64,000 nt of DNA from Polytrichum commune. Lineage: Eukaryota > Streptophyta > Polytrichopsida > Polytrichales > Polytrichaceae. Under the pieces are notes generated by a model. The model did not search any database, had not been told where the DNA came from, and saw only the letters and a program-made list of their open reading frames with translations. Positions 1 through 64,000 of this stretch are shown here, in pieces. Positions within the stretch are counted from its first letter, which is position 1, and every line of letters begins with the position of its first letter. The translations under genes and the position numbers were made by a program. The stretch lies in NCBI GenBank assembly GCA_950295325.1, contig OX485805.1:52600758-52664757 (forward strand), read 5' to 3'.

Positions 1-1675
1 TTTAATAATGCAATTTCGGCATACATCCAAGAAGTTATTACCTAACGGTAAACAAGAATGTTTATTCACGATTTCACAATTTGTGTGAAGAGTTTTACAA
101 AAGATATAAATCTTTCACGATTTTGTGAAGAGTTGAGAATGCTCTGTGCTTTATACAAGTAGAGTGGAGTTGTGTTCAACAATGCATATGGGATATGTAA
201 AGTTTGAGGTGAAGCACCTAGTTAGACTTCATTTTTATAACACGCATAACTTTTGCATAGAGTCTTCAAATGACATAAAATTTGTTGGAGGTGAAAGATT
301 ACTTGATTTCTAAACTTTTCTTAGAGCAACAAAATTCCAAAAAAATTGATCTTCTATGCACAAATGAGCTCCGAAAAACTGTTATGAACGCATTTTAATT
401 TTTTGATCTTTACACGGCTGCAATGTTTTGTCCATATCTTTTGCATAAAGATTTATTTTGACACAAAACTTGTTGGGGGTGGAAGATTACTTGATTTCTC
501 AACTTTTGTTAGTTGGACAAAATTCTATAAAACTTCATCTTCTATGCTCAATTGGACTCCAAAAAATTGTGTACAACACATTTGAAAAGCCTCACTTAGA
601 GTCTTGCTACTTCTTAACCCATATTCTTTGTGGACTAATGTAAGTGAGCTTGATTACAAAATGAGCACCTTCTCTCCATCAGAATTCATATATGCTTCCA
701 GTGTAAGTAAAATTCTAGTGAGAAGTTAAAATTTCTTACTTTTCGGCAATTTTGAAAATTAATTAATTTTATATTCGGCAAAAAATGTCAATAATTTTCC
801 AAAATTTTCGGCGTCTATTTTTAGAATTATTTTGTGCCGAAGCTGCCCTTAACGTACGGTAGTAACTTTGAAATGACTATATATAGTCATGATAAATTCC
901 CTTATAAGGGGGGAATACAATTGTAAAAACTTAGAAAGTACATAAGTTTGCGCATATCAACTTCTTTAATGGGTTCATTGTCAGTTGCATCACCGCCTCC
1001 ATCAAGCATACCTATGATTTCCTCCTCAGTAGTGTGTAAAGTTTCATGAGATCAAAGACCAATTCATTATTGATGAACTCGTGTGCATTCATAATGGGCC
1101 CACTTTCACTCTCTTAGATACCAATCCTAGTTGTTCTAATAAGGTAGTAATTTCTTGCAACTCTTTCTTATGTATTGCTTCTTGAGCTTCTATATCTGTC
1201 ATGAATGCGTCATCCGTTTCCTTATTGTCACAATACCTCAAGAGAATAGTTCACTATATTCGTTAATAGGAGATTTTTCCATGATTTGGAGACTAATCAA
1301 GGACTTCAAGTCTGATATTGTGTTTAGTGCATATTTTGATTATGATATAGATAATATATATATATATATATTCCTCATGAACGCATATGTAAAAAATTCA
1401 TTACCAACGTTCCCCACGTTCACAATATTGCACCCCAACCAATGGAGAAATTTAATGATATAGTGATATACATGCGTTTTTCCAACAATTCATGATTGTT
1501 GATGTAGTAACTCAGAGCAATTTCTCAACCTACTATACATTGACAAGTGATTGTGTGCACGATTTATGCATGTTACAGTAATTTCATTCAAGTTATAGAA
1601 ATTTATAGCCTCACTTTCATCCAAGTGAACAATTATTGAGTTGAATTCATTGAAAAGGGGAGCGTAATTTTTTGG
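1..1675. other. AT-rich intergenic DNA, no gene seen
   Basis: Only short open frames without recognisable protein features occur here. The stretch contains an imperfect internal duplication: the phrase around TTGTTGGAGGTGAAAGATTA near 283 returns in altered form near 470. A short (TA)n run lies near 1350. I see no RNA gene or conserved coding region. Confidence 0.6.
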
Positions 1676-4600
1676 AGCGAAATGGTCCCACATGGACCTC
1701 AACCTATCAAAATGTGTCATTACCGGATGCCCTAATAAATCTAAACTAAAACCCTCTACCTTCAAAGCATACATCCAATCACAACATATCACATACAACT
1801 CTCAAAATTTCCCCATCCTCACCCAAAACGAACCATATACGTATTTAGGAATAAACCTCACACCATCACTCAAATGGAACCTACAAAAAGAAATAACAAT
1901 GTAGAAAGTCAAACAACAAAGTCAACTCCTAATTACCTCACCGGCTAGCCTCACACAAAAAATCAAAATCTTGAATACAATTATTAAACCGCGAATAGCG
2001 TACGTCTACTACGCCGTCCCATTCTCCAAACCGGATATAAAAAAATTAGACAAAATCATTAGCAAATTAACCAAAGAAATTTGCAACATCCCTAAAAGCT
2101 CGGCCAACATTCTTACCCACCTCCCACAATAGAGCTTTGGCATTAACGTAACCTCCATACTACCCGACTACATCCGATGCATAGGACAACAACTAATCCA
2201 AGCACTTAACGACTCGGGTTAATTAGGCATTATATACCAAGGGCTAACCAAACATATCGCGGCCAAGTACGGTGGGCCCGACACCTCCCCAAACTCAAAC
2301 AACAAGCATGTGTCCGTTCCCCTATAGCCCGAACACTCTTTCTCCTTGAAAGAGAATACGAAATCCACGTCCACTCTACAAGCCAAACATTCCCCATCAA
2401 AGAAACATCACTAGAAATTTTTTGGAAAACCAACCCAAATTATAACACCCTAACGGATATATCTAAAGTCAAGACCCAAAAATATCTAGACAAATTATAC
2501 ATATACGGCATTACCACACTAACACAAATCCAAAACCCCACTACCAAAGCCATACTAACCCCGAAAGAATTTCAATCCACATACAAACACATACCCAAAA
2601 CCATCAAAGAGGCTCTCCAACAAGCAACAATAATGTTCCCCCCCACCCACAAACTTTACAAACCCAATACAACAAACACCACCACAAAGCGAGGTCATGG
2701 TAAACATCCCCCCTCTAGGACAAGCAATCCAAACAATAATAAAAGAAAAAACCTCCACCAAAAAAAACAAATGGAGTGCACAAGCAACAAGGACGAACTA
2801 CCTTTGCCAATGGCAAGCCCCACAATTGCAAGGCATCATACAACAATGGAGAAGTGAGGTAGAACTACTACACCCGGATAATATATTTCTAGAACATAAC
2901 ATACTATGTATTACACAATATCACACAAAGTAAGCCGAACTATTAGCCACCCACACATACGCTAATTGCCTCAATCACATACAATAAAAAGACAACAAAT
3001 TCATACACCCCCCTCTTCACATCACCAACCTAAAATTATCCATACAAGAATGCAACCCAGATAAAGACATTCAATTCAACCAACCATCCAACTACAAAAC
3101 TCTGAAGCCAACATATATATATGATAAAAAAAGGAAACTACATGGCCACCATCACTACAGAAAGACTACAATAGCTATGGAACCAATTCTTTTACCACCA
3201 CTTCTCACAAACTACAAAAGACCTCCAACCCCCACCACAAAACTTTGAAACTGAAATACTTTGGCTAATACAAAGATATATAACCATACTCCCCAAAAGA
3301 AAGCCAAAAAACATACAACCCCAAAACATGCACCATACAATACACCCGACAATTATTAGAACATTAATAAACTCCCTCAAAATCACGCACTCCTACTACT
3401 CATCCCCACTCACATGCCCCACACAACTCACACAATATCACTCACCCCATAACCGAGACATAATATTTGGCTCCATAGGACACGCACAAATATCTAGATG
3501 GAAAGGCATTGGTCTAGCCTACCCCACAGACCATAAAACAACCATTGAAGCCATCCACTGGGCTAGAATGGCGGCCAAAGAAGACTCAAACACGATCACC
3601 ATACTCATAATCAACCATAACGACTGGACCACACAACAAATCCCACTTACCACAAGTGGTGACATACACACCCTCGCAACCATCCCTCCGCATACCATAC
3701 TATATAACCCTACGCCGGAATGGCCAAAATATTACCAATACGTAGAACCCTCGCTCACAACAATACTATGTATACATAACCACACCAACCTCACACCAAG
3801 CCTAAAAACCCCACAAGACCTCGCACAAGTACTAGAACATACCATCAACGCACCCATAGACACATTCCCAATCAAACCCACAACGCCAAATTACCACATT
3901 AAATTCTCGAACATATGGAAAAACGCCCCCATAAAAAACATCCCCCCCCCCCCACCAACAATCCCCCAATCAAACCTCCTCATTAAATACTACCACCGAC
4001 ACCCCCCCCCCAAATTCCACCCACAACAAAGCATGTACACAGATGGCTCATTCATTCCACCAACTAAGAACTCGGAAGGTCAAATAGAGGGTGACATCGC
4101 AGGTTCAGGAGTATATAGCCCCAACACAAACATCCGTATAGCAGAACGACTACCAGGATATCAAAACATACTTAGAGCAGAATTAAATGCTATACTCATA
4201 GCAGTCAAAACCATTCAAGTCACAAAAATCGAAACACACATCTTTACAGATAGCCTTAATAACATATATCTACTTAGTAACCATATACAACACCCAACCT
4301 CACAACACCACCACCCGGACAAAATCCTCATAGCCGCCATAATACACCAAATTTACCTAACACCGCACTTAGTACATATACATAAAGTACGTGCCCACAC
4401 GGGCATCAAAGGAAATGAAATAGCCGCTGCGCTAGCCAACGAAGGCACAAATAAAGAAAAACCCACTCCCACACCCCATATACACATCGCACACGCCACA
4501 CCATATTGGCTAGCAAGTTGCCCCACAGCAACACGCAATGGGGCAATTCGAAACTTGCACACATTCATCACAAAAACACACGAAAAACAAGAAGTTAGGT

Positions 4601-4989
4601 TGGCCCAACACAAACACCCATATGTAGACAAATGGCTCTCCAATGACCAAATAAACCACAAACTCTCCAATCACTTTTGGAAAAACAATAAAATAACAGA
4701 CGCTCAAATCACCCAAACTTTAAAATTTCGATATGCCCAATACATGGGTAACCATAGAAAGAATATTTTTTGGCCCCTCAAATTTCAAAATCCAAACTGC
4801 ACATTATGCCGTAAAAATGAAAGAGACACATGGCCACACTTACTCTCAACGTGCGAACACCCATACTTAAAGGGCCTAAGAATAGCACGCCACAACAAGG
4901 CAGTACATCTCATCACCCAAACACTCCAAGCCAACAAACACACCAGATATTACACACTAACAAATGCAGGTAATATCAACAACAACAAG

Positions 4990-4998
4990 CAAGAACGA
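4990..4998. repeat. Target-site duplication of the foldback element (left); partner 6064-6072
   Basis: CAAGAACGA at 4990-4998 matches CAAGAACAA at 6064-6072 in 8 of 9 positions. A 9-bp duplication is the hallmark size for the MULE superfamily. Confidence 0.65.
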
Positions 4999-6063
4999 TG
5001 CTAGGGTGAACCAGCACCTACACTTGTACCTTCGGGGGATGAAGGCCTTGCGGATGACACTGAAAACTTCATCCTTCTTTATGGGGAAGCCCGCTTGACT
5101 ACAAATCCCATATTGAGTGCACTTCGCCTTCAAGGTCTAAAATTCAATATATATGTGCACTTCCAATTAGTAAATAAGCAATTCATTGGGATTTCATTCC
5201 GGAAGTGAAACCATCAATGAAGCATGTAATCAACTTGAAGGTCAAATAAAATTACAAAATCCTCATTAACATTGAGGTTATAATTTTTTTGACTTACCAT
5301 TTGAAATTCTCTTTGTCATTATAAAATGACACTTAAATTTAGTGTGATGATTTAGTATGTATATTTTATAATATTTTAATAACGCCGCCTACTTTCACAA
5401 GTATTCATACACATTCAAACCAATTAAGTGTGATTTAATGTCATTAAGTCTAATTAATTCTGATGAATCCTATTTAAGCCCAAATAAATCAGAAAAGTGT
5501 GCTTACCAAATAAAGTAAGAATAATTAATTATAATGTTTAATTACTGTAATTTAATTCAATTACTTCCAGTAATTAACTGAACCAATTCATTCCAGTAAT
5601 TCTTTTCAGCAATTAAATTAATTAATTAATTCCAGTAGTTTATTTATTTATTTATGAATACTTGTGAAAGTAGGCAGCGTTATTAAAATATTATAAAATA
5701 TACATACTAAATCAGCACACTAAATTTAAGTGTCATTTTAGAATGACAAAGAGAATTTCAAATGGTAAGTCAAAAAAATTATAACCTCAATGTTAATGAG
5801 GGTTTTGTAAATTTATTTGACCTCCAAGTTGATTACATGCTTCATTGATGGTTTCACTTCCAGAATGAAATCCCAATGAATTGCTTATTTACTAATTGGA
5901 AGTGCACATATATATTGAATTTTAGACCTTGAAGGCGAAGTGCACTCAATATGGGATTTGTAGTCAAGCGGGCTTCCCCATAAAGAAGGATGAAGTTTTC
6001 AGTGTCATCCGCGAGGCCTTCATCCCCCGAAGGTACGAGTGTAGGTGTTGGTTCACCCTAGCC
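4999..6063. mobile_element. Foldback / MULE-like element with ~410-bp inverted arms
   Basis: The left arm (4999 to about 5410) reappears as reverse complement at about 5652-6063 with only scattered mismatches. Termini read TGCTAGGG and CCCTAGCC. The central loop of about 240 bp is AT-rich with repeats of CAGTAATT type. Flanks read CAAGAACGA (4990-4998) and CAAGAACAA (6064-6072), a 9-bp target-site duplication with one difference, as expected of Mutator-like elements. No transposase is encoded, so it would be non-autonomous. Removing it leaves the LINE frame continuous, so insertion came after the LINE copy was in place. Confidence 0.82.
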
Positions 6064-6590
6064 CAAGAACAAACAGTCCCCGAATGGCTCATCGAATGCC
6101 TATGCCCTCAAACCGGCTGTCAATGTCACGCTAGACTAAGACCCGACATCCTATGTATTATAGGAGCCCCTAACCACACCCCAACACCCATGCTACCATC
6201 ACACACACGAACCATTGAATTCACGTACTGTCACGACAGATTCCCAGAACAAGCCATAACACACAAACATGCCAAATACGACCCATTAATCAGCACTATA
6301 AAAAGCAAGGGATGGAAAACAAACCCTCTTATAACCATCACAGCGGGAGTTAGAGGTGCCATACACGAACAATCCATCAAAAAATTAGAAGACCTCAAAA
6401 TCCCAAAATCTAATATCAAAATCCTCATGAAAAACATACATCAAAATGCCATCAAATATCTCACATACCTTGTATTAAATAAAAGAAAACTCGATAACAA
6501 ACAAAATCCCGTTGCACCCCCCTAAAAATTCCCCCCCCCCTCCTTACACTACCCTCCTTACACTATACTTTCTCTTTCTTTTTACTAACA

Positions 6591-6695
6591 GAGCCCACCT
6601 CCTAACGGAGGCATAACTCCCCATGCTACAACACGGCCCGCCGTGTTTAGCATTCGGACAACGGGCTCGCATTCACGCCGGCACAATGTGCGGGC
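6591..6695 (+). other. Structured 3' UTR RNA of LINE copy 1
   Basis: GAGCCC (6591-6596) can pair with GGGCTC (6663-6668). This closes a loop that holds CCTCC/GGAGG (6598-6602 with 6607-6611) and a long hairpin: ATGCTA, a bulged C, AACACGG, loop CCCG, CCGTGTT, TAGCAT (6623-6653). A further hairpin GCCGGCAC-AAT-GTGCGGGC follows at 6677-6695, with one mismatch. The same architecture with different bases occurs at 40526-40630. In LINEs such 3' structures are recognised by the element's own reverse transcriptase; that role is inferred here. Confidence 0.85.
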
Positions 6696-6724
6696 GTTAC
6701 TTTTTCTTTTTCTTTTTCTTTGCC

Positions 6725-7250
6725 ATTCGGAGCACTTGTCATGTCCACAAGGTCAAAAATTGCTTGACCTGGCTGGTGTGCTGGTATAACGTACATGTTC
6801 ATAAACGGTTTTTTTAATTCCCACTAAACTGCTTATGGTAGTTAGTGTCATGTACACTATTTGTGAAGGAGCTACACAGATGCCCAGAGGTCTCAAAGTG
6901 TCACGCCCGCTAATTACTGATATGATTTCATTTGTCAACATAAGTTACTTCTTCAAGTGAGAAGATACCTTCACTATGACATTAGAATAGGTCATTGGGA
7001 TACTTTCGATGATAGGCTTGCGTTTTAATATCCAAGGGTAAGATATTTAAGCTCACTAATGGCAAGTGTGTGAGCCCAAATTGGTGTGCCCACATGTGTG
7101 TTAGAACTAAAAGTCACTAAGACTTAGGACTTGAATTTTAGTTAATTCAACAAGAAAACATAAAAAGAGTGGAGGCTGAGGATTGAGGGTTATTTAAACT
7201 ATAGGCTTGAATGCGGGTTCCCCTTTAGTTAAAAAAGGTTAAAAGCATTG
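6725..7250. other. Intergenic, no gene seen
   Basis: No coding region recognised. Near 7056 lies a variant of the dispersed phrase CTAATGGCAAGTGT, which is also found near 8638 and 40675. Confidence 0.5.
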
Positions 7251-7259
7251 ATCAATAAT

Positions 7260-8230
7260 TAGGTGTGGATTTGGGTTTTTTTGGGAAGGAGCTGAGTTGA
7301 GTGGGCCGTATTGAGGAGGGAGTGTGTTCGTTTTAGGCTTCGACAAGGATTGTTTAAGGGGGGGGGGGGGTTCCCCATGTATGGATGAGCTGGGAATTCA
7401 AAGGCAGAGAAGGCCTGGAGGCCCGAGAATTCCTGAGAGGGAAGGAGGCCCAAGGTCTCGGCCGGAGTGTGTCTTTGGCTCTCTTGAGAAATAACGGCAG
7501 GGGGCTCCAGGGCACGCGGCTGCCGGGGATGAAGGTTTTCAGAGGGAGAGCATTGGTACACTGGTGGGGCAGGGAGTTGAATTCTTAGCCAAAAATGCGG
7601 CGCTGAGCTCCGGTGGGAGAAATGGTTAGCGACACTAAGCAAGGTGGTGAGATTGAGGAGATCAGGCAGCACAAGGCCGCGGCTTTGAAGGCTGTTCCCG
7701 AACTTAAAAATCATGTGGAATGCAACCAGATTGGTGGGAGGAGGCATCTGGGATAATTATGAAATCACCCAGTTTGAATGGGTTCATTCGGAATCGCAGC
7801 CATTTGCACAGACAGGTGGAAGGTGTGAGGCTGGTGAATGTATGCAGAGGGAAGGATAGGAGGTGTGGCACTTGCATCTCTGGAGTGGGCTACATTGGGT
7901 GAGGTTTGAGTTTCTCATTGCTGAGAATCTAGTCACAACCGGTGCGGAATTGGCAGCTGGCTCAAAGGGCGAAGCGGCTCTCGGTGCTGCTAGTGAGATC
8001 AGGTGCCCAGCAAGAGGGTGCAGCTGGGCGAGGGGAGGCAGCCGCAACATGCCTTGGGTGGTAGGGCCAGGGGCACTGTGGCTACAGATCCAGTAACCAC
8101 AACGGCAGCGGAAGCCACCGAACGGTGACTGTTGGGACGGGTTTGAACCGGGAAGACATAGGGTTGGCTTGGGAGGAAAGAAGACTGGGCCAACTGAGGC
8201 GACTTGGACTAAGGTGACAGGGGAGTAGTT
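7260..8230. other. GC-rich island with short open frames, possible decayed gene
   Basis: This stretch is clearly richer in G and C than its surroundings and holds overlapping open frames on both strands: 7259-7747 minus (162 codons), 7385-7588 plus and 7863-8096 plus. None gives a protein I recognise and none keeps a consistent splice pattern. An uninterrupted run of about 12 G lies near 7361. It could be a degenerate coding or promoter region of a lost gene, or GC-rich repeat DNA. Confidence 0.35.
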
Positions 8231-8582
8231 AAGGTTTAAGTAGGGTTTAAGGGCGTGGCCAGAATCTCAGACTGACCCAAAAAAATCATTATTAATGTTG
8301 CATTGGTGGAGAAGGGAAAATTAGAAGGAAGGGTTAGGCTAGCCAAAACCCTCTTGTGTGATGGGTTAGAGTTTTTAGTTGATTAGGATTGATGAGAACA
8401 AGGCCGGAGTATTTTCTAAATACTAGGCGCTTGGTGCTTGGGAATAAAGAGTGTATGTTGAATTTTTACCTTATCAATGTTTTAACAAGCATGATCACTG
8501 GCCAAGCAATGGAGGGTGAAGATGGGGGTCCTAAGCTCCCACCTGGACTAGGACGCATAAGGGTGGGGGCTTAGGCCTCACA

Positions 8583-8704
8583 AAGTGTCATGTGTTTGCA
8601 TTTTAATATTTAAGAGGAATATATCCTTAAGCATACTAATGGCAAGTGTCATGTGTTTGCATTTTAATATTTAAGAGGAATATATTCTTAAGCATACTAA
8701 TGGC
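8583..8704. repeat. Two tandem 61-bp units
   Basis: The unit starting AAGTGTCATGTGTTTGC at 8583 is repeated at 8644 with only one or two differences. Each unit ends in the phrase AAGCATACTAATGGC, which also occurs next to the LINE target site near 40664. Confidence 0.9.
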
Positions 8705-8709
8705 AAGTG

Positions 8710-9910
8710 ACATTTTTGTACACTTTAGTCAACTTGTAGACAATTGTGGAATATAGACATCCACCTCATAACACTATCGAACATACTCATGTCAAGATAT
8801 TAGTAAGTGCACTTGAACGCCAAGTATCATGTGACGGCACTTATGGTGAAGTTGTTAATCAGCAATACAACCTAGCATACCCTTCAAAATAGGGTAAGTG
8901 ACACTGTATGGAGTCTCACCTAACCACATACCACTAAAATATGGGTTTCCAATTACGATAAGTCATCTAATTAGGCACATCTAACTTAATTTGAATCCTA
9001 GTTATGCACAATGATTGTTGGTATATAGGTTATATATACAAAGTTGGATGGTTGTTCTACGTCATGATGATAATAGTGAGGGTGACAGATTAGTGAAGGC
9101 GATATCAAATTTCTTGATGGTATGAATTAAATTTTTAGGGTCAAAAATAATGTGGGCCACACTAATTCCCAATTACCCGCACCATTTATTATTATAATGT
9201 ATATAGTGGCCACTATAATTTCCAGTTGACAAATTACTGTGGGTTTTTCATCTGCGCATATGGATGAAAATCCAAGGTAAGGCAAGGCAAGTACAATAAA
9301 ATTAATGTGGGCCACACTAAAATCCAACCCACATGAATTTCCCACTCACAATAATTAGACAAAACAATGTAGTGCCACCAGAGGAAGCATTGTGCCTCAC
9401 ACAACATTTGGCATGAAAGTATTGGAACTTGGCACTAATCAGAACAATACTGACACTTTGGCACTATGGCATGAAAGTACTTGCACTTGTCATTAATTAG
9501 TGAAAGTATTGTCATTTAGCACTATAATAACAAGCATGTGGCACACACTAATCACAAGCCTATGCACTGCTTATCCTAAAATCTATGGCATATGAACATA
9601 GATTTCACTGTAGTCAGGTTAAAAAATTGGCCTTACACCAAATTTGAACATGCTAGAATAGTATTTTCTCACAATCAGGTGCATGTGTTAGAATCTATTC
9701 TCAACTAACCATAAATCACTGAGGATGGAATTTTTTTACATTATTATTACATTCTAGACCTTCATGTTGTTATCTAAATAGGTTAAATAGTGAAATTTAT
9801 CCAACTAAAGGTCTCCTCCAATGATCCAAAGCCACGAGACAAGTTGAACACCGAGTACCACTCCTAAATGTGTCAACTTTCTTGAAGTTTATGCAAAGTC
9901 ATAGTACATA
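8710..9910. other. AT-rich intergenic DNA
   Basis: No gene recognised. Between 9120 and 9550 there are several imperfect repeats of phrases such as GTGGGCCACACTAA and CACTTGGCACTA, which look like worn repeat DNA. Confidence 0.5.
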
Positions 9911-10132
9911 CTACACTAAATATGATATTTAGTGTGACTTACTATTTGGAATTACGTAATGCTATATCTATTTACTGTACATCACATATTTTACCAACAA
10001 ATGTTAAATTGATAGTTTGGACATTATAGAAAATTGACAACTTTACTTGGTAAAAAAATATTTCAATAACAAAAAGATATATACCGTGTAAATTCAAATA
10101 ATAAGTCACACTAAATATCATATTTGGTGTAG
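9911..10132. mobile_element. 222-bp MITE with ~30-bp inverted termini
   Basis: The left end CTACACTAAATATGATAT, followed by TTAGTGTGACTTA, has its reverse complement at 10102-10132 with one difference. The terminal motif is itself almost palindromic (ACACTAAATAT/ATATTTAGTGT). The interior is AT-rich and non-coding. No target-site duplication is obvious. Related ends occur at 26895-27270 and at 58203. Confidence 0.75.
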
Positions 10133-10465
10133 TTGACTATTACAATTTCTAATTTCTATATCACAAACATTACACTCACACCAAAACCTGTAGAACTAAT
10201 GTTTCAAGGTCGTTCACATGGGGGCAATCACAATGTATATATATATATATTCAACCCCAAATTTGTAAAGTCAAATGCCCAATTTTAATTTAATACTAGC
10301 GACACATATATTGGAAAAGAAACTAGACACCAAAACTTTTGTTCACTTGTTGGGAGCCATCTCTGCAAGCATCTCTAGTGGTCATCCTTGGGCTCTTTTA
10401 TAAGACCAAATATCGGTTGCCAAGTGGCACTCGTAGGTGATACAAAATTAAGAACAATGCAAGTA

Positions 10466-10700
10466 AGGTAGGTGGGCTTTGAATGGTTCCATTTCTTGAC
10501 TAGCCCACTTCTCCTAGGACATAAAACACGTGAATAGTACAAGATGGTTAGCAAATCCAGATCAAGGCCATAGCCACTCCTCATACTATTTGGAGTTCGT
10601 ATGAATATCTTACTCATTATTAAAGTGGAGATTTTTATGCTCGTTAAATGGTCATATTGGTCTCCCCTCAAATATAATCTACCCTCTATATTTGGTAGCA
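10466..10700 (+). repeat. Dispersed repeat, copy a
   Basis: A run of about 235 bp contains the marks AGCCCACTTCTCCTAGGA, ATGGTTAGCAAATC, GAATATCTTACTCATTATTA and ATGGTCATATTGGTC. The same ordered marks occur at 17260-17545, 48710-49010 and 57880-58170, and inverted near 45470-45550. No coding capacity seen. Confidence 0.75.
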
Positions 10701-10899
10701 ATGGGGAGTGGGAATTATCTTAACGCATATAGAATGTTAACACTTTAACAAGTACAGAGTTTAACGAGCAAGAAGATAACACTTATAAATGTAACGCAAG
10801 TAAAATACTATTGTAACATTAAAGGAAGCTTCAAAATACAAGTGAGGAGTTTCACTCCTCCATTTCCATTCCTCTAGGACGGAAGAAGACATCTATGGG

Positions 10900-11130
10900 G
10901 GTCTCCTAAGGTTCATTCACATGGAGGAGATCAATCCCTTTCTCTAACTTTTCTAGTCGAGAAGAAGTCTATGGGCGATGAAAGCAACTTCTGGCTTCTG
11001 GTGAGGCCACGTTGCATGTGCATTCTCGACCGTCGGATTTGACCGATGTAAGATCTCCACCGTTCCTGCCACCACTCATCCACTGCGTGTGCAGACAGAC
11101 AGACAAAGAAGACAGACAAACACTCACTCT
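10900..11130. other. Intergenic, edge of triplicated segment
   Basis: Contains the phrase GCCACCACTCATCCACTGCG followed by CAGACAGACAGACA near 11068-11104. The same phrase recurs near 12391-12430, next to the third unit of the triplicated segment. Confidence 0.55.
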
Positions 11131-11154
11131 CTTCACCTTCCCGATTACGATTTC

Positions 11155-12366
11155 AAGTTGGCGTTTCACGAGGGGTCGAGGAGAGGTTTCACACTTCACA
11201 TTTCAAACCATATGTGGAGAGCTTAAGGGCACTTTGATGAAAAAGATGAGATCATTATACTGCTGCTGTAGTTTGTAATTGACGGTGATCATCGCCACGT
11301 TTTTGCGGCATATCGAACCTGCTTCATCTATTGGGCGTGTTGATGGTATAAGAGTCACCCTCATATGCGTAGATTTGCAATGGAAGAGTGTCGAGTGATC
11401 AGTGGTGGAAATTAAGGCTCGCTGTTTTCATGCAAAGGCTTTTGTTCAGCCGGGTTTTTGCATTTCGACTTTTAGATCTGGTCTATTTAATTTGTATAAA
11501 AAGTGCCAAACATTGGGAACTACCTCAACGAAAGTGACAAAAAAAAACAGGAAGAAGCAAAAACTACTTAAGTAAAAAAAATTGTTGTATTTTTTTCTTT
11601 GTTTTTCATAGCAACTGGGAATCAAAAAACACCAAATTTGATAATTGCAGAGGAACATGATCCGAAGCAGTAGCTGCTACAATGATGCAATATTCCAAAG
11701 CACCCGCTTCTGAAAGAATCTTAACTAATTGTGCCACGGTTGAACATTTCTGTCCAATCGCTACATACACACAATACAATTTTTCACTATCTGAGGTGCC
11801 CTGTGCGTTAATCTGCTTCTGGTTCAATATAGTATCACGACGTTCAGCGTTCCACGAGTAGGACGAGGAGAAGTTTCACAATTCACATTTCACACAGCAT
11901 GCAGAGAGAGATGCAGAGCACCTTGATGCAATAGACGAGATCGACGTGCCGTTGCTGTAGAGTACAATTAACGGTGATCATCACCAGCTTTTGCCCCATA
12001 AGAATAGTCCTTCGTAAAGTGTTGGAAGGCTCTCTTGATGCGAAGGATTCTGTTTGGCCGCAGGGTTTTGTGCATTTCTTTAAATACCCACGACATTCAT
12101 TCAGCGTTTCGTAAGTGGGAGGAGGAGAAGTTTCACATTTTAAATTTCACACTGTATTCAGAGAGCTTTAGAACACCTGGATGGAGAAGACGATGGAGAT
12201 GCTGCTGCTGGTGTAGTGCACAACGGTGATCATCGCCAGGTTTTTGCGGCATAGAACCCAGCCAACAACACTTCTTGACGAGTGTTGATGGTATATTAAG
12301 CGGTATATTGAGTGTTGGTGGTATTTGTGTAGAATTGCAACCTGCGAGGAGTGAGTGATCATCAGC
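11155..12366. repeat. Three diverged direct repeats, about 150-260 bp each
   Basis: Units start near 11158, 11845 and 12100. Each carries GAGAGGTTTCACA or GAGAAGTTTCACA, then a CACATTTCA-like block, GAGAGCTT or similar, a CTGCTG/GTTGCTGTAG block, AACGGTGATCATCGCCA and TTTTGCGGCAT. They look like copies of one transcribed or regulatory module. The atp1 fragment lies between units 1 and 2. No consistent reading frame is kept. Confidence 0.7.
11648..11836 (-). pseudogene. atp1: Fragment of mitochondrial atp1 (ATP synthase F1 subunit alpha)
   Basis: The minus strand encodes about 63 residues of the F1 alpha subunit just after the P-loop, including [44 protein letters not shown] and VAATASD. In the intact protein this region forms part of the nucleotide-binding domain of mitochondrial ATP synthase. 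It is open but starts and stops abruptly, with no flanking alpha-subunit sequence on either side. One family Arg (GQKRS) is Cys here and the PAPLQF region is changed. This fits a small nuclear copy of mitochondrial DNA (NUMT), or an orphan exon of a transferred gene. Confidence 0.88.
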
Positions 12367-12429
12367 ACCCCTCATCTCCTCCGTTCCTGCCACCACTCAT
12401 CCACTGCGTGTGCAGACAGACAGACAGAG

Positions 12430-13370
12430 AGAGAAGACAAACAGACTAGTTGGTATTTTCGGGACATTCATCACCTTCAGATTTAAAGCTGTAGGATCTC
12501 TCTTTTGTACTATCGGAGAATAGCAAGAAGCCCGGATCATTTGGTTCTTCGGGACTTTGCAATTGGGGATGTGTTGCGATGTGATGCTTGAAGAAAATTG
12601 GGCCGTTAGAGGTTTTGAGGTTTTTTGGTTCCGGAGAAACTCGAGAGTGAGAGAGGATCAGATATGATATTTGGGTTTTCTGGTTCAAAATGTCTTGAGT
12701 GGGCTTTGTCAGCGTACTTTTCGGGGAAGGGTCGATGTGAGAGGGAGCCGCTTAGTTTTATAGCTTTTTGTGGGTTTTGGAAAAAAAATCGATCACCACA
12801 TCTAAGGTTGGCCCTTGTATATTTGTTCGTTCGTTTGTTATGTTGTGGGTTCTTGGAATTTTCGGGACATTCATGAAATTCAGATTTTATTTGTAGGTTC
12901 TCCTCTTAATTCATGTGAACTGCATTATATAATTTTCAACCTACGCTTAAAAAATTTGCAAGAAAATTTATGTGGGTGATTTCTACTTTAAGTGTGCTAC
13001 TTTTGATGTAAAGTAACTATTCATTTTATGTAAGATGTGGGTCACGAATCTCAAGGCAAACTGAAGCGAAGATCCGGGGTCTTGGACCCACGTTAATTCC
13101 ATTGCTAACTAGAGAATTAGAGTGACCCACACTAATTCTTTCCATGCTAATTTTTCACCCCCAATAAATAGGACTAATTAGTGTCGTTCGAAATGCATGC
13201 ACATGCACTTCCTTTCGCATAATGCTTGACTTATATGCAAGAAAACGCTTTGAAGGGCAGTGCCCTCAAATTCCACAATGCACTCTCCTCAGGGCATTCC
13301 CCTTTACCACAACACTTCAACCTAGCTTAGGATGGAGGCCCATTTGAAGAGTGCCGGTGGGGATCATCAT
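12430..13370. other. Intergenic, no gene assigned
   Basis: Short open frames on both strands (12446-12688 minus, 12625-12876 plus) show no family features. The phrase GGTTCTTCGGGAC / TTTTCGGGACATTCAT occurs twice, near 12468 and 12858, suggesting another local duplication. Confidence 0.4.
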
Positions 13371-13625
13371 CTATTCAGGCCGGTAGCGACACTGCGTTTG
13401 CCGGCTCAAAGCGGAGCCGGCACCAGTGGGCAGCCGCCACGTCAGAGAGTCGTTCACACTTGACTCTCGTTCGTCGAGGGAACGGAGCTCTCAGGCGGAA
13501 CCAAAAATCTCCCCGGAGTGACTGGAAACGGATCCACGTGCGCGTCTTCAATACGAGAATTCTGTCCCCTACACCTTCGAACTTCGATGTCAAGCTCCTC
13601 TTGCCAAGTCAACGGATGCAAAGCA

Positions 13626-14113
13626 ATGAAACAACACCAACTGTGATTGAGTCTACCGGTAGTTCAAGTCATCAATTTTCTATCGTAATTGAGCGCCGAC
13701 CATTTATTCCGACAGTCCTCCGACAAAGCATACAGCCTTGGAGCTTCCGCAGACACCATACTTCTTTCTCTTCCTCTGTCCATGCGTGGAGCATTTTCAT
13801 TCACATCTCGTAGTGAACGCCATTTTGTTGCTCGATCGGGATTTGAAGGGTTTGCGTTCTCCACTGTAACATGAAACAACACCAACTGTGATCGAGTCTA
13901 CCGGTAGTTCAAGTCATCAATTTTCTATCGTAATTGAGCGTCGACCATTTATACCGACAGTCCTCCGACAAAGCATATAGCCTTGGAGCTTCTGCAGACA
14001 CCATACTTCTTTCTCTACCTCTGTCCATGCGTGGAGCACTTTTCATTCACATCTCGTAGTGAACGCCATTTTGTTGCTCGATCGGGATTTGAAGGGTTTG
14101 CATTCTCCACACG
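13626..14113. repeat. Tandem duplication, two units of about 245 bp
   Basis: ATGAAACAACACCAACTGTG starts at 13626 and again at 13871, and the following 240 bases agree except for a handful of substitutions and a 1-base indel. It lies upstream of the duplicated-exon gene and may be part of its 5' leader or promoter. The single T indel shifts the reading frame between units, which argues against coding use. Confidence 0.92.
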
Positions 14114-15225
14114 GCGTGACACGAGTTCTGGCGTCCTCGAACGTGAGGCTTGTGTCGAGGTGAGGAGGCCGGCTTGAGGATTTGACTTAGGTATGCATTT
14201 TGTGTTGTGGTTTTATTGTGGTTGGTTCAAGCAGTTCTGATGTGGTCGGTACGAAGATTTTCACTCCTACTAAGGCGATCGTTGCCTGTTAAGCTGAGCT
14301 GCCCGACTGGTGTGTGTTGGTAAATCTCTTTCTAGTTTTCATTGGCTTCGATAACTCTTTGTCTTACTTTTCATTTCCAACTCTGTGATCACCCACTAAA
14401 GGGAATCTAAAGTTGTTCACGTGCAGAAATTGAGGAATGACGATGATGGTTTCTTTTCATGTTTTGGTTTGACCTTCTCACACACAGGAGGTCAGAGACC
14501 CAGTCATCGCTGAGAACCTGGTCGTATAAAGATCTTGAATTTCGCTTTCTAGTTTTGTGTGTCATGTGCAATGTTGTGCAAATACTGCGATCACAAATAG
14601 ATTGAGATTTTGTGACAGTTTGTGGCTATACTCTACCGATCGACACTCATTTTGGGTGTCAACATCATTTAAGGTTGATTGCATATTTCTCAGATGTGGT
14701 AAAGTTATTTACGATTACGGAGCCCACATGGTCACCAATGTCATACAAATCTGAAGCTGTATGGTGAATTGAAAATATTGTAGATGTAGAGTTGTGCAAT
14801 TGGCCAAGAGATGAGTGGATTTTTAGGTAATGAGAGGAGTGAGTTCAGCTCAATTGCCCGACTACTACAGTGTTTATGGTATCCAGTCACTTACTCTTCG
14901 GAGTTACACAGTGCTATAAGAGTGTAACTTTTATATCAAGTGAGGTCGTTTATGTTCTATGATGTCTGAACAACCTATTTGACCTTTGTTGGAAAAAAAA
15001 ATGAAAAGTATCAGCACTGCCTAATTCTAAATAGTAAGTGAAATTAGAGATCGTACACAGTGAAGTAATACCTAAACCCTCCCACTCGACACCGATTGTA
15101 CAACAACATATGTTTCAACAACTTCAATGTTCCACCCTTGTAGATTTTTAGTGACACCCCCTTTTGCTATTGAATTTTTGCTCTCTTCTCTCAAGCTCGA
15201 CTATGGTCTTTGTTCAAACTGCAGG

Positions 15226-18200
15226 ATGGAAGGGGGCGACCATGCTCGTCAATTGTTGGCTGTGAGGCTCTATCACTTTGCTTCCAATGTCGTGCAGCCA
15301 CCTGTGACTTTTAAATTGTTCCCTATAGGCGAACAATTATCTCCGCATTATCGTCTGGCTACAATACAAGATGTTCATGATCATCGAAACGCATGTTTGA
15401 GAGAAATGCCCTTGGCGGAGAGTGCCAATTTGGAAGATGGTTCTGTGTATGGGGCTAGGTTTGGAGGTCAAACAAGGTAATGATTTGATTTGTGAATTGC
15501 GCTCCAGTTGGCCATAGAATTAACATTTTACTCTCATCTCATAAGCATCATCATTGCCTTAAACACATGATCACAGTTGGTGTAACAGCTGAAACTAAAT
15601 TATAAGTTCATTGTATTAAACATGTGTTCATGGTTTTCAGATTTTTATTACTTCCTCATGTTGTATCATTTTTCATTTGCAACTTCTGAATTTGTCATCC
15701 TCCAAGAGACTTAATAGTTTTCATCTACCAATCACTGACCATCACCACCTGAAATAGCTCAGTAGTCAATTGGTCGAAAGACACTCTCTAGCTGTGAGCT
15801 CAAATGTAGTTGTCCTCTCCTACTCTATCCTCTCAACTCTCTTAATTTATGGAGGAAAATAGCTGTTTCAATAGAGATGACACTGGTAACGCCTCTGAAG
15901 ATGAAGAAGAGAGTGAAATAGATGAGAGGGTAGAAGCATTTAACGTGTTTATGTCATTTTCGTTTCATCCACATTTGTAAAACATACAATTCGTGTTTTG
16001 ACCAAACAACGTGCACAGAGCGGAAAGACGGGATGATTTGACGTTGCAACTGGCCGTGAGGTTGTATCAGTCTGACTCTGATGTCGCAAGGCCACCGGTG
16101 ACCTTCAAATTGTTCTTCATAGGCGACCAATTACCGCCACAGTATCGTCTGGCTACAATAAAAGAGGTTCAAGATCACCAAGAAGCATTGTTGAGGGCAA
16201 TGCCTGCGCGTGAGATTGCCAATTTGGCTGATGGTTCTGTGGATGGGGCTGCACTTGGAGGTTGCACAAGGTAATCAACCATGTCAATTACAAATGTGTT
16301 CACAAGAGCATGGAATCCCTGATTAGGGTTTAGATATATTGGGCGCCTATTACAAACGATGGTAAGGGGACACATGTCTATTACTAGCTGTAGTGTGGTC
16401 AACCCATGGCATGGTCATCAGTTAAGGATTAGACACATCAACAAAACTACTTGGATAGAATCAGTGCATATTCACTCTTATTCTGTTTTTGAGGTCCACT
16501 TCATGTGGCTATAGAATCTAAGACATTGTGTTTGCACACAAGCCTGACTTTTATCCTATTGCAGGATGGAATGGAAGAAGGATGTCAATCTCCAACTAGC
16601 CATGCAGTTATATCCCTTGGTCAAGTCACCCCTGAAATTTAAATTGTTTGGCAAACGCCATCAATTACCTCCACAATATCGGTTGGCCACGGTACAAGAG
16701 GTCCATGATCACCGACGTGCATTGTTGGAGGCAATGCCTAGTTGGGAAATTGCCAATTTGGCCGACGGTTCTGTGGATGGGGCAAGTTATGGAGGTCACA
16801 TAAGGTATTTAACCTTTCAATGCTAATGTTTACTTGGATTGAAAATGGGTTAGATTAATTTGACTCAAAACATTTGAAGAGCCACAATAGGGGCATTTTT
16901 GGGAACCAACCCACCCTGCAGCATGTAGGGTTAACCATGTTAGCTACAAATCGATTCATTAAAGGGAACAACTAATTACAAAGTTCTTCGGGACTGTTAT
17001 GGTGTGCACTTCAGATGGCTCTACAATTTACATTCAGTTCTCATCTCACAAGTGCGGTGATATCTATTCTTTTCTATTGCAGGACACATACGCGCAATGA
17101 TGTTGGTCATCAACTAGCCATGGAGCTCCAGGAGCTCCAGGAGCTCAATCTATCAATCAATAAAAGGCATGGAACGACTGCAATAAAAGCCAGGTCAGAG
17201 TAGCTACTCTTGTTTCATTTCTAAGATGGACGGGACTTGCATTGTAATCTTTTTGCAGTAGCCCACTTCTTCTAGGAGCTAAATACGTGATTCATATGAA
17301 ATGACCAGCAAATCCCATGCATAACCATTGGGGCTCATATGAATATCTTATTTCTTGTCAAAGTGAAGATTCTCTTTCTTCTTAAATATTATATAGGTCC
17401 CCTCAAGTACTATGTGGACATCTGAACTTAACAAAGCTAGTAATGTGCAAGCATGTAGTGGAATATTTGTTAGATATGTGTCTTTTTGGTCCATTCTCAG
17501 ATCCACACCTAACCACACATCATTCAAAGACATGTGTGAATTTAGATATTACCAAATCAGGCGTGCTAACCTTCAGATGCATTTGAGATTGCTTTCTAGA
17601 TTGTATTATTCTTCTAACATTTTCATATTATGAGTTTGAATATTGCCCTATTTACAGCATGGAAGGCTCATCCATGTCGGTTTTGAGATTGGCTCGCAGG
17701 GCAAGAGGACCCATGACCTTCAAATTGCTCCGCATAGGCGAGGAATTACCTCCCCAATATCGCCTGGCAACAGAAAGAGAGATTTGTGACCACTGTAAAG
17801 CATTGTTGACAACGATGCCTGGGTTATCTTCTACCAATTTGGCTTCTCATTTTGGTAAATCTTCATGCAACATTGGGCTTGATTGGATCGTAACAGTATG
17901 TGATTCAGTAACTACTACCTCATGTGGTTCATCGACATCCTCATATGCACAAGGTCACTACATCGATGCTTTGCCAAATGACGTGGTCACCTCTCAAGTA
18001 TGGCCTAACTTAATTTCTTCTCTTCATAAATTGAAGAGAGGGGAAGGGGATCAGTACAGTGAAGTGAGCATCCTCTGGAAGTTGAGGATGCTCAACAAAA
18101 AATGGATGAATTTGGTTGACTCGTCTGTTGAGTGGGCAGCATTTCGTTTAGCCAACTCCTTCATTGATGCAGCCAAGTATTCTACCGGGGTAGAGGATAC

Positions 18201-18372
18201 TTTCATCGTGGCCAGGGATTTCTTGTGCAAACGTGCAAAACTAAGTAACCCATGCAGTTTAGATATAATGATGCCTCCTTATCCAGATCTTCTAGATGAT
18301 CATCGTCTTCATGAAAACCATACTTTTCGTGGTTACCTCAGGCTGCTCCGTCACGCAAATACTGTGGGTTAA
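15226..18372 (+). CDS. Unrecognised multi-exon gene: repeated 80-residue modules plus F-box-like C-terminal exon
   Basis: Proposed exons: 15226-15476, 16019-16270, 16565-16804, 17083-17193, 17658-18372, about 522 residues. All junctions are GT-AG and all introns are phase 2. Exons 1-3 encode variants of one module: LQLAVRLY, PPVTFKLF, IGDQLPPQYRLAT, DH-x4-LL-x-AMP, ANLADGSVDG, ending GG-x-TR. Exon 4 is a shortened module with the codon block GAGCTCCAG repeated. Exon 5 starts with the module core (PPQYRLATEREICDH) and continues into LPNDVVTSQVWPNLI and WKLRMLNKKWMNLVDSSVEW, which resembles an F-box followed by a helical region. I know no named family. The start was chosen because ATG directly follows the first acceptor; upstream non-coding exons are likely. 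A role in substrate selection for ubiquitination is only a guess from the F-box-like segment. Confidence 0.62.
17260..17545 (+). repeat. Dispersed repeat, copy b, inside the last intron
   Basis: Shares AGCCCACTTCTTCTAGGA, AGCAAATCC, GAATATCTTATT, AAAGTGAAGATTCT and GGTCCCCTCAA in order with copies at 10466, 48710 and 57880. It lies within the 17194-17657 intron of the duplicated-exon gene. Confidence 0.7.
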
Positions 18373-19715
18373 TTGGAGTTGGCTGGAACATCACAAGAAT
18401 CTGATCAAAGGTATTAGTATGTGATTGCAGCCGTAAACCCTGAACCCTAAAGCAAATGGTTGCATTTGTGTTGAGTGACTTAAGATTTCACTTAAGGTGA
18501 TCAATTAGTCATTTCTCATGTATTACAACAATCTACTTGTCTTTAGCTTAGTGGCTCATCTAGATTGGCTATTTGAAAAGTTGACATCTGCAAAGCAGGA
18601 CTTCATATTCTACAGAGCAATCAGAAGCAACAATTGATGTGTAATGTTCATTGCAACACATGTTTGTCTAACATGTGAACTTCACCGATGCTTTTGATTC
18701 GTTTCTACAGCCATGCTCATATCCTCTGGTAGCTGTTGTTTTTATTGCTGAAGAACACAAGACTAACTCATTGCAGCAACACAACACTTGGTACTAACAT
18801 TCACAAAGTTGCTGCACTCCACATGCAAGACAACTTAAATCTCACCTCAGTTAGTCATATCTCATATCGAAGAGACATTTTTTATCTTTGGAGCGGCAAG
18901 TGTGCACGAGTGTTGATGTCTCCACCGTCCACAACTTCGAAAACAGCCAGTCGTTGTTGAGCACACAATGTAGGGGTTGCACAATTTTTACACACATGTG
19001 GAATGGGCCAGGATGGCATGGGCACAATCCAGTTCAAAGTATGAGGGCCGAATTCAGTTATCTTAATCGTGTCAGTGGTGGATACCTAGGTGTAGGTCTA
19101 AGAACAGACACCAGAAAGACATGTTTTTATAATAGATTAGTCTATGTCGCAAATTAGTGTACTTACCTAAGCTAGGTATCCTCAGAGCCAAATTGTTAAC
19201 AATGTGCTACCAAATCTAGTATGGCATTCAGTCAACCTGAAAGTGAGACCCGAGTTTAAAGATTAACTCAAACTAGATTCATTTCCAACGTGGTGACAAA
19301 CGAATCTCAATATGGGTAATTGAGAACGATTGAATAAGATCTCTTTCCAACTTACAACACCATTACAACATCATAGATCGTTACCAATTATGTGGATCTT
19401 CTAGTGCCAGTGTGAAAACTGACCCCTTCAGAATCATTAATTAAATTGGACATGCACTCAGTGAAAAGATTCACTCTGCAACATGGAAAAATGTCTATGG
19501 AGATCACTCCTCTGAGGTTTACTGTAAATCTCATTCACCTGGACTTGGCACTACATGTATATATGCAACAAAAAACCTACAGAAGAGGCAAACAACTGTC
19601 TATCATACATTATAATTTGTCACGTATGATTATTTTGAATCACTAGTTACAATTGGAAGAATTCAGGAATGAGATTGACTACATGGTAGAATTCTACACC
19701 CCTGTAATATAAGAA
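18373..19715. other. 3' flanks of two convergent genes
   Basis: No coding region recognised between the stop of the duplicated-exon gene and the stop of the V-ATPase gene, which run towards each other. It presumably holds both 3' UTRs. No clear polyadenylation signal could be assigned by eye. Confidence 0.5.
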
Positions 19716-19720
19716 CAAAA

Positions 19721-22700
19721 CTACATATCATCCTCCTCACTGAGAGACTTGAATGCAAATGGTTGAAACTTGTAACCATCTCCTTGGTAGAACTTGTTTT
19801 GAAACTCCACCCAGTGAAGACGTAGTGCGTGCAGGAAAGCACTCAAGGTCTCCATGAGGAGCAACACACCGAAGGTCACAAACGCAAACACCACCAAACC
19901 AATTAATTTGATGATTGGATTCGAGTACCTGTCACAAAAGAGAAGTTATCAGATGCTAATGTCAAGATGGACTGCTACCAGATTCATGACCCCTCCCTTC
20001 ATAGATCCTTCTCTTGTTAAGCTCTTCATTTTTTAAGAACTAAGAGTCTCCTCCAATCTTAATGAAATTTATAAATGAAGAATAGCATGATTTGGTTTTG
20101 TCAATTCACTCGGTTCAACATTCAGAAGATAGGTGCCAAAACTATGGAAAGAAGCAATAATTGAATCCTATCTTGGAGATGCCCTCACTGCCTCTTTTGT
20201 AAAATAAAAGATCTGTACAGAATAATAGATCTCTAGATCGCTTTTGACAGGGTGTTTGTGAGCCACTTACTGCCACGCAAACAAGAGAACTCGGTCGTAG
20301 AACACTGCCGACAATTGTGCATGAGCCAGACTGTAACCACAAATACATGAAGGTATAAGTACAATAATGAAAGAACTGGACGATAATGACTTTTCATTAT
20401 CATAATAATAGTACTCTTTCGAAAAGCTCATTGAAGTCTCCTCAAAAATAAAGAAGAACCTTTCATTTACACGAAATGGAAAGCAAATTAAAGTGGATTG
20501 GACCGTAAGCAATACCTGAGTGCCCACAATCGCAAGTATGAAGCAGTGTTGGATACAGCACCCAACACAAACTCAATAGTATGGATCATCTGATGCACTA
20601 GCACTTCACCAAACTCAAACTCTTCTTCATCATGCTCTCCCTCACCCTCCATATCAGTAGATTCTGTATCAGAACCTCCCAATACTCCATATGCTCGACC
20701 TTGCATTTTCTGTTCAGTCCAATTTCCAGAACGCATCTGTAAGTTAACAGCATAGCTGACCAAGACCCACAAGCAAGACACACAAGCAAAAGCAGTACAA
20801 TAAACACAAAACGTTCTCGGCAACCTTTTGTTGATTGAACAGGCAGGTCTGGATGCTATAGAATCATATCCAAGTAATTTGGCTGCTATAAATTTTCCAG
20901 AGTACATGCAAGTACAGTAAGATGGGTGAAGGTCCACCTGAATGTGCTGCTTCCTTAAGATCAGGGGCTTTGGCAACAGCATCCACGGGACAGCAACCAG
21001 TGCAGCTACCAGCAACACAACCTGCCAACACATATATAACCAGCTCAGCCAGTCTCCTGTAAAACAGCTTCATAATATCTACCTCCAAATTGACGATTAT
21101 AGACTATAATGAAGTAGCCATCAGGCTACAATGGTACAGCATTAACATACCTGAACAGCAGTCTGTCCCCAGAAAAGCTGATTCTCCCCAAGGGCATCAA
21201 GTGGGCTCAAAAACATGTAGATCATGACATGATACAGATCGGGCTTGCTTCCTTGGCACCACTTCAAAACAATAAGAAAGGAAAGATAGCCAAACAGGGC
21301 ATTGAGAAATAACAGCTGTGGAATGAACTGATACCTGCAAATAGGAAACAACCAAAGTTATCAGAAAACCACATCAACCAATCACTGTTCCAAAATTGTA
21401 AGACATCACCACAAAGTAGCTTGGCCTGCCTCCACCATTCACGAAGTAGATAGCTCATAATGAACAGAACTGCTCACTCAGCAAACTGTATTGATTGATC
21501 TACCCTCAACCTAAGTGAAAGGCTGTACAGTAGCGACCATTGCAACGACACCAGACCTTCACACTGAAGTCATTGAATGTTAATGGAACAGTTCATACCA
21601 GACATCAAGAGCACTGCGGAAGTATCTGGCGTTGAAGTAACTCAGAATGATGCCCAAATTCATCTGACTTATACCCATAAGAATTGACATCTTCATCTTC
21701 AAGGAATTTGTAAATGGAAGTTCAGAACGTGATCCATGCCACACAGAATCAAGTCCAAAAGCATATGGGTCCGATGACCACTTCACCAATCCATTAGTTG
21801 ATGCAGACCTGGGGGAAATGTAAAGCAGCTGAGAAACTGACTCAGGAGTAAGATAATAAAGGAAGACAAGCATAAAACTTGATAAAAGAATAATTTCTAT
21901 GCCCAAATAATTGTGTAACATTGATGTAGAAAAGAAGCCAACAAGCCAAGGGAAACTTACGGGCAGTTGTCAATAGAGAACGACGGATCTGCACACCTAT
22001 AGGCTGATTTCCCAAAAATATTGAATGGGACTGAGAAGAACTCATTGTAAACAAAACCAGTGTATATAGAAAAGATAGACATCAATAGGATGACATAACG
22101 TCCACCATAAGCCATTTCCATGATGTCTCCAAGTTTCTGCAATCACATCACATCAAACCAATTCTAATCAACAACCAGGATAGTCATAAATTCCATATGA
22201 TACAATCATCTTCTGTCGATTTCAATTACTGAATGACATGAAGTCCCTGCTGCATTAGTGCAAAATATGCAAAAACAAGAACATTCAATTCCGTCCTCGA
22301 AGACACACCTTACTCCCAAGTTTCTTCTCATTCATGACCAGATAGAGTGCTCCCAAAAGAAGGCAGATTCCATGGCCCCAATCACCAAACATGACCGCAA
22401 ATAAGAAAGGAAATGTAACTATAGTGAAACACCCAGGATTTGCCTCTTGATAGCGTGCCACCCTGCAAAATCATGTTTGACATAAGTATTTAGAAAACAC
22501 CAATGACCACCAATCAAAATGTATAAAAAATTCGCACACATAGAATCATGAATTTTGAAGTAGAACTGAAACCACTAATCTTAAGCACTCACCCATAAGC
22601 ATCCACAATTTCCTGGAATGCATTGGTAAACTTGTTGGTTTCAAAAAAGGTAGGAGGGGACTCTTTTGTGTGAAGCACTTGAAAAATGGTGTTGACTTGA

Positions 22701-25700
22701 GAATTACTATCAAATGCAGCTCTTTGAAGAGCGTCTTGGATCTGCATTTTCCAACTATGGAGTATCAGCTAGACAATCAAACGATACAAATGAGCAGGCT
22801 CATGGAAGCCTGAGTTAATTGACAAATCTGTCTTAAAAATAACTCCCAAGATCGCTACAACATGCTTCTTCAGAAGCATTCTACCCAACCACTATTCTAG
22901 TCTTAGATGTGGCTCTCAAGAAGATAAGGACTTTGCACCTTAGTCTTAGCTGACATAGGGCACCAGCCTTCAGCAACAAGGCACTTGCGAGTCACATCAA
23001 TGCTCAGTTGATTGAGGGTGTGATAGACCGCCTTCTCTCTCCTCACCTGTATCAGATTGAATATAAAAATCTTGTAGATCAGAATAGCATTTACCACAAT
23101 TGCTTTGTGCTTCAACAACAAGACCCAAGCTCTAAATTGAAAAAGAGAAAACTAAGCTATACCTGAACTTATGGAATAACAATTACTCATCATAATGTGT
23201 CATAGAAGCTTACCATGACAGTCCATTGCTCAAGGTTGTACCCAATATTGTTGAAAACATTGTCCCTATGGTGAATACCAGCATCCAATGTAGTTTGAAG
23301 CTCTTGTAGCCTTCCTTCCACCTGTGAAGAATAACTAAATTAAAGATGAAAATTAAATCAACTGTAGGTAAGACTAGCACTCAACAACACACCAGCCATC
23401 CAAACATGTATGTTGTCATGCACCTTCTATGGGTCAGGCTATTGTATAGAAACAGCATAGCATTTAGTACCTCAGATTTCATCTGCCACTGCCTGTTAAG
23501 ATCCTCAGGGAAAGGGTAGCGGTTTGCTCCAAAAGCCTCACAGATCTTTGTAATTTTGGTGCGTGCACGATCTCCAGAAAAAAAGACAATAAACACAATT
23601 TTTTCCACCTGTTTCAAGTCCCAAGCTACATAAGTTCCAGTCTACAGGAACACTGTGATACATCTCATGTGGTACATTAAAGGAACTTTAATCAACTCTT
23701 TGTCACAGTTCCCTGCATTGGATAAATATACTGACCTTTTCACCACTGGTTGGGTCAATAACAGGATCCTCAACTGAAGCTTGTCTGAAAAACATATTAC
23801 CACGTGTGGCCCGGAAAAGAATACGCTCAAAGGATAAAGCTTTTGCTTTGGGAACAACACCTGTAATAAAACCCAACCTGCCTTGCTTTGTAGGCTCGGT
23901 CTGCATCTCCTGTGATGAACACTCCCCTTAGGCCCAGCAATATTGAAAGAGTTATACACTCAGAACACATTACTAAAAAGCAAAAACACTTGAAGAAAGG
24001 GACTAACTCAAACAGTGAGAGAAGCATACTGCACCTGCTCTTGAAGTAGTGGGCGATCAATGGCTTCTTCAATTGCAGACCCATTTTCAGTGTCCACCCT
24101 TTGCTGCTGTACAGTTGTGGCTGCATTCCTAGCTGAACCAAAAAAAGCACCAGCCTGTCCAAAAGATCACAAGAATCAGGTGGCTTCACCACCAAAATGC
24201 TCAGGTGATAACAAGAATTCGCATTTACAGACAATGAACACCAATCAACTTACTTTTAGCCTTTAAACAATCAACTATACAGAACCAGATGGCACAAACC
24301 TTCAAGACTTACTGCTCTCGATGCTTAACTGTCTTACCTTATGTAGAACAAGCTGAAGTTCTGTGAGTTCACTGTGGGTACGCTGAAGCTTATCCGTGTT
24401 AGCATTAATTTCTAGTAACTCTGCTTCCAAATCCCCTAGCTTTGCCTCCAGTTCATCTAAATCAATATCTTTCTCTATCATAGGCCTGTAAGCAGAAGTC
24501 TGGCCGGCTTTTGCGATCTGATCATGAAAGTATCTTAGCTTCCTCGCCATTTCACCACAGCGCTTAACCTGCAAGAGTTGCTCATGTGAGCTTGATGATA
24601 TTAACTGAGGGCACATGTAACCACGTACTACTGCCACAACGAGAACAACCTGAGAGACCTAAAATCCTTCGTAAGAGTACACAAACTCTTTCATTAGCAG
24701 TTGAGTTCAATATTTACCTGATTAGCGTAAGTTCTCTGGAAAGGGCTCTTCTCAGGATTTAGCTGCAAACACCAATAAAAACCAATAAAAATCCCACTCC
24801 AACTCAGTCTGAAGGCTAGATAACAAAACATGTATGTGCTTGTAGTTGATCCACCCTCATCCTTCCCTCCATAAAACCCTAAACTGTCCTGATGAACCTT
24901 TGACTGACTTGAGACATATAGAAAGAAAATGGGCATTCCAGAATCTGGGCCATCAATCGGGACACTCCCACCTGGTATGCACAAAGAAGACATCAACATC
25001 ACTTCCAAATTCTAAAAACAATGTCACATTCAATCAATATAAACAAGATTCATGACATTTTGCAGAAGTCAGGAAACCAAGTTCAACCTCCTCACATGAA
25101 ATTCAGGCTTAAAAACCTAAGTTCAGATACTTTTACTGTGACAAACCAGAAGCTGTCCAAGCCCCCGCCCAGGTTGGGGGTTGCAAATCTCTCGGCTTCA
25201 AGAGTCCGTTTACCTAGTCTCGCCATCCATGAGATGCAATGCAAGTTCCCATATAACAAGAAGCTTCTGCAGAATCGAGTGAGGACCAGGGAAGCCCATG
25301 ATATATTTGATTTGCACAGGTCCCAGTAAATGACCTAGAGTGAGATTACGGTCAAAAAAATCCCTCATCTTCTCAGAGTGATTCCACCGATATGCATGGC
25401 CATGGCAGAAATTAACTGTATGGCACTCAAAAACATCGATACTTTCTTCCAGTCTAGGGTGTACATGTAATCCTCTCATATTTAGTACGAGACTCGTAAT
25501 TGACTATCTAGCGAGAACCTTTGCTACGACGAGCACGACTACAAAGCTTCTTAATTGCAGATTAACCACGAGATCACAATAGCTGCTCCTGAAAATCGCC
25601 AGTTTAACCTGATGCCGTGAAATCTCCATATCCCCGACGAACCATTGACTTTATCTGAACCTTACGAAAATTGGCCTAACAGGATCTCTTGTTAACTTTC

Positions 25701-25980
25701 GTCACTGAGATGGTGCACTCTACGTATACTATTGTTGCTCCCAGATTTTTTTTTCACTGATCTAGGATGTCCAGTACCGTTACCCTGCAAATGCACATTT
25801 CTCTTCTTAAATAAATGGGTCCGAGTAAGGTGAAGGAGAAGGAAACTAACTCACATCTTTGAACTGAAGGAGCCCTAGCTCCGCAAGATAGGTAACAGTG
25901 TCGTGCGCAGATTCAGCCGGTATGATAAGCTGCACGAGCGACATCTCCTCCGACCGGAAGAGATCCATCGCCACCACCAT
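19721..25980 (-). CDS. VHA-a: V-type proton ATPase subunit a (V0 sector), 17 exons
   Basis: Subunit a forms, with the c-ring, the proton path of the vacuolar/endomembrane H+-ATPase. Exons from the ATG at 25980: 25855-25980, 24718-24762, 24338-24568, 24035-24154, 23736-23909, 23471-23608, 23214-23321, 22939-23046, 22593-22741, 22309-22462, 21961-22136, 21599-21808, 21151-21334, 20938-21021, 20516-20736, 20271-20330, 19721-19928. All have GT-AG ends and phases that join, giving 831 residues, the usual size. The N-terminal half is cytosolic ([32 protein letters not shown]; a coiled coil near residues 85-130). The C-terminal half has the membrane segments, with [16 protein letters not shown] holding the essential Arg (about residue 738). 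It ends SLSEEDDM. No disabling change seen. It is read convergently with its left neighbour. Confidence 0.97.
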
Positions 25981-26480
25981 CTTCACCTAACAGCCTTGTG
26001 GCAGTCAAGAATGTCAAATATCCTCACAGTACCCTCCTCGGGTCCACGGAGGGCACCTCCGACCACAACGGTTCGTTCCAATTCCGAAACCCTGATGCTG
26101 TATACACCAAATCTAGCTAGCAAAGCTTGCGGGGCGAGCAAGCGAACGGGGCTAACAGGCGCCTCTCGGCACCGTTGTGGACGAGACTTGGCTTGAAAGA
26201 GCGGCACCGGGAAGGGGATCAGGGCAGCGATAGCCCCGAGCGCGGAGCGGAGCAACGGAGACAGAGAATTGACGGTGCGAGGGCGGCCATGGAGACCCTA
26301 GAGACACAAGAGAGAGAGACACGCGGATCTATGGCGAAGGGGGCACCAGGCCAAGGGGAGAGAGACGAGCCGGGCCGGGTCCCGAGAAACCGGTTGTCAC
26401 ATTGGGGACGGGCCGGGACCGACCCGCCAGCCAGCGCTATCACTCCTAATACGAGCAGCTTCGCCGAAAAATAATTGCTT
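25981..26480 (-). promoter_or_regulatory. Probable 5' UTR and promoter region of the V-ATPase a gene
   Basis: About 500 bp upstream of the ATG at 25980 is GC- and CpG-rich compared with the AT-rich DNA beyond 26480, as is common for the 5' ends of housekeeping genes. Open frames on both strands here follow from composition. No TATA box could be assigned with confidence. Confidence 0.4.
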
Positions 26481-26894
26481 CGGGGTGCGCTAAGACAATT
26501 TTGAATTTTCTTATTTAATAAACTTAAATGTTTTAATAAGATTTACAGTTTTACAATAGTATAAATTTATTTTCCCAATAAATTATTCAGATCCATAACA
26601 TCTTTTTGTGGGACTGATAGTATTTCACAAAACATTTCCCATATTCAATCCGAATGTGGGAATATCTCGTGGAATATTCTTAGTCCCACATAACATTGTT
26701 ATGAACCTGAACAATGTTATGTTTTTAAAGTGAATTGAAAATATGTCTAAAGGTCCAACTGCACCACCTGGTTACAAGAATTAGCTAACCAAAAATGCTA
26801 GTAAACTAAAATCATGGTCAAATTGCTTGCACCACCTACTAGATAGGAGAGCTAGCTAACAATATGAGTTAGTGAGGATCGACTAACTCATGTG

Positions 26895-27270
26895 CTACAC
26901 TAAATATGATATTTTGTGTCATATGGTATTTAATGTCACTATAATATTTTTTATGACACTTCTTATAAATAAGTGAATAAATACGGTCATTGATGATGGA
27001 TGAGTTCATCCATTGGCCAAAACCCTACCTTCTCTTGTCAGCCAACTTGTGATGAAATATTGTCATGGATGATTGAAATTTGGATGAAAAATCACTTGGT
27101 AAGTGACTGCAATTGCAACATTGTAAAGCTATAATCCCCCAAACTTTTTACAAGGAATGACAAATAATGTTGGGTTAGCATTTAGTGTTGGTGACACTAC
27201 GCCACGGGTTACAATTAGTGTTGAGCAAGACAATTAGAATTGGTGGTACTATATATCATATTTAGTGTAG
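26895..27270. mobile_element. 376-bp MITE related to the one at 9911
   Basis: The left end CTACACTAAATATGATAT (26895) is mirrored by ATATCATATTTAGTGTAG at 27253-27270. The interior is AT-rich and non-coding. No target-site duplication is evident, so the exact ends are uncertain. Confidence 0.65.
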
Positions 27271-27915
27271 CTATTCAATCTCACACCCGCCCTCTGCTTA
27301 CAATTAACCAAAAGGTTGACCAAGTTAATGAAGGAGTTAAGGTTGACTAGCCAAAGTATCATACAAGTTGCCCAAGTTTTGAGCATGACACTAATTTTGA
27401 ACATTATTATTTTGTAGCCCACATCATTTTTGTTTTGTAGTAACTAATATGAAAATGAATATTATCAAACCTTATTAAATAATACCATTTTCTTGAATCT
27501 AAACTTTGATCTTGATTTTATCATGTTGTATTGTCCAAAAAGTAATCTAACATTCGTGCTAATTAGGACATAATTAAAAAGAATGTGGTGCACATCATAA
27601 TGAAACATAGAAGATATGGGGAGAATGAGGGGTAGGCATTCAAGACACATTTGGGGTAATCATTGGTGAAAAGTTAGTTATTGTCATGGTATGAATGGGT
27701 TGAGATTTCTTTTCAAAATTATGGTCAAAAAAAGTTAGTTGACTTCCAATTTGACAACTTTTATTTAAACCTAAATCTCAACTAGGTGGTGCAGGTGTGA
27801 GATTAATTAGCTCTTGTATAGGTCAACTACCTCATGTGTAGTGAAATATATATTACATTATGACATCTAATGTAGAACGTTGGAATAACTGTGATGATAG
27901 TTTTGTGTTTTAGTA
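27271..27915. other. AT-rich intergenic DNA before the LINE
   Basis: No gene seen. The phrase GGTGGTGCA..GAGATTAATTAGCTC near 27785 resembles, in part, sequence near 26770-26870 that lies before the MITE, hinting at a shared older repeat. Confidence 0.45.
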
Positions 27916-27928
27916 TGCAAGGGGAGAT
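27916..27928. repeat. 13-bp target-site duplication of the full-length LINE (left); partner 40647-40659
   Basis: TGCAAGGGGAGAT occurs exactly at 27916-27928 and at 40647-40659, bracketing the element. It fixes both ends of the insertion. Confidence 0.93.
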
Positions 27929-28208
27929 GGAGAACAAAGAAGAGGCACGAGGGATTCAAGAAATGCGGCTTTATTCTGGATTTGGACACTGTTAAGTTTT
28001 ACATGGAGCGCAACTCCTCACCCCCACCTCTACCAGCACATCTCCTGCCCTACCAGCCCCTCCCACTGCATTCAACTACCAGATCTACATCCCCTGCACC
28101 CCTCCCCTAGAGGGAACAACATCGAGCAGAAGTGGAGCAGCAGCCGATGCAGCAGCAGCAGATCTCCACCGACGGCATCCCACGCGGCGACCTCCCAACT
28201 AACAAAAA

Positions 28209-30683
28209 ATGGCCTCCGACGTCGCCCACCTTCAACACACCCGGCCCAGCAGATGCAGCAGCAAGGCAGTCGCAGCAGCAACGAACCTGCAGATCAAATC
28301 CGGCCCTCCTCGCTCCCCACCAACACCGCCCCAGAAAGCACCATCCACACCTCCAGCACCGTCCCCCGCCAAGCAACCAGGTACCACAAACCTCCTTACA
28401 ACACCCCAATGTATCACTCCATCTTACACCCCCCCCACCCCGACTCAAAACCACACAACACTCACACAAATCCATCACACACAGATCCACACAAAAAACA
28501 CCTCACACACAAACACCACACACAACTCACTCAGGAGACTCCAACAACAGCTTACCTCGAAAAAAGTCGAGCATCCTCGCGAACCCTCTCAACGCCACCT
28601 CAGAAGCCACTCCGCAACACACCCTAACCGGCAGCCGCAGCAGCAAGACGTCCGCAGCAACAACATCGTCGCCAACCAAGCCCAGCCCTCCTCACCCTCC
28701 ACTAACACAGCGTCAACAAGCGCCACTCACATATCCAGCAACACCCTCCGCAACTCACACAGAAGCCCCCTAACAGCACAATATACACAGCAGCCGAAAG
28801 GGCAAGACGTCCGAAGCCGCAACGCCACCAAAGCTCAGACCTGGCCCTCCCCGCATCCCACCAACACAGCCACGACAACCACCACCCACACAGCACATCC
28901 CCCTACTCTGGCCTATGAATACACACAACTCACACACATTCACCACCCTCAGCTACATCCAAGACGCATCTCACACACAACTACCATACAATTGCCAATA
29001 AGAATACTAAACCAACAGCTTACCTCGGAAAAGACCGAATACCCTCAAGTACCCAGTCGCCCACTCAATGACGCTAAGTACATAATCCACACTCTCACGA
29101 CCACACACAAGCACCCTTCCATACACAACTCCACACACAACAGGTACACATACACCAATCCTCCCACAGGACAACCAAACTCACCCACTGGAACCACAAA
29201 CGTGCCTACTAATCCCCGAACCCCAGTAAAATCTCCCAGATTGCCCACCTCTTCGCAAACACTCATAGACCGAATAAATTACCTACACACCCACCACACA
29301 ATTAAACCCAAACACACACACACACCAATCACATCAAGACAACACAGTCCATGCCCAATTCCTAAGACATACCTACCCCCTCACACCCCCAAAATAAGCC
29401 CGAAACAAGTCATTGACACACACCCCAGGATAAACGACACTTACACCCAACATGACACACACACACGCTCCACCAAATACAACAAATCCACACCAGACAC
29501 CATACAAACCAGGTCACGACCTCTCAAAACAGTGCCCACCGAACACAAAGACAAGACCCCACACCGCAGCACACCCCATAAACAAACCCCACAACTCACA
29601 CTCGCCCAATCTAAGCCCATACACACCCAATCTAAGCCCACACACAAATCCCACTCCCACCCATACCACCCCCAAACAACAAAACGCCATACCTGGCTAC
29701 ACCCACCTACATTGGCAGCCAACAACGGAAAACACACACCAAAAGCCCACAATAGCCCCCACACCCATCTACTTAACAAACCCAGCAAAGAGACATCCCC
29801 ACACCTCACAACACTCTCATTCCAATCCAGCTACCAGCATCCCACCCTCAATCCTCCTACTCCATCCCCCTTCTCCCGCAAGTCATCGCTCCAAAACACT
29901 CATCTCTCACCTCGTACACTCTTCTCCTCCCACCATAGACATCAGCATCTCCCTCCCACCTCTTTCACCTCTACCATCCCCCTTTCAACCTCACATACCC
30001 CACTCGCACAGGCTCCACTCCACACCTTACCCCTCTCTCGCACATTCCCTCTCCCTCACTGTAGACACAAATTCTCCACTTCTACTCAGACCATCACACC
30101 CGCCGTAGCTCACAATTCACCTCCACAGGAAGCCTCTGCTCCCTCCTATAGCACACTACCCCTCCTCCGTCTCTCTTCCACATACTGCGACCACCTGCCC
30201 ACCGGCATCTGCCCCGAACATAGCATCGACCACACAACAACGACCCACGACGAACAGCTCCACCCGGCACCGACTCACTCCGAAGGCTCCAACACCGAAC
30301 GCGCTGGCCAGGCAGTCTCCCCAACGACGCCCCCACAAATCCGACCCACTGCAGCAACACCGACGCGGACCTGCACAACACCAACACAACTGCTAAGTCG
30401 ACAGATACACCAACACTACCCCCGGAGCAGCAAGACCACAACAATCGACCCCCAACACCGAAACCACCAACCCAGGCCGCCACACGAGACTCTACCACAA
30501 GCAATTCAGCAACCAGCAACACCATCACGACAGCATCCACAATCAAGGACCCACTACATCAACACCCACAACAATCCCAGCTCCAGACATCACACTGACA
30601 CGCTCCCACCCCACCCAACACCGGCTCACAATCAACACCGCAACATCCCTGCTAAAGAAGGTAACCCCGGCTCCAATACCTGA
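28209..30683 (+). CDS. 824-codon low-complexity open frame upstream of ORF1 (possible ORF0)
   Basis: A single plus-strand frame stays open for 824 codons and stops 5 bases before the ORF1 ATG. The protein would be rich in Pro, Thr, His, Ser and Gln with few hydrophobic residues, no recognisable domain and no membrane segment. The strand is A/C-rich, which lowers stop frequency, and the other two plus frames also hold 120-220-codon open runs. A rough estimate from the composition still gives about one stop per 50 codons, so this length looks more than accidental. It could be a disordered nucleic-acid-binding or Gag-like product, or a translated leader. I cannot confirm that it is expressed. 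Confidence 0.45.
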   Translation: MASDVAHLQHTRPSRCSSKAVAAATNLQIKSGPPRSPPTPPQKAPSTPPAPSPAKQPGTTNLLTTPQCITPSYTPPTPTQNHTTLTQIHHTQIHTKNTSHTNTTHNSLRRLQQQLTSKKVEHPREPSQRHLRSHSATHPNRQPQQQDVRSNNIVANQAQPSSPSTNTASTSATHISSNTLRNSHRSPLTAQYTQQPKGQDVRSRNATKAQTWPSPHPTNTATTTTTHTAHPPTLAYEYTQLTHIHHPQLHPRRISHTTTIQLPIRILNQQLTSEKTEYPQVPSRPLNDAKYIIHTLTTTHKHPSIHNSTHNRYTYTNPPTGQPNSPTGTTNVPTNPRTPVKSPRLPTSSQTLIDRINYLHTHHTIKPKHTHTPITSRQHSPCPIPKTYLPPHTPKISPKQVIDTHPRINDTYTQHDTHTRSTKYNKSTPDTIQTRSRPLKTVPTEHKDKTPHRSTPHKQTPQLTLAQSKPIHTQSKPTHKSHSHPYHPQTTKRHTWLHPPTLAANNGKHTPKAHNSPHTHLLNKPSKETSPHLTTLSFQSSYQHPTLNPPTPSPFSRKSSLQNTHLSPRTLFSSHHRHQHLPPTSFTSTIPLSTSHTPLAQAPLHTLPLSRTFPLPHCRHKFSTSTQTITPAVAHNSPPQEASAPSYSTLPLLRLSSTYCDHLPTGICPEHSIDHTTTTHDEQLHPAPTHSEGSNTERAGQAVSPTTPPQIRPTAATPTRTCTTPTQLLSRQIHQHYPRSSKTTTIDPQHRNHQPRPPHETLPQAIQQPATPSRQHPQSRTHYINTHNNPSSRHHTDTLPPHPTPAHNQHRNIPAKEGNPGSNT

Positions 30684-30688
30684 TTTCC

Positions 30689-32815
30689 ATGGAACACACT
30701 AATCAGTCTTCAGGTACCAAACAGGCGGCTACACTCAACGCCCAGCACAACGATTTCCGCCAGCAAGTCGTCTCACAGCCGCCAATCCCCAACACGTCCC
30801 AGCTTTCGAATCACGCCCCGCACCCACATCAACATCATGAATGCGACGCCGAGGAAGACCTTGACATGGACGCACAACTCGAAGATGTGTCCCCAGAACG
30901 AGGTGGGAGTTCGCTCCAATTGACATACGACCGCTCCTCACACCAAGCCGCACATGCACTACCCAACAACTCCTCACTCCACATCGAAAGTACGCCCCCA
31001 ACACTCCAATACCGCAACCCCCGAATTGAAGATGTCTCGGAGAGCCAATCCACCAAAAGAAGGAAGGCCGACGACTACACCGCCACCTCCGCGCCCGACA
31101 TCTCGCACAAACCCACACCAACACCGCCAAGTTCGAGAGCAAAGAGGATGGCCACCCTAAGCATCGACATGACCGGGCACATGTGGCTCGGGTTTCAAAT
31201 GCATGAGACACTAGCCATATTACGTGGAAAGAAAGAGTTGAAGGAGAAGCGCACCGACGAAGAGTTTGCCAACATTGGCACACCCGCCAATGAGATACAA
31301 GAATTCCGCTCACTACGAAGAGCATTCCCAAGAACCAAGCAATTCCTATACCCCAACGAACGTCCGGATGCGGTTACCGGGCAACATCTACACTTCACCC
31401 AAATCCCTATGTACGAGAAGATATCACAAGACACGGGCCTCACCGAGGGATTCCATGTTACCATCCGTTTTGACGGAGAATACAAGAAGCTCAACCGGAA
31501 GGAAGTCAAAACCGCATGCATGGAACGACTCCGGCTCATGAATATGCCATTAGGTACCACCTACTCGAACCCGATCGACATCGGCATCAACACGGTGACA
31601 AGGAATTGGAGCGGATTTGTTAAAATTCACCTTCAATTCCCAATGAGAGATGGACTAGCACTACTCCGTGGAGAGAGAGCCTTCGTCATGACAATGGGAG
31701 ACGGAGAAAGGCTCATTGGAAAAGTGGAAAAAGGCTTTGAACTCATCACCAAGGCAAAGAACATGAGGTTACACCTTAAGGGTGAAGCTCTCCGCAACCA
31801 CACGGCATTGGACATACTCCGAAACCTCATGAAGGATTTCTACTACGACGGGCGCGAAGTGGAAATCCTTTCCCTCACCAAGTCGGAATCGGAGAGGGAT
31901 TTCGCCTTCATCACCCTCACTACCGAGGAAGCAAGAAATGACATCCTCACCAACGGGCTCACTTTTCACGCCGAAAAGCTTAAGGTGAGCATCACAAAGG
32001 ACAAAACCATGAGCAACCCTTCGGAGTTAAGAATTAGTACCACCCTTGTGGCTATTAACTTACCTCAACGCGAGTCTCAATCGGCGATCACCAACACTCT
32101 CAAGAAGCTATTTGGAGAGGAGAACATCACCGGCGTCACCTTCGGACACAAGACCAACCTCGATGATGATAGACAAGCCGGTTGGTGCCACGTCCAATGT
32201 CTTAATGCGGCGGTTTACACGGAGTGGCTACATAAGTCCGCATACATCCTCGGAAGGCGAGTAGACTTCGTGCCACACAAAGGGAGTATAGACGGCACCG
32301 CACCGCACCAAACCGCCATCCGACTCGCACAAGCCCCCGTACGCGAGGTCATAGCTCAAAAAGCCCAAGCAATGCACAACACCGCCGCATCCGCCCCACT
32401 AGTCTCGGAGAAACTCTTCACCAAAGCGATGAAGAAACTTGCCGAGACAATGGACGACAAACTCACCACGCTCATACACAACATCAACCTCAATACGGAT
32501 TTACGCATAGAGGATTCCACGGACACCCTCAAGTCCCATGCAACCAACATACACAACATAATGAGTGCCATGGCCATGGAGTTTCAACAATCGAACAATT
32601 GCATGCACAACATAATGCAAACCTTGGCCGCCACTTCACCGGACCCCCCACACACCAACATGGCAAGACTCCCATCCGCTCCAAGCACTTCCCTCACCAA
32701 CACACACGCGGGCGACATCAACATACCACAACAAGCTCCACCGGGTTTCCATAGTGCTCACTTTAGGAACTCCCCAACAAGTCTCCACAAAGGCCAATAC
32801 CCTCCTCATGAATAG
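30689..32815 (+). CDS. LINE ORF1 protein, intact, 708 residues
   Basis: In LINEs the ORF1 product binds the element RNA to form the particle. This ORF starts at an ATG in the context CCATGG. The first ~150 residues are polar and low-complexity, with a basic patch STKRRKADDY that may be a nuclear signal. The middle is folded: residues about 250-350 (FHVTIRFDGEYKKLNRKE... FVKIHLQFPMRDG) and about 450-540 (LVAINLPQRESQSAI... GWCHVQCL... LGRRVDFV) have the beta-alpha-beta pattern of RRM-like folds. A helical region follows (KLFTKAMKKLAETMDDKL), possibly a coiled coil, then a Pro/Ser-rich tail. No CCHC knuckle seen. Base composition is far more balanced than in the flanking parts of the element. 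The RRM call is by pattern only. Confidence 0.8.
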   Translation: MEHTNQSSGTKQAATLNAQHNDFRQQVVSQPPIPNTSQLSNHAPHPHQHHECDAEEDLDMDAQLEDVSPERGGSSLQLTYDRSSHQAAHALPNNSSLHIESTPPTLQYRNPRIEDVSESQSTKRRKADDYTATSAPDISHKPTPTPPSSRAKRMATLSIDMTGHMWLGFQMHETLAILRGKKELKEKRTDEEFANIGTPANEIQEFRSLRRAFPRTKQFLYPNERPDAVTGQHLHFTQIPMYEKISQDTGLTEGFHVTIRFDGEYKKLNRKEVKTACMERLRLMNMPLGTTYSNPIDIGINTVTRNWSGFVKIHLQFPMRDGLALLRGERAFVMTMGDGERLIGKVEKGFELITKAKNMRLHLKGEALRNHTALDILRNLMKDFYYDGREVEILSLTKSESERDFAFITLTTEEARNDILTNGLTFHAEKLKVSITKDKTMSNPSELRISTTLVAINLPQRESQSAITNTLKKLFGEENITGVTFGHKTNLDDDRQAGWCHVQCLNAAVYTEWLHKSAYILGRRVDFVPHKGSIDGTAPHQTAIRLAQAPVREVIAQKAQAMHNTAASAPLVSEKLFTKAMKKLAETMDDKLTTLIHNINLNTDLRIEDSTDTLKSHATNIHNIMSAMAMEFQQSNNCMHNIMQTLAATSPDPPHTNMARLPSAPSTSLTNTHAGDINIPQQAPPGFHSAHFRNSPTSLHKGQYPPHE

Positions 32816-33563
32816 AATAGCCATAGCATATACATGGACGATACTCACACACATACTTTGTATTACTTATTTTTATATTATAAATAATAAACATGCACTT
32901 TTCACCCAATAAAACTACCACACTTGCTCCATACACCAACATTATTAGGCCCAACCAAAAATCAAAAAGATACTTCCTAAACACCAAAATACACAAAGAC
33001 CCATATACTCAACACCATAAGATAGCACATCACAAAATCACAACAAACACCACACAAACACACAACACAAATAAAACACCCCACCTCACCCCACCCCAAA
33101 CCCACACGCTAGTGAATATCCTCATTCTTTTGATAACATACGCCCACCAATATAACCCAACACTACACAAATCAACATTATCTCTAACACACCAAGACCT
33201 CCCACAATACACACTCCCAACGAATGCAACACCATACACAAAACACCCCCAAAACCACACACATTTAACCCCCCCCCTAATACCCCAAGACACCAAGCTC
33301 CTACACCACACTTCTACACCAACTTCCACCTCATACACAAAACATACTTACATACCCCAAGTCAAACTAGCCACAAAAGAGGTACCTCGCATACATATAC
33401 CACATATAAGCACACCCACAACGCATATACTATCTACCACAATACACCCCCACTAATCGCCCCAATCAACACGTTAACCCACATTGGCAACATATATTAC
33501 ATAACACACACATACCAAAAAACTCCAAAACTTAAAAACATACAATACTACACCTGGAACAAC

Positions 33564-33611
33564 TCCACACTCATCCTTCAACATGGAGACATTGAACTAA
33601 ATCCAGGTCCG
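33564..33611 (+). other. 2A-type ribosome-skipping motif at the front of LINE ORF2
   Basis: In the ORF2 frame the sequence reads STLILQHGDIELNPGP; the core DIELNPGP is at 33588-33611. It matches the 2A consensus D-(V/I)-E-x-N-P-G-P, with skipping expected between Gly (33606-33608) and Pro (33609-33611). Known 2A motifs in LINEs of trypanosomes and several animals sit, as here, upstream of the APE domain. Function in this plant is inferred. Confidence 0.9.
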
Positions 33612-34219
33612 CTATCAACCATCCTCAACAATCTCCCCCAAGCATACACACTCAGACAAAAACATTATTTCATACCAAACACACTATCGCTCAAACCTAA
33701 ATACACACACCTAGGACAAATATTCGAACCCTACATAAACCCAAGCACACTCAACCCCCCACCACAAAACCTACCACATCTACAACAACACCTCTCACTA
33801 CTCTCACAATATCCCACACAACACCACATATATGCACTAATCATAGCCTATAGTCCCATACCTCAAACATGCAACCAACAAATGACCCAAAATTTAGACC
33901 CAAGATACCTAACCATACTAAGAAGACTCCGCTCCCTCCCAGAAATAGCACCAACAAACACCATAACACAAGCCTACCCCAATATTAACGATAACACAAG
34001 TACACATGCATACTCCCACATTAATAACAGCATTGCTAGAGGCAAAGAAACAAACCTACATGACATAAAAACGAAACTACCTTACATACCCCGGAAAATT
34101 CTCGAAGAACTCACCAAGTGCACCCAACCAATACGGGGATACCACCCACACACCCAAACCACCAACACCAACCACACACCACAAACTAATACGACTCCAC
34201 ACGACCAACAAATAACGAC

Positions 34220-34980
34220 ACTGAAGATAATCACATGGAACACAGGATGTATAAGCTCTAGCCTCCCTGGTATCCAAGAACTTACGCAAACCCTACCCAC
34301 AGACCCACACATCATACTCATACAAGAAACCAAAATTCAAAAACTAAAATCCACAACATACATTGATAGAAAATTCCAAAGCTACAAAATCATTTACAAC
34401 AACTCCAACAACCTAACCAACAAACAAAATCGATTTACCGGACCTACCACGACAAGAGGAGGCATACTCGCAATGATACCTAAAATCATATACACAAACG
34501 AAAACATTACCAAAATACCCACCCCTAGCCTCATATCACACTACTTACAAGCCATCCTTATCAATAACAAACCCATCACACCAATACTCCTCCTAAATAT
34601 ATATATGCCGTCACATCCGCACGACATACATCTTATACAAAATATCCAAAATGAACTCCGAACTCTAACCACCCGCCACCACAACCATCACATCATCCTA
34701 GCAGGAGACTTTAACCGAGATATACTACTCAAAGGAAGATCATCCAACGGCCAAATCTCCCCCCCTAACCAAGAAGACTACGAATGGGCCCACTTCACAA
34801 GCACCCTCGGACTCCACCCGATAAACAACCAAGCACAACTTACAAGACAAGGGGGCCACAATTATACTTCAACTAGCCACATTGATGGCTTCTATTCAAA
34901 CCACAACAACACACAATGTCACACCATACTAAAGTTTAACCAAAACTCCGACCATTACCCGGTACAACTCCAACTACCCG
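34220..34980 (+). other. APE-type endonuclease domain of ORF2
   Basis: Motifs in order: KIITWNTG (Asn), ILIQETKI (Glu), LLLNIYMPS, ILAGDFNRD (Asp and Asn), HIDGFYS and SDHYPVQL (Asp-His). These are the catalytic and metal-binding positions of AP-endonuclease-like LINE nucleases that nick the target DNA. No stop in this segment. Confidence 0.92.
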
Positions 34981-35883
34981 CTAATAGCATTGCCCTTAAA
35001 GAAACAACCATCCCTCCCACCAACCCCCGTATCATATACCCCATACCCCCCACTAACCTCCAAAACCTACAAACAACCTTCCTAGAAGAACAAAACCTAG
35101 AAATAGACAACCTCACGAGACTGCTACACCAGGAACGACTCACATATACTCAATGGGAAGACGCACAAAATAAATTCCAAAACATTATAAACTCTCTCAG
35201 CCGATGTATTGAAGAAACGTGCATGACACCACCCACACCTCCACTTACCACTAGAGCGAAAACCCAAGGAGGATTTCTACCCCGAAAACAACAAAAATTA
35301 TGGAAACACCATCTTAAAATATATCACAGAGCGCGCAAAGCTATTCGAGCTGCCTGCCGACATCCCCATACCCATCTCCAACACCACCCCAACATTAGAT
35401 CTCTGACACTAATAAACAACCTAGACATCCCCCTCTCCCTACAAACCCCACAGAGCATACACAATGGATAGAGGAAATAGCTAACATAGGAAGGAAAGCA
35501 AAAACCGAAGCACACAAAATAATAGTCAAACAGACCACAATCAACTGCAAAACCGCAATCACAAAATATCGAGCATTACTCAACATAAAACCCAAAACCA
35601 TACACAAAAAGATATTTCACCCAACAATCGAAAGTTCCCTAGATTGCATGCAGAATTCCAATGGAGACATCCTAACTAAGCCCCTAGATATAGCCAACGA
35701 AATATATTACACACAACAAGCATCTTTCTAGAGACAAGCCCCACTATGCAGCGACATCACAGATCACCCAAGCACATGTCAATGCGCAATCCGTAAATAC
35801 CCTTGGCATACACACAACGGCATAATACTAGACAAAAGAGGCCCCCATAACACATCCATAAGCACCCAATTTACAAGGGCAAT

Positions 35884-36990
35884 CTACGACAACTGCGTCA
35901 AAAGATTAACTAGAGGCAAAGCCCCCGGCCCTGACAACATCCCCAACGACATACTTAAGGCACTACCATCACAATGTCAAGACCTCATTTTCCTATTTTT
36001 TCAACATTGCTACAAACAAAGGGAAATCCCAACCTACTGGAAACAAAGTAAAACCATCCTACTCCATAAGAAAGACAACCCTATACACCTCGCCAATTAT
36101 AGACCGATAGCACTAGCCAATACTATATACAAGTTATATACTAGCACCATAACAGCTCTCCTCACGAGCTACGGGGAACAACATAAAATAATACATTTTA
36201 GCCAAGAAGGTTTCCGACCACAACAAAACACCTCCAGACAACTACAAACCATAATCGCAGCCCTAGAAGACGCCAAACTCACCAATAAAGACATTTACCT
36301 CACCTATATTGACTTCCGAAACGCCTTCGGATCCATCGACCACGCAAGACTACTAGCCTTAATGGAGGATCTAGGCTACCCTGCCGACGCCGTTGAAATA
36401 GTCGGCAACATATACAAAGATTCCACCACCTCTTTCACAGGTAACCACTTCGGCACAACACCCCCGATAACAATTAGCCGGGGCACCATACAAGGGGATA
36501 CACTTAGCCCATACCTATTCATAATATTCCTAGAACCATTGCTCAGATAGTTAGAAAAAGATGACATGGGTTATCACTTTACTACATCCACCGCCACCTG
36601 CACCACTACCGCCTACGCCGACGACCTCGCAATCATCACCGACAATATCAAATACATCCAACCACAAATACTTAAACTACAAAAATTCGCCGAATGGTCA
36701 TATATGGACCTCAATCTCTCCAAATGTGCCATTACGGGATGCCCTAATAAATCAAAACTTAAACCAAACACCTTCAAAGCCTACATACAATCACAAAATA
36801 TCACCTACAAAGGAAAAAATCTCCCCACCCTCACACAAAATGAATCATACGCTTACCTAGGCATCCAACTAATACCATCCCTCAAATGGAACCTCCAAAA
36901 AGAAATTACACTCCAAAAGGCCAAACAACAATGCACACTACTAACTCTCTCCCCAGCCAGTCTTAAACAAAAAATTAACATCCTAAACAC
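35884..36990 (+). other. Reverse transcriptase domain of ORF2
   Basis: Seen are RGKAPGPDNIPNDIL, NYRPIALANTIYKL, SQEGFRPQQNTS, LTYIDFRNAFGSIDH (catalytic Asp), GTIQGDTLSPYLFIIFLEPL and AYADDLAI with YADD at 36614-36625. These are the standard LINE RT blocks. A TAG at 36548 falls in LLR*LEKDD, where LINE relatives commonly have Trp. Confidence 0.95.
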
Positions 36991-39057
36991 GGTCATAAAA
37001 CCTCGCATAGCCTATGCATACTACGCAGTCCCTTTCTCCAAACCCGATATCATAAAACTAGATAAAGTCATAGGTAGACTAACCAAATAAATCTGCAACA
37101 TACCCAAAAGCACGGCCAATATCTTAACTCACCTCCCCCATGAAAAATTTGGCATAAATGTAACCTCCCTCCTACCTGATTATATACACTGCATAGGTCA
37201 ACAACTCATCCAAGCCCTTAACGACCCCGGCCAACTAGGACACATATACCAAGGCCTAACCAAATACATAGTAGCCAAATACGGAGGCTCGCTACACCTC
37301 TCTAAACTCAAACAACAAGCATGCACAAGATCTCCCATAGCAAGAACCCTCTTCCTACTGAATAAAGAATATGAGATCCACGTCACCACAACAAATCGCG
37401 GATTCCCCCTCAAGAAAACCCCCATAGAACAAATGTGGATAACCCAACAAACATACGCCAACCTCACAGACGCTTCCAAAATAAAATCACATAAATATCT
37501 AGCCAAACTATACACACACATAATAACAACAATAACGCAAATTCAAAATAAAGAAACCACGGCCATCCTAACCTCGGATGAATTCCGGGCCATTTATAAC
37601 CATACGTCCAAAACCATAAAAGAAGCACTACAACACGCCTCCACAATATTTCCACCAACAATACCACCACACAACACTTAAACCACACCCAACAAACACA
37701 ACCAACACACACAAGCATAACACACACCCCCAACCCTCCCCCACAACCCACCCTAGGACGAACAATTCACAAAATAACCCAAGAAAAAACCTCCACTAGA
37801 AAAGACAAATGGGGAGCACAAGCCATCACAAAGCAATACTTATGCCAATGGCAAACCTCACATGGAACCACACTACAATGGCGAAAAGAGGAGGACCTCC
37901 TACATCCGGACAACATACTACTAGACCACAATCTATTACTCATCACACAATTCCAAAATACAACAATGGAACTCCAAGCCACTCAAAGATATGCCACCCA
38001 CACCACACACACCCAATCAAGAGACAAAAAATACATACGTCCCCCCATCCACATCACCAACCTACAAACCAACATACAAGAATGCAATCTGGACAAAGAC
38101 ATCCTTAGTACCAAACCTACCATACAAATACACAACCTAGAATCCAACATACATGACCATAATGGTAAATACATAGCCACAATTACCACGGAAAGACTAC
38201 ATTGGTTATGGAACCAATTCATCCACAACAACCAACCCCACATAACCAACTTCCTACAACCGCCCCCACAAGACTTCGAAACCGAAATAGTATGGCTTAT
38301 GCAAAGATACATATCCATACTCCCTAAGAAGAAACCAAAAGTCATACAACCCAAAAACCAACACCAAACGCTACACCCGGACATCACTAAACTACTCATA
38401 GAGACATTCCACATCACACACTCATACTACTCATCCCCACTCACCTGTCCTATCCAACTCACACAATACAACTCACCACACACCCGAGACATAATATTTG
38501 GCTCACTAGGACATGCCCAATCCTCTAAATGGAATGGTATAGGCCTAGCATTCCCCACAGACCATAACACAACGATCGAAGCCATACACTGGGCTAGAAT
38601 GGCGGCCAAAGAAGACACACAAACAAGTACCATATTAATAATAAATCACGATGATTGGACACCAAAGAGCATCACACTCAACAAACACCCAGACATACAC
38701 ACAATAGTAACCATCCCACCACATAGCATCCACTATAACCCCACGCCCGAATGGCCCAAATATTACCAATACACAGAACCATCCCTCACGTCCATCATAT
38801 ATATACATAATCAAACAACACTCACAACCACCCCACATATTCCACAAGAACTAGCAAACATACTAAAAAGAATAACATCCACAAATATTGACATACACCC
38901 TATTAAACCTACCCACATACAATACAACGTTAAACTCTCAAACAAGTGGAAAAACGCCCCCCAGGTAAAAATCCTCCCCTCCCCTAACACCACCCCCACA
39001 CCCCTACCTCCCACATACCACCACATTTACCCCCTCAAATTTGACCCATTATCATGC

Positions 39058-39480
39058 ATATACACAGATGGCTCATTCATCCCGCCATCCAAAAATTCTG
39101 AGGGACAAATAGTGGGCAATCTCGCAGGGTCGGGAGTGTATAGCCCCAACAACAACACCCAAATCTCAGAAAGACTACCCGGATATCAAAACATCCTAAG
39201 AGCCGAACTAAATGCAATCCTCATAGCTATAAAAACCATCCAAACTACCCAAAGAGACACACACATATTTACAGATAGTCTTAATAGCATATACTTAATC
39301 AATAACCACATACAACACCCAACATCCCAACACCACCACCCCGACAAACTACTCATCGCTGCCATTATCAACCAAATATACTGGACCCCACAAATGATCT
39401 ACATACACAAGGTAAGAGCGCACACAGGCATTAGCGGAAATGAAATGGCGGATACACTAGCAAATGCAGGAACACAACAA
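39058..39480 (+). other. RNase H domain of ORF2
   Basis: YTDGSF (Asp), GSGVYSP, RAELNAI (Glu), IFTDSLNS (Asp) and VRAHTGISGNEMAD (His, Asp) give the full RNase H type I active-site set in order. It would remove the RNA strand after first-strand synthesis. Open in this copy. Confidence 0.93.
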
Positions 39481-39821
39481 AACAAACCCGACATCACACC
39501 AAGAATACACATAGCCCGCACTACCCCATATTGGCTAGCAAGTTGCCCAACCGGCACACACGACGGAGCAATCCGTAACCTCCGCACATTCATAACAAAA
39601 GCACATGAAAGTCAAGAATCCGCATCAGCCAACCAGAAATACTTATACGTCAACAAATGGCTATCAAACGAACAAATAAACCAAAAATTGTCAAATCACT
39701 TCTGGAAAAGCAAGCAGATTCCCGACACACAAATTACCCAAACCCTCAAATTTAGATATGCACAATACATGGGCAACCATAGAAAACATATATTTTGGCC
39801 TCTCCAATACCCAAATCCTAA

Positions 39822-40370
39822 CTGCACACTATGCCAAAGAAATGACAGAGACACATGGCCCCACCTACTATCAACATGCGAACACCCCTATTTAAAAGGG
39901 CTTAGAATCTCAAGACATAACAAAGCTGTCCATTTGATCACACAAACACTACAAGCCAACAAAAATACCAGATTCTTTACACTGGCCAATGCTGGTAACC
40001 TCAACAACCAACCGCCAGACAACACGGTACCCGATTGGCTCCTAGCATGCACATGCCCGCAAACGCCATGCCGCTGCCAAGCCAAACTAAGACCTGACAT
40101 AACGTGCATTATAGGAGCCCACAACCAATCACCAACACCGATGCTACCCTCCCCTAAACATACAATCCAATTCATCGAATTTACATACTGCCATGACAGA
40201 TTTCCTGAAGAAGCACTCACCCATAAACACACTAAATATGACCCACTCATCAACACCATACAAAACAACGGATGGAAAGTCAACCCTCTAATCACCATCA
40301 CAGCTGGAGTAAGAGGTGCTATCCACGAACATTCCATGGAAAAGCTAACCAACCTAAAAATCCCAAAACA
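39822..40370 (+). other. CCHC finger and restriction-like endonuclease domain at ORF2 C-terminus
   Basis: CTLC-x9-H-x4-C (39822 onward) fits the C-x2-C-x(7-9)-H-x4-C finger that precedes the R2-type restriction-like endonuclease, and the RHN motif follows (RISRHNKAV). Downstream, LRPDITCIIG (Asp) and IEFTYCHDR (Glu) fit a PD-(D/E)-x-K nuclease core. The lysine of the core is not clear to me. Both LINE copies keep these residues. Confidence 0.72.
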
Positions 40371-40525
40371 CAACATTAAAACCCTCATGAAGAAAATACA
40401 TGAAAATGCCATCAAATATCTCACATACCTCGTCCTAAACAAAAGAAAACTCGATAACAAATAAACCCCTGTCCCCCCACCCTAACTAAACTTAATTAAT
40501 ATAATATAATATAATGTGATAACAA

Positions 40526-40630
40526 GAGCCCACCTCCCAAAAGAGGCATAACTCCCTATATTGCATCACGGGATACCGTGATCAATACAGGGCTAACGGG
40601 CTCGCATTCATGCCGGTATACAATACCGGC
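40526..40630 (+). other. Structured 3' UTR RNA of LINE copy 2
   Basis: GAGCCC (40526-40531) pairs with GGGCTC (40598-40603). Inside are CCTC/GAGG (40533-40536 with 40543-40546) and a long hairpin: CCCTATATTG, bulged C, ATCACGG, loop GATA, CCGTGAT, CAATACAGGG (40554-40592). After it comes the perfect hairpin GCCGGTAT-ACA-ATACCGGC (40612-40630). The arrangement is the same as at 6591-6695, with paired base changes. Confidence 0.88.
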
Positions 40631-40720
40631 GTTATTTTTCTATTTCTGCAAGGGGAGATTGTCATTGAGCATACTAATGGCAAGTGTCATGTAAGACAAA
40701 GATATTCTTGAGCATACTAA

Positions 40721-41214
40721 GGGGCGGTTTACACTATGGACCGTGAAGTCGTCCCACGGCCGTCTAAGCAATGTGATTGGACGTTGAAGTCGTCCCGGGA
40801 CGACTTGGGTTTACACCAAGGAAAAAATGGTAGAGTGACCACGGAGGTTGAGGTCCACAAATTTGTTTTTTTAAGCCTACTCTATCCACTGCCATGGTCC
40901 AACGGGTTTTCCGTTGGGACAAGCAAAAGAGGTGGTCTAGGAAAAATAGCAAGGGCCCATGTCAGAAAAATGCCGTTTTAATAATTTTTTGGATTTTTTT
41001 AATGATTTTTTTCCAACTTAGTTAATGACTCCACTTTTTGGTGCATGGTCATTCTTCATGGTTCACATTCGGTTTACACCTAGTGAAGGGCCCACGAACC
41101 ATGAAAACTAATATTTTAGTAACTCGGACCATGGAAGTCGTCCCATGAAGTCGTCCCACGCAAAATAGGCCTCTTACGTGGGACGACTTCACGGTCCATA
41201 GTGTAAACCGCCCC
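40721..41214. mobile_element. 494-bp MITE with perfect 38-bp inverted repeats (PIF/Harbinger-like)
   Basis: The left end GGGGCGGTTTACACTATGGA, continuing to base 38, has an exact reverse complement ending at 41214. TAA flanks both sides (40718-40720 and 41215-41217), a 3-bp duplication fitting PIF/Harbinger. The phrase GAAGTCGTCCC recurs several times near both ends as subterminal repeats. No transposase is encoded. The perfect termini suggest recent movement. Confidence 0.9.
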
Positions 41215-42929
41215 TAATGTCTAGTGTAAGCATACTAGAACACCAAGTGTCATGAGGTGACACTGATGGTGAAGTTTTTGGTCATTAGTGTAAACTAGCA
41301 TAAGCCTCAAAATAGGGTAAGGGACATCTTTTTATGCATGTGATATTAAATATCATAAATAGTGTGGTTTGAGGGTTGCTTACTCTGGTTGATTCAACCT
41401 TAACCACAAAGTGCAAGTGCACTCTAAGATTGCTAAGCTCCGCATGCTACTTACCCTAGGCAAATGAATACCAAATTAGACCAAGGGCCTAGAATACATG
41501 TGTTATTATCTTCAAAAGAATGACAAACAAATCATTTTTTTAATGTTAGGCTTTAATAGTTTTAATGGGTAAGGGAACATGAGGCTTAGTAACACTATGT
41601 TGGAGTATCACAACTCATTGTCACATAAAATATGTGCAATATAAATATAATATTGTATTACCATTATGATGTACTTAGGGATATATGATCGTGGGTGAGG
41701 AAGGACATGCTCCCATTCATGTCTAGTAAATCAATGAAGCATTGTTTTACTTTCATATCATGGGTGCATAATTAAGGGTGCCCAATATTATTATTGTGAC
41801 TTTGTTCTCAACTTGCAATGTTTTTAGTGTAGTATTTAGTATTGATAATGTTGTTCTTTAGTATTTAAAACAATCTACAATATATATATGCTTAGTAGTA
41901 CAAAGTTTTTGTAGGTGGATGCTTGCAAGAGCAACTCATCATTCACCTACTCAAGTTCATAATCACTCATAATCAATCAACTTGTGAACAAATTTTTTGA
42001 AATTTGAATGATAGCATACCTTCATGGATGTAATTTTGTGATAGGTTCTAATGACCCTTATGCTCTTAGATTAGCGATTGGTTAAGAATCTCACAAGTCT
42101 TATGTTTACCTAGTCAAATTACACAATCACTTGCAAAAATATAACATTCGGGGTTGTAATGCAATGTAATGTTAAACACGAATCATCTTTTTGTAGATTC
42201 ACTATAGAACCATAGAGGAATCTCTATTTTCATCTTTACACGTGCCTAAATTCAGTTTCCACATGAGATACAAGTGAGTCTTAGCGAATGTGAGCACAAC
42301 ATGTGGCAAGACCTAAGGGGAAAATAACTAATTTGTGTCAAAATAGAGAGCCCTCTACGGCAAGTACAATGATACAAGTTAATTTTGAATATGTGGTGGC
42401 ACAAATTAATGCTCTATGAATCATATCCATGATTCATGTAAATGGAATTACTTTCTTATATAGAAATGTATTGTTATTATCTTACAATGAAAAACAACCG
42501 CATTCAAACTATGCATTTTTTTAATCATAATCCTCCCATGTAATGCTTTTGAGAGTCTTACATCATAATTTTGTGCTCACTTTGTAATAGTCACTCTATG
42601 TGTATTCGGGTAACCACGTGTGATAACAAGGTATTGTTGTATTAAGTATATGATTATAGTATGAGGTCTTTAAAAGATGAAACCTATATAATTTGACTAC
42701 TTGAGGCATTAATTTAGTTAGAGTTACAATTCTAATACGACAAGGCATGTGCTTGGCGGTGGGGCCATTGCCCAACCATTCCCTTCATGTTTGGAATCGG
42801 TTATGCATCAATGATAGTATATCAAGCAGACAATGCATGGATGGTCCACCAGGGGATAAGTCACATGTACATGTGCAATGGGCTAGGTCTGCATGGAATC
42901 CATGCCCTCCTCCCTCCCTGACTTTGGAC

Positions 42930-42959
42930 TCCCCCCCCCCCCACCTGGAGGGGGGGGAC
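42930..42959. repeat. C-run and G-run inverted repeat
   Basis: A run of about 13 C is followed by ACCTGGA and a run of about 8 G. The runs can pair as a hairpin, and the G strand could form a quadruplex. Run lengths may include sequencing error. Confidence 0.7.
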
Positions 42960-45469
42960 AAATCCTTGAGAGATGGTGAGACTAAATCTTAATGGATTGT
43001 AGCAACAATATATTAGTGACAATTAAATGCAAGAGATCATGCACATTATCCAACATGCATAAATTAAGCAATATGATGTCTACTTGGTGTCTTCTTCTTC
43101 TTCCTTTTCATGTTCCAATCTCTTTAGTGATGCAATTGAAAAGTACAACGTGCAAAGAGAATATAAGTTTGAATCTTTCTGTAAGTAAGCATTTGGAAGG
43201 ATATACATATGAGGTCCATAATTGGACTTGAAGTACCATATGTAGGCTTACTGGTTGGGTTAGATTGGATGAGTTTATGCCTAATGAAAATCATGCACAT
43301 AACAAAACCGTGCATTGATAAGGTAGGTAGTGTCCAACATGAGTGACTTCTAAGAAATTGATACATATCATAAATTAACAACATTTATGGGAATTATGTT
43401 TATAAACAAATACAATTTAGCATTTAAAAATACTTTTGATTTCCAATTGTGTTTAAAAAAGAGAGCATTATATAACATTTGAAACCTCCTAGCTAGGGAG
43501 GATGTATGCATATTCTGATTGTGGCCTACTAAGGACATCTTAAATGAAGAATATAATGGGCGCAAGCATATCATGTTGCATAGTTACCCAAAAAAAAACA
43601 ATGAAGGCATAATATGACTCATGCGCACACATGGCATGTTCATTGTGTAGCACACTGGGACATTAACAAGTGAGTGGAGGCTTCGATATAGGTAAGGGTC
43701 AACCCACTCCGGGTTCACTTAGGAGCTCGCAGTGGTGATCAAAGTGAATTGTCCCACTGTCCCACATTCACACCAACCCCATAGCTTGGCGTCGACTCTC
43801 TCTATAGGTAAGGCCATAAATGAGCTATTTTAAGACTACAATGAACTATGTGTGTATAATGCATCATAATAATCCTCACAATGTTCATTTATAATTACAT
43901 TTAGAATGTGACTAACTTGAAGATGAAGCAACACCGTAATCCATGCTAGCGGCAACATCATAGTCACTTCTCTTTATATATAATTTCAAATAAGTAAGCA
44001 AGTGTGGCATGTCAAAGTCTTGTTGTCCCGAATTCTCTCACACTCACAACTTTCTAGGCAAGGTCGTACTATAGAGGGAGCTCGTATATTTCATCTTTAT
44101 TTTTTGGTTGAATATAATAAGGTGAGTGCGCCTATTATGGATATTTTTTGGAGTTCAACAAATGTACATGAGGTTTGAGAACACATTAGCAATTTCAAAT
44201 GAAGTACATGAGAGTGGAGTGTGCTAATTTGGAGTCAAGGTGAAGATCTTATGAATTCTTGAAGCGAAAGTCATAGATGACCTATGATGGTTTTCTTATA
44301 TGTAAATGCATTCAAGACTTGGATATGTAAATGTATGTTAGGATTCATTATACGTCACAGTTTGTGATAGGTGCACTCACCTTAGTTTTGTTTGGGATTC
44401 AAGTGGGTCCCAACCAATCTAGGTTTGACATGTGACAAATCCAAGGGGAGAATCATTTTGTTGTTGTTGGAATAGAGATTGATGTACTATATATAGACAT
44501 TATTCAAGAGTCACTTTATTCAATGCAAATGGACGTGATTCGCCAAGATAATTTGCACACATGCATGCATGACCTCCATGTGACCAATATTCATTTGGAA
44601 ATATTATGATGTACATTCTCAATAAGAAATTGAGATATGATCCAAATATATTAAATTAGATGTCTTTTTTCAATTTACTTTGAAATACTAATCCAACCAT
44701 ATACTCATAACCTAGATTGGACCATAATTTTAGGTACCAATACTCATTGAAGTTTTAAGGACACGTGTCACTATCTTAGTGTGTGCATATTGTTTGAAGA
44801 CAGGTTGGTAATATCACGTAATATTCTACAATGCACTTAGATACTATGTAATGTCATGTTATTAACAATTATTCACATTAAAAAAACTTGACATTAGGAA
44901 AGTTTGCCTTATAGATTTCTCAAATTTCCCCCCAAAAAATTAACATTCTCCGTAACTTCAACAATTGAAAAAGCAATTTATTTATGCCTTATACATGGGA
45001 TACTACTCAATAATGTTTGGCTAAGGATTTGTGGTGTCTACGCAAAAGGAAGGTGAGAACCCAAATACTTGTTTTATAACATGAAAAAAAAACTAACTAT
45101 ATGTAGATTGGTTGATGTGGAATGAGTACTAATTAAAGACCCCAAATCAATGTAGCGATATATAAGGTAACTATGCCCAATTCGGTTAGTTATCTCAATC
45201 GGACACTTGCATTCGAGCCATATGCAAATAAATGTGGCTCCAATAACGAATGCCAAGAATACATATGCTTAAAAGAATTCGGACAACATACTCAAAAAAT
45301 ATGAGAACCATATTCGGTTCAATAGTCAACTGTAATTTTTTGGGGGGGCATTATATGACCATTTAATGAGCATAAGATTCTTTACTTTGATAATAAACAA
45401 GATATTCATATGAACTACAAAAATGCATGAGGAAAGTGCATATGAGCTTGATTTGGATTTGCTAACCAT

Positions 45470-45550
45470 CTTGTGATCATTATGTGTTTCATATCCTAGG
45501 GGAAGTGGGCTAATTGGAAAAGGTAACCAACTACCTTTTAGTTGAAATGA
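45470..45550 (-). repeat. Dispersed repeat, partial inverted copy
   Basis: The reverse complement reads GCCCACTTCCCCTAGGATAT, then GAAACAC and AAGATGGTTAGCAAATCC, matching copies at 10466 and 57880. Next to it, 45600-45640 carries GTAGATGGGTCTTGAGTGG in forward orientation, so the copy is rearranged. Confidence 0.65.
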
Positions 45551-46689
45551 ATCGGCCCTTCATGTGTAGGGAACTTGTTTTAACTAAGAGCCCTTTACAT
45601 AACTTTGAAGTAGATGGGTCTTGAGTGGCTCATTTTCTTAATCGAACCCCAAGATTTAATTGGTATGTGGTTCAATGAGGATCAAAGAGCAAACATCATT
45701 AGGACACATGTTTAAAAGAGATTAAACTACGTCTTCAAATATGAATAACTACTATACACTCGATAGGGAATGCAATCGGGAGGACCTATACATCTAGTCA
45801 AGAAATCAACAAACATGGACTTCAAATAACCATAACTAAATTTGGGAGATATGATTTTCAATCCAAATTTTGCATATGTTCAATGTAGATTTACTAATGC
45901 AACGTGACTTTGGTTGTGTAAATCTAGTTGGTAGAAGTTGGAGAACATGAGAAACGAACCAAATAACACCCACATACCTTAGACCCACGAACCCCAAGCT
46001 AGAATGTTTATGTCCGTGTGAACGAAGCCGCATGTAGAGTACGATGATATACGAATTGAATATACGTATACGTATAGGTCCAGTCAGAGCATTTGAATTT
46101 TGGCGTTTCCCTCGGCTCGCAGGCTATCTCCACAACATCGTTGCTCTACCAAATTCGTTCTTGCCGCCATCGCCACCTTCTCCGACATCTGCTGCCATTT
46201 TTCACTTACTCGAACTCGTAGCCGCTGTTCCTGCGAGTCCACAGATCCAATCCCCACACGTTTTGGTTGAGTATTCAAAATGCTAGGGTTTCTACACACC
46301 CTTTTCCAAGCAGCGGCAATCGAGGATGGGTTGAGCTTCTTTTTATTCTAAGCCTGTGGTGCAACGTGAAGGAAACAGCGAGTTGGTCGAGGTTCTAAAT
46401 GCAATTTATCTTCCATTTGCGCAGTTTGGGGCCTGCATTGTTACTGGGAGTTTTTTTTCCGTGATGGTTTCTGAAGCCGAAGGTTGGAGGAGTACAGGTG
46501 CCAAGGACTTTGGTTGAGTTTCGTGCTTAGGGATTATGCGTCGGTTTTTGAAGTTCCGGAAGTTTTATTCAGCCATGGAGGTTTGTAGAAATAGACGCGC
46601 TGAAGACATTCCGGCAACATGGTCAAGGCAAATGGTTTCACAGGTCGGGTGAAACGTCGCTCTTCGGTACGTGATTGATTCTGGCATCG

Positions 46690-47790
46690 CTCTTTCCTTC
46701 GCAATTGAACCAGATGTGTTTGTAGGCGCTGATACATTGTGGACAGAAAAAGCATTTTTGCGTTAGAGAGCAGAAGAAAGATGTACAATAGTGGAGTGAT
46801 AATCAATCGTTGTGAAGCTCGCTTATATCGTCGAGCCATGACTTTCATTGGCCTTGTACACCTGGTATTAATTTTCTCAATGAGCAGACTATTTTAGAAA
46901 ATCGAGCTTCTTTTTCACGTCCTTCTACATTTGTGTCCCCTCGAGTGATTCTATGTACTTTGGAAAATGTATTGCTTTCCGTTCTCACTGCCTTCGGTTC
47001 TCGTAGTTGAGAAGATTCCATAAATTTCATTGCTCTTCTTTGCAATTGGACCAGATGTGTTTGTAGCTGCTGATACATTGTGGACAGAAAAATATTTTTG
47101 CGTGAGTGAACAGAGGAAAGATATACTGTAGTGAAGTGATGACCATTGTATAGGTTTGAGCCATTACTTTCATTGCCCCTTGTTGAGGATACCTCAGTAT
47201 ACTTGGTGTTGATTTTCTCCATTGCCAGGATATTTTAGTCGGTTGAGCTCCTTTTTCACGTCCTCCTACATTGTGTGCTTTCGAGTGTTTCTTTGAGCTC
47301 TGAGGAAATGTATTGCTTCCTGTACTCACTTCCGCAGGTTCTCGTAGGTTGCAAATATTCGGTAAATTTCATCTTCCCCTTGGCGCAAGCTGCTCCCCGA
47401 AGCAGTTGTGTATCGTATAGTACGTCATGGACATAGTGAGAGAGCATCGGACACCGACCTTGGATTTCAAAGGCTTAGCCCGACCTTGGTGATTTTTCAG
47501 TAGTCCCGGTATCGACTTTCTCCATTACCACACGATTCTAAGAAAACACGAGCTTCTTTTCACGTCCTCCTACATTTGTGTGCTGTCGAGTGATTCTATG
47601 AACTCTGAAGAAATGTTTTGCTTTATGTACTCACTTTCAAATGTTCTTGTAGGCTGCGAAGAGTTGGTAATCTTCATCTTCCTCTAGGAGGCCTTGGCGC
47701 AAGCTGCACCCGAAGTTGTGTATAGCATTGAAAGTCATGGACATAGCGGGAGAGCCTCGGAGCCCGACCTTGGATTTCAAAGGCTTAGAC
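46690..47790. repeat. Tandem duplicated 5' region of KNL1
   Basis: Segments starting at GCAATTGAACCAGATGTGTT (46699) and GCAATTGGACCAGATGTGTT (47042) run in parallel for about 340 bp. A further copy of the downstream half (TTTTCACGTCCTCCTACAT, CTTGGCGCAAGCTGC, GTCATGGACATAG) begins near 47556 after first appearing at 47252-47430. The last copy carries the KNL1 start codon; the preceding one carries a decoy ATG at 47427 with a short frame ending at 47492. Confidence 0.85.
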
Positions 47791-50700
47791 GATACAACCA
47801 CATATGAGCTCTTTGACGAAGGCAGCGTGAGCCAGACCAGGAAGAGGCGGCGCTCTTCCTTGCGCCGTGTGAGCTTTGCGGAGCGGCCGTCGATCCATGT
47901 TTTCGCCCGTGACGATGATTACGAGACACCACCGGAAGGAACTACTTCGCATTTTTCTGGCCAATCCTCGCCAGGGACCAGCATGTCCACGAGCCCGCAG
48001 CGGCGTTCTGGAAGGCTCATCGCTGCCGCAAGAGGGAGAGAGAATGAAATGGAAAAAGAGAATACTGTGCCTAATCTCAGTGTTGGCAGCAATGCGCGGG
48101 ACGGGAGGCGAGGGAGACGGCCCCTCGCAATCAGGGGCAACGATAAGGTTAAGGAGAGTGAAGAATTTTTGAAGCCGAGTACCTGGCTTGATGAGCCAGA
48201 AGCATCTGCGTTCGGAAGGTAAGTAAGCGGTCTCCTCTCTTGCAGAGATAATGGATACCTTCGCATTTTCGTAGAAAATATGATAAGGTAAGGTAGAAAT
48301 ACCAGAACCCGTGAAAATAAGGTGATTCGCATTGAAGATCTGGTCTGACAATCATGAGATAATTTTCCAAGATAGACGAGAAGGATTCATGAAGAATGCA
48401 AGTTGTTTCATATTTTTCTGCCCTATACAAAAAATGCTACAATTTTTTCAAGTGGAAAATTGTCCAAACCCCTACTCGTTCACTAGATTCTCCCTAAACC
48501 GAACATGGTAATGTGCATTTCCATGCAGGACATCGTCTAAATCAATTACCTCATGAGTACATTAACACTTGACTCCCATTGGCTACACTAAGTGTACACG
48601 CATTGAAGTTGCCGCCGAGCCATGCACGGCTAGAGGGTGGTTAATGGGTTATGGTATTACTACCTTAAGTGGGTCATAAACGGATACTTTTAGTTTTGTA
48701 GTTAGTTCTTGGAGAATATTAAACACACATTGGAAGATGAGTACATAAGCAAGTCCAAATTCATTTTTCTCTTTATTTTTGGAGCTCATTGAATATCTTA
48801 TTCATTATTAAATTGAAGATTCTCTTTCTCATTAAATGATCATATACGTCCTCGGATTTGTTGTTTATTGAACCTAGAATGACTAACAAATCATGAGCAC
48901 ATAATCCAATCTCTTTTGAACACACGTCTTTTTAGTGTCTGTTCTTAAATCCACACCTTACCACACCACTCATATATTAGGTGTCTGTCTACGACGAATA
49001 ACCCAATTAGACCCGCTTACCTTAGTCGTTAAGAATTTCACACCTCTCTGCCAATCAGCACTGTGAGCTTCCCTACATATTAATATTACGTACTGTACTT
49101 CCCCCTCAAATTATAGTCATCAAGAGAGATTTCCTTCTGTCGTGTACGGTTCTGGCGATCCTGACAGCCCATTGTGCATTCCATCGCTACTGGTTTTTCA
49201 AGTTCACAGATGTTCTAATTCTTTCCTTTCTTAGTTCCCCTCTGGATACTTAAATCAAGTTTTCCATTGATTATGAGACAAAATCTTGATTTGATTGATT
49301 TGGTTTCTCTTCTATCTGCTCGTGAGCTGCCCATATACCCATCCTCGCATCTTTACCTTCGTACCACAATCTTGCAACGCAGCTGTGATGAGAATACGGG
49401 TCCCGTGGATCTACGCCATATTTCGTTTGGGGAACAGAGGACAACTGTGGAAGACGACGATAACGTCACAATGGACAGCCAGACGTTCAAAACTAGAATG
49501 TCCTTAGTGCTTGCAAGACAGCCGCTGCAACCACTTTCCGAAGAGAAGTTTGTACACGTAGCGACGCCTACAGACACGAACACGGACATGGAGCTGACTG
49601 CTTTCGAAACTGAGCGTAAACTGCAAGGCAAGCATAGACCGCCGACTTGGCATAGAAGTGATAATAGCCCCAGCGATATGAGTTTATCCCTAGGGCCCTT
49701 GCAGTGGAAATTCTCTCATATTGGAAGCAGCCAGAAACGTAAGCAGGTCGGGGGTGATGATGATGACAGGTCTTCTGGTTTATTGGAGGATTCCCAGCTA
49801 CAGAGCAGGAAGTCGAACATTCAGATGAATAAATTGGCCGCACTGCCTGCAAACGATGATACGGTTTCTATGGACACTACCTCCATGGACACCACATTGG
49901 ATTCTGTAGATGGAAATAACCTGACTGAGGAAGGTGATAAAATGCCATCTTCAGGAACTATGAGATTTGCAGATCCTAAAGATAATGACGATACAGTGTC
50001 GATGGATATTACAGGGCAATCGCTGGCCAGTCAAACATTGGAAAATACTGAGACTTTGGACAAGAAATTGAAGGATTGTGAGGAGGACGACCGATCTTTG
50101 GTCAATGAAGATTACTCTGAGCCTTTGGAGCAAGATAGCAGAAATGTTTTGGAATCAAGTGCAGTAAACTTAGAGATTGAGAATTCTCTCTTGCAGGGGC
50201 AGAGCATAGGTTTAGAGAGACAAGATGCCTACCAAGCACACGATGAGACAATTAATTTTAACAACTCCTCCAAGGTGTTCAAGGAGCATGTGCACTTGGC
50301 AGCTGATAATGATTCCTTTGGAGCCTTACAGCAGAATGAGAAGGTTGCCGAAGTGAGTGCAACAAACTCTGCGGGTGAAAAATCCCTCTCCCAAGGAAGG
50401 AGCACGTTCCTGAAGAGTTCAGAGTCGTTTCAAGCACACGATGATACATTTACCTTAAATAATAACTCTAATATGTTCAAGGCGCATACACACTCGGCAG
50501 CTGATGATGATTGCTCTGGGACTTCGAAGCAGAATGGGAAGGTTACTGAAGCGCGTGCAACAAAGCCAGAGAATGACAGAGCTCTCTCTCAAGGAAGGGG
50601 CGGTCTCTTAGAGAGACTAGATTCATTGCAAGCACACGATGAAACGGTTACCTTCAAAAACACTTCGAAGGTATTCAAGGATAATTTACACTCGACAGCT

Positions 50701-53700
50701 GATGACGGTGCTTTTGGGGCTTTGAAGCAGAATTGGAAGTTTACTGAGGTGAGTGCATCGAATCCTGAAGGTGAAGGAAGGAGCACGCTCCTGGAGAGAC
50801 TAGATTCATTGCAAGCACATGATGAAACGGTTACCTTCAAAAACAATTCGAAGGTATTCAAGAATAATGTACAATCGACAGTTGATGACGGTGCTTTTGG
50901 GGGATTGAAGCAGAATGGGAAGTTTACCGAGGTGAGTGCACTGAATTCTGAAGGTGAGAGCTCTCTCTCTCAAGGAAGGAGCATGCTCCTAGCGAGGCTA
51001 GATTCATTGCAAGCACATGACGATACGGTTACCTTCAAAAACACTTCAAAGGTATTCAAGGATAATTTACATTCGACAGCTGATGACGGTGCTTTTGGGG
51101 CTTTGAAGCAGAATGGGAAGTTTACTGAAGTGAATGCATCGAACCCTGAAGGTGAAGGAAGGAGCATGCTTCTAGAGAGACTCGATTCATTGCAAGCACA
51201 TGATGAAACGGTTACCTTCAAAAACCCTTCGAAGGTATTCAATAATGTACAATCGACAGTTGATGACGGTGCTTTTGGGGCTTTGAAGCAGAATAGGAAG
51301 TTTACTGAAGTGAGTGCATCGAACCCTGAAGGTGAGAGCTCTCTCTCTCAAGGAAGGAGCATCCTGCAGAAGAGACTAGACTCGATGCAAGCACACGATG
51401 ATACGGTTACCTTTAAAACCAATTCTAAGTTGGTGAATGGTAATCTACACTCGGCAGCTGATGACGATGACTTTGGGACTTCGAAGCAGAATGGGAAAGT
51501 CTCTGTGAGTGCACCGACCTCAGAGAGTGAGACCTCTCTCACAAAAGGAAGGAACATGCTGCTAAAGAGACTAAATACAGTACAACCCCACCATGAAAAT
51601 GATCCTATGGAGACATTGTCACAAGAGCGAGATAGTCGGTTTGATCCTGGACGTGGCGCACAAGGTTTTAATTCTGGAGCAACCGTTTCATACGTAAGTT
51701 CGAGGGGACCTTTGGGCTCCAAAGGGCATAATGATACAGTGTCATTGGAAGCAACATCTCAGTCACAACCTAACAAGTTTCAGTCGGAAGGTCAAATGGG
51801 GAACTCATACCCAGGAAATGATGAGACGGTCTCGATGGACATCACTAGAGCGTTGACGGGAAGGATTCAGCAAATTGCTTCTGCTCAACGACTGTCAACG
51901 GACTCTGCAAAGCCTTTTGTTTGGTTGAGCAATGTTCAAGACATGGATGTGTCAGACGCAGATTTAACCGACAAATTTCAGGACAGAGTTACAGCGGCGA
52001 TCCCACACTTAAAGGACCTTCTGGATGCGTATCCTGAGACACCATCAGCACCTGGGCATAATGCGCCTTTACCCGCTTTGACAAACCAGAACTCACAAAG
52101 AGGGATAGACGTTGATACTGAGACTTTTGAAGGACCGAACCTCAGGCGAGGAAATATATTACTTAGAGGAGCAGATCGTCATGAAGCCTCGGACATACCC
52201 ACTATCGTATTAACAACGAATTTGGAACGTAAAGAACCTTTTCGAGATTCTGAAGACACATTCAGCTTCAAGGTGCCCCAACATAGCTCGCAAAAAAAGA
52301 AGAGAGAAAGTCTTGAGGGACCGTTAGAGGAGCTAGCTTTCGCATCTCAGCAGGTACATACTTGGACTTTTTTTGTATTGCATCATGAGGTTGATAGCTC
52401 ACTCTTTGATTCTTCTAAATCAAGATGACAAAACATCTTGGTATATTTCATTGGTTCCCCAGTAAAAACAGTAGCGAAGCTCCACAAGCTCAGTGTTTCA
52501 TTCCCTAGACTTAGAAAAAGATGTGGTGATGATGAATTGCAGATTCTATTCTTGTAATGCAAATATGCTGTTTCTGATAAGCTCCTGAAGCAATGTGCCT
52601 GACCTTTGAAGATATCTATGTTGAAGTCAGGGATTGAGATAAATGGCAGGACCGTCAATAATCAGTAAAGAAAATAAGAAATAATATATGGTATTTGCAG
52701 TAGTGATGGTCATATGTTTCTGCCAGAGATATTAGGTTAAACAACTTTGAAACGTGGGTTTGTGCATGCTTCCATCTACATTTCATGTTGTCCACTTTTC
52801 TGGACTAGTTTTAATTAAGTTACTAATAAGGATAGTTGTCTGCCACAACTGCTCACTGCCATCTTCTTTGCGTTTTTCTTGGGCTTACGAGTGTTGATTA
52901 TCACACAGGTAGGAGCCTTTCGACCAGTGCTATCCGATGTTCAGGATACAGTTCATTCCATGGAGTCCAACCTGTGGAATAATTCAAGTGCAGCTCTGCA
53001 GAAGTTGGGACCCAATTTACAAGACGGGGACAATACGCGGGAACTCACTAACCAGGACGACTGGCTGGGAGATGCGTCAAGTGACATGAGTACCACTCCT
53101 TTATCACCTAGAAGACCAAATTTCTTGCAGGGTCTGACAAATAATCCTCAAGGTTCTGCGTTGCAAACTGGATCTGATTTCATGGATTCCCCATCCCTTC
53201 AAGATGGTATCACAGCAAGCATTCCAAAGGTTAAGGACCTTTTAGCTGCTGATGAAGGGGCTTCAGAGTCAGAGTCAGCTTGGAACCCCAGAAGGATCAG
53301 CTGGAGCACCCAACACCAATCTCACCAAACTGTGGTCAGTATTTCTGAACTGTGTTCAAAACAGAATTTTTATATTAAGTTGATGAAACATAATGACCCT
53401 GAATTGTTAAAAAAAGAACCTGTTGAATTATTCAGGTTGTCATGGGTCTCTCAAGCGCTAACACTTTTTCTCCTTTCATGACTAAACTTGAAGAGGATTT
53501 GATACAGGGGGACATACCAGCTTCAATGTGCCAGCCAAGGCTAGATCCCACAGAAGACGAGACAATACATTCAATGCCTGACAATCTTCGCACACCAGGA
53601 GTGCAGAACAAGGAAGATGTTTTTTTGAGCATGACAAATGAGGGAGCAAATGCTCTTAATGTCATGTCTCACACTAAGGAGGTTCAAAACAGTGCAGCAA

Positions 53701-56700
53701 ATAGAATAATGCAGAGGCTCATTTATTTGAAGGATAAAGATTCCAGTGAAGAGGATTCCAATCCCCATGAAGAGTCCCCACAAATCCTGAGAAGAAGTTT
53801 AACATTCCATCCAGATACTGATAGTCAACCCCATGAAAGATTGCTGATGCAAGGGAAGAATATGCACCAACGAGACCTGGAGGACTTTGATAGTCAATCA
53901 GCAGTACCCAAATCTTCCTCTGGATTGTTTGCATCGGTGCAGGCTGCCATGGATCCTTCAGAAAATCAAGAAAGAATTCATCAAAGTGATGCAGATGTTC
54001 AACGCAATCAACCTGTTGATAAGGTGTGCCAAGACGCTTTTGTTTGTTTTCACTCCAGGTTCATTTCAATTATAAAGTGATAGTCATCTTTGCATCCTTC
54101 TTGTTTTGACATGTTCGCCACTTTCGTCAGCTGATTAGGGATCTTGGTGATAGTTACCTCCTGCCTTTGCAACCTTGACTAAGGGCAAGTGTTTGTAAAA
54201 CTCGTACTTTTTTTATAAAATTAATAATTTATAAAAAATTTAAATTTAAAAATTTAAATGCTAATGTGAGCCGCATTACTATCCACAGAAGGATATATTA
54301 TAAAGCAACTGTTTAGATTGGAGAGGTATATGCAGGAGGGGGTTAGGGCAAAATGGTGAGATATACATAACTGTTTTCTTGGTAATTTTCAGGATGCAGC
54401 CTCAAGGAGCATGCAGGAATCAAAAAGAGCTAAAGTTCTTCTGGAGTTACGGGTGCTGCTCATCAATCCCAGTTTAGATGGCTGCTGTTTTGACTTGGGA
54501 TTCTTGTGTATATGTATATAGAGATACATACCTTCCATTTGAAGTAGATTGTTTTTGTGGAACATTCATTGGCTGGAAATGAAGTCTTACTGTGTTCATG
54601 CTGCTTACCAGGTTGCTGAGGAAAAACTTGCTGATCTGGAGAGACAGTCTGGCGTATTGAGAGACAAAGCTGAATTTCTTCACCGAGCTGTTGCTGACAG
54701 ATGTATGGAGCGAGACTGGAGAATAGGGACAAAGGAATGGGCCAACCTTTGTCCTTATTCACTTGTCAAAAAGCTTAAAAAGCAGTGTTTCTTGATGAGT
54801 GGTGTCCAGGTAATGGCTTCTGTTAGATCATCTTGTTGTGTGGGTGCTGTATTTGTGTTTTCTTGTCTTGTACTGGAATGTTGGAATTCAAAGAGGCATA
54901 TGTTCATATGAGGCTCATTTTCATGTCCACAATCACTCCAAATGTAAAGGAACATCTTTTGGGGAAAGCAATAAACTTTCATGTGCACATGTATTAGTGG
55001 TGGGATATGAAGATGACAAAAACTGGGGATGACGAGGTGACTCATGTGTTCAAGTATTGGTCATTACTTACACACAGGTACATCCTTTCATATTCATTTT
55101 GCATTTAGCTAAGCAAAAATTTGGATTCCCAATGAAGCTGATGTTGCCACTTGTTCCAGCTACCATAGGCAGTTGTAGTGGCCAGTTATAGAACTTTCAC
55201 CTCTACATGTGGGTGATTGTGGGGTACATCTTATCCATCTTGATTGGTTGCCATGCTGTTTTGGAGCTTGCTTTGTGTTCCTTTTTACTGAGCTAAAGCT
55301 GTCAGTTCTACTATTTGTTCCTATTGACCAACTGTGCTGTAAATTAATTTCTCTCTGAATACAAGCAGTTCTCACACTCACTTTTGTGATGCTGTTTAGT
55401 ATCCATCAAAAAACAGCGAATCGGTTGGAGGTCGAGGTTGTCAAAAGCACAATAGATCTGAATCAGGGAATTATTGATCAGGTGCTAATGGCTAGCCTTA
55501 TCTCAAGAATTCATTCTCTTATTTTGCAAATACTAGGCTTCCCTTTAGAGGTTTTTATTGTTACTTTATTATTGTGCACCTGGGGTTATCTGGTTTACCC
55601 GAATCTTCTTGGCCCAGTCTTCCAAGCAACACGCTCAATTTCTGGAAAAGGGTGGTATGTATTACAGTACAATCCTAGTAAACATTATACTTTAGACAAT
55701 AGACGAACTCAGGATTTGCTTTATATTGATTTGGTTTGATTAGTTAGGACTGCATTTGAGTTGTTTACTCTGCTGGATCATATCTTTACATGAATGTGAT
55801 ATATCAGGCCTGTTTGTTTAACTGATCCAGCACATGTGGGGCCTCATTAATTAGTTTCTCTTATGCAGACCTTCAGACATATAAATGCCTCTCTAGCTTG
55901 GGAATCTCTTCTGTCTGGACATGAGAAAATAATGCCAAGATGCAGCCAACTGTTCTTGGTTCAGGTACTGTTAACATTCTGTAACATTGATTGTTTAGTT
56001 TTGAGGCATTTCAAGAATGGATATAAGCAGAGGTCCTCAAAATACTCACCTGTGAATAATAAGCATGTTCTTTGAGGCAGCCTGTCTGAACTCCTTTGCT
56101 GTTGATATTTTGTCTTTGAGGAAGTAGGACCTAGCCTGTAAGAACTAGAAAGAGGGGTTAAAAGTTCAAGGACCATAGTTCATGCTGTGCATTCCAGCTA
56201 CTGTGCAGCTTGGTTTAAAATCCAGACGCTGGCACTTCATTCATTTCAATTGATGCTTTGAGATATAGAGGTTTATTTAAGGTGAATACTTGTCTCCAGG
56301 CTTTGTGCTTCATGTGCATTTATGAACATAACCAAAGCATACAGGTCTTCTGGATGAAACTTCTTCATTATTTTGAACAATCTCTTGTTCTTTTAGATAT
56401 TATTTTGAATCTTTAGATCTTGTGTGCAAGACATTGGTCAACCTTTCTTTATTGTTCAGGTCAAGATTCCATATTATTTTTCTGACTTAGAGCTGGTGCT
56501 TGGTCCAGGATGTATCTTTGAAGGTGACCATATTACTAGACCTTATGGGGGAGGTCAATAAATGCCGCAAATATCTTGTTATTCCTAGGTTTTTGCTGTC
56601 AACTGGTGAGCCCCTGCTACGTCAAGAGTCAGGATGGGATCACTTAACAGAATATTGAGAATATGTTGATATTTTTAATCCAAGTCCTTGGCAGTCGTAG

Positions 56701-57445
56701 GATGCTGTCTTTACTAATGGCTGTTATGGATATCACTTGTTTTGCCTCATGGACTATATTCTTTTGCATGACACAAGCGGTTTGTCTGTTGCAGATGAAG
56801 GCGTTCGATTGAAGTTGCAGTTTTCAAATAGGGAGCTCTTATTTGACTTTGCAGTTTTGCTTGACCTCAGGTACAAGAGCCAATGGTTATTGCTATCTTA
56901 TTAATTATTTTCTGGATGGTCTGTTTGATTTTCACTTGGTCATGGTTTTTGCACTATTCTGGAGATCCTGGCAAGCAGGCATGAACAGTGGGTGCTTATC
57001 TGATAGTTGCTAGGGCTTGGTTGCTAGATGCCCTTAACAAATTGTAACTGCTGGCTAGAAATGGTCATATTCTAGTCACAAGTGTGCTACCTAATGATCC
57101 CAAAACCGTAGATTTTGTTAACTCCCATAACACTTCAGCACATGCTGAAGAGCTCAAGGTGATCTTCTGATGTCTGAATTGCTTGTTTTCAAAAGGGAGT
57201 GGCTTGGTCAGAAAGAGAATATGGCTTGCGAAGTGAATTTGGAAGCTTCGGGACGGTATGGTGGAAGGAAAATCACAGTTGAAGAGATCAAGAAAGCAGT
57301 TGCTTGTATTTCCCCTGGAGACTCACGGTTGTTGCGAATTTGTGCCTCTGTGGATTCTCTAATTGAAAGCATTCGGATGCAGCCCATGACTGGAAGTGAA
57401 GCAGATGACCAGGAAGCTTGGATCCGTGACCTAATATTCAATTGA
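47737..57445 (+). CDS. KNL1: Kinetochore scaffold protein KNL1 (Spc105/Spc7 family)
   Basis: KNL1 recruits PP1 and spindle-checkpoint proteins to the outer kinetochore. Proposed exons: 47737-48218, 49383-52353, 52909-53334, 53436-54023, 54393-54452, 54612-54809, 55400-55481, 55869-55964, 56460-56523, 56795-56870, 57151-57445. Phases join except between exons 6 and 7, where a small exon or another site is missing. About 1,780 residues. Evidence: the PP1 docking motif RVSF at residues 44-47 after a basic run; MELT-type motifs NDDTVSMDIT, NDETVSMDIT and relatives in exon 2; a 7-unit repeat array between them; a helical segment (VAEEKLADLERQSGVLRDKAEF) and a conserved C-terminal region as in Spc7. 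The first exon-2 acceptor and exon 11 start are inferred. No in-frame disabling change seen in exons 1-6. Confidence 0.85.
48710..49010 (+). repeat. Dispersed repeat, copy c, in KNL1 intron 1
   Basis: GAATATCTTATTCATTATTA, GAAGATTCTCTTTCTCATTA, ATGATCATATACGTCCTC and CAAATCATGAGCACATAATC match the order in copies at 10466, 17260 and 57880. It makes up much of the 1.16-kb first intron. Confidence 0.75.
50205..51560 (+). repeat. Seven-unit coding repeat array in KNL1 exon 2
   Basis: Units of about 60-66 residues share LDSLQAHDETVTFKN, SKVFK, DDGAFGALKQNGKFTEVSAS and SLSQGRSxLL. An eighth, degenerate unit follows. Each unit centres on HD(E/D)TVTF, a variant of the MELT motif. Units 3-4 and 5-6 pair as a two-unit block (61 + 66 residues): odd ones share DNLHSTADDG and EGEGRS, even ones share NNVQSTVDDG and ESSLSQGRS. 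Confidence 0.92.
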
Positions 57446-58500
57446 TCAATGTCATGTCTTTGAACCTTCCGCACAGTTATATCTCATCCCTGGCAGTGTT
57501 GCTTCCAATACAACAGTTAAATAGGTTCAGGATCAGGTAGTCCCATCAACTCTTTATTTGCAGTTTCTCTTACAGGAGTTTCACGATTTGTAAAATAGTT
57601 CTTGAAACTTATCATACTATTCAATTTAATACCATGGACAACAAAAGTTGCCATCTGTAGAATTTTGTACATTTCAAAGCTTTTTGAATATATTATTTTA
57701 CCAAGTTGCGTGCAAGTTTGGCAGCATTGGTTTCAGTCATTCATTTTTGGTTGTGTCCTCTCCATTTGTTTCAATAAGAGATGAGTGACATTCCCCTTGT
57801 TTGTGTTTCATAACATTACTGAGGTACGCCATTGCTTTCTCCCTATCCCATTCTTACTTCAAATATGGATGGCCCAGGTACTAATGTAAGGTAGATGGGT
57901 CTTGAATGGTTGCTTTTTCCTACTTGCCCACTTCTCCTCGGATATGAAACATGCGTTTAGTACAAGATGGTTAGCAAATCTAAATTGAGGCCATAGCTAC
58001 TTTCCTCAATTTTCAGAGCTCATCTGAATATGTTATTCATTATCAAAGTGAGGATTCTTGTGCTCATTGAATGGCCATGTAGGTGCTCCCAATTATGTTG
58101 ACTATTGAGTCTAGAATGGTTATCGTGTTTTGAGCATAGTCTAATCTCTTTTAAATACATGTTTTTTGGTGTTTATTTTTTGGTATCCGTTTGGCACCGA
58201 CTACACTAAATATGGATATTTAGTGTAATCATTTGGAGTTACAATCCTATCTCTTTAATATGACACTTAATAATACAACAACTTTGATATAATAACACAA
58301 ATAATGTAAACCAAATTTTCTTGGTTAAAATCTACCTCTATGATATGATTGGCATTGTTAATACAACACTTTTGGACTCCGAAAATGTCATATTATAGAG
58401 GTGATAAATACATATATGGTGGGTACCATACAGAGTAAACCTTAAGTATATGTAAGCTTTCACATGTGAATTGTGGATAAAAGGAAATTTAATGTAAAAT
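57446..58500. other. 3' flank of KNL1 and repeat DNA
   Basis: No further gene seen. The KNL1 3' UTR probably ends before about 57850. The region from 57880 belongs to the dispersed repeat, followed by a MITE-like end at 58203 (CTACACTAAATATGGATATT). Confidence 0.5.
57880..58170 (+). repeat. Dispersed repeat, copy d
   Basis: Contains GTAAGGTAGATGGGTCTTGA, GCCCACTTCTCCTCGGATAT, AAGATGGTTAGCAAATC, TTATTCATTATCAAAGTGAG and ATGGCCATGTAGGTGC. It is the longest and clearest match to copy a at 10466. Confidence 0.8.
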
Positions 58501-58556
58501 GATGCTAATACATGGGAATTAAGGGAACTAAAGATGAGATGCCATTTGAAGATTGA

Positions 58557-58868
58557 TTGATAATGAAAGGTGAGGACATCATTGAAGTTGAATATTGCAT
58601 GTCAAAGTTGGTTGGTATGGCCTTGGGACATAGAATAGAGCCACCTAGTTTTGACCTTAATGCAAAGCCCTTGGACTCTTTAGACAATGATGAGAGACCT
58701 CCACCTATTGTGAAATTGGCAGATGCTAAAAATCATGCTCAATTATTAGCTACATTTTTGATGGACAACCAGTTAGAGTTAACTCCTGTAGATGTAATGA
58801 AACTACACGTTGTATTAGAGGAGCTCAATAAGATATTTGTTGCTAATTTGAAGTGGCAACATCAATAG
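58557..58868 (+). CDS. Unrecognised 103-codon open frame
   Basis: The frame encodes a polar, helix-prone protein (DIIEVEYCMSKLVGMALG, LADAKNHAQLLATFLMDNQ, LHVVLEELNKIFVANL). It has balanced codon use and reads like a genuine protein segment. Directly upstream, EMPFED precedes two in-frame stops, so it may be the tail of a longer, decayed frame. It could be the C-terminal end of a DNA-transposon protein or of a host gene copy. I do not recognise the family and no promoter or splice structure is evident. Confidence 0.4.
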   Translation: MIMKGEDIIEVEYCMSKLVGMALGHRIEPPSFDLNAKPLDSLDNDERPPPIVKLADAKNHAQLLATFLMDNQLELTPVDVMKLHVVLEELNKIFVANLKWQHQ

Positions 58869-58869
58869 A

Positions 58870-60030
58870 CTATTGATTCCTTCTTCAAGTCCACGTAGAT
58901 TTCATGAGAGAAATTTACATATTTGTAAAGACGTCTGAAAGAATATTTATTTTGTACATGTGTTTGTGCTACTTGTTGATGTCATGCCCCATCTTTTGCA
59001 TGCAGTGAAGGAAGCTTCTTGAATATCCTATTATCATGGCTTTGCCTCATGCCTCATAATTGTGAGTCTAATGTGGGACGGCCACCTCTAACATGTCACC
59101 CTTGACATTATACCTTAATAACTTACATAGATTTAACACTTGGTTGGTTTTTGATTTCTAATAATGTTGAGAATTTGACAAACCATGGGAATTATCATTT
59201 GTTACAACTTCTTGAGTAAAATGTGTCAGAATCAGATTTTATTTATTTATTATTATTATGTTGTTGCAACTAAGTGGAACTAATTTGGTTACACATCTTG
59301 ATCAATCACCTATATTTGAGTGGTGTGAGGTTAGGTGTAGATCAATTGTGGATATAAGGATAGACACCACAAAGACTTTTGTAACAATTTTTATGATCAA
59401 CTCAATCCACATTGGGCATATGAATGCATGAAGAAATGGTAGTGTCCAATTTTCAACTACAAGTAAAACACATACAATTTTTATGATACAAATTACAAGT
59501 GATGATATGGATATGTAATGTTTTTTACATGTATTTATAGAGATTAACATAAGTATACAAAATACTTTTGAATAATAATGAACCCCTATCATATGTATAA
59601 AGTAAAACCCTAGCATTCATCAATAGATTTGTTGAAGACTTTTACATCCCCCAGATGTAACTCATAAGCATCTAAGTCTAAAATATATGTCATAGAAGCT
59701 ACTTCAATTATTATTTTTAAATCTATCACCAAATGACCCGTAATATCATAAGTCCTCTTATTGTTGGTTCTTTTTTTTATACCAATCTCCATGTTTGATG
59801 GCCGGTCCATCATGTCAATTGGATCCCTATACTTCACTCAACAATTGCTAATTTTTTTTACGCATTCTATAAACTCCCCCCACAAACCAAACCCTAATCG
59901 AAGATAATGTTTTCGTCTACCATGTTTTTGACATAGTATTGTGATTTGCAATGGTAAGGAGTTTAGGCTTCATATATAAAATGCTGGCCTTAATCTAAGT
60001 CAATCGATCTTTAAATAAAGTTGGATTGCC
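58870..60030. other. AT-rich stretch with small unassigned open frames
   Basis: Minus-strand frames at 59302-59616 and 59610-59837 are open but without recognised features. The second contains HLVIDLKIIIEVASMTYILD and could be a relic of a mobile element protein. Nothing else can be supported. Confidence 0.35.
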
Positions 60031-60036
60031 ATTCAA

Positions 60037-60520
60037 TCAACTAACAAGTGCACTTTTGGGATTTCTAGACTCCCCTACCTCTACATATGTCACAATGGAC
60101 TTTACATTAGATTGAGAGGGCATTTCAACATTATCATGTTCATCAATTAAAACATCCAAGGCATGTCGAAGCTCACTTTGCAACTCCACATCTTCATGTA
60201 AATCATCTTCAATCTGCGATTGCATCAATTCCACCTCAATGACAACAACCTTGCATATGTTTGAATTGTCATGTCCAATACTACAAGTTTCCTTGTCACC
60301 ACCTTGTGCACTAGAATCATCAATCAATGTGTGATCATAACTACACTCCTCATCCTCCTCCATACTTCCAAATAAACGAGCCTTTATAAATTTTCTAGAG
60401 GTCCTCCATACATGCACATAAGCACAAGTTATGATCTGTGTAGCATATGTATACGTAATACATAAAAATTCAAAATAATACGCCTTTCGTGCACTGGCGT
60501 ATGAGTGGCGTATACTCATA
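60037..60520 (-). other. Open frame fused to the kinase relic, acidic C-terminal part of unknown origin
   Basis: The minus-strand frame that begins in the kinase relic at 60945 continues through about 60540 into unrelated, acidic sequence (SMEEDEECSYDHTLIDDSS, VVIEVELMQSQIEDDLHEDV) and ends at 60037. The junction near 60498-60522 carries an inverted repeat CGTATGAGT..ACTCATACG. It may be an accidental fusion after insertion of other DNA. I recognise no domain. Confidence 0.35.
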
Positions 60521-60539
60521 CGTGTTTTGAAAGGTGCAC

Positions 60540-61836
60540 CTCCGGGTCCCCAAGCATTCGATCCACCAAAATTGAAAGCTCGGATGGTTTGCTCTTGTGC
60601 AACCCAAACGGTGTCTAGCAGGATGACCATTTGCACTTTTGAGTGCTCTTCAATGTGGAGAGGTTTCCAGTCAGACATAAGTTCGACTGCAAGAATTCCA
60701 AAACTGTGTACATCGGGTTGCATCGTCACCTTTCTTGTGCGTGGGAATTCAGGTGCCATGTATCCGAGCGTGCCTGCCACCATTGTAGTCAACGCGTCCT
60801 TGTTGTGTCCCACCAAGCGCGCAAGGCTGAAATCCGCAAGGCGTGCATTCATATCAGAATCCAAGAGCACATTGCTGGGCTTGATGTCCCTGTGCAGAAT
60901 GCAATGATCCCAGTCCTCGTGCAAACATGACAAAGCTGCAGCCACACCTGTGATGATGTTGTGTCAACATGTCCAACTCAAGGTCCTCTTAATGTTCATG
61001 TCAATATTATCTGCCATGTCGTCTTCGTGCAAAGCTTTGTCAAGGCTTCCATTGGGCATGTAGTCACACGCTAGCAACGAATTGGACTTCTCATTGCACC
61101 ACCCTAGGAGCTGTACCAGATTTCGATGCCGGATCTTGTTGATGATGGTCACTTCGAGCTCTCCTCGACGGGACTCTTGGGCTATTTGTTCACAGCAACC
61201 ACAGTGTCTCATGTGTTGGGTAGATCTCCTCTATACGCACTTCCAGAACCCCCACTTCCTAGCAACTCCTTGGCGCTGAAAGATTTGGTGGCTTTCGAGA
61301 TTTCTTTGTAGGTAAAGGTCCGAGGGTACAAATCTACAACAACATTCTTCAACTTACTTCCACCTGTTGTTTGCGCTTGTGTCAAAGCAACATTCTCATA
61401 ACTTCTCCTGCGCTGCACAACCAAGATGCATATGACGATAGCAACTGCAGCAATTGACACCACTATAGCTACAATGACAATGGGTCGGACTGTGCTACTC
61501 TTTGAGACTTTCTTCATGTTGCAAGACATATTGCTGCTTGGGCATGACAAATTTGTGTTTGACATTGGAGGCAAGCTGCCGGGAGGATATCATGGTGGTG
61601 GAAGGGTGAGAGAAGGCGCGGGAGGCGGAGTTGTTGGGGCAGGTAGCTGAGGAGAATTTAGTGATGGTGGTCGCAGTGGAGAGGATAGGCATAAATGAAG
61701 TAAAATGTGCCGGCCTTGTCAAGTGTGATGGAATTCATGCCACTCGAATATGTCTTCCCAGATGTTGCACAGCCTGTGTACTCTGCAGTAGTTTTTGCCA
61801 CTCGCACATCATGTGTGCCGGCCATGCAGTTTAAGG
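60540..61836 (-). pseudogene. Receptor-like kinase pseudogene with phytocyanin-like half domain
   Basis: Reading from 61836 down: an acceptor-like site, then a phytocyanin (blue copper) C-terminal half with THDVRVAKTTAEYTGC, GKTYSSGMNSITLDKAGTFY and PLHC, where the family's second disulphide Cys is Tyr. Then a Pro-rich linker with a TGA, a transmembrane segment (PIVIVAIVVSIAAVAIVICI), the juxtamembrane RTFTYKEISKATKSFS, a glycine loop GSGGSGSAYRG, a frameshift around 61209, the N-lobe RHRNLVQLLGWC, and the C-lobe HRDIKPSNVLLDSDMNARLADFS with DFS instead of DFG, then GTLGYMAPE. The kinase stops short of subdomain XI. The kinase is closest in style to plant lectin-type receptor kinases. Several stops and frame changes make it non-functional. 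Confidence 0.8.
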
Positions 61837-61839
61837 CTG

Positions 61840-63300
61840 CAAGAAAAGTATGTATCCGGAATCAGTTAAATCTTCAAATTAAATTCAGAACTTTGGCAGG
61901 ACCAAAAACAAAATTGTCCTCTCAGGTCCTAACGTGGTGATATGTCCGATTTCTGAATGTAGACTATGATCGCTACCAAAACTAACTAGAGATTCGGAGC
62001 TGTTCCAGCTTCGAAATCCAGCCTGCACAAGTAATACTTTTATATGATATAAAGATATGTATTTCAGCGATTGGACATGAACATGTCAATGTGTGTAAGG
62101 TGGTTTTCAAATCAAAACCTGGAGGCCCAACATGAACAGGTGAAAGATGCAAGGAGATTTCCAAGTGTACACCTCAACATCCACCCAACTCTAAACACAT
62201 CCGCTCAGAGTTCACATTGGCATGTGATCGAATTTACTGCCGGTTTCCAAGTTTAAGAGGACTCCGACTCGAAGGAGAACAATTTTCGGTCGGTCGGTAG
62301 CATTTTAACAGTTTACTAAGGCCAGGGAAGGAGTAGAAACAACAATGGCCCCATATTGTTCATTAAACTCTGCAATTCCCACACTATTGCACAAGGCCAC
62401 CAACTAAATCATCTAATGTCTGATTCTTGCCAGCAATGATCGGAACCCTGCTCTACATCCACAAACCTGACAACATAGGTTGACTATCCACATGCACAAT
62501 TACCAGGTGACAGGTCAAACTGGAATGACAATCAAATGTTGGCAGCGAGGCTGCAGATCAGTCGACATTGTATCCAGAATCATTAGATGCCGAGCTCAGT
62601 TCAGTCCGGTGGTATGAATCCTTAAACCCTAATCCAAGTTTTGGTGGAGACACAGGGACTCAGATTCCATCATTTTGGTTGTAACTTGTCACTTCCAAGT
62701 TCCGAACCCATATCAAATGTTACACTCCCACCTTCTTCTTAGAAAGCACCTGAGATTTCAAAGGCTTAGGCGTGTTTTTGGTGCTTAGAAGGTCTGGACA
62801 CATGTTGTCACTTGAGCTGTAGGCAACTGCCTAGGAGGCCGGGCTGCAGTAAAAACATTGCTTGCGGTTCTTTTAGGGTTTAGGGTTTATCGCAAAGAAT
62901 ATGGGTTAACATGAAATTGCAAGACTATGTGCTAAGAACTTAGTCTATGTTCTTAATAATATTTCAGATTTCAATTCCACATAGAAGATGCACTTATTTA
63001 ATTTTGTGTCCAACTAAGGAAAAGAAAAAACAGCCGTCAGGTTGCAATTGATGAGTCCTCACTCAGAAGTCATGCAGCGTGAGTGTCACATTGTCATCAA
63101 GGGCCGCGATTAATGTTTTTAGTTAAAAGGCTGAGGCTGCTACCCAATTTGATCTTTGCATCTAAAAGACTGGAAGGTCAGTTTACAACATGCATCTTTA
63201 TAATGTTCACTCGTTGTCAAAGTTGCAGCAAATGATGAAGATCCGGACTGACGCACATCTAAATTTCTGAAGTCAATTTCCAAATCGTTAATAATCTATT
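61840..63300. other. Intergenic; no first phytocyanin exon found
   Basis: I looked on the minus strand for the signal peptide and N-terminal half expected before the phytocyanin-like exon and saw none. No other gene is recognisable here. Confidence 0.45.
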
Positions 63301-63317
63301 GACAATGTAGTCCTTAC

Positions 63318-63655
63318 AATAATCTTCTATGTACACATTGTTTTTACAAGGCTCAACCTGCCCATAACTGTGATAGAGAGAATTTCTGCCTAGAGGTGCA
63401 CACCAATAAATGTCATCTACCACGAGGAGTTCATGGATGCGTAGGCTTACCACAATACACTCAACAGCTACTTATCAATATCCGCAATAATCTTCTATAT
63501 ACGCTTTCTATTCCTACGGCTAAACTGCCCATACATGTGATAGATGGAGCTTCTACCTAGATCTGCACACCGATAAAAGAGATCTCCCACAAGGAGGAAT
63601 GGATGTGTAGGTTAAACACAATTCACCATCAAAAGCTGTCAATGTCCAATTTCGA
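63318..63655. repeat. Two diverged tandem units of ~168 bp
   Basis: AATAATCTTCTATGTACAC (63318) and AATAATCTTCTATATACGC (63486) begin parallel stretches that share CTGCCCATA, GTGATAGA, TGCACACC and GGATGTGTAGGTT / GGATGCGTAGGCTT. Confidence 0.8.
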
Positions 63656-64000
63656 TGTGATGCCGAGGTATCTTTGTAAAAGGATATTTATTTAACTGCC
63701 ACTCAGAAATCTAACACTGGAAAGTGCAGAAATTTTTGAAGCCACTGTTGAGGCGGTTTGCAGGGTTTTGAGGTCGACGAACATTAAAATCCAGAACGAA
63801 TTACTGCTTTGGTGTGAGAATCACGCGCAATGTAAAATTCGGATGTAACGAGGATGTATATTTGAATGAGGTTATCTATATGAATGCCATTCAGAAATCT
63901 GAGGCCGCTGTTTAGGCAGTTTGTCGAGGTTGCCGAAAGCCAAAATCCCAATCAAATCACGGTCTCGGTTTGACAATCACGCGCGAGTGGATTTCAAGGT
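63655..64000. repeat. Two diverged tandem units of ~180 bp running off the window
   Basis: The blocks CACTCAGAAATCT / CATTCAGAAATCT, GCGGTTTG / GCAGTTTG, AAAATCC and GAATCACGCGC / CAATCACGCGC occur twice in the same order. The second unit is cut by the window end. Confidence 0.75.

Follow-up and report, generated by a model that had tools for sequence, protein, structure and literature searches.

A probable 2A (StopGo) sequence at the front of ORF2 in an abundant, Dualen-like LINE superfamily of a plant

An abundant LINE superfamily of a plant genome very probably carries a genuine 2A (StopGo) sequence at the front of its ORF2, whose product would be expressed by reinitiation followed by release. 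The motif lies in the window, by which we mean the whole stretch of 64,000 nucleotides that was analysed (C3:52600758-52664757), and it was followed through the genome searched (408 Mb, 64 contigs). A preliminary description of the window had interpreted it as a 2A that releases ORF2 from a leader protein, and this interpretation is supported by the sequence comparisons reported here. That ribosomes skip at the 2A of a plant LINE is something we infer from the known class of such sequences.

The 2A motif of the window and the element that carries it

The core octapeptide DIELNPGP is encoded at 33588-33611 on the + strand (GDIELNPGP at 33585-33611), with its D codon at 33588-33590 and NPGP at 33600-33611, and it fits the published consensus (D/G/C/N)(V/I)ExNPGP. 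In its sequence context the motif reads ...YYTWNNSTLILQHGDIELNPGP..., the residues just before DIELNPGP being YYTWNNSTLILQHG; a 2A of the window type, with about 30 upstream residues and the core, is LILQHGDIELNPGP. The preliminary description had placed DIELNPGP in the frame of the APE domain, and this was confirmed. The 2A frame is open from 33156 to 35471 (+) and also holds the APE domain, for which both Pfam matches are above cut-off (Exo_endo_phos_2 1.4e-8, Exo_endo_phos 2.5e-7). From the stop that precedes 33156 up to the motif, this frame contains no Met.

A six-frame scan of the entire window found one [DGCN][VI]ExNPGP and one NPGP. The full 2A core did not occur in 60 first-order Markov windows or in 300 simulated ORF2 regions, whereas bare NPGP turned up at a rate of 0.62 per window in the same 60 windows, so that NPGP by itself is unremarkable and the full core is remarkable.

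Chance occurrence of the window motif is rejected on these simulations together with the codon data between clusters of copies given below.

The window copy is dead. Its ORF2 has stops at 35469, 35729, 36548 and 37088 plus frame changes, and because of this decay its domains were found in pieces (Table 1). No single open frame joins the leader ATG at 32808 to the 2A, a break that is partly due to the variable C run between the two frames. ORF1 of the window gave no Pfam match at E<=0.001. Directly 5' of ORF1 there is an open frame of 826 residues (28203-30683), which may be compositional or may belong to the 5' region of the element; further long open frames in the window are found at 49219-52428 (1069 residues) and 3175-5004 (609 residues).

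Table 1. Features of the element copy in the window (positions are those of the window)
Feature	Position	Strand	Remarks
ORF1, stop-to-stop frame	30665..32815	+	ends CAT GAA TAG
Leader/ORF2 start overlapping the ORF1 stop, ATGAATAG, AUG-n2-UAG	32808..32815	+	read from sequence
Leader region before the 2A, hydrophobic segment first	32808..33584	+	frame broken in window copy
C9 run separating the leader frame from the 2A frame	33269..33277	+	C7 to C13 in related copies
Candidate 2A/StopGo module YYTWNNSTLILQHGDIELNPGP	33546..33611	+	predicted missing bond: Gly (33606-33608) / Pro (33609-33611)
ORF2 N-terminal region, 2A to APE	33612..34229	+	common to copies
APE-type endonuclease, 2A frame	34230..34964	+	Pfam PF03372, PF14529
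Reverse transcriptase, split by the stop at 36548	36065..36868	+	both pieces match Pfam PF00078, the second slightly below cut-off
PCIF1_WW-like segment	38266..38526	+	Pfam PF12237 1.6e-6, below cut-off in window
RNase H domain	39055..39474	+	Pfam PF00075 1.3e-16
Putative restriction-like endonuclease (RLE)	39823..40461	+	C-x2-C...H...C, RHN, PDI, IEFTY, K..KY residues

The domain order could be followed further in copies with long frames. A Pfam scan of three of them (L005, L008 and L010) found APE, RT, a PCIF1-like segment and RNase H in all three. The APE match was over the cut-off in L005 and L010 and just under it in L008 (22.6 vs 24.5 bits). The PCIF1_WW-like segment sits between RT and RNase H; its match was under the cut-off in L005 and L008 and over it in L010 (2.7e-12, ORF2 residues 2106-2234). 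We take PCIF1_WW to be the family of the mRNA cap adenine methyltransferase, with NPPF presumably as its motif at the corresponding position; by eye, AHPPN is found near this position in L010 and AFPTD in the other copies. A PDB profile search with the PCIF1-like region gave no PCIF1 match, the best hit being a glucosyltransferase at E 0.18.

The residues listed for the RLE in Table 1 are those that we read as RLE motifs, and in five aligned copies the zinc-type and PD...E...K residues are invariant or nearly so. A PDB profile search with this putative domain returned six matches at E 0.74-1.2, no better than chance; two of them were one R2-type protein (E=1) over the zinc region and the rest were FtsI-like, the best hit (E=0.74) being an unrelated protein. 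The RT profile matched R2 proteins in PDB at 149-131 bits, L1 at 96-94 bits and a further R2-type protein at 84-80 bits. Of the dual endonuclease claimed in the preliminary description, the APE half thus holds in Pfam; the RLE half stands at the level of motifs only, its PDB profile match being at chance.

Dualen/RandI elements, as described in the source text available, encode both APE and RLE, plus RNase H (PMC4640811). The presence of APE, RNase H and a putative RLE provisionally points to this group. We call the element Dualen-like rather than Dualen because its RLE is recognised at motif level only and the assignment is one of domain content. A scan of viral contigs for relatives, run with the RT alignment and two short peptide patterns, gave 152 pattern matches, none of which was confirmed.

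On contig C8 (146,561 bp) there is an intact green-type rbcL whose protein matches green-type Rubisco large chains in PDB, beside a frame that looks like accD by eye. We conclude from this contig that the host is a green plant. Fragments of rbcL at C3:14137891-14138196 and C2:70106055-70106189 are probably plastid DNA insertions.

Conservation of the core among genomic copies

A query of 192 residues, starting 18 residues before NPGP, gave at least 153 matches in the genome at E<=0.001, a lower bound since only the best candidates were scored. The most distant of them are 32-38% identical over the query. We fetched 801 bp around each of 99 anchored copies, the better-scoring part of about 150 listed places. 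NPGP is present in 82 of the 99; the exact published core was found in 39 and, with position 14 (p14) left free, in 80. In 15 of the 17 copies without NPGP the motif has one or two residues altered or contains a stop (for example NLGP, NPGS or NSGP), and in the other two (L069 and L088) it has more than two changes. The preliminary description had made its reading depend on the motif being kept in other copies. It is kept in most. Since the query held the motif, 18 matches that begin downstream of it were also inspected. Ten showed an intact NPGP in a shifted frame and two a decayed motif, while six had no motif near the expected place; one of the 18 coincides with L009.

The codon test used 95 copies in 28 clusters at 85% nucleotide identity and counted differences between clusters. 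The clusters contain up to 13 copies, many of which are very similar to each other. Across the 28 clusters, the synonymous share of codon differences was 93%, 90% and 90% at p11, p12 and p13 (G-D-I) and 89%, 90%, 88% and 79% at p16 to p19 (N-P-G-P). Drifting columns lie in between and directly after, at p14 (6%), p15 (18%), p20 (12%), p21 (9%) and p22 (14%). Other flanking positions are partly constrained, with 38-62% at p6-p9, 61% at p23, 60% at p24 and 74% at p28. Amino-acid selection on a 2A would be expected to leave just such a distribution.

The residue at p14 is the variable part of the core. Among the 82 NPGP copies it is E in 40, H in 19, Q in 18 and K in 5, so that 42 of the 82 are non-E. 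The synonymous share at NPGP was 91% in the E copies and 80% when the Q, H and K copies were pooled; taken singly, Q copies had 89% and H copies 76%, and K copies had too few codon differences for a share of their own. With NPGP synonymous shares staying this high, the non-E forms look unlike decayed relics. In viruses p14 is almost exclusively E; H is rare but about 90% active or more, and in the survey text available Q and K are absent from the variants flagged (PMC12846837). Upstream of the core, G precedes D in 94 of the 99 copies and a run rich in L is kept across lineages, a combination that resembles one upstream class of viral 2As in its published outline. At p10 we found S or C in 46 and H or G in 48 of the 99 copies; the lineage of the window has H, in contrast to the A/S/C that the L-rich class, as outlined, has there.

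A search of the genome with the DNA pattern for D-[I/V]-[E/D/Q/H/K/N]-x-N-P-G-P gave 444 sites (239 forward, 205 reverse) vs 0 for the reversed pattern used as control. Thirty-two hand-picked sites, each of them on contig C1, were inspected, and 31 of them adjoin the ORF2 N-terminal region on the same strand. The one site without ORF2 next to it (L161) is open on both sides. The residues before the core vary by lineage (YYTWNNSTLIL, YIIDLQVLILL, GYYFINKLELLKC, FSLHLLLLLS). An additional C1 lineage of the GYYFINKLELLKCGDIE[P/S]NPGP type, outside the 99 copies, comprises L131, L133, L134, L148, L152 and others; it has a different leader end, with the same kind of 2A and ORF2 head.

Leader, overlapping start and tandem cores

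A search for leader starts covered 26 sources with the pattern Met-[DNV]-[SR] plus a hydrophobic stretch, and the upstream regions of 19 loci were read. All 19 primary starts recovered form an ATG-n2-TAG overlap, with the stop at +5 in the neighbouring frame, a count that gives no unbiased rate because the pattern required Met-[DNV]-[SR] and 7 of the 26 sources gave no matching start, L010 and, with its broken leader frame, the window being among them. In the window the ATG at 32808 overlaps the ORF1 stop TAG at 32813-32815. The +5 frame is the long ORF1 frame in the window and in L005, L007, L008 and L009, and presumably it is ORF1 in the remaining loci too. In L010 there is no start-stop overlap, and the first Met follows about 105 nt after the ORF1 stop. 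Coupled termination-reinitiation goes with stop and start codons that overlap or are a few nt apart (AUG-nx-UGA with x=2, 5, 8, 14; UAAUG; AUGA), and the ATG-n2-stop layout found here fits the AUG-nx-stop arrangement as given in the source text available (PMC5972666).

The leader that had been predicted upstream of ORF2 could be read: the open 2A frame extends back to a Met-[DNV]-[SR] start in 12 of the 19 upstream regions. In the copies measured, the leader has about 170-520 residues up to the last 2A, and many leaders start like MDSxxxxxHKWxxxxICYxxxxLYNK. Fourteen of 15 leaders contain a 19-residue segment with a mean hydropathy of at least 1.2 (a threshold chosen here), L010 having none. 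The segment begins within the first 29 residues in 13 of the 15, and its values are moderate (1.2-1.8). When the first 26 leader codons were compared across 15 starts, most codon differences proved non-synonymous, the only columns at 70% synonymous or more being His9 (77%) and Ile16 (70%); hydrophobic character is thus kept more than the leader sequence itself. A role of the leader at a membrane would be a guess. At three loci (L009, L117 and L122) a leader start, here Met-[DN]-[SR] followed by a hydrophobic stretch, occurs twice in succession in one frame, with no 2A core in between.

Six copies have long frames, and in five of them (L005, L006, L007, L008 and L010) the 2A lies within the long ORF2 frame. 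The exception is L009, which changes frame directly after the 2A. The question raised in the preliminary description, whether the motif lies in the APE frame in an intact copy, is thereby answered in its favour. Among the six, leader and ORF2 share one open frame only in L008 and L010; a shift separates them in L005 and L007, and L006 has a stop just before the 2A. L008 has a frame of 2382 residues that starts at the AUG of the start-stop overlap, contains two 2As and continues into APE, RT and RNase H. This copy lacks most of the putative RLE because it ends about 109 residues after RNase H. The C run between the leader and 2A frames is interrupted in L014.

More than one 2A core can occur in a copy. 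The open 2A frame of the 19 upstream regions contains one core in 12 cases, two in six and three in one; L006 and L008 have two in-frame cores each. A locus selected because it looked like a multiple array (L142, C1:66446637-66449237) has four in-frame cores in one open frame (DIQLNPGP, DIELNPGP, DIYTNPGP and DIHPNPGP), one of which has Tyr at p14 (DIYTNPGP). Among the 94 listed C1 sites there are 13 same-strand neighbour pairs within 1.5 kb, and 12 of the 13 are spaced by multiples of three (p=1.7e-5), a test that probably overstates independence because related copies can share one array. The sequence between tandem cores is dissimilar while the motif recurs. By eye, what lies between cores is often similar to a truncated ORF2 head, after which a new leader end follows.

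Expression path, alternatives and known systems

We propose the following path. Ribosomes would end ORF1 at the UAG that overlaps the ORF2 AUG (AUGRAUAG), and some of them would reinitiate there; the overlap itself was read in the copies. The reinitiated ribosomes would make the leader, whose start is in most cases hydrophobic and signal- or anchor-like and which might act at a membrane. The Gly-Pro bond would be skipped at the core, or at every core where as many as four stand in a row, and the leader released; selection on the core was observed in the codon data, and skipping there is expected from the known class. Translation would then resume at Pro and yield the N-terminal region of ORF2 followed by APE, RT, RNase H and the putative RLE. 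Freed of the leader, the enzyme could enter the nucleus. If in-frame additions upstream are shed in this way, the 5' part would be free to be swapped or stacked, and such freedom would explain both the dissimilar leaders and the tandem 2As. More tentatively, and with rather less than even confidence, we suggest that the 2A is a general buffer that allows coding modules at the 5' side of the retrotransposon to be acquired, exchanged and stacked. Every in-frame addition would bring or keep its own 2A, ORF2p would always start at the same Pro, and the plant ribosome would also accept Gln, His or Lys at p14, making the StopGo code wider than in the viral survey.

Other explanations have to be weighed against this path. 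Skipping might be partial and serve dual targeting, the fused leader-ORF2 product going to a membrane or secretory route and the skipped form remaining free. The hydrophobic segment found in 14 of 15 leaders (within the first 29 residues in 13) would suit such a role, p14 variants may lower the efficiency of skipping, and the 2A signal sequences of sea urchin NLR proteins, as far as described, are a precedent (PMC4981915). We nevertheless consider dual targeting unlikely: the hydropathy is moderate (1.2-1.8) and L010 has no such segment, the sea urchin 2A is itself the N-terminal signal while the 2A here follows well over 100 residues later, and a membrane-bound RT is of no evident benefit. 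The poly-C tract that separates leader and 2A might instead serve for programmed frameshifting or slippage and in this way set the amount of ORF2. The leader and 2A frames of L005 are indeed joined only via a shift near the C run, and the break in the window is similar. Among the copies listed, however, the length of the run ranges from C7 to C13 and stands in no fixed relation to the frame; L006 keeps its frame through a C13 run, and start and 2A lie in one open frame at 12 of 19 other loci. Because the run length varies and L006 is in frame, we judge a programmed frameshift to be quite improbable.

Two further readings dispense with a functional 2A. The NPGP box could be an ordinary conserved ORF2 motif, for example a turn or a protease site, at which no skipping takes place. 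It does lie at the edge of a conserved region, and p6-p9, p23, p24 and p28 are constrained as well. Constraint is nevertheless strongest at the viral 2A positions (G, D, I/V, N, P, G, P), whereas p14-p15 and p20-p22 drift; tandem occurrences of the motif are separated by dissimilar sequence, and the L-rich run upstream resembles a 2A context in its published outline. We therefore give this reading little credence, if slightly more than the frameshift. Recent amplification of a chance motif would account for the many very similar copies within clusters of up to 13. It is contradicted by the synonymous codon turnover at the motif across 28 clusters and by the most distant matches, which are only 32-38% identical over the query, and we see hardly any room for it. 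A genuine 2A at the front of ORF2 remains our preferred reading. Points that weigh against it are the many non-E residues at p14, the H or G at p10 in about half of the copies, the partial constraint on other flanking columns, the weak conservation of the leader and the small number of long copies in which leader and ORF2 share a frame.

StopGo is already a tool in plants, and the part of the 2026 survey available to us finds no evidence for its natural use by plant viruses (PMC12846837). A plant LINE superfamily with hundreds of 2A-coding sites, some of them in tandem, would be a case of natural use in plants. The family can be regarded as a large evolutionary experiment on which core residues must stay and which, such as p14, may vary, and its ready-made variants make it testable why LINEs carry 2As.

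The 2A sequences of the trypanosome L1Tc and of APE-type LINEs are reportedly the subject of Heras 2006 and Odon 2013. As known from the descriptions that cite them, these elements share with ours a 2A-like sequence in the frame of a non-LTR retrotransposon. The elements described here differ in their plant host and may also differ in having RNase H and a putative RLE, one to four stacked 2As, and a separate ORF1 with an overlapping start and stop. In the source text available, 2As in LINE reading frames are reported from trypanosomes and sea urchin (PMC4981915, PMC11512398, PMC5972666); among the literature matches listed, there was no report of a 2A in a plant LINE or of tandem 2As in a LINE. 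Dualen/RandI LINEs likewise combine APE and RNase H with an RLE, here a putative one (PMC4640811, PMC3747384, PMC8226300). The hosts named in the available descriptions are green algae, whereas the host rbcL here is land-plant-like; those descriptions mention no 2A, and the elements described here have a PCIF1-like segment, the comparison being one of descriptions.

Sea urchin NLR proteins, as far as described, resemble our elements in having a 2A near the N-terminus and a hydrophobic, targeting-like segment, but there the 2A itself is the signal sequence of 26 residues, and here a long leader lies between (PMC4981915). Picornaviruses of the Paavivirinae with multiple 2A(NPGP) sequences are similar in that several 2As stand in a row, their number varies between relatives and, in the account available, the stretches between them have no assigned function (PMC11512398). 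Here the array belongs to a retrotransposon and lies upstream of the polymerase ORF, and the sequence between cores is often reminiscent, by eye, of truncated ORF2 heads. With the viral 2A/StopGo sequences, as presented in the available part of the survey, the copies share the core residues, the Gly before Asp, a partly matching L-rich upstream context, the placement before replication enzymes and the strong amino-acid constraint (PMC12846837). They differ in belonging to a plant LINE and not to a virus, and in a p14 that is often H, Q or K and once Y.
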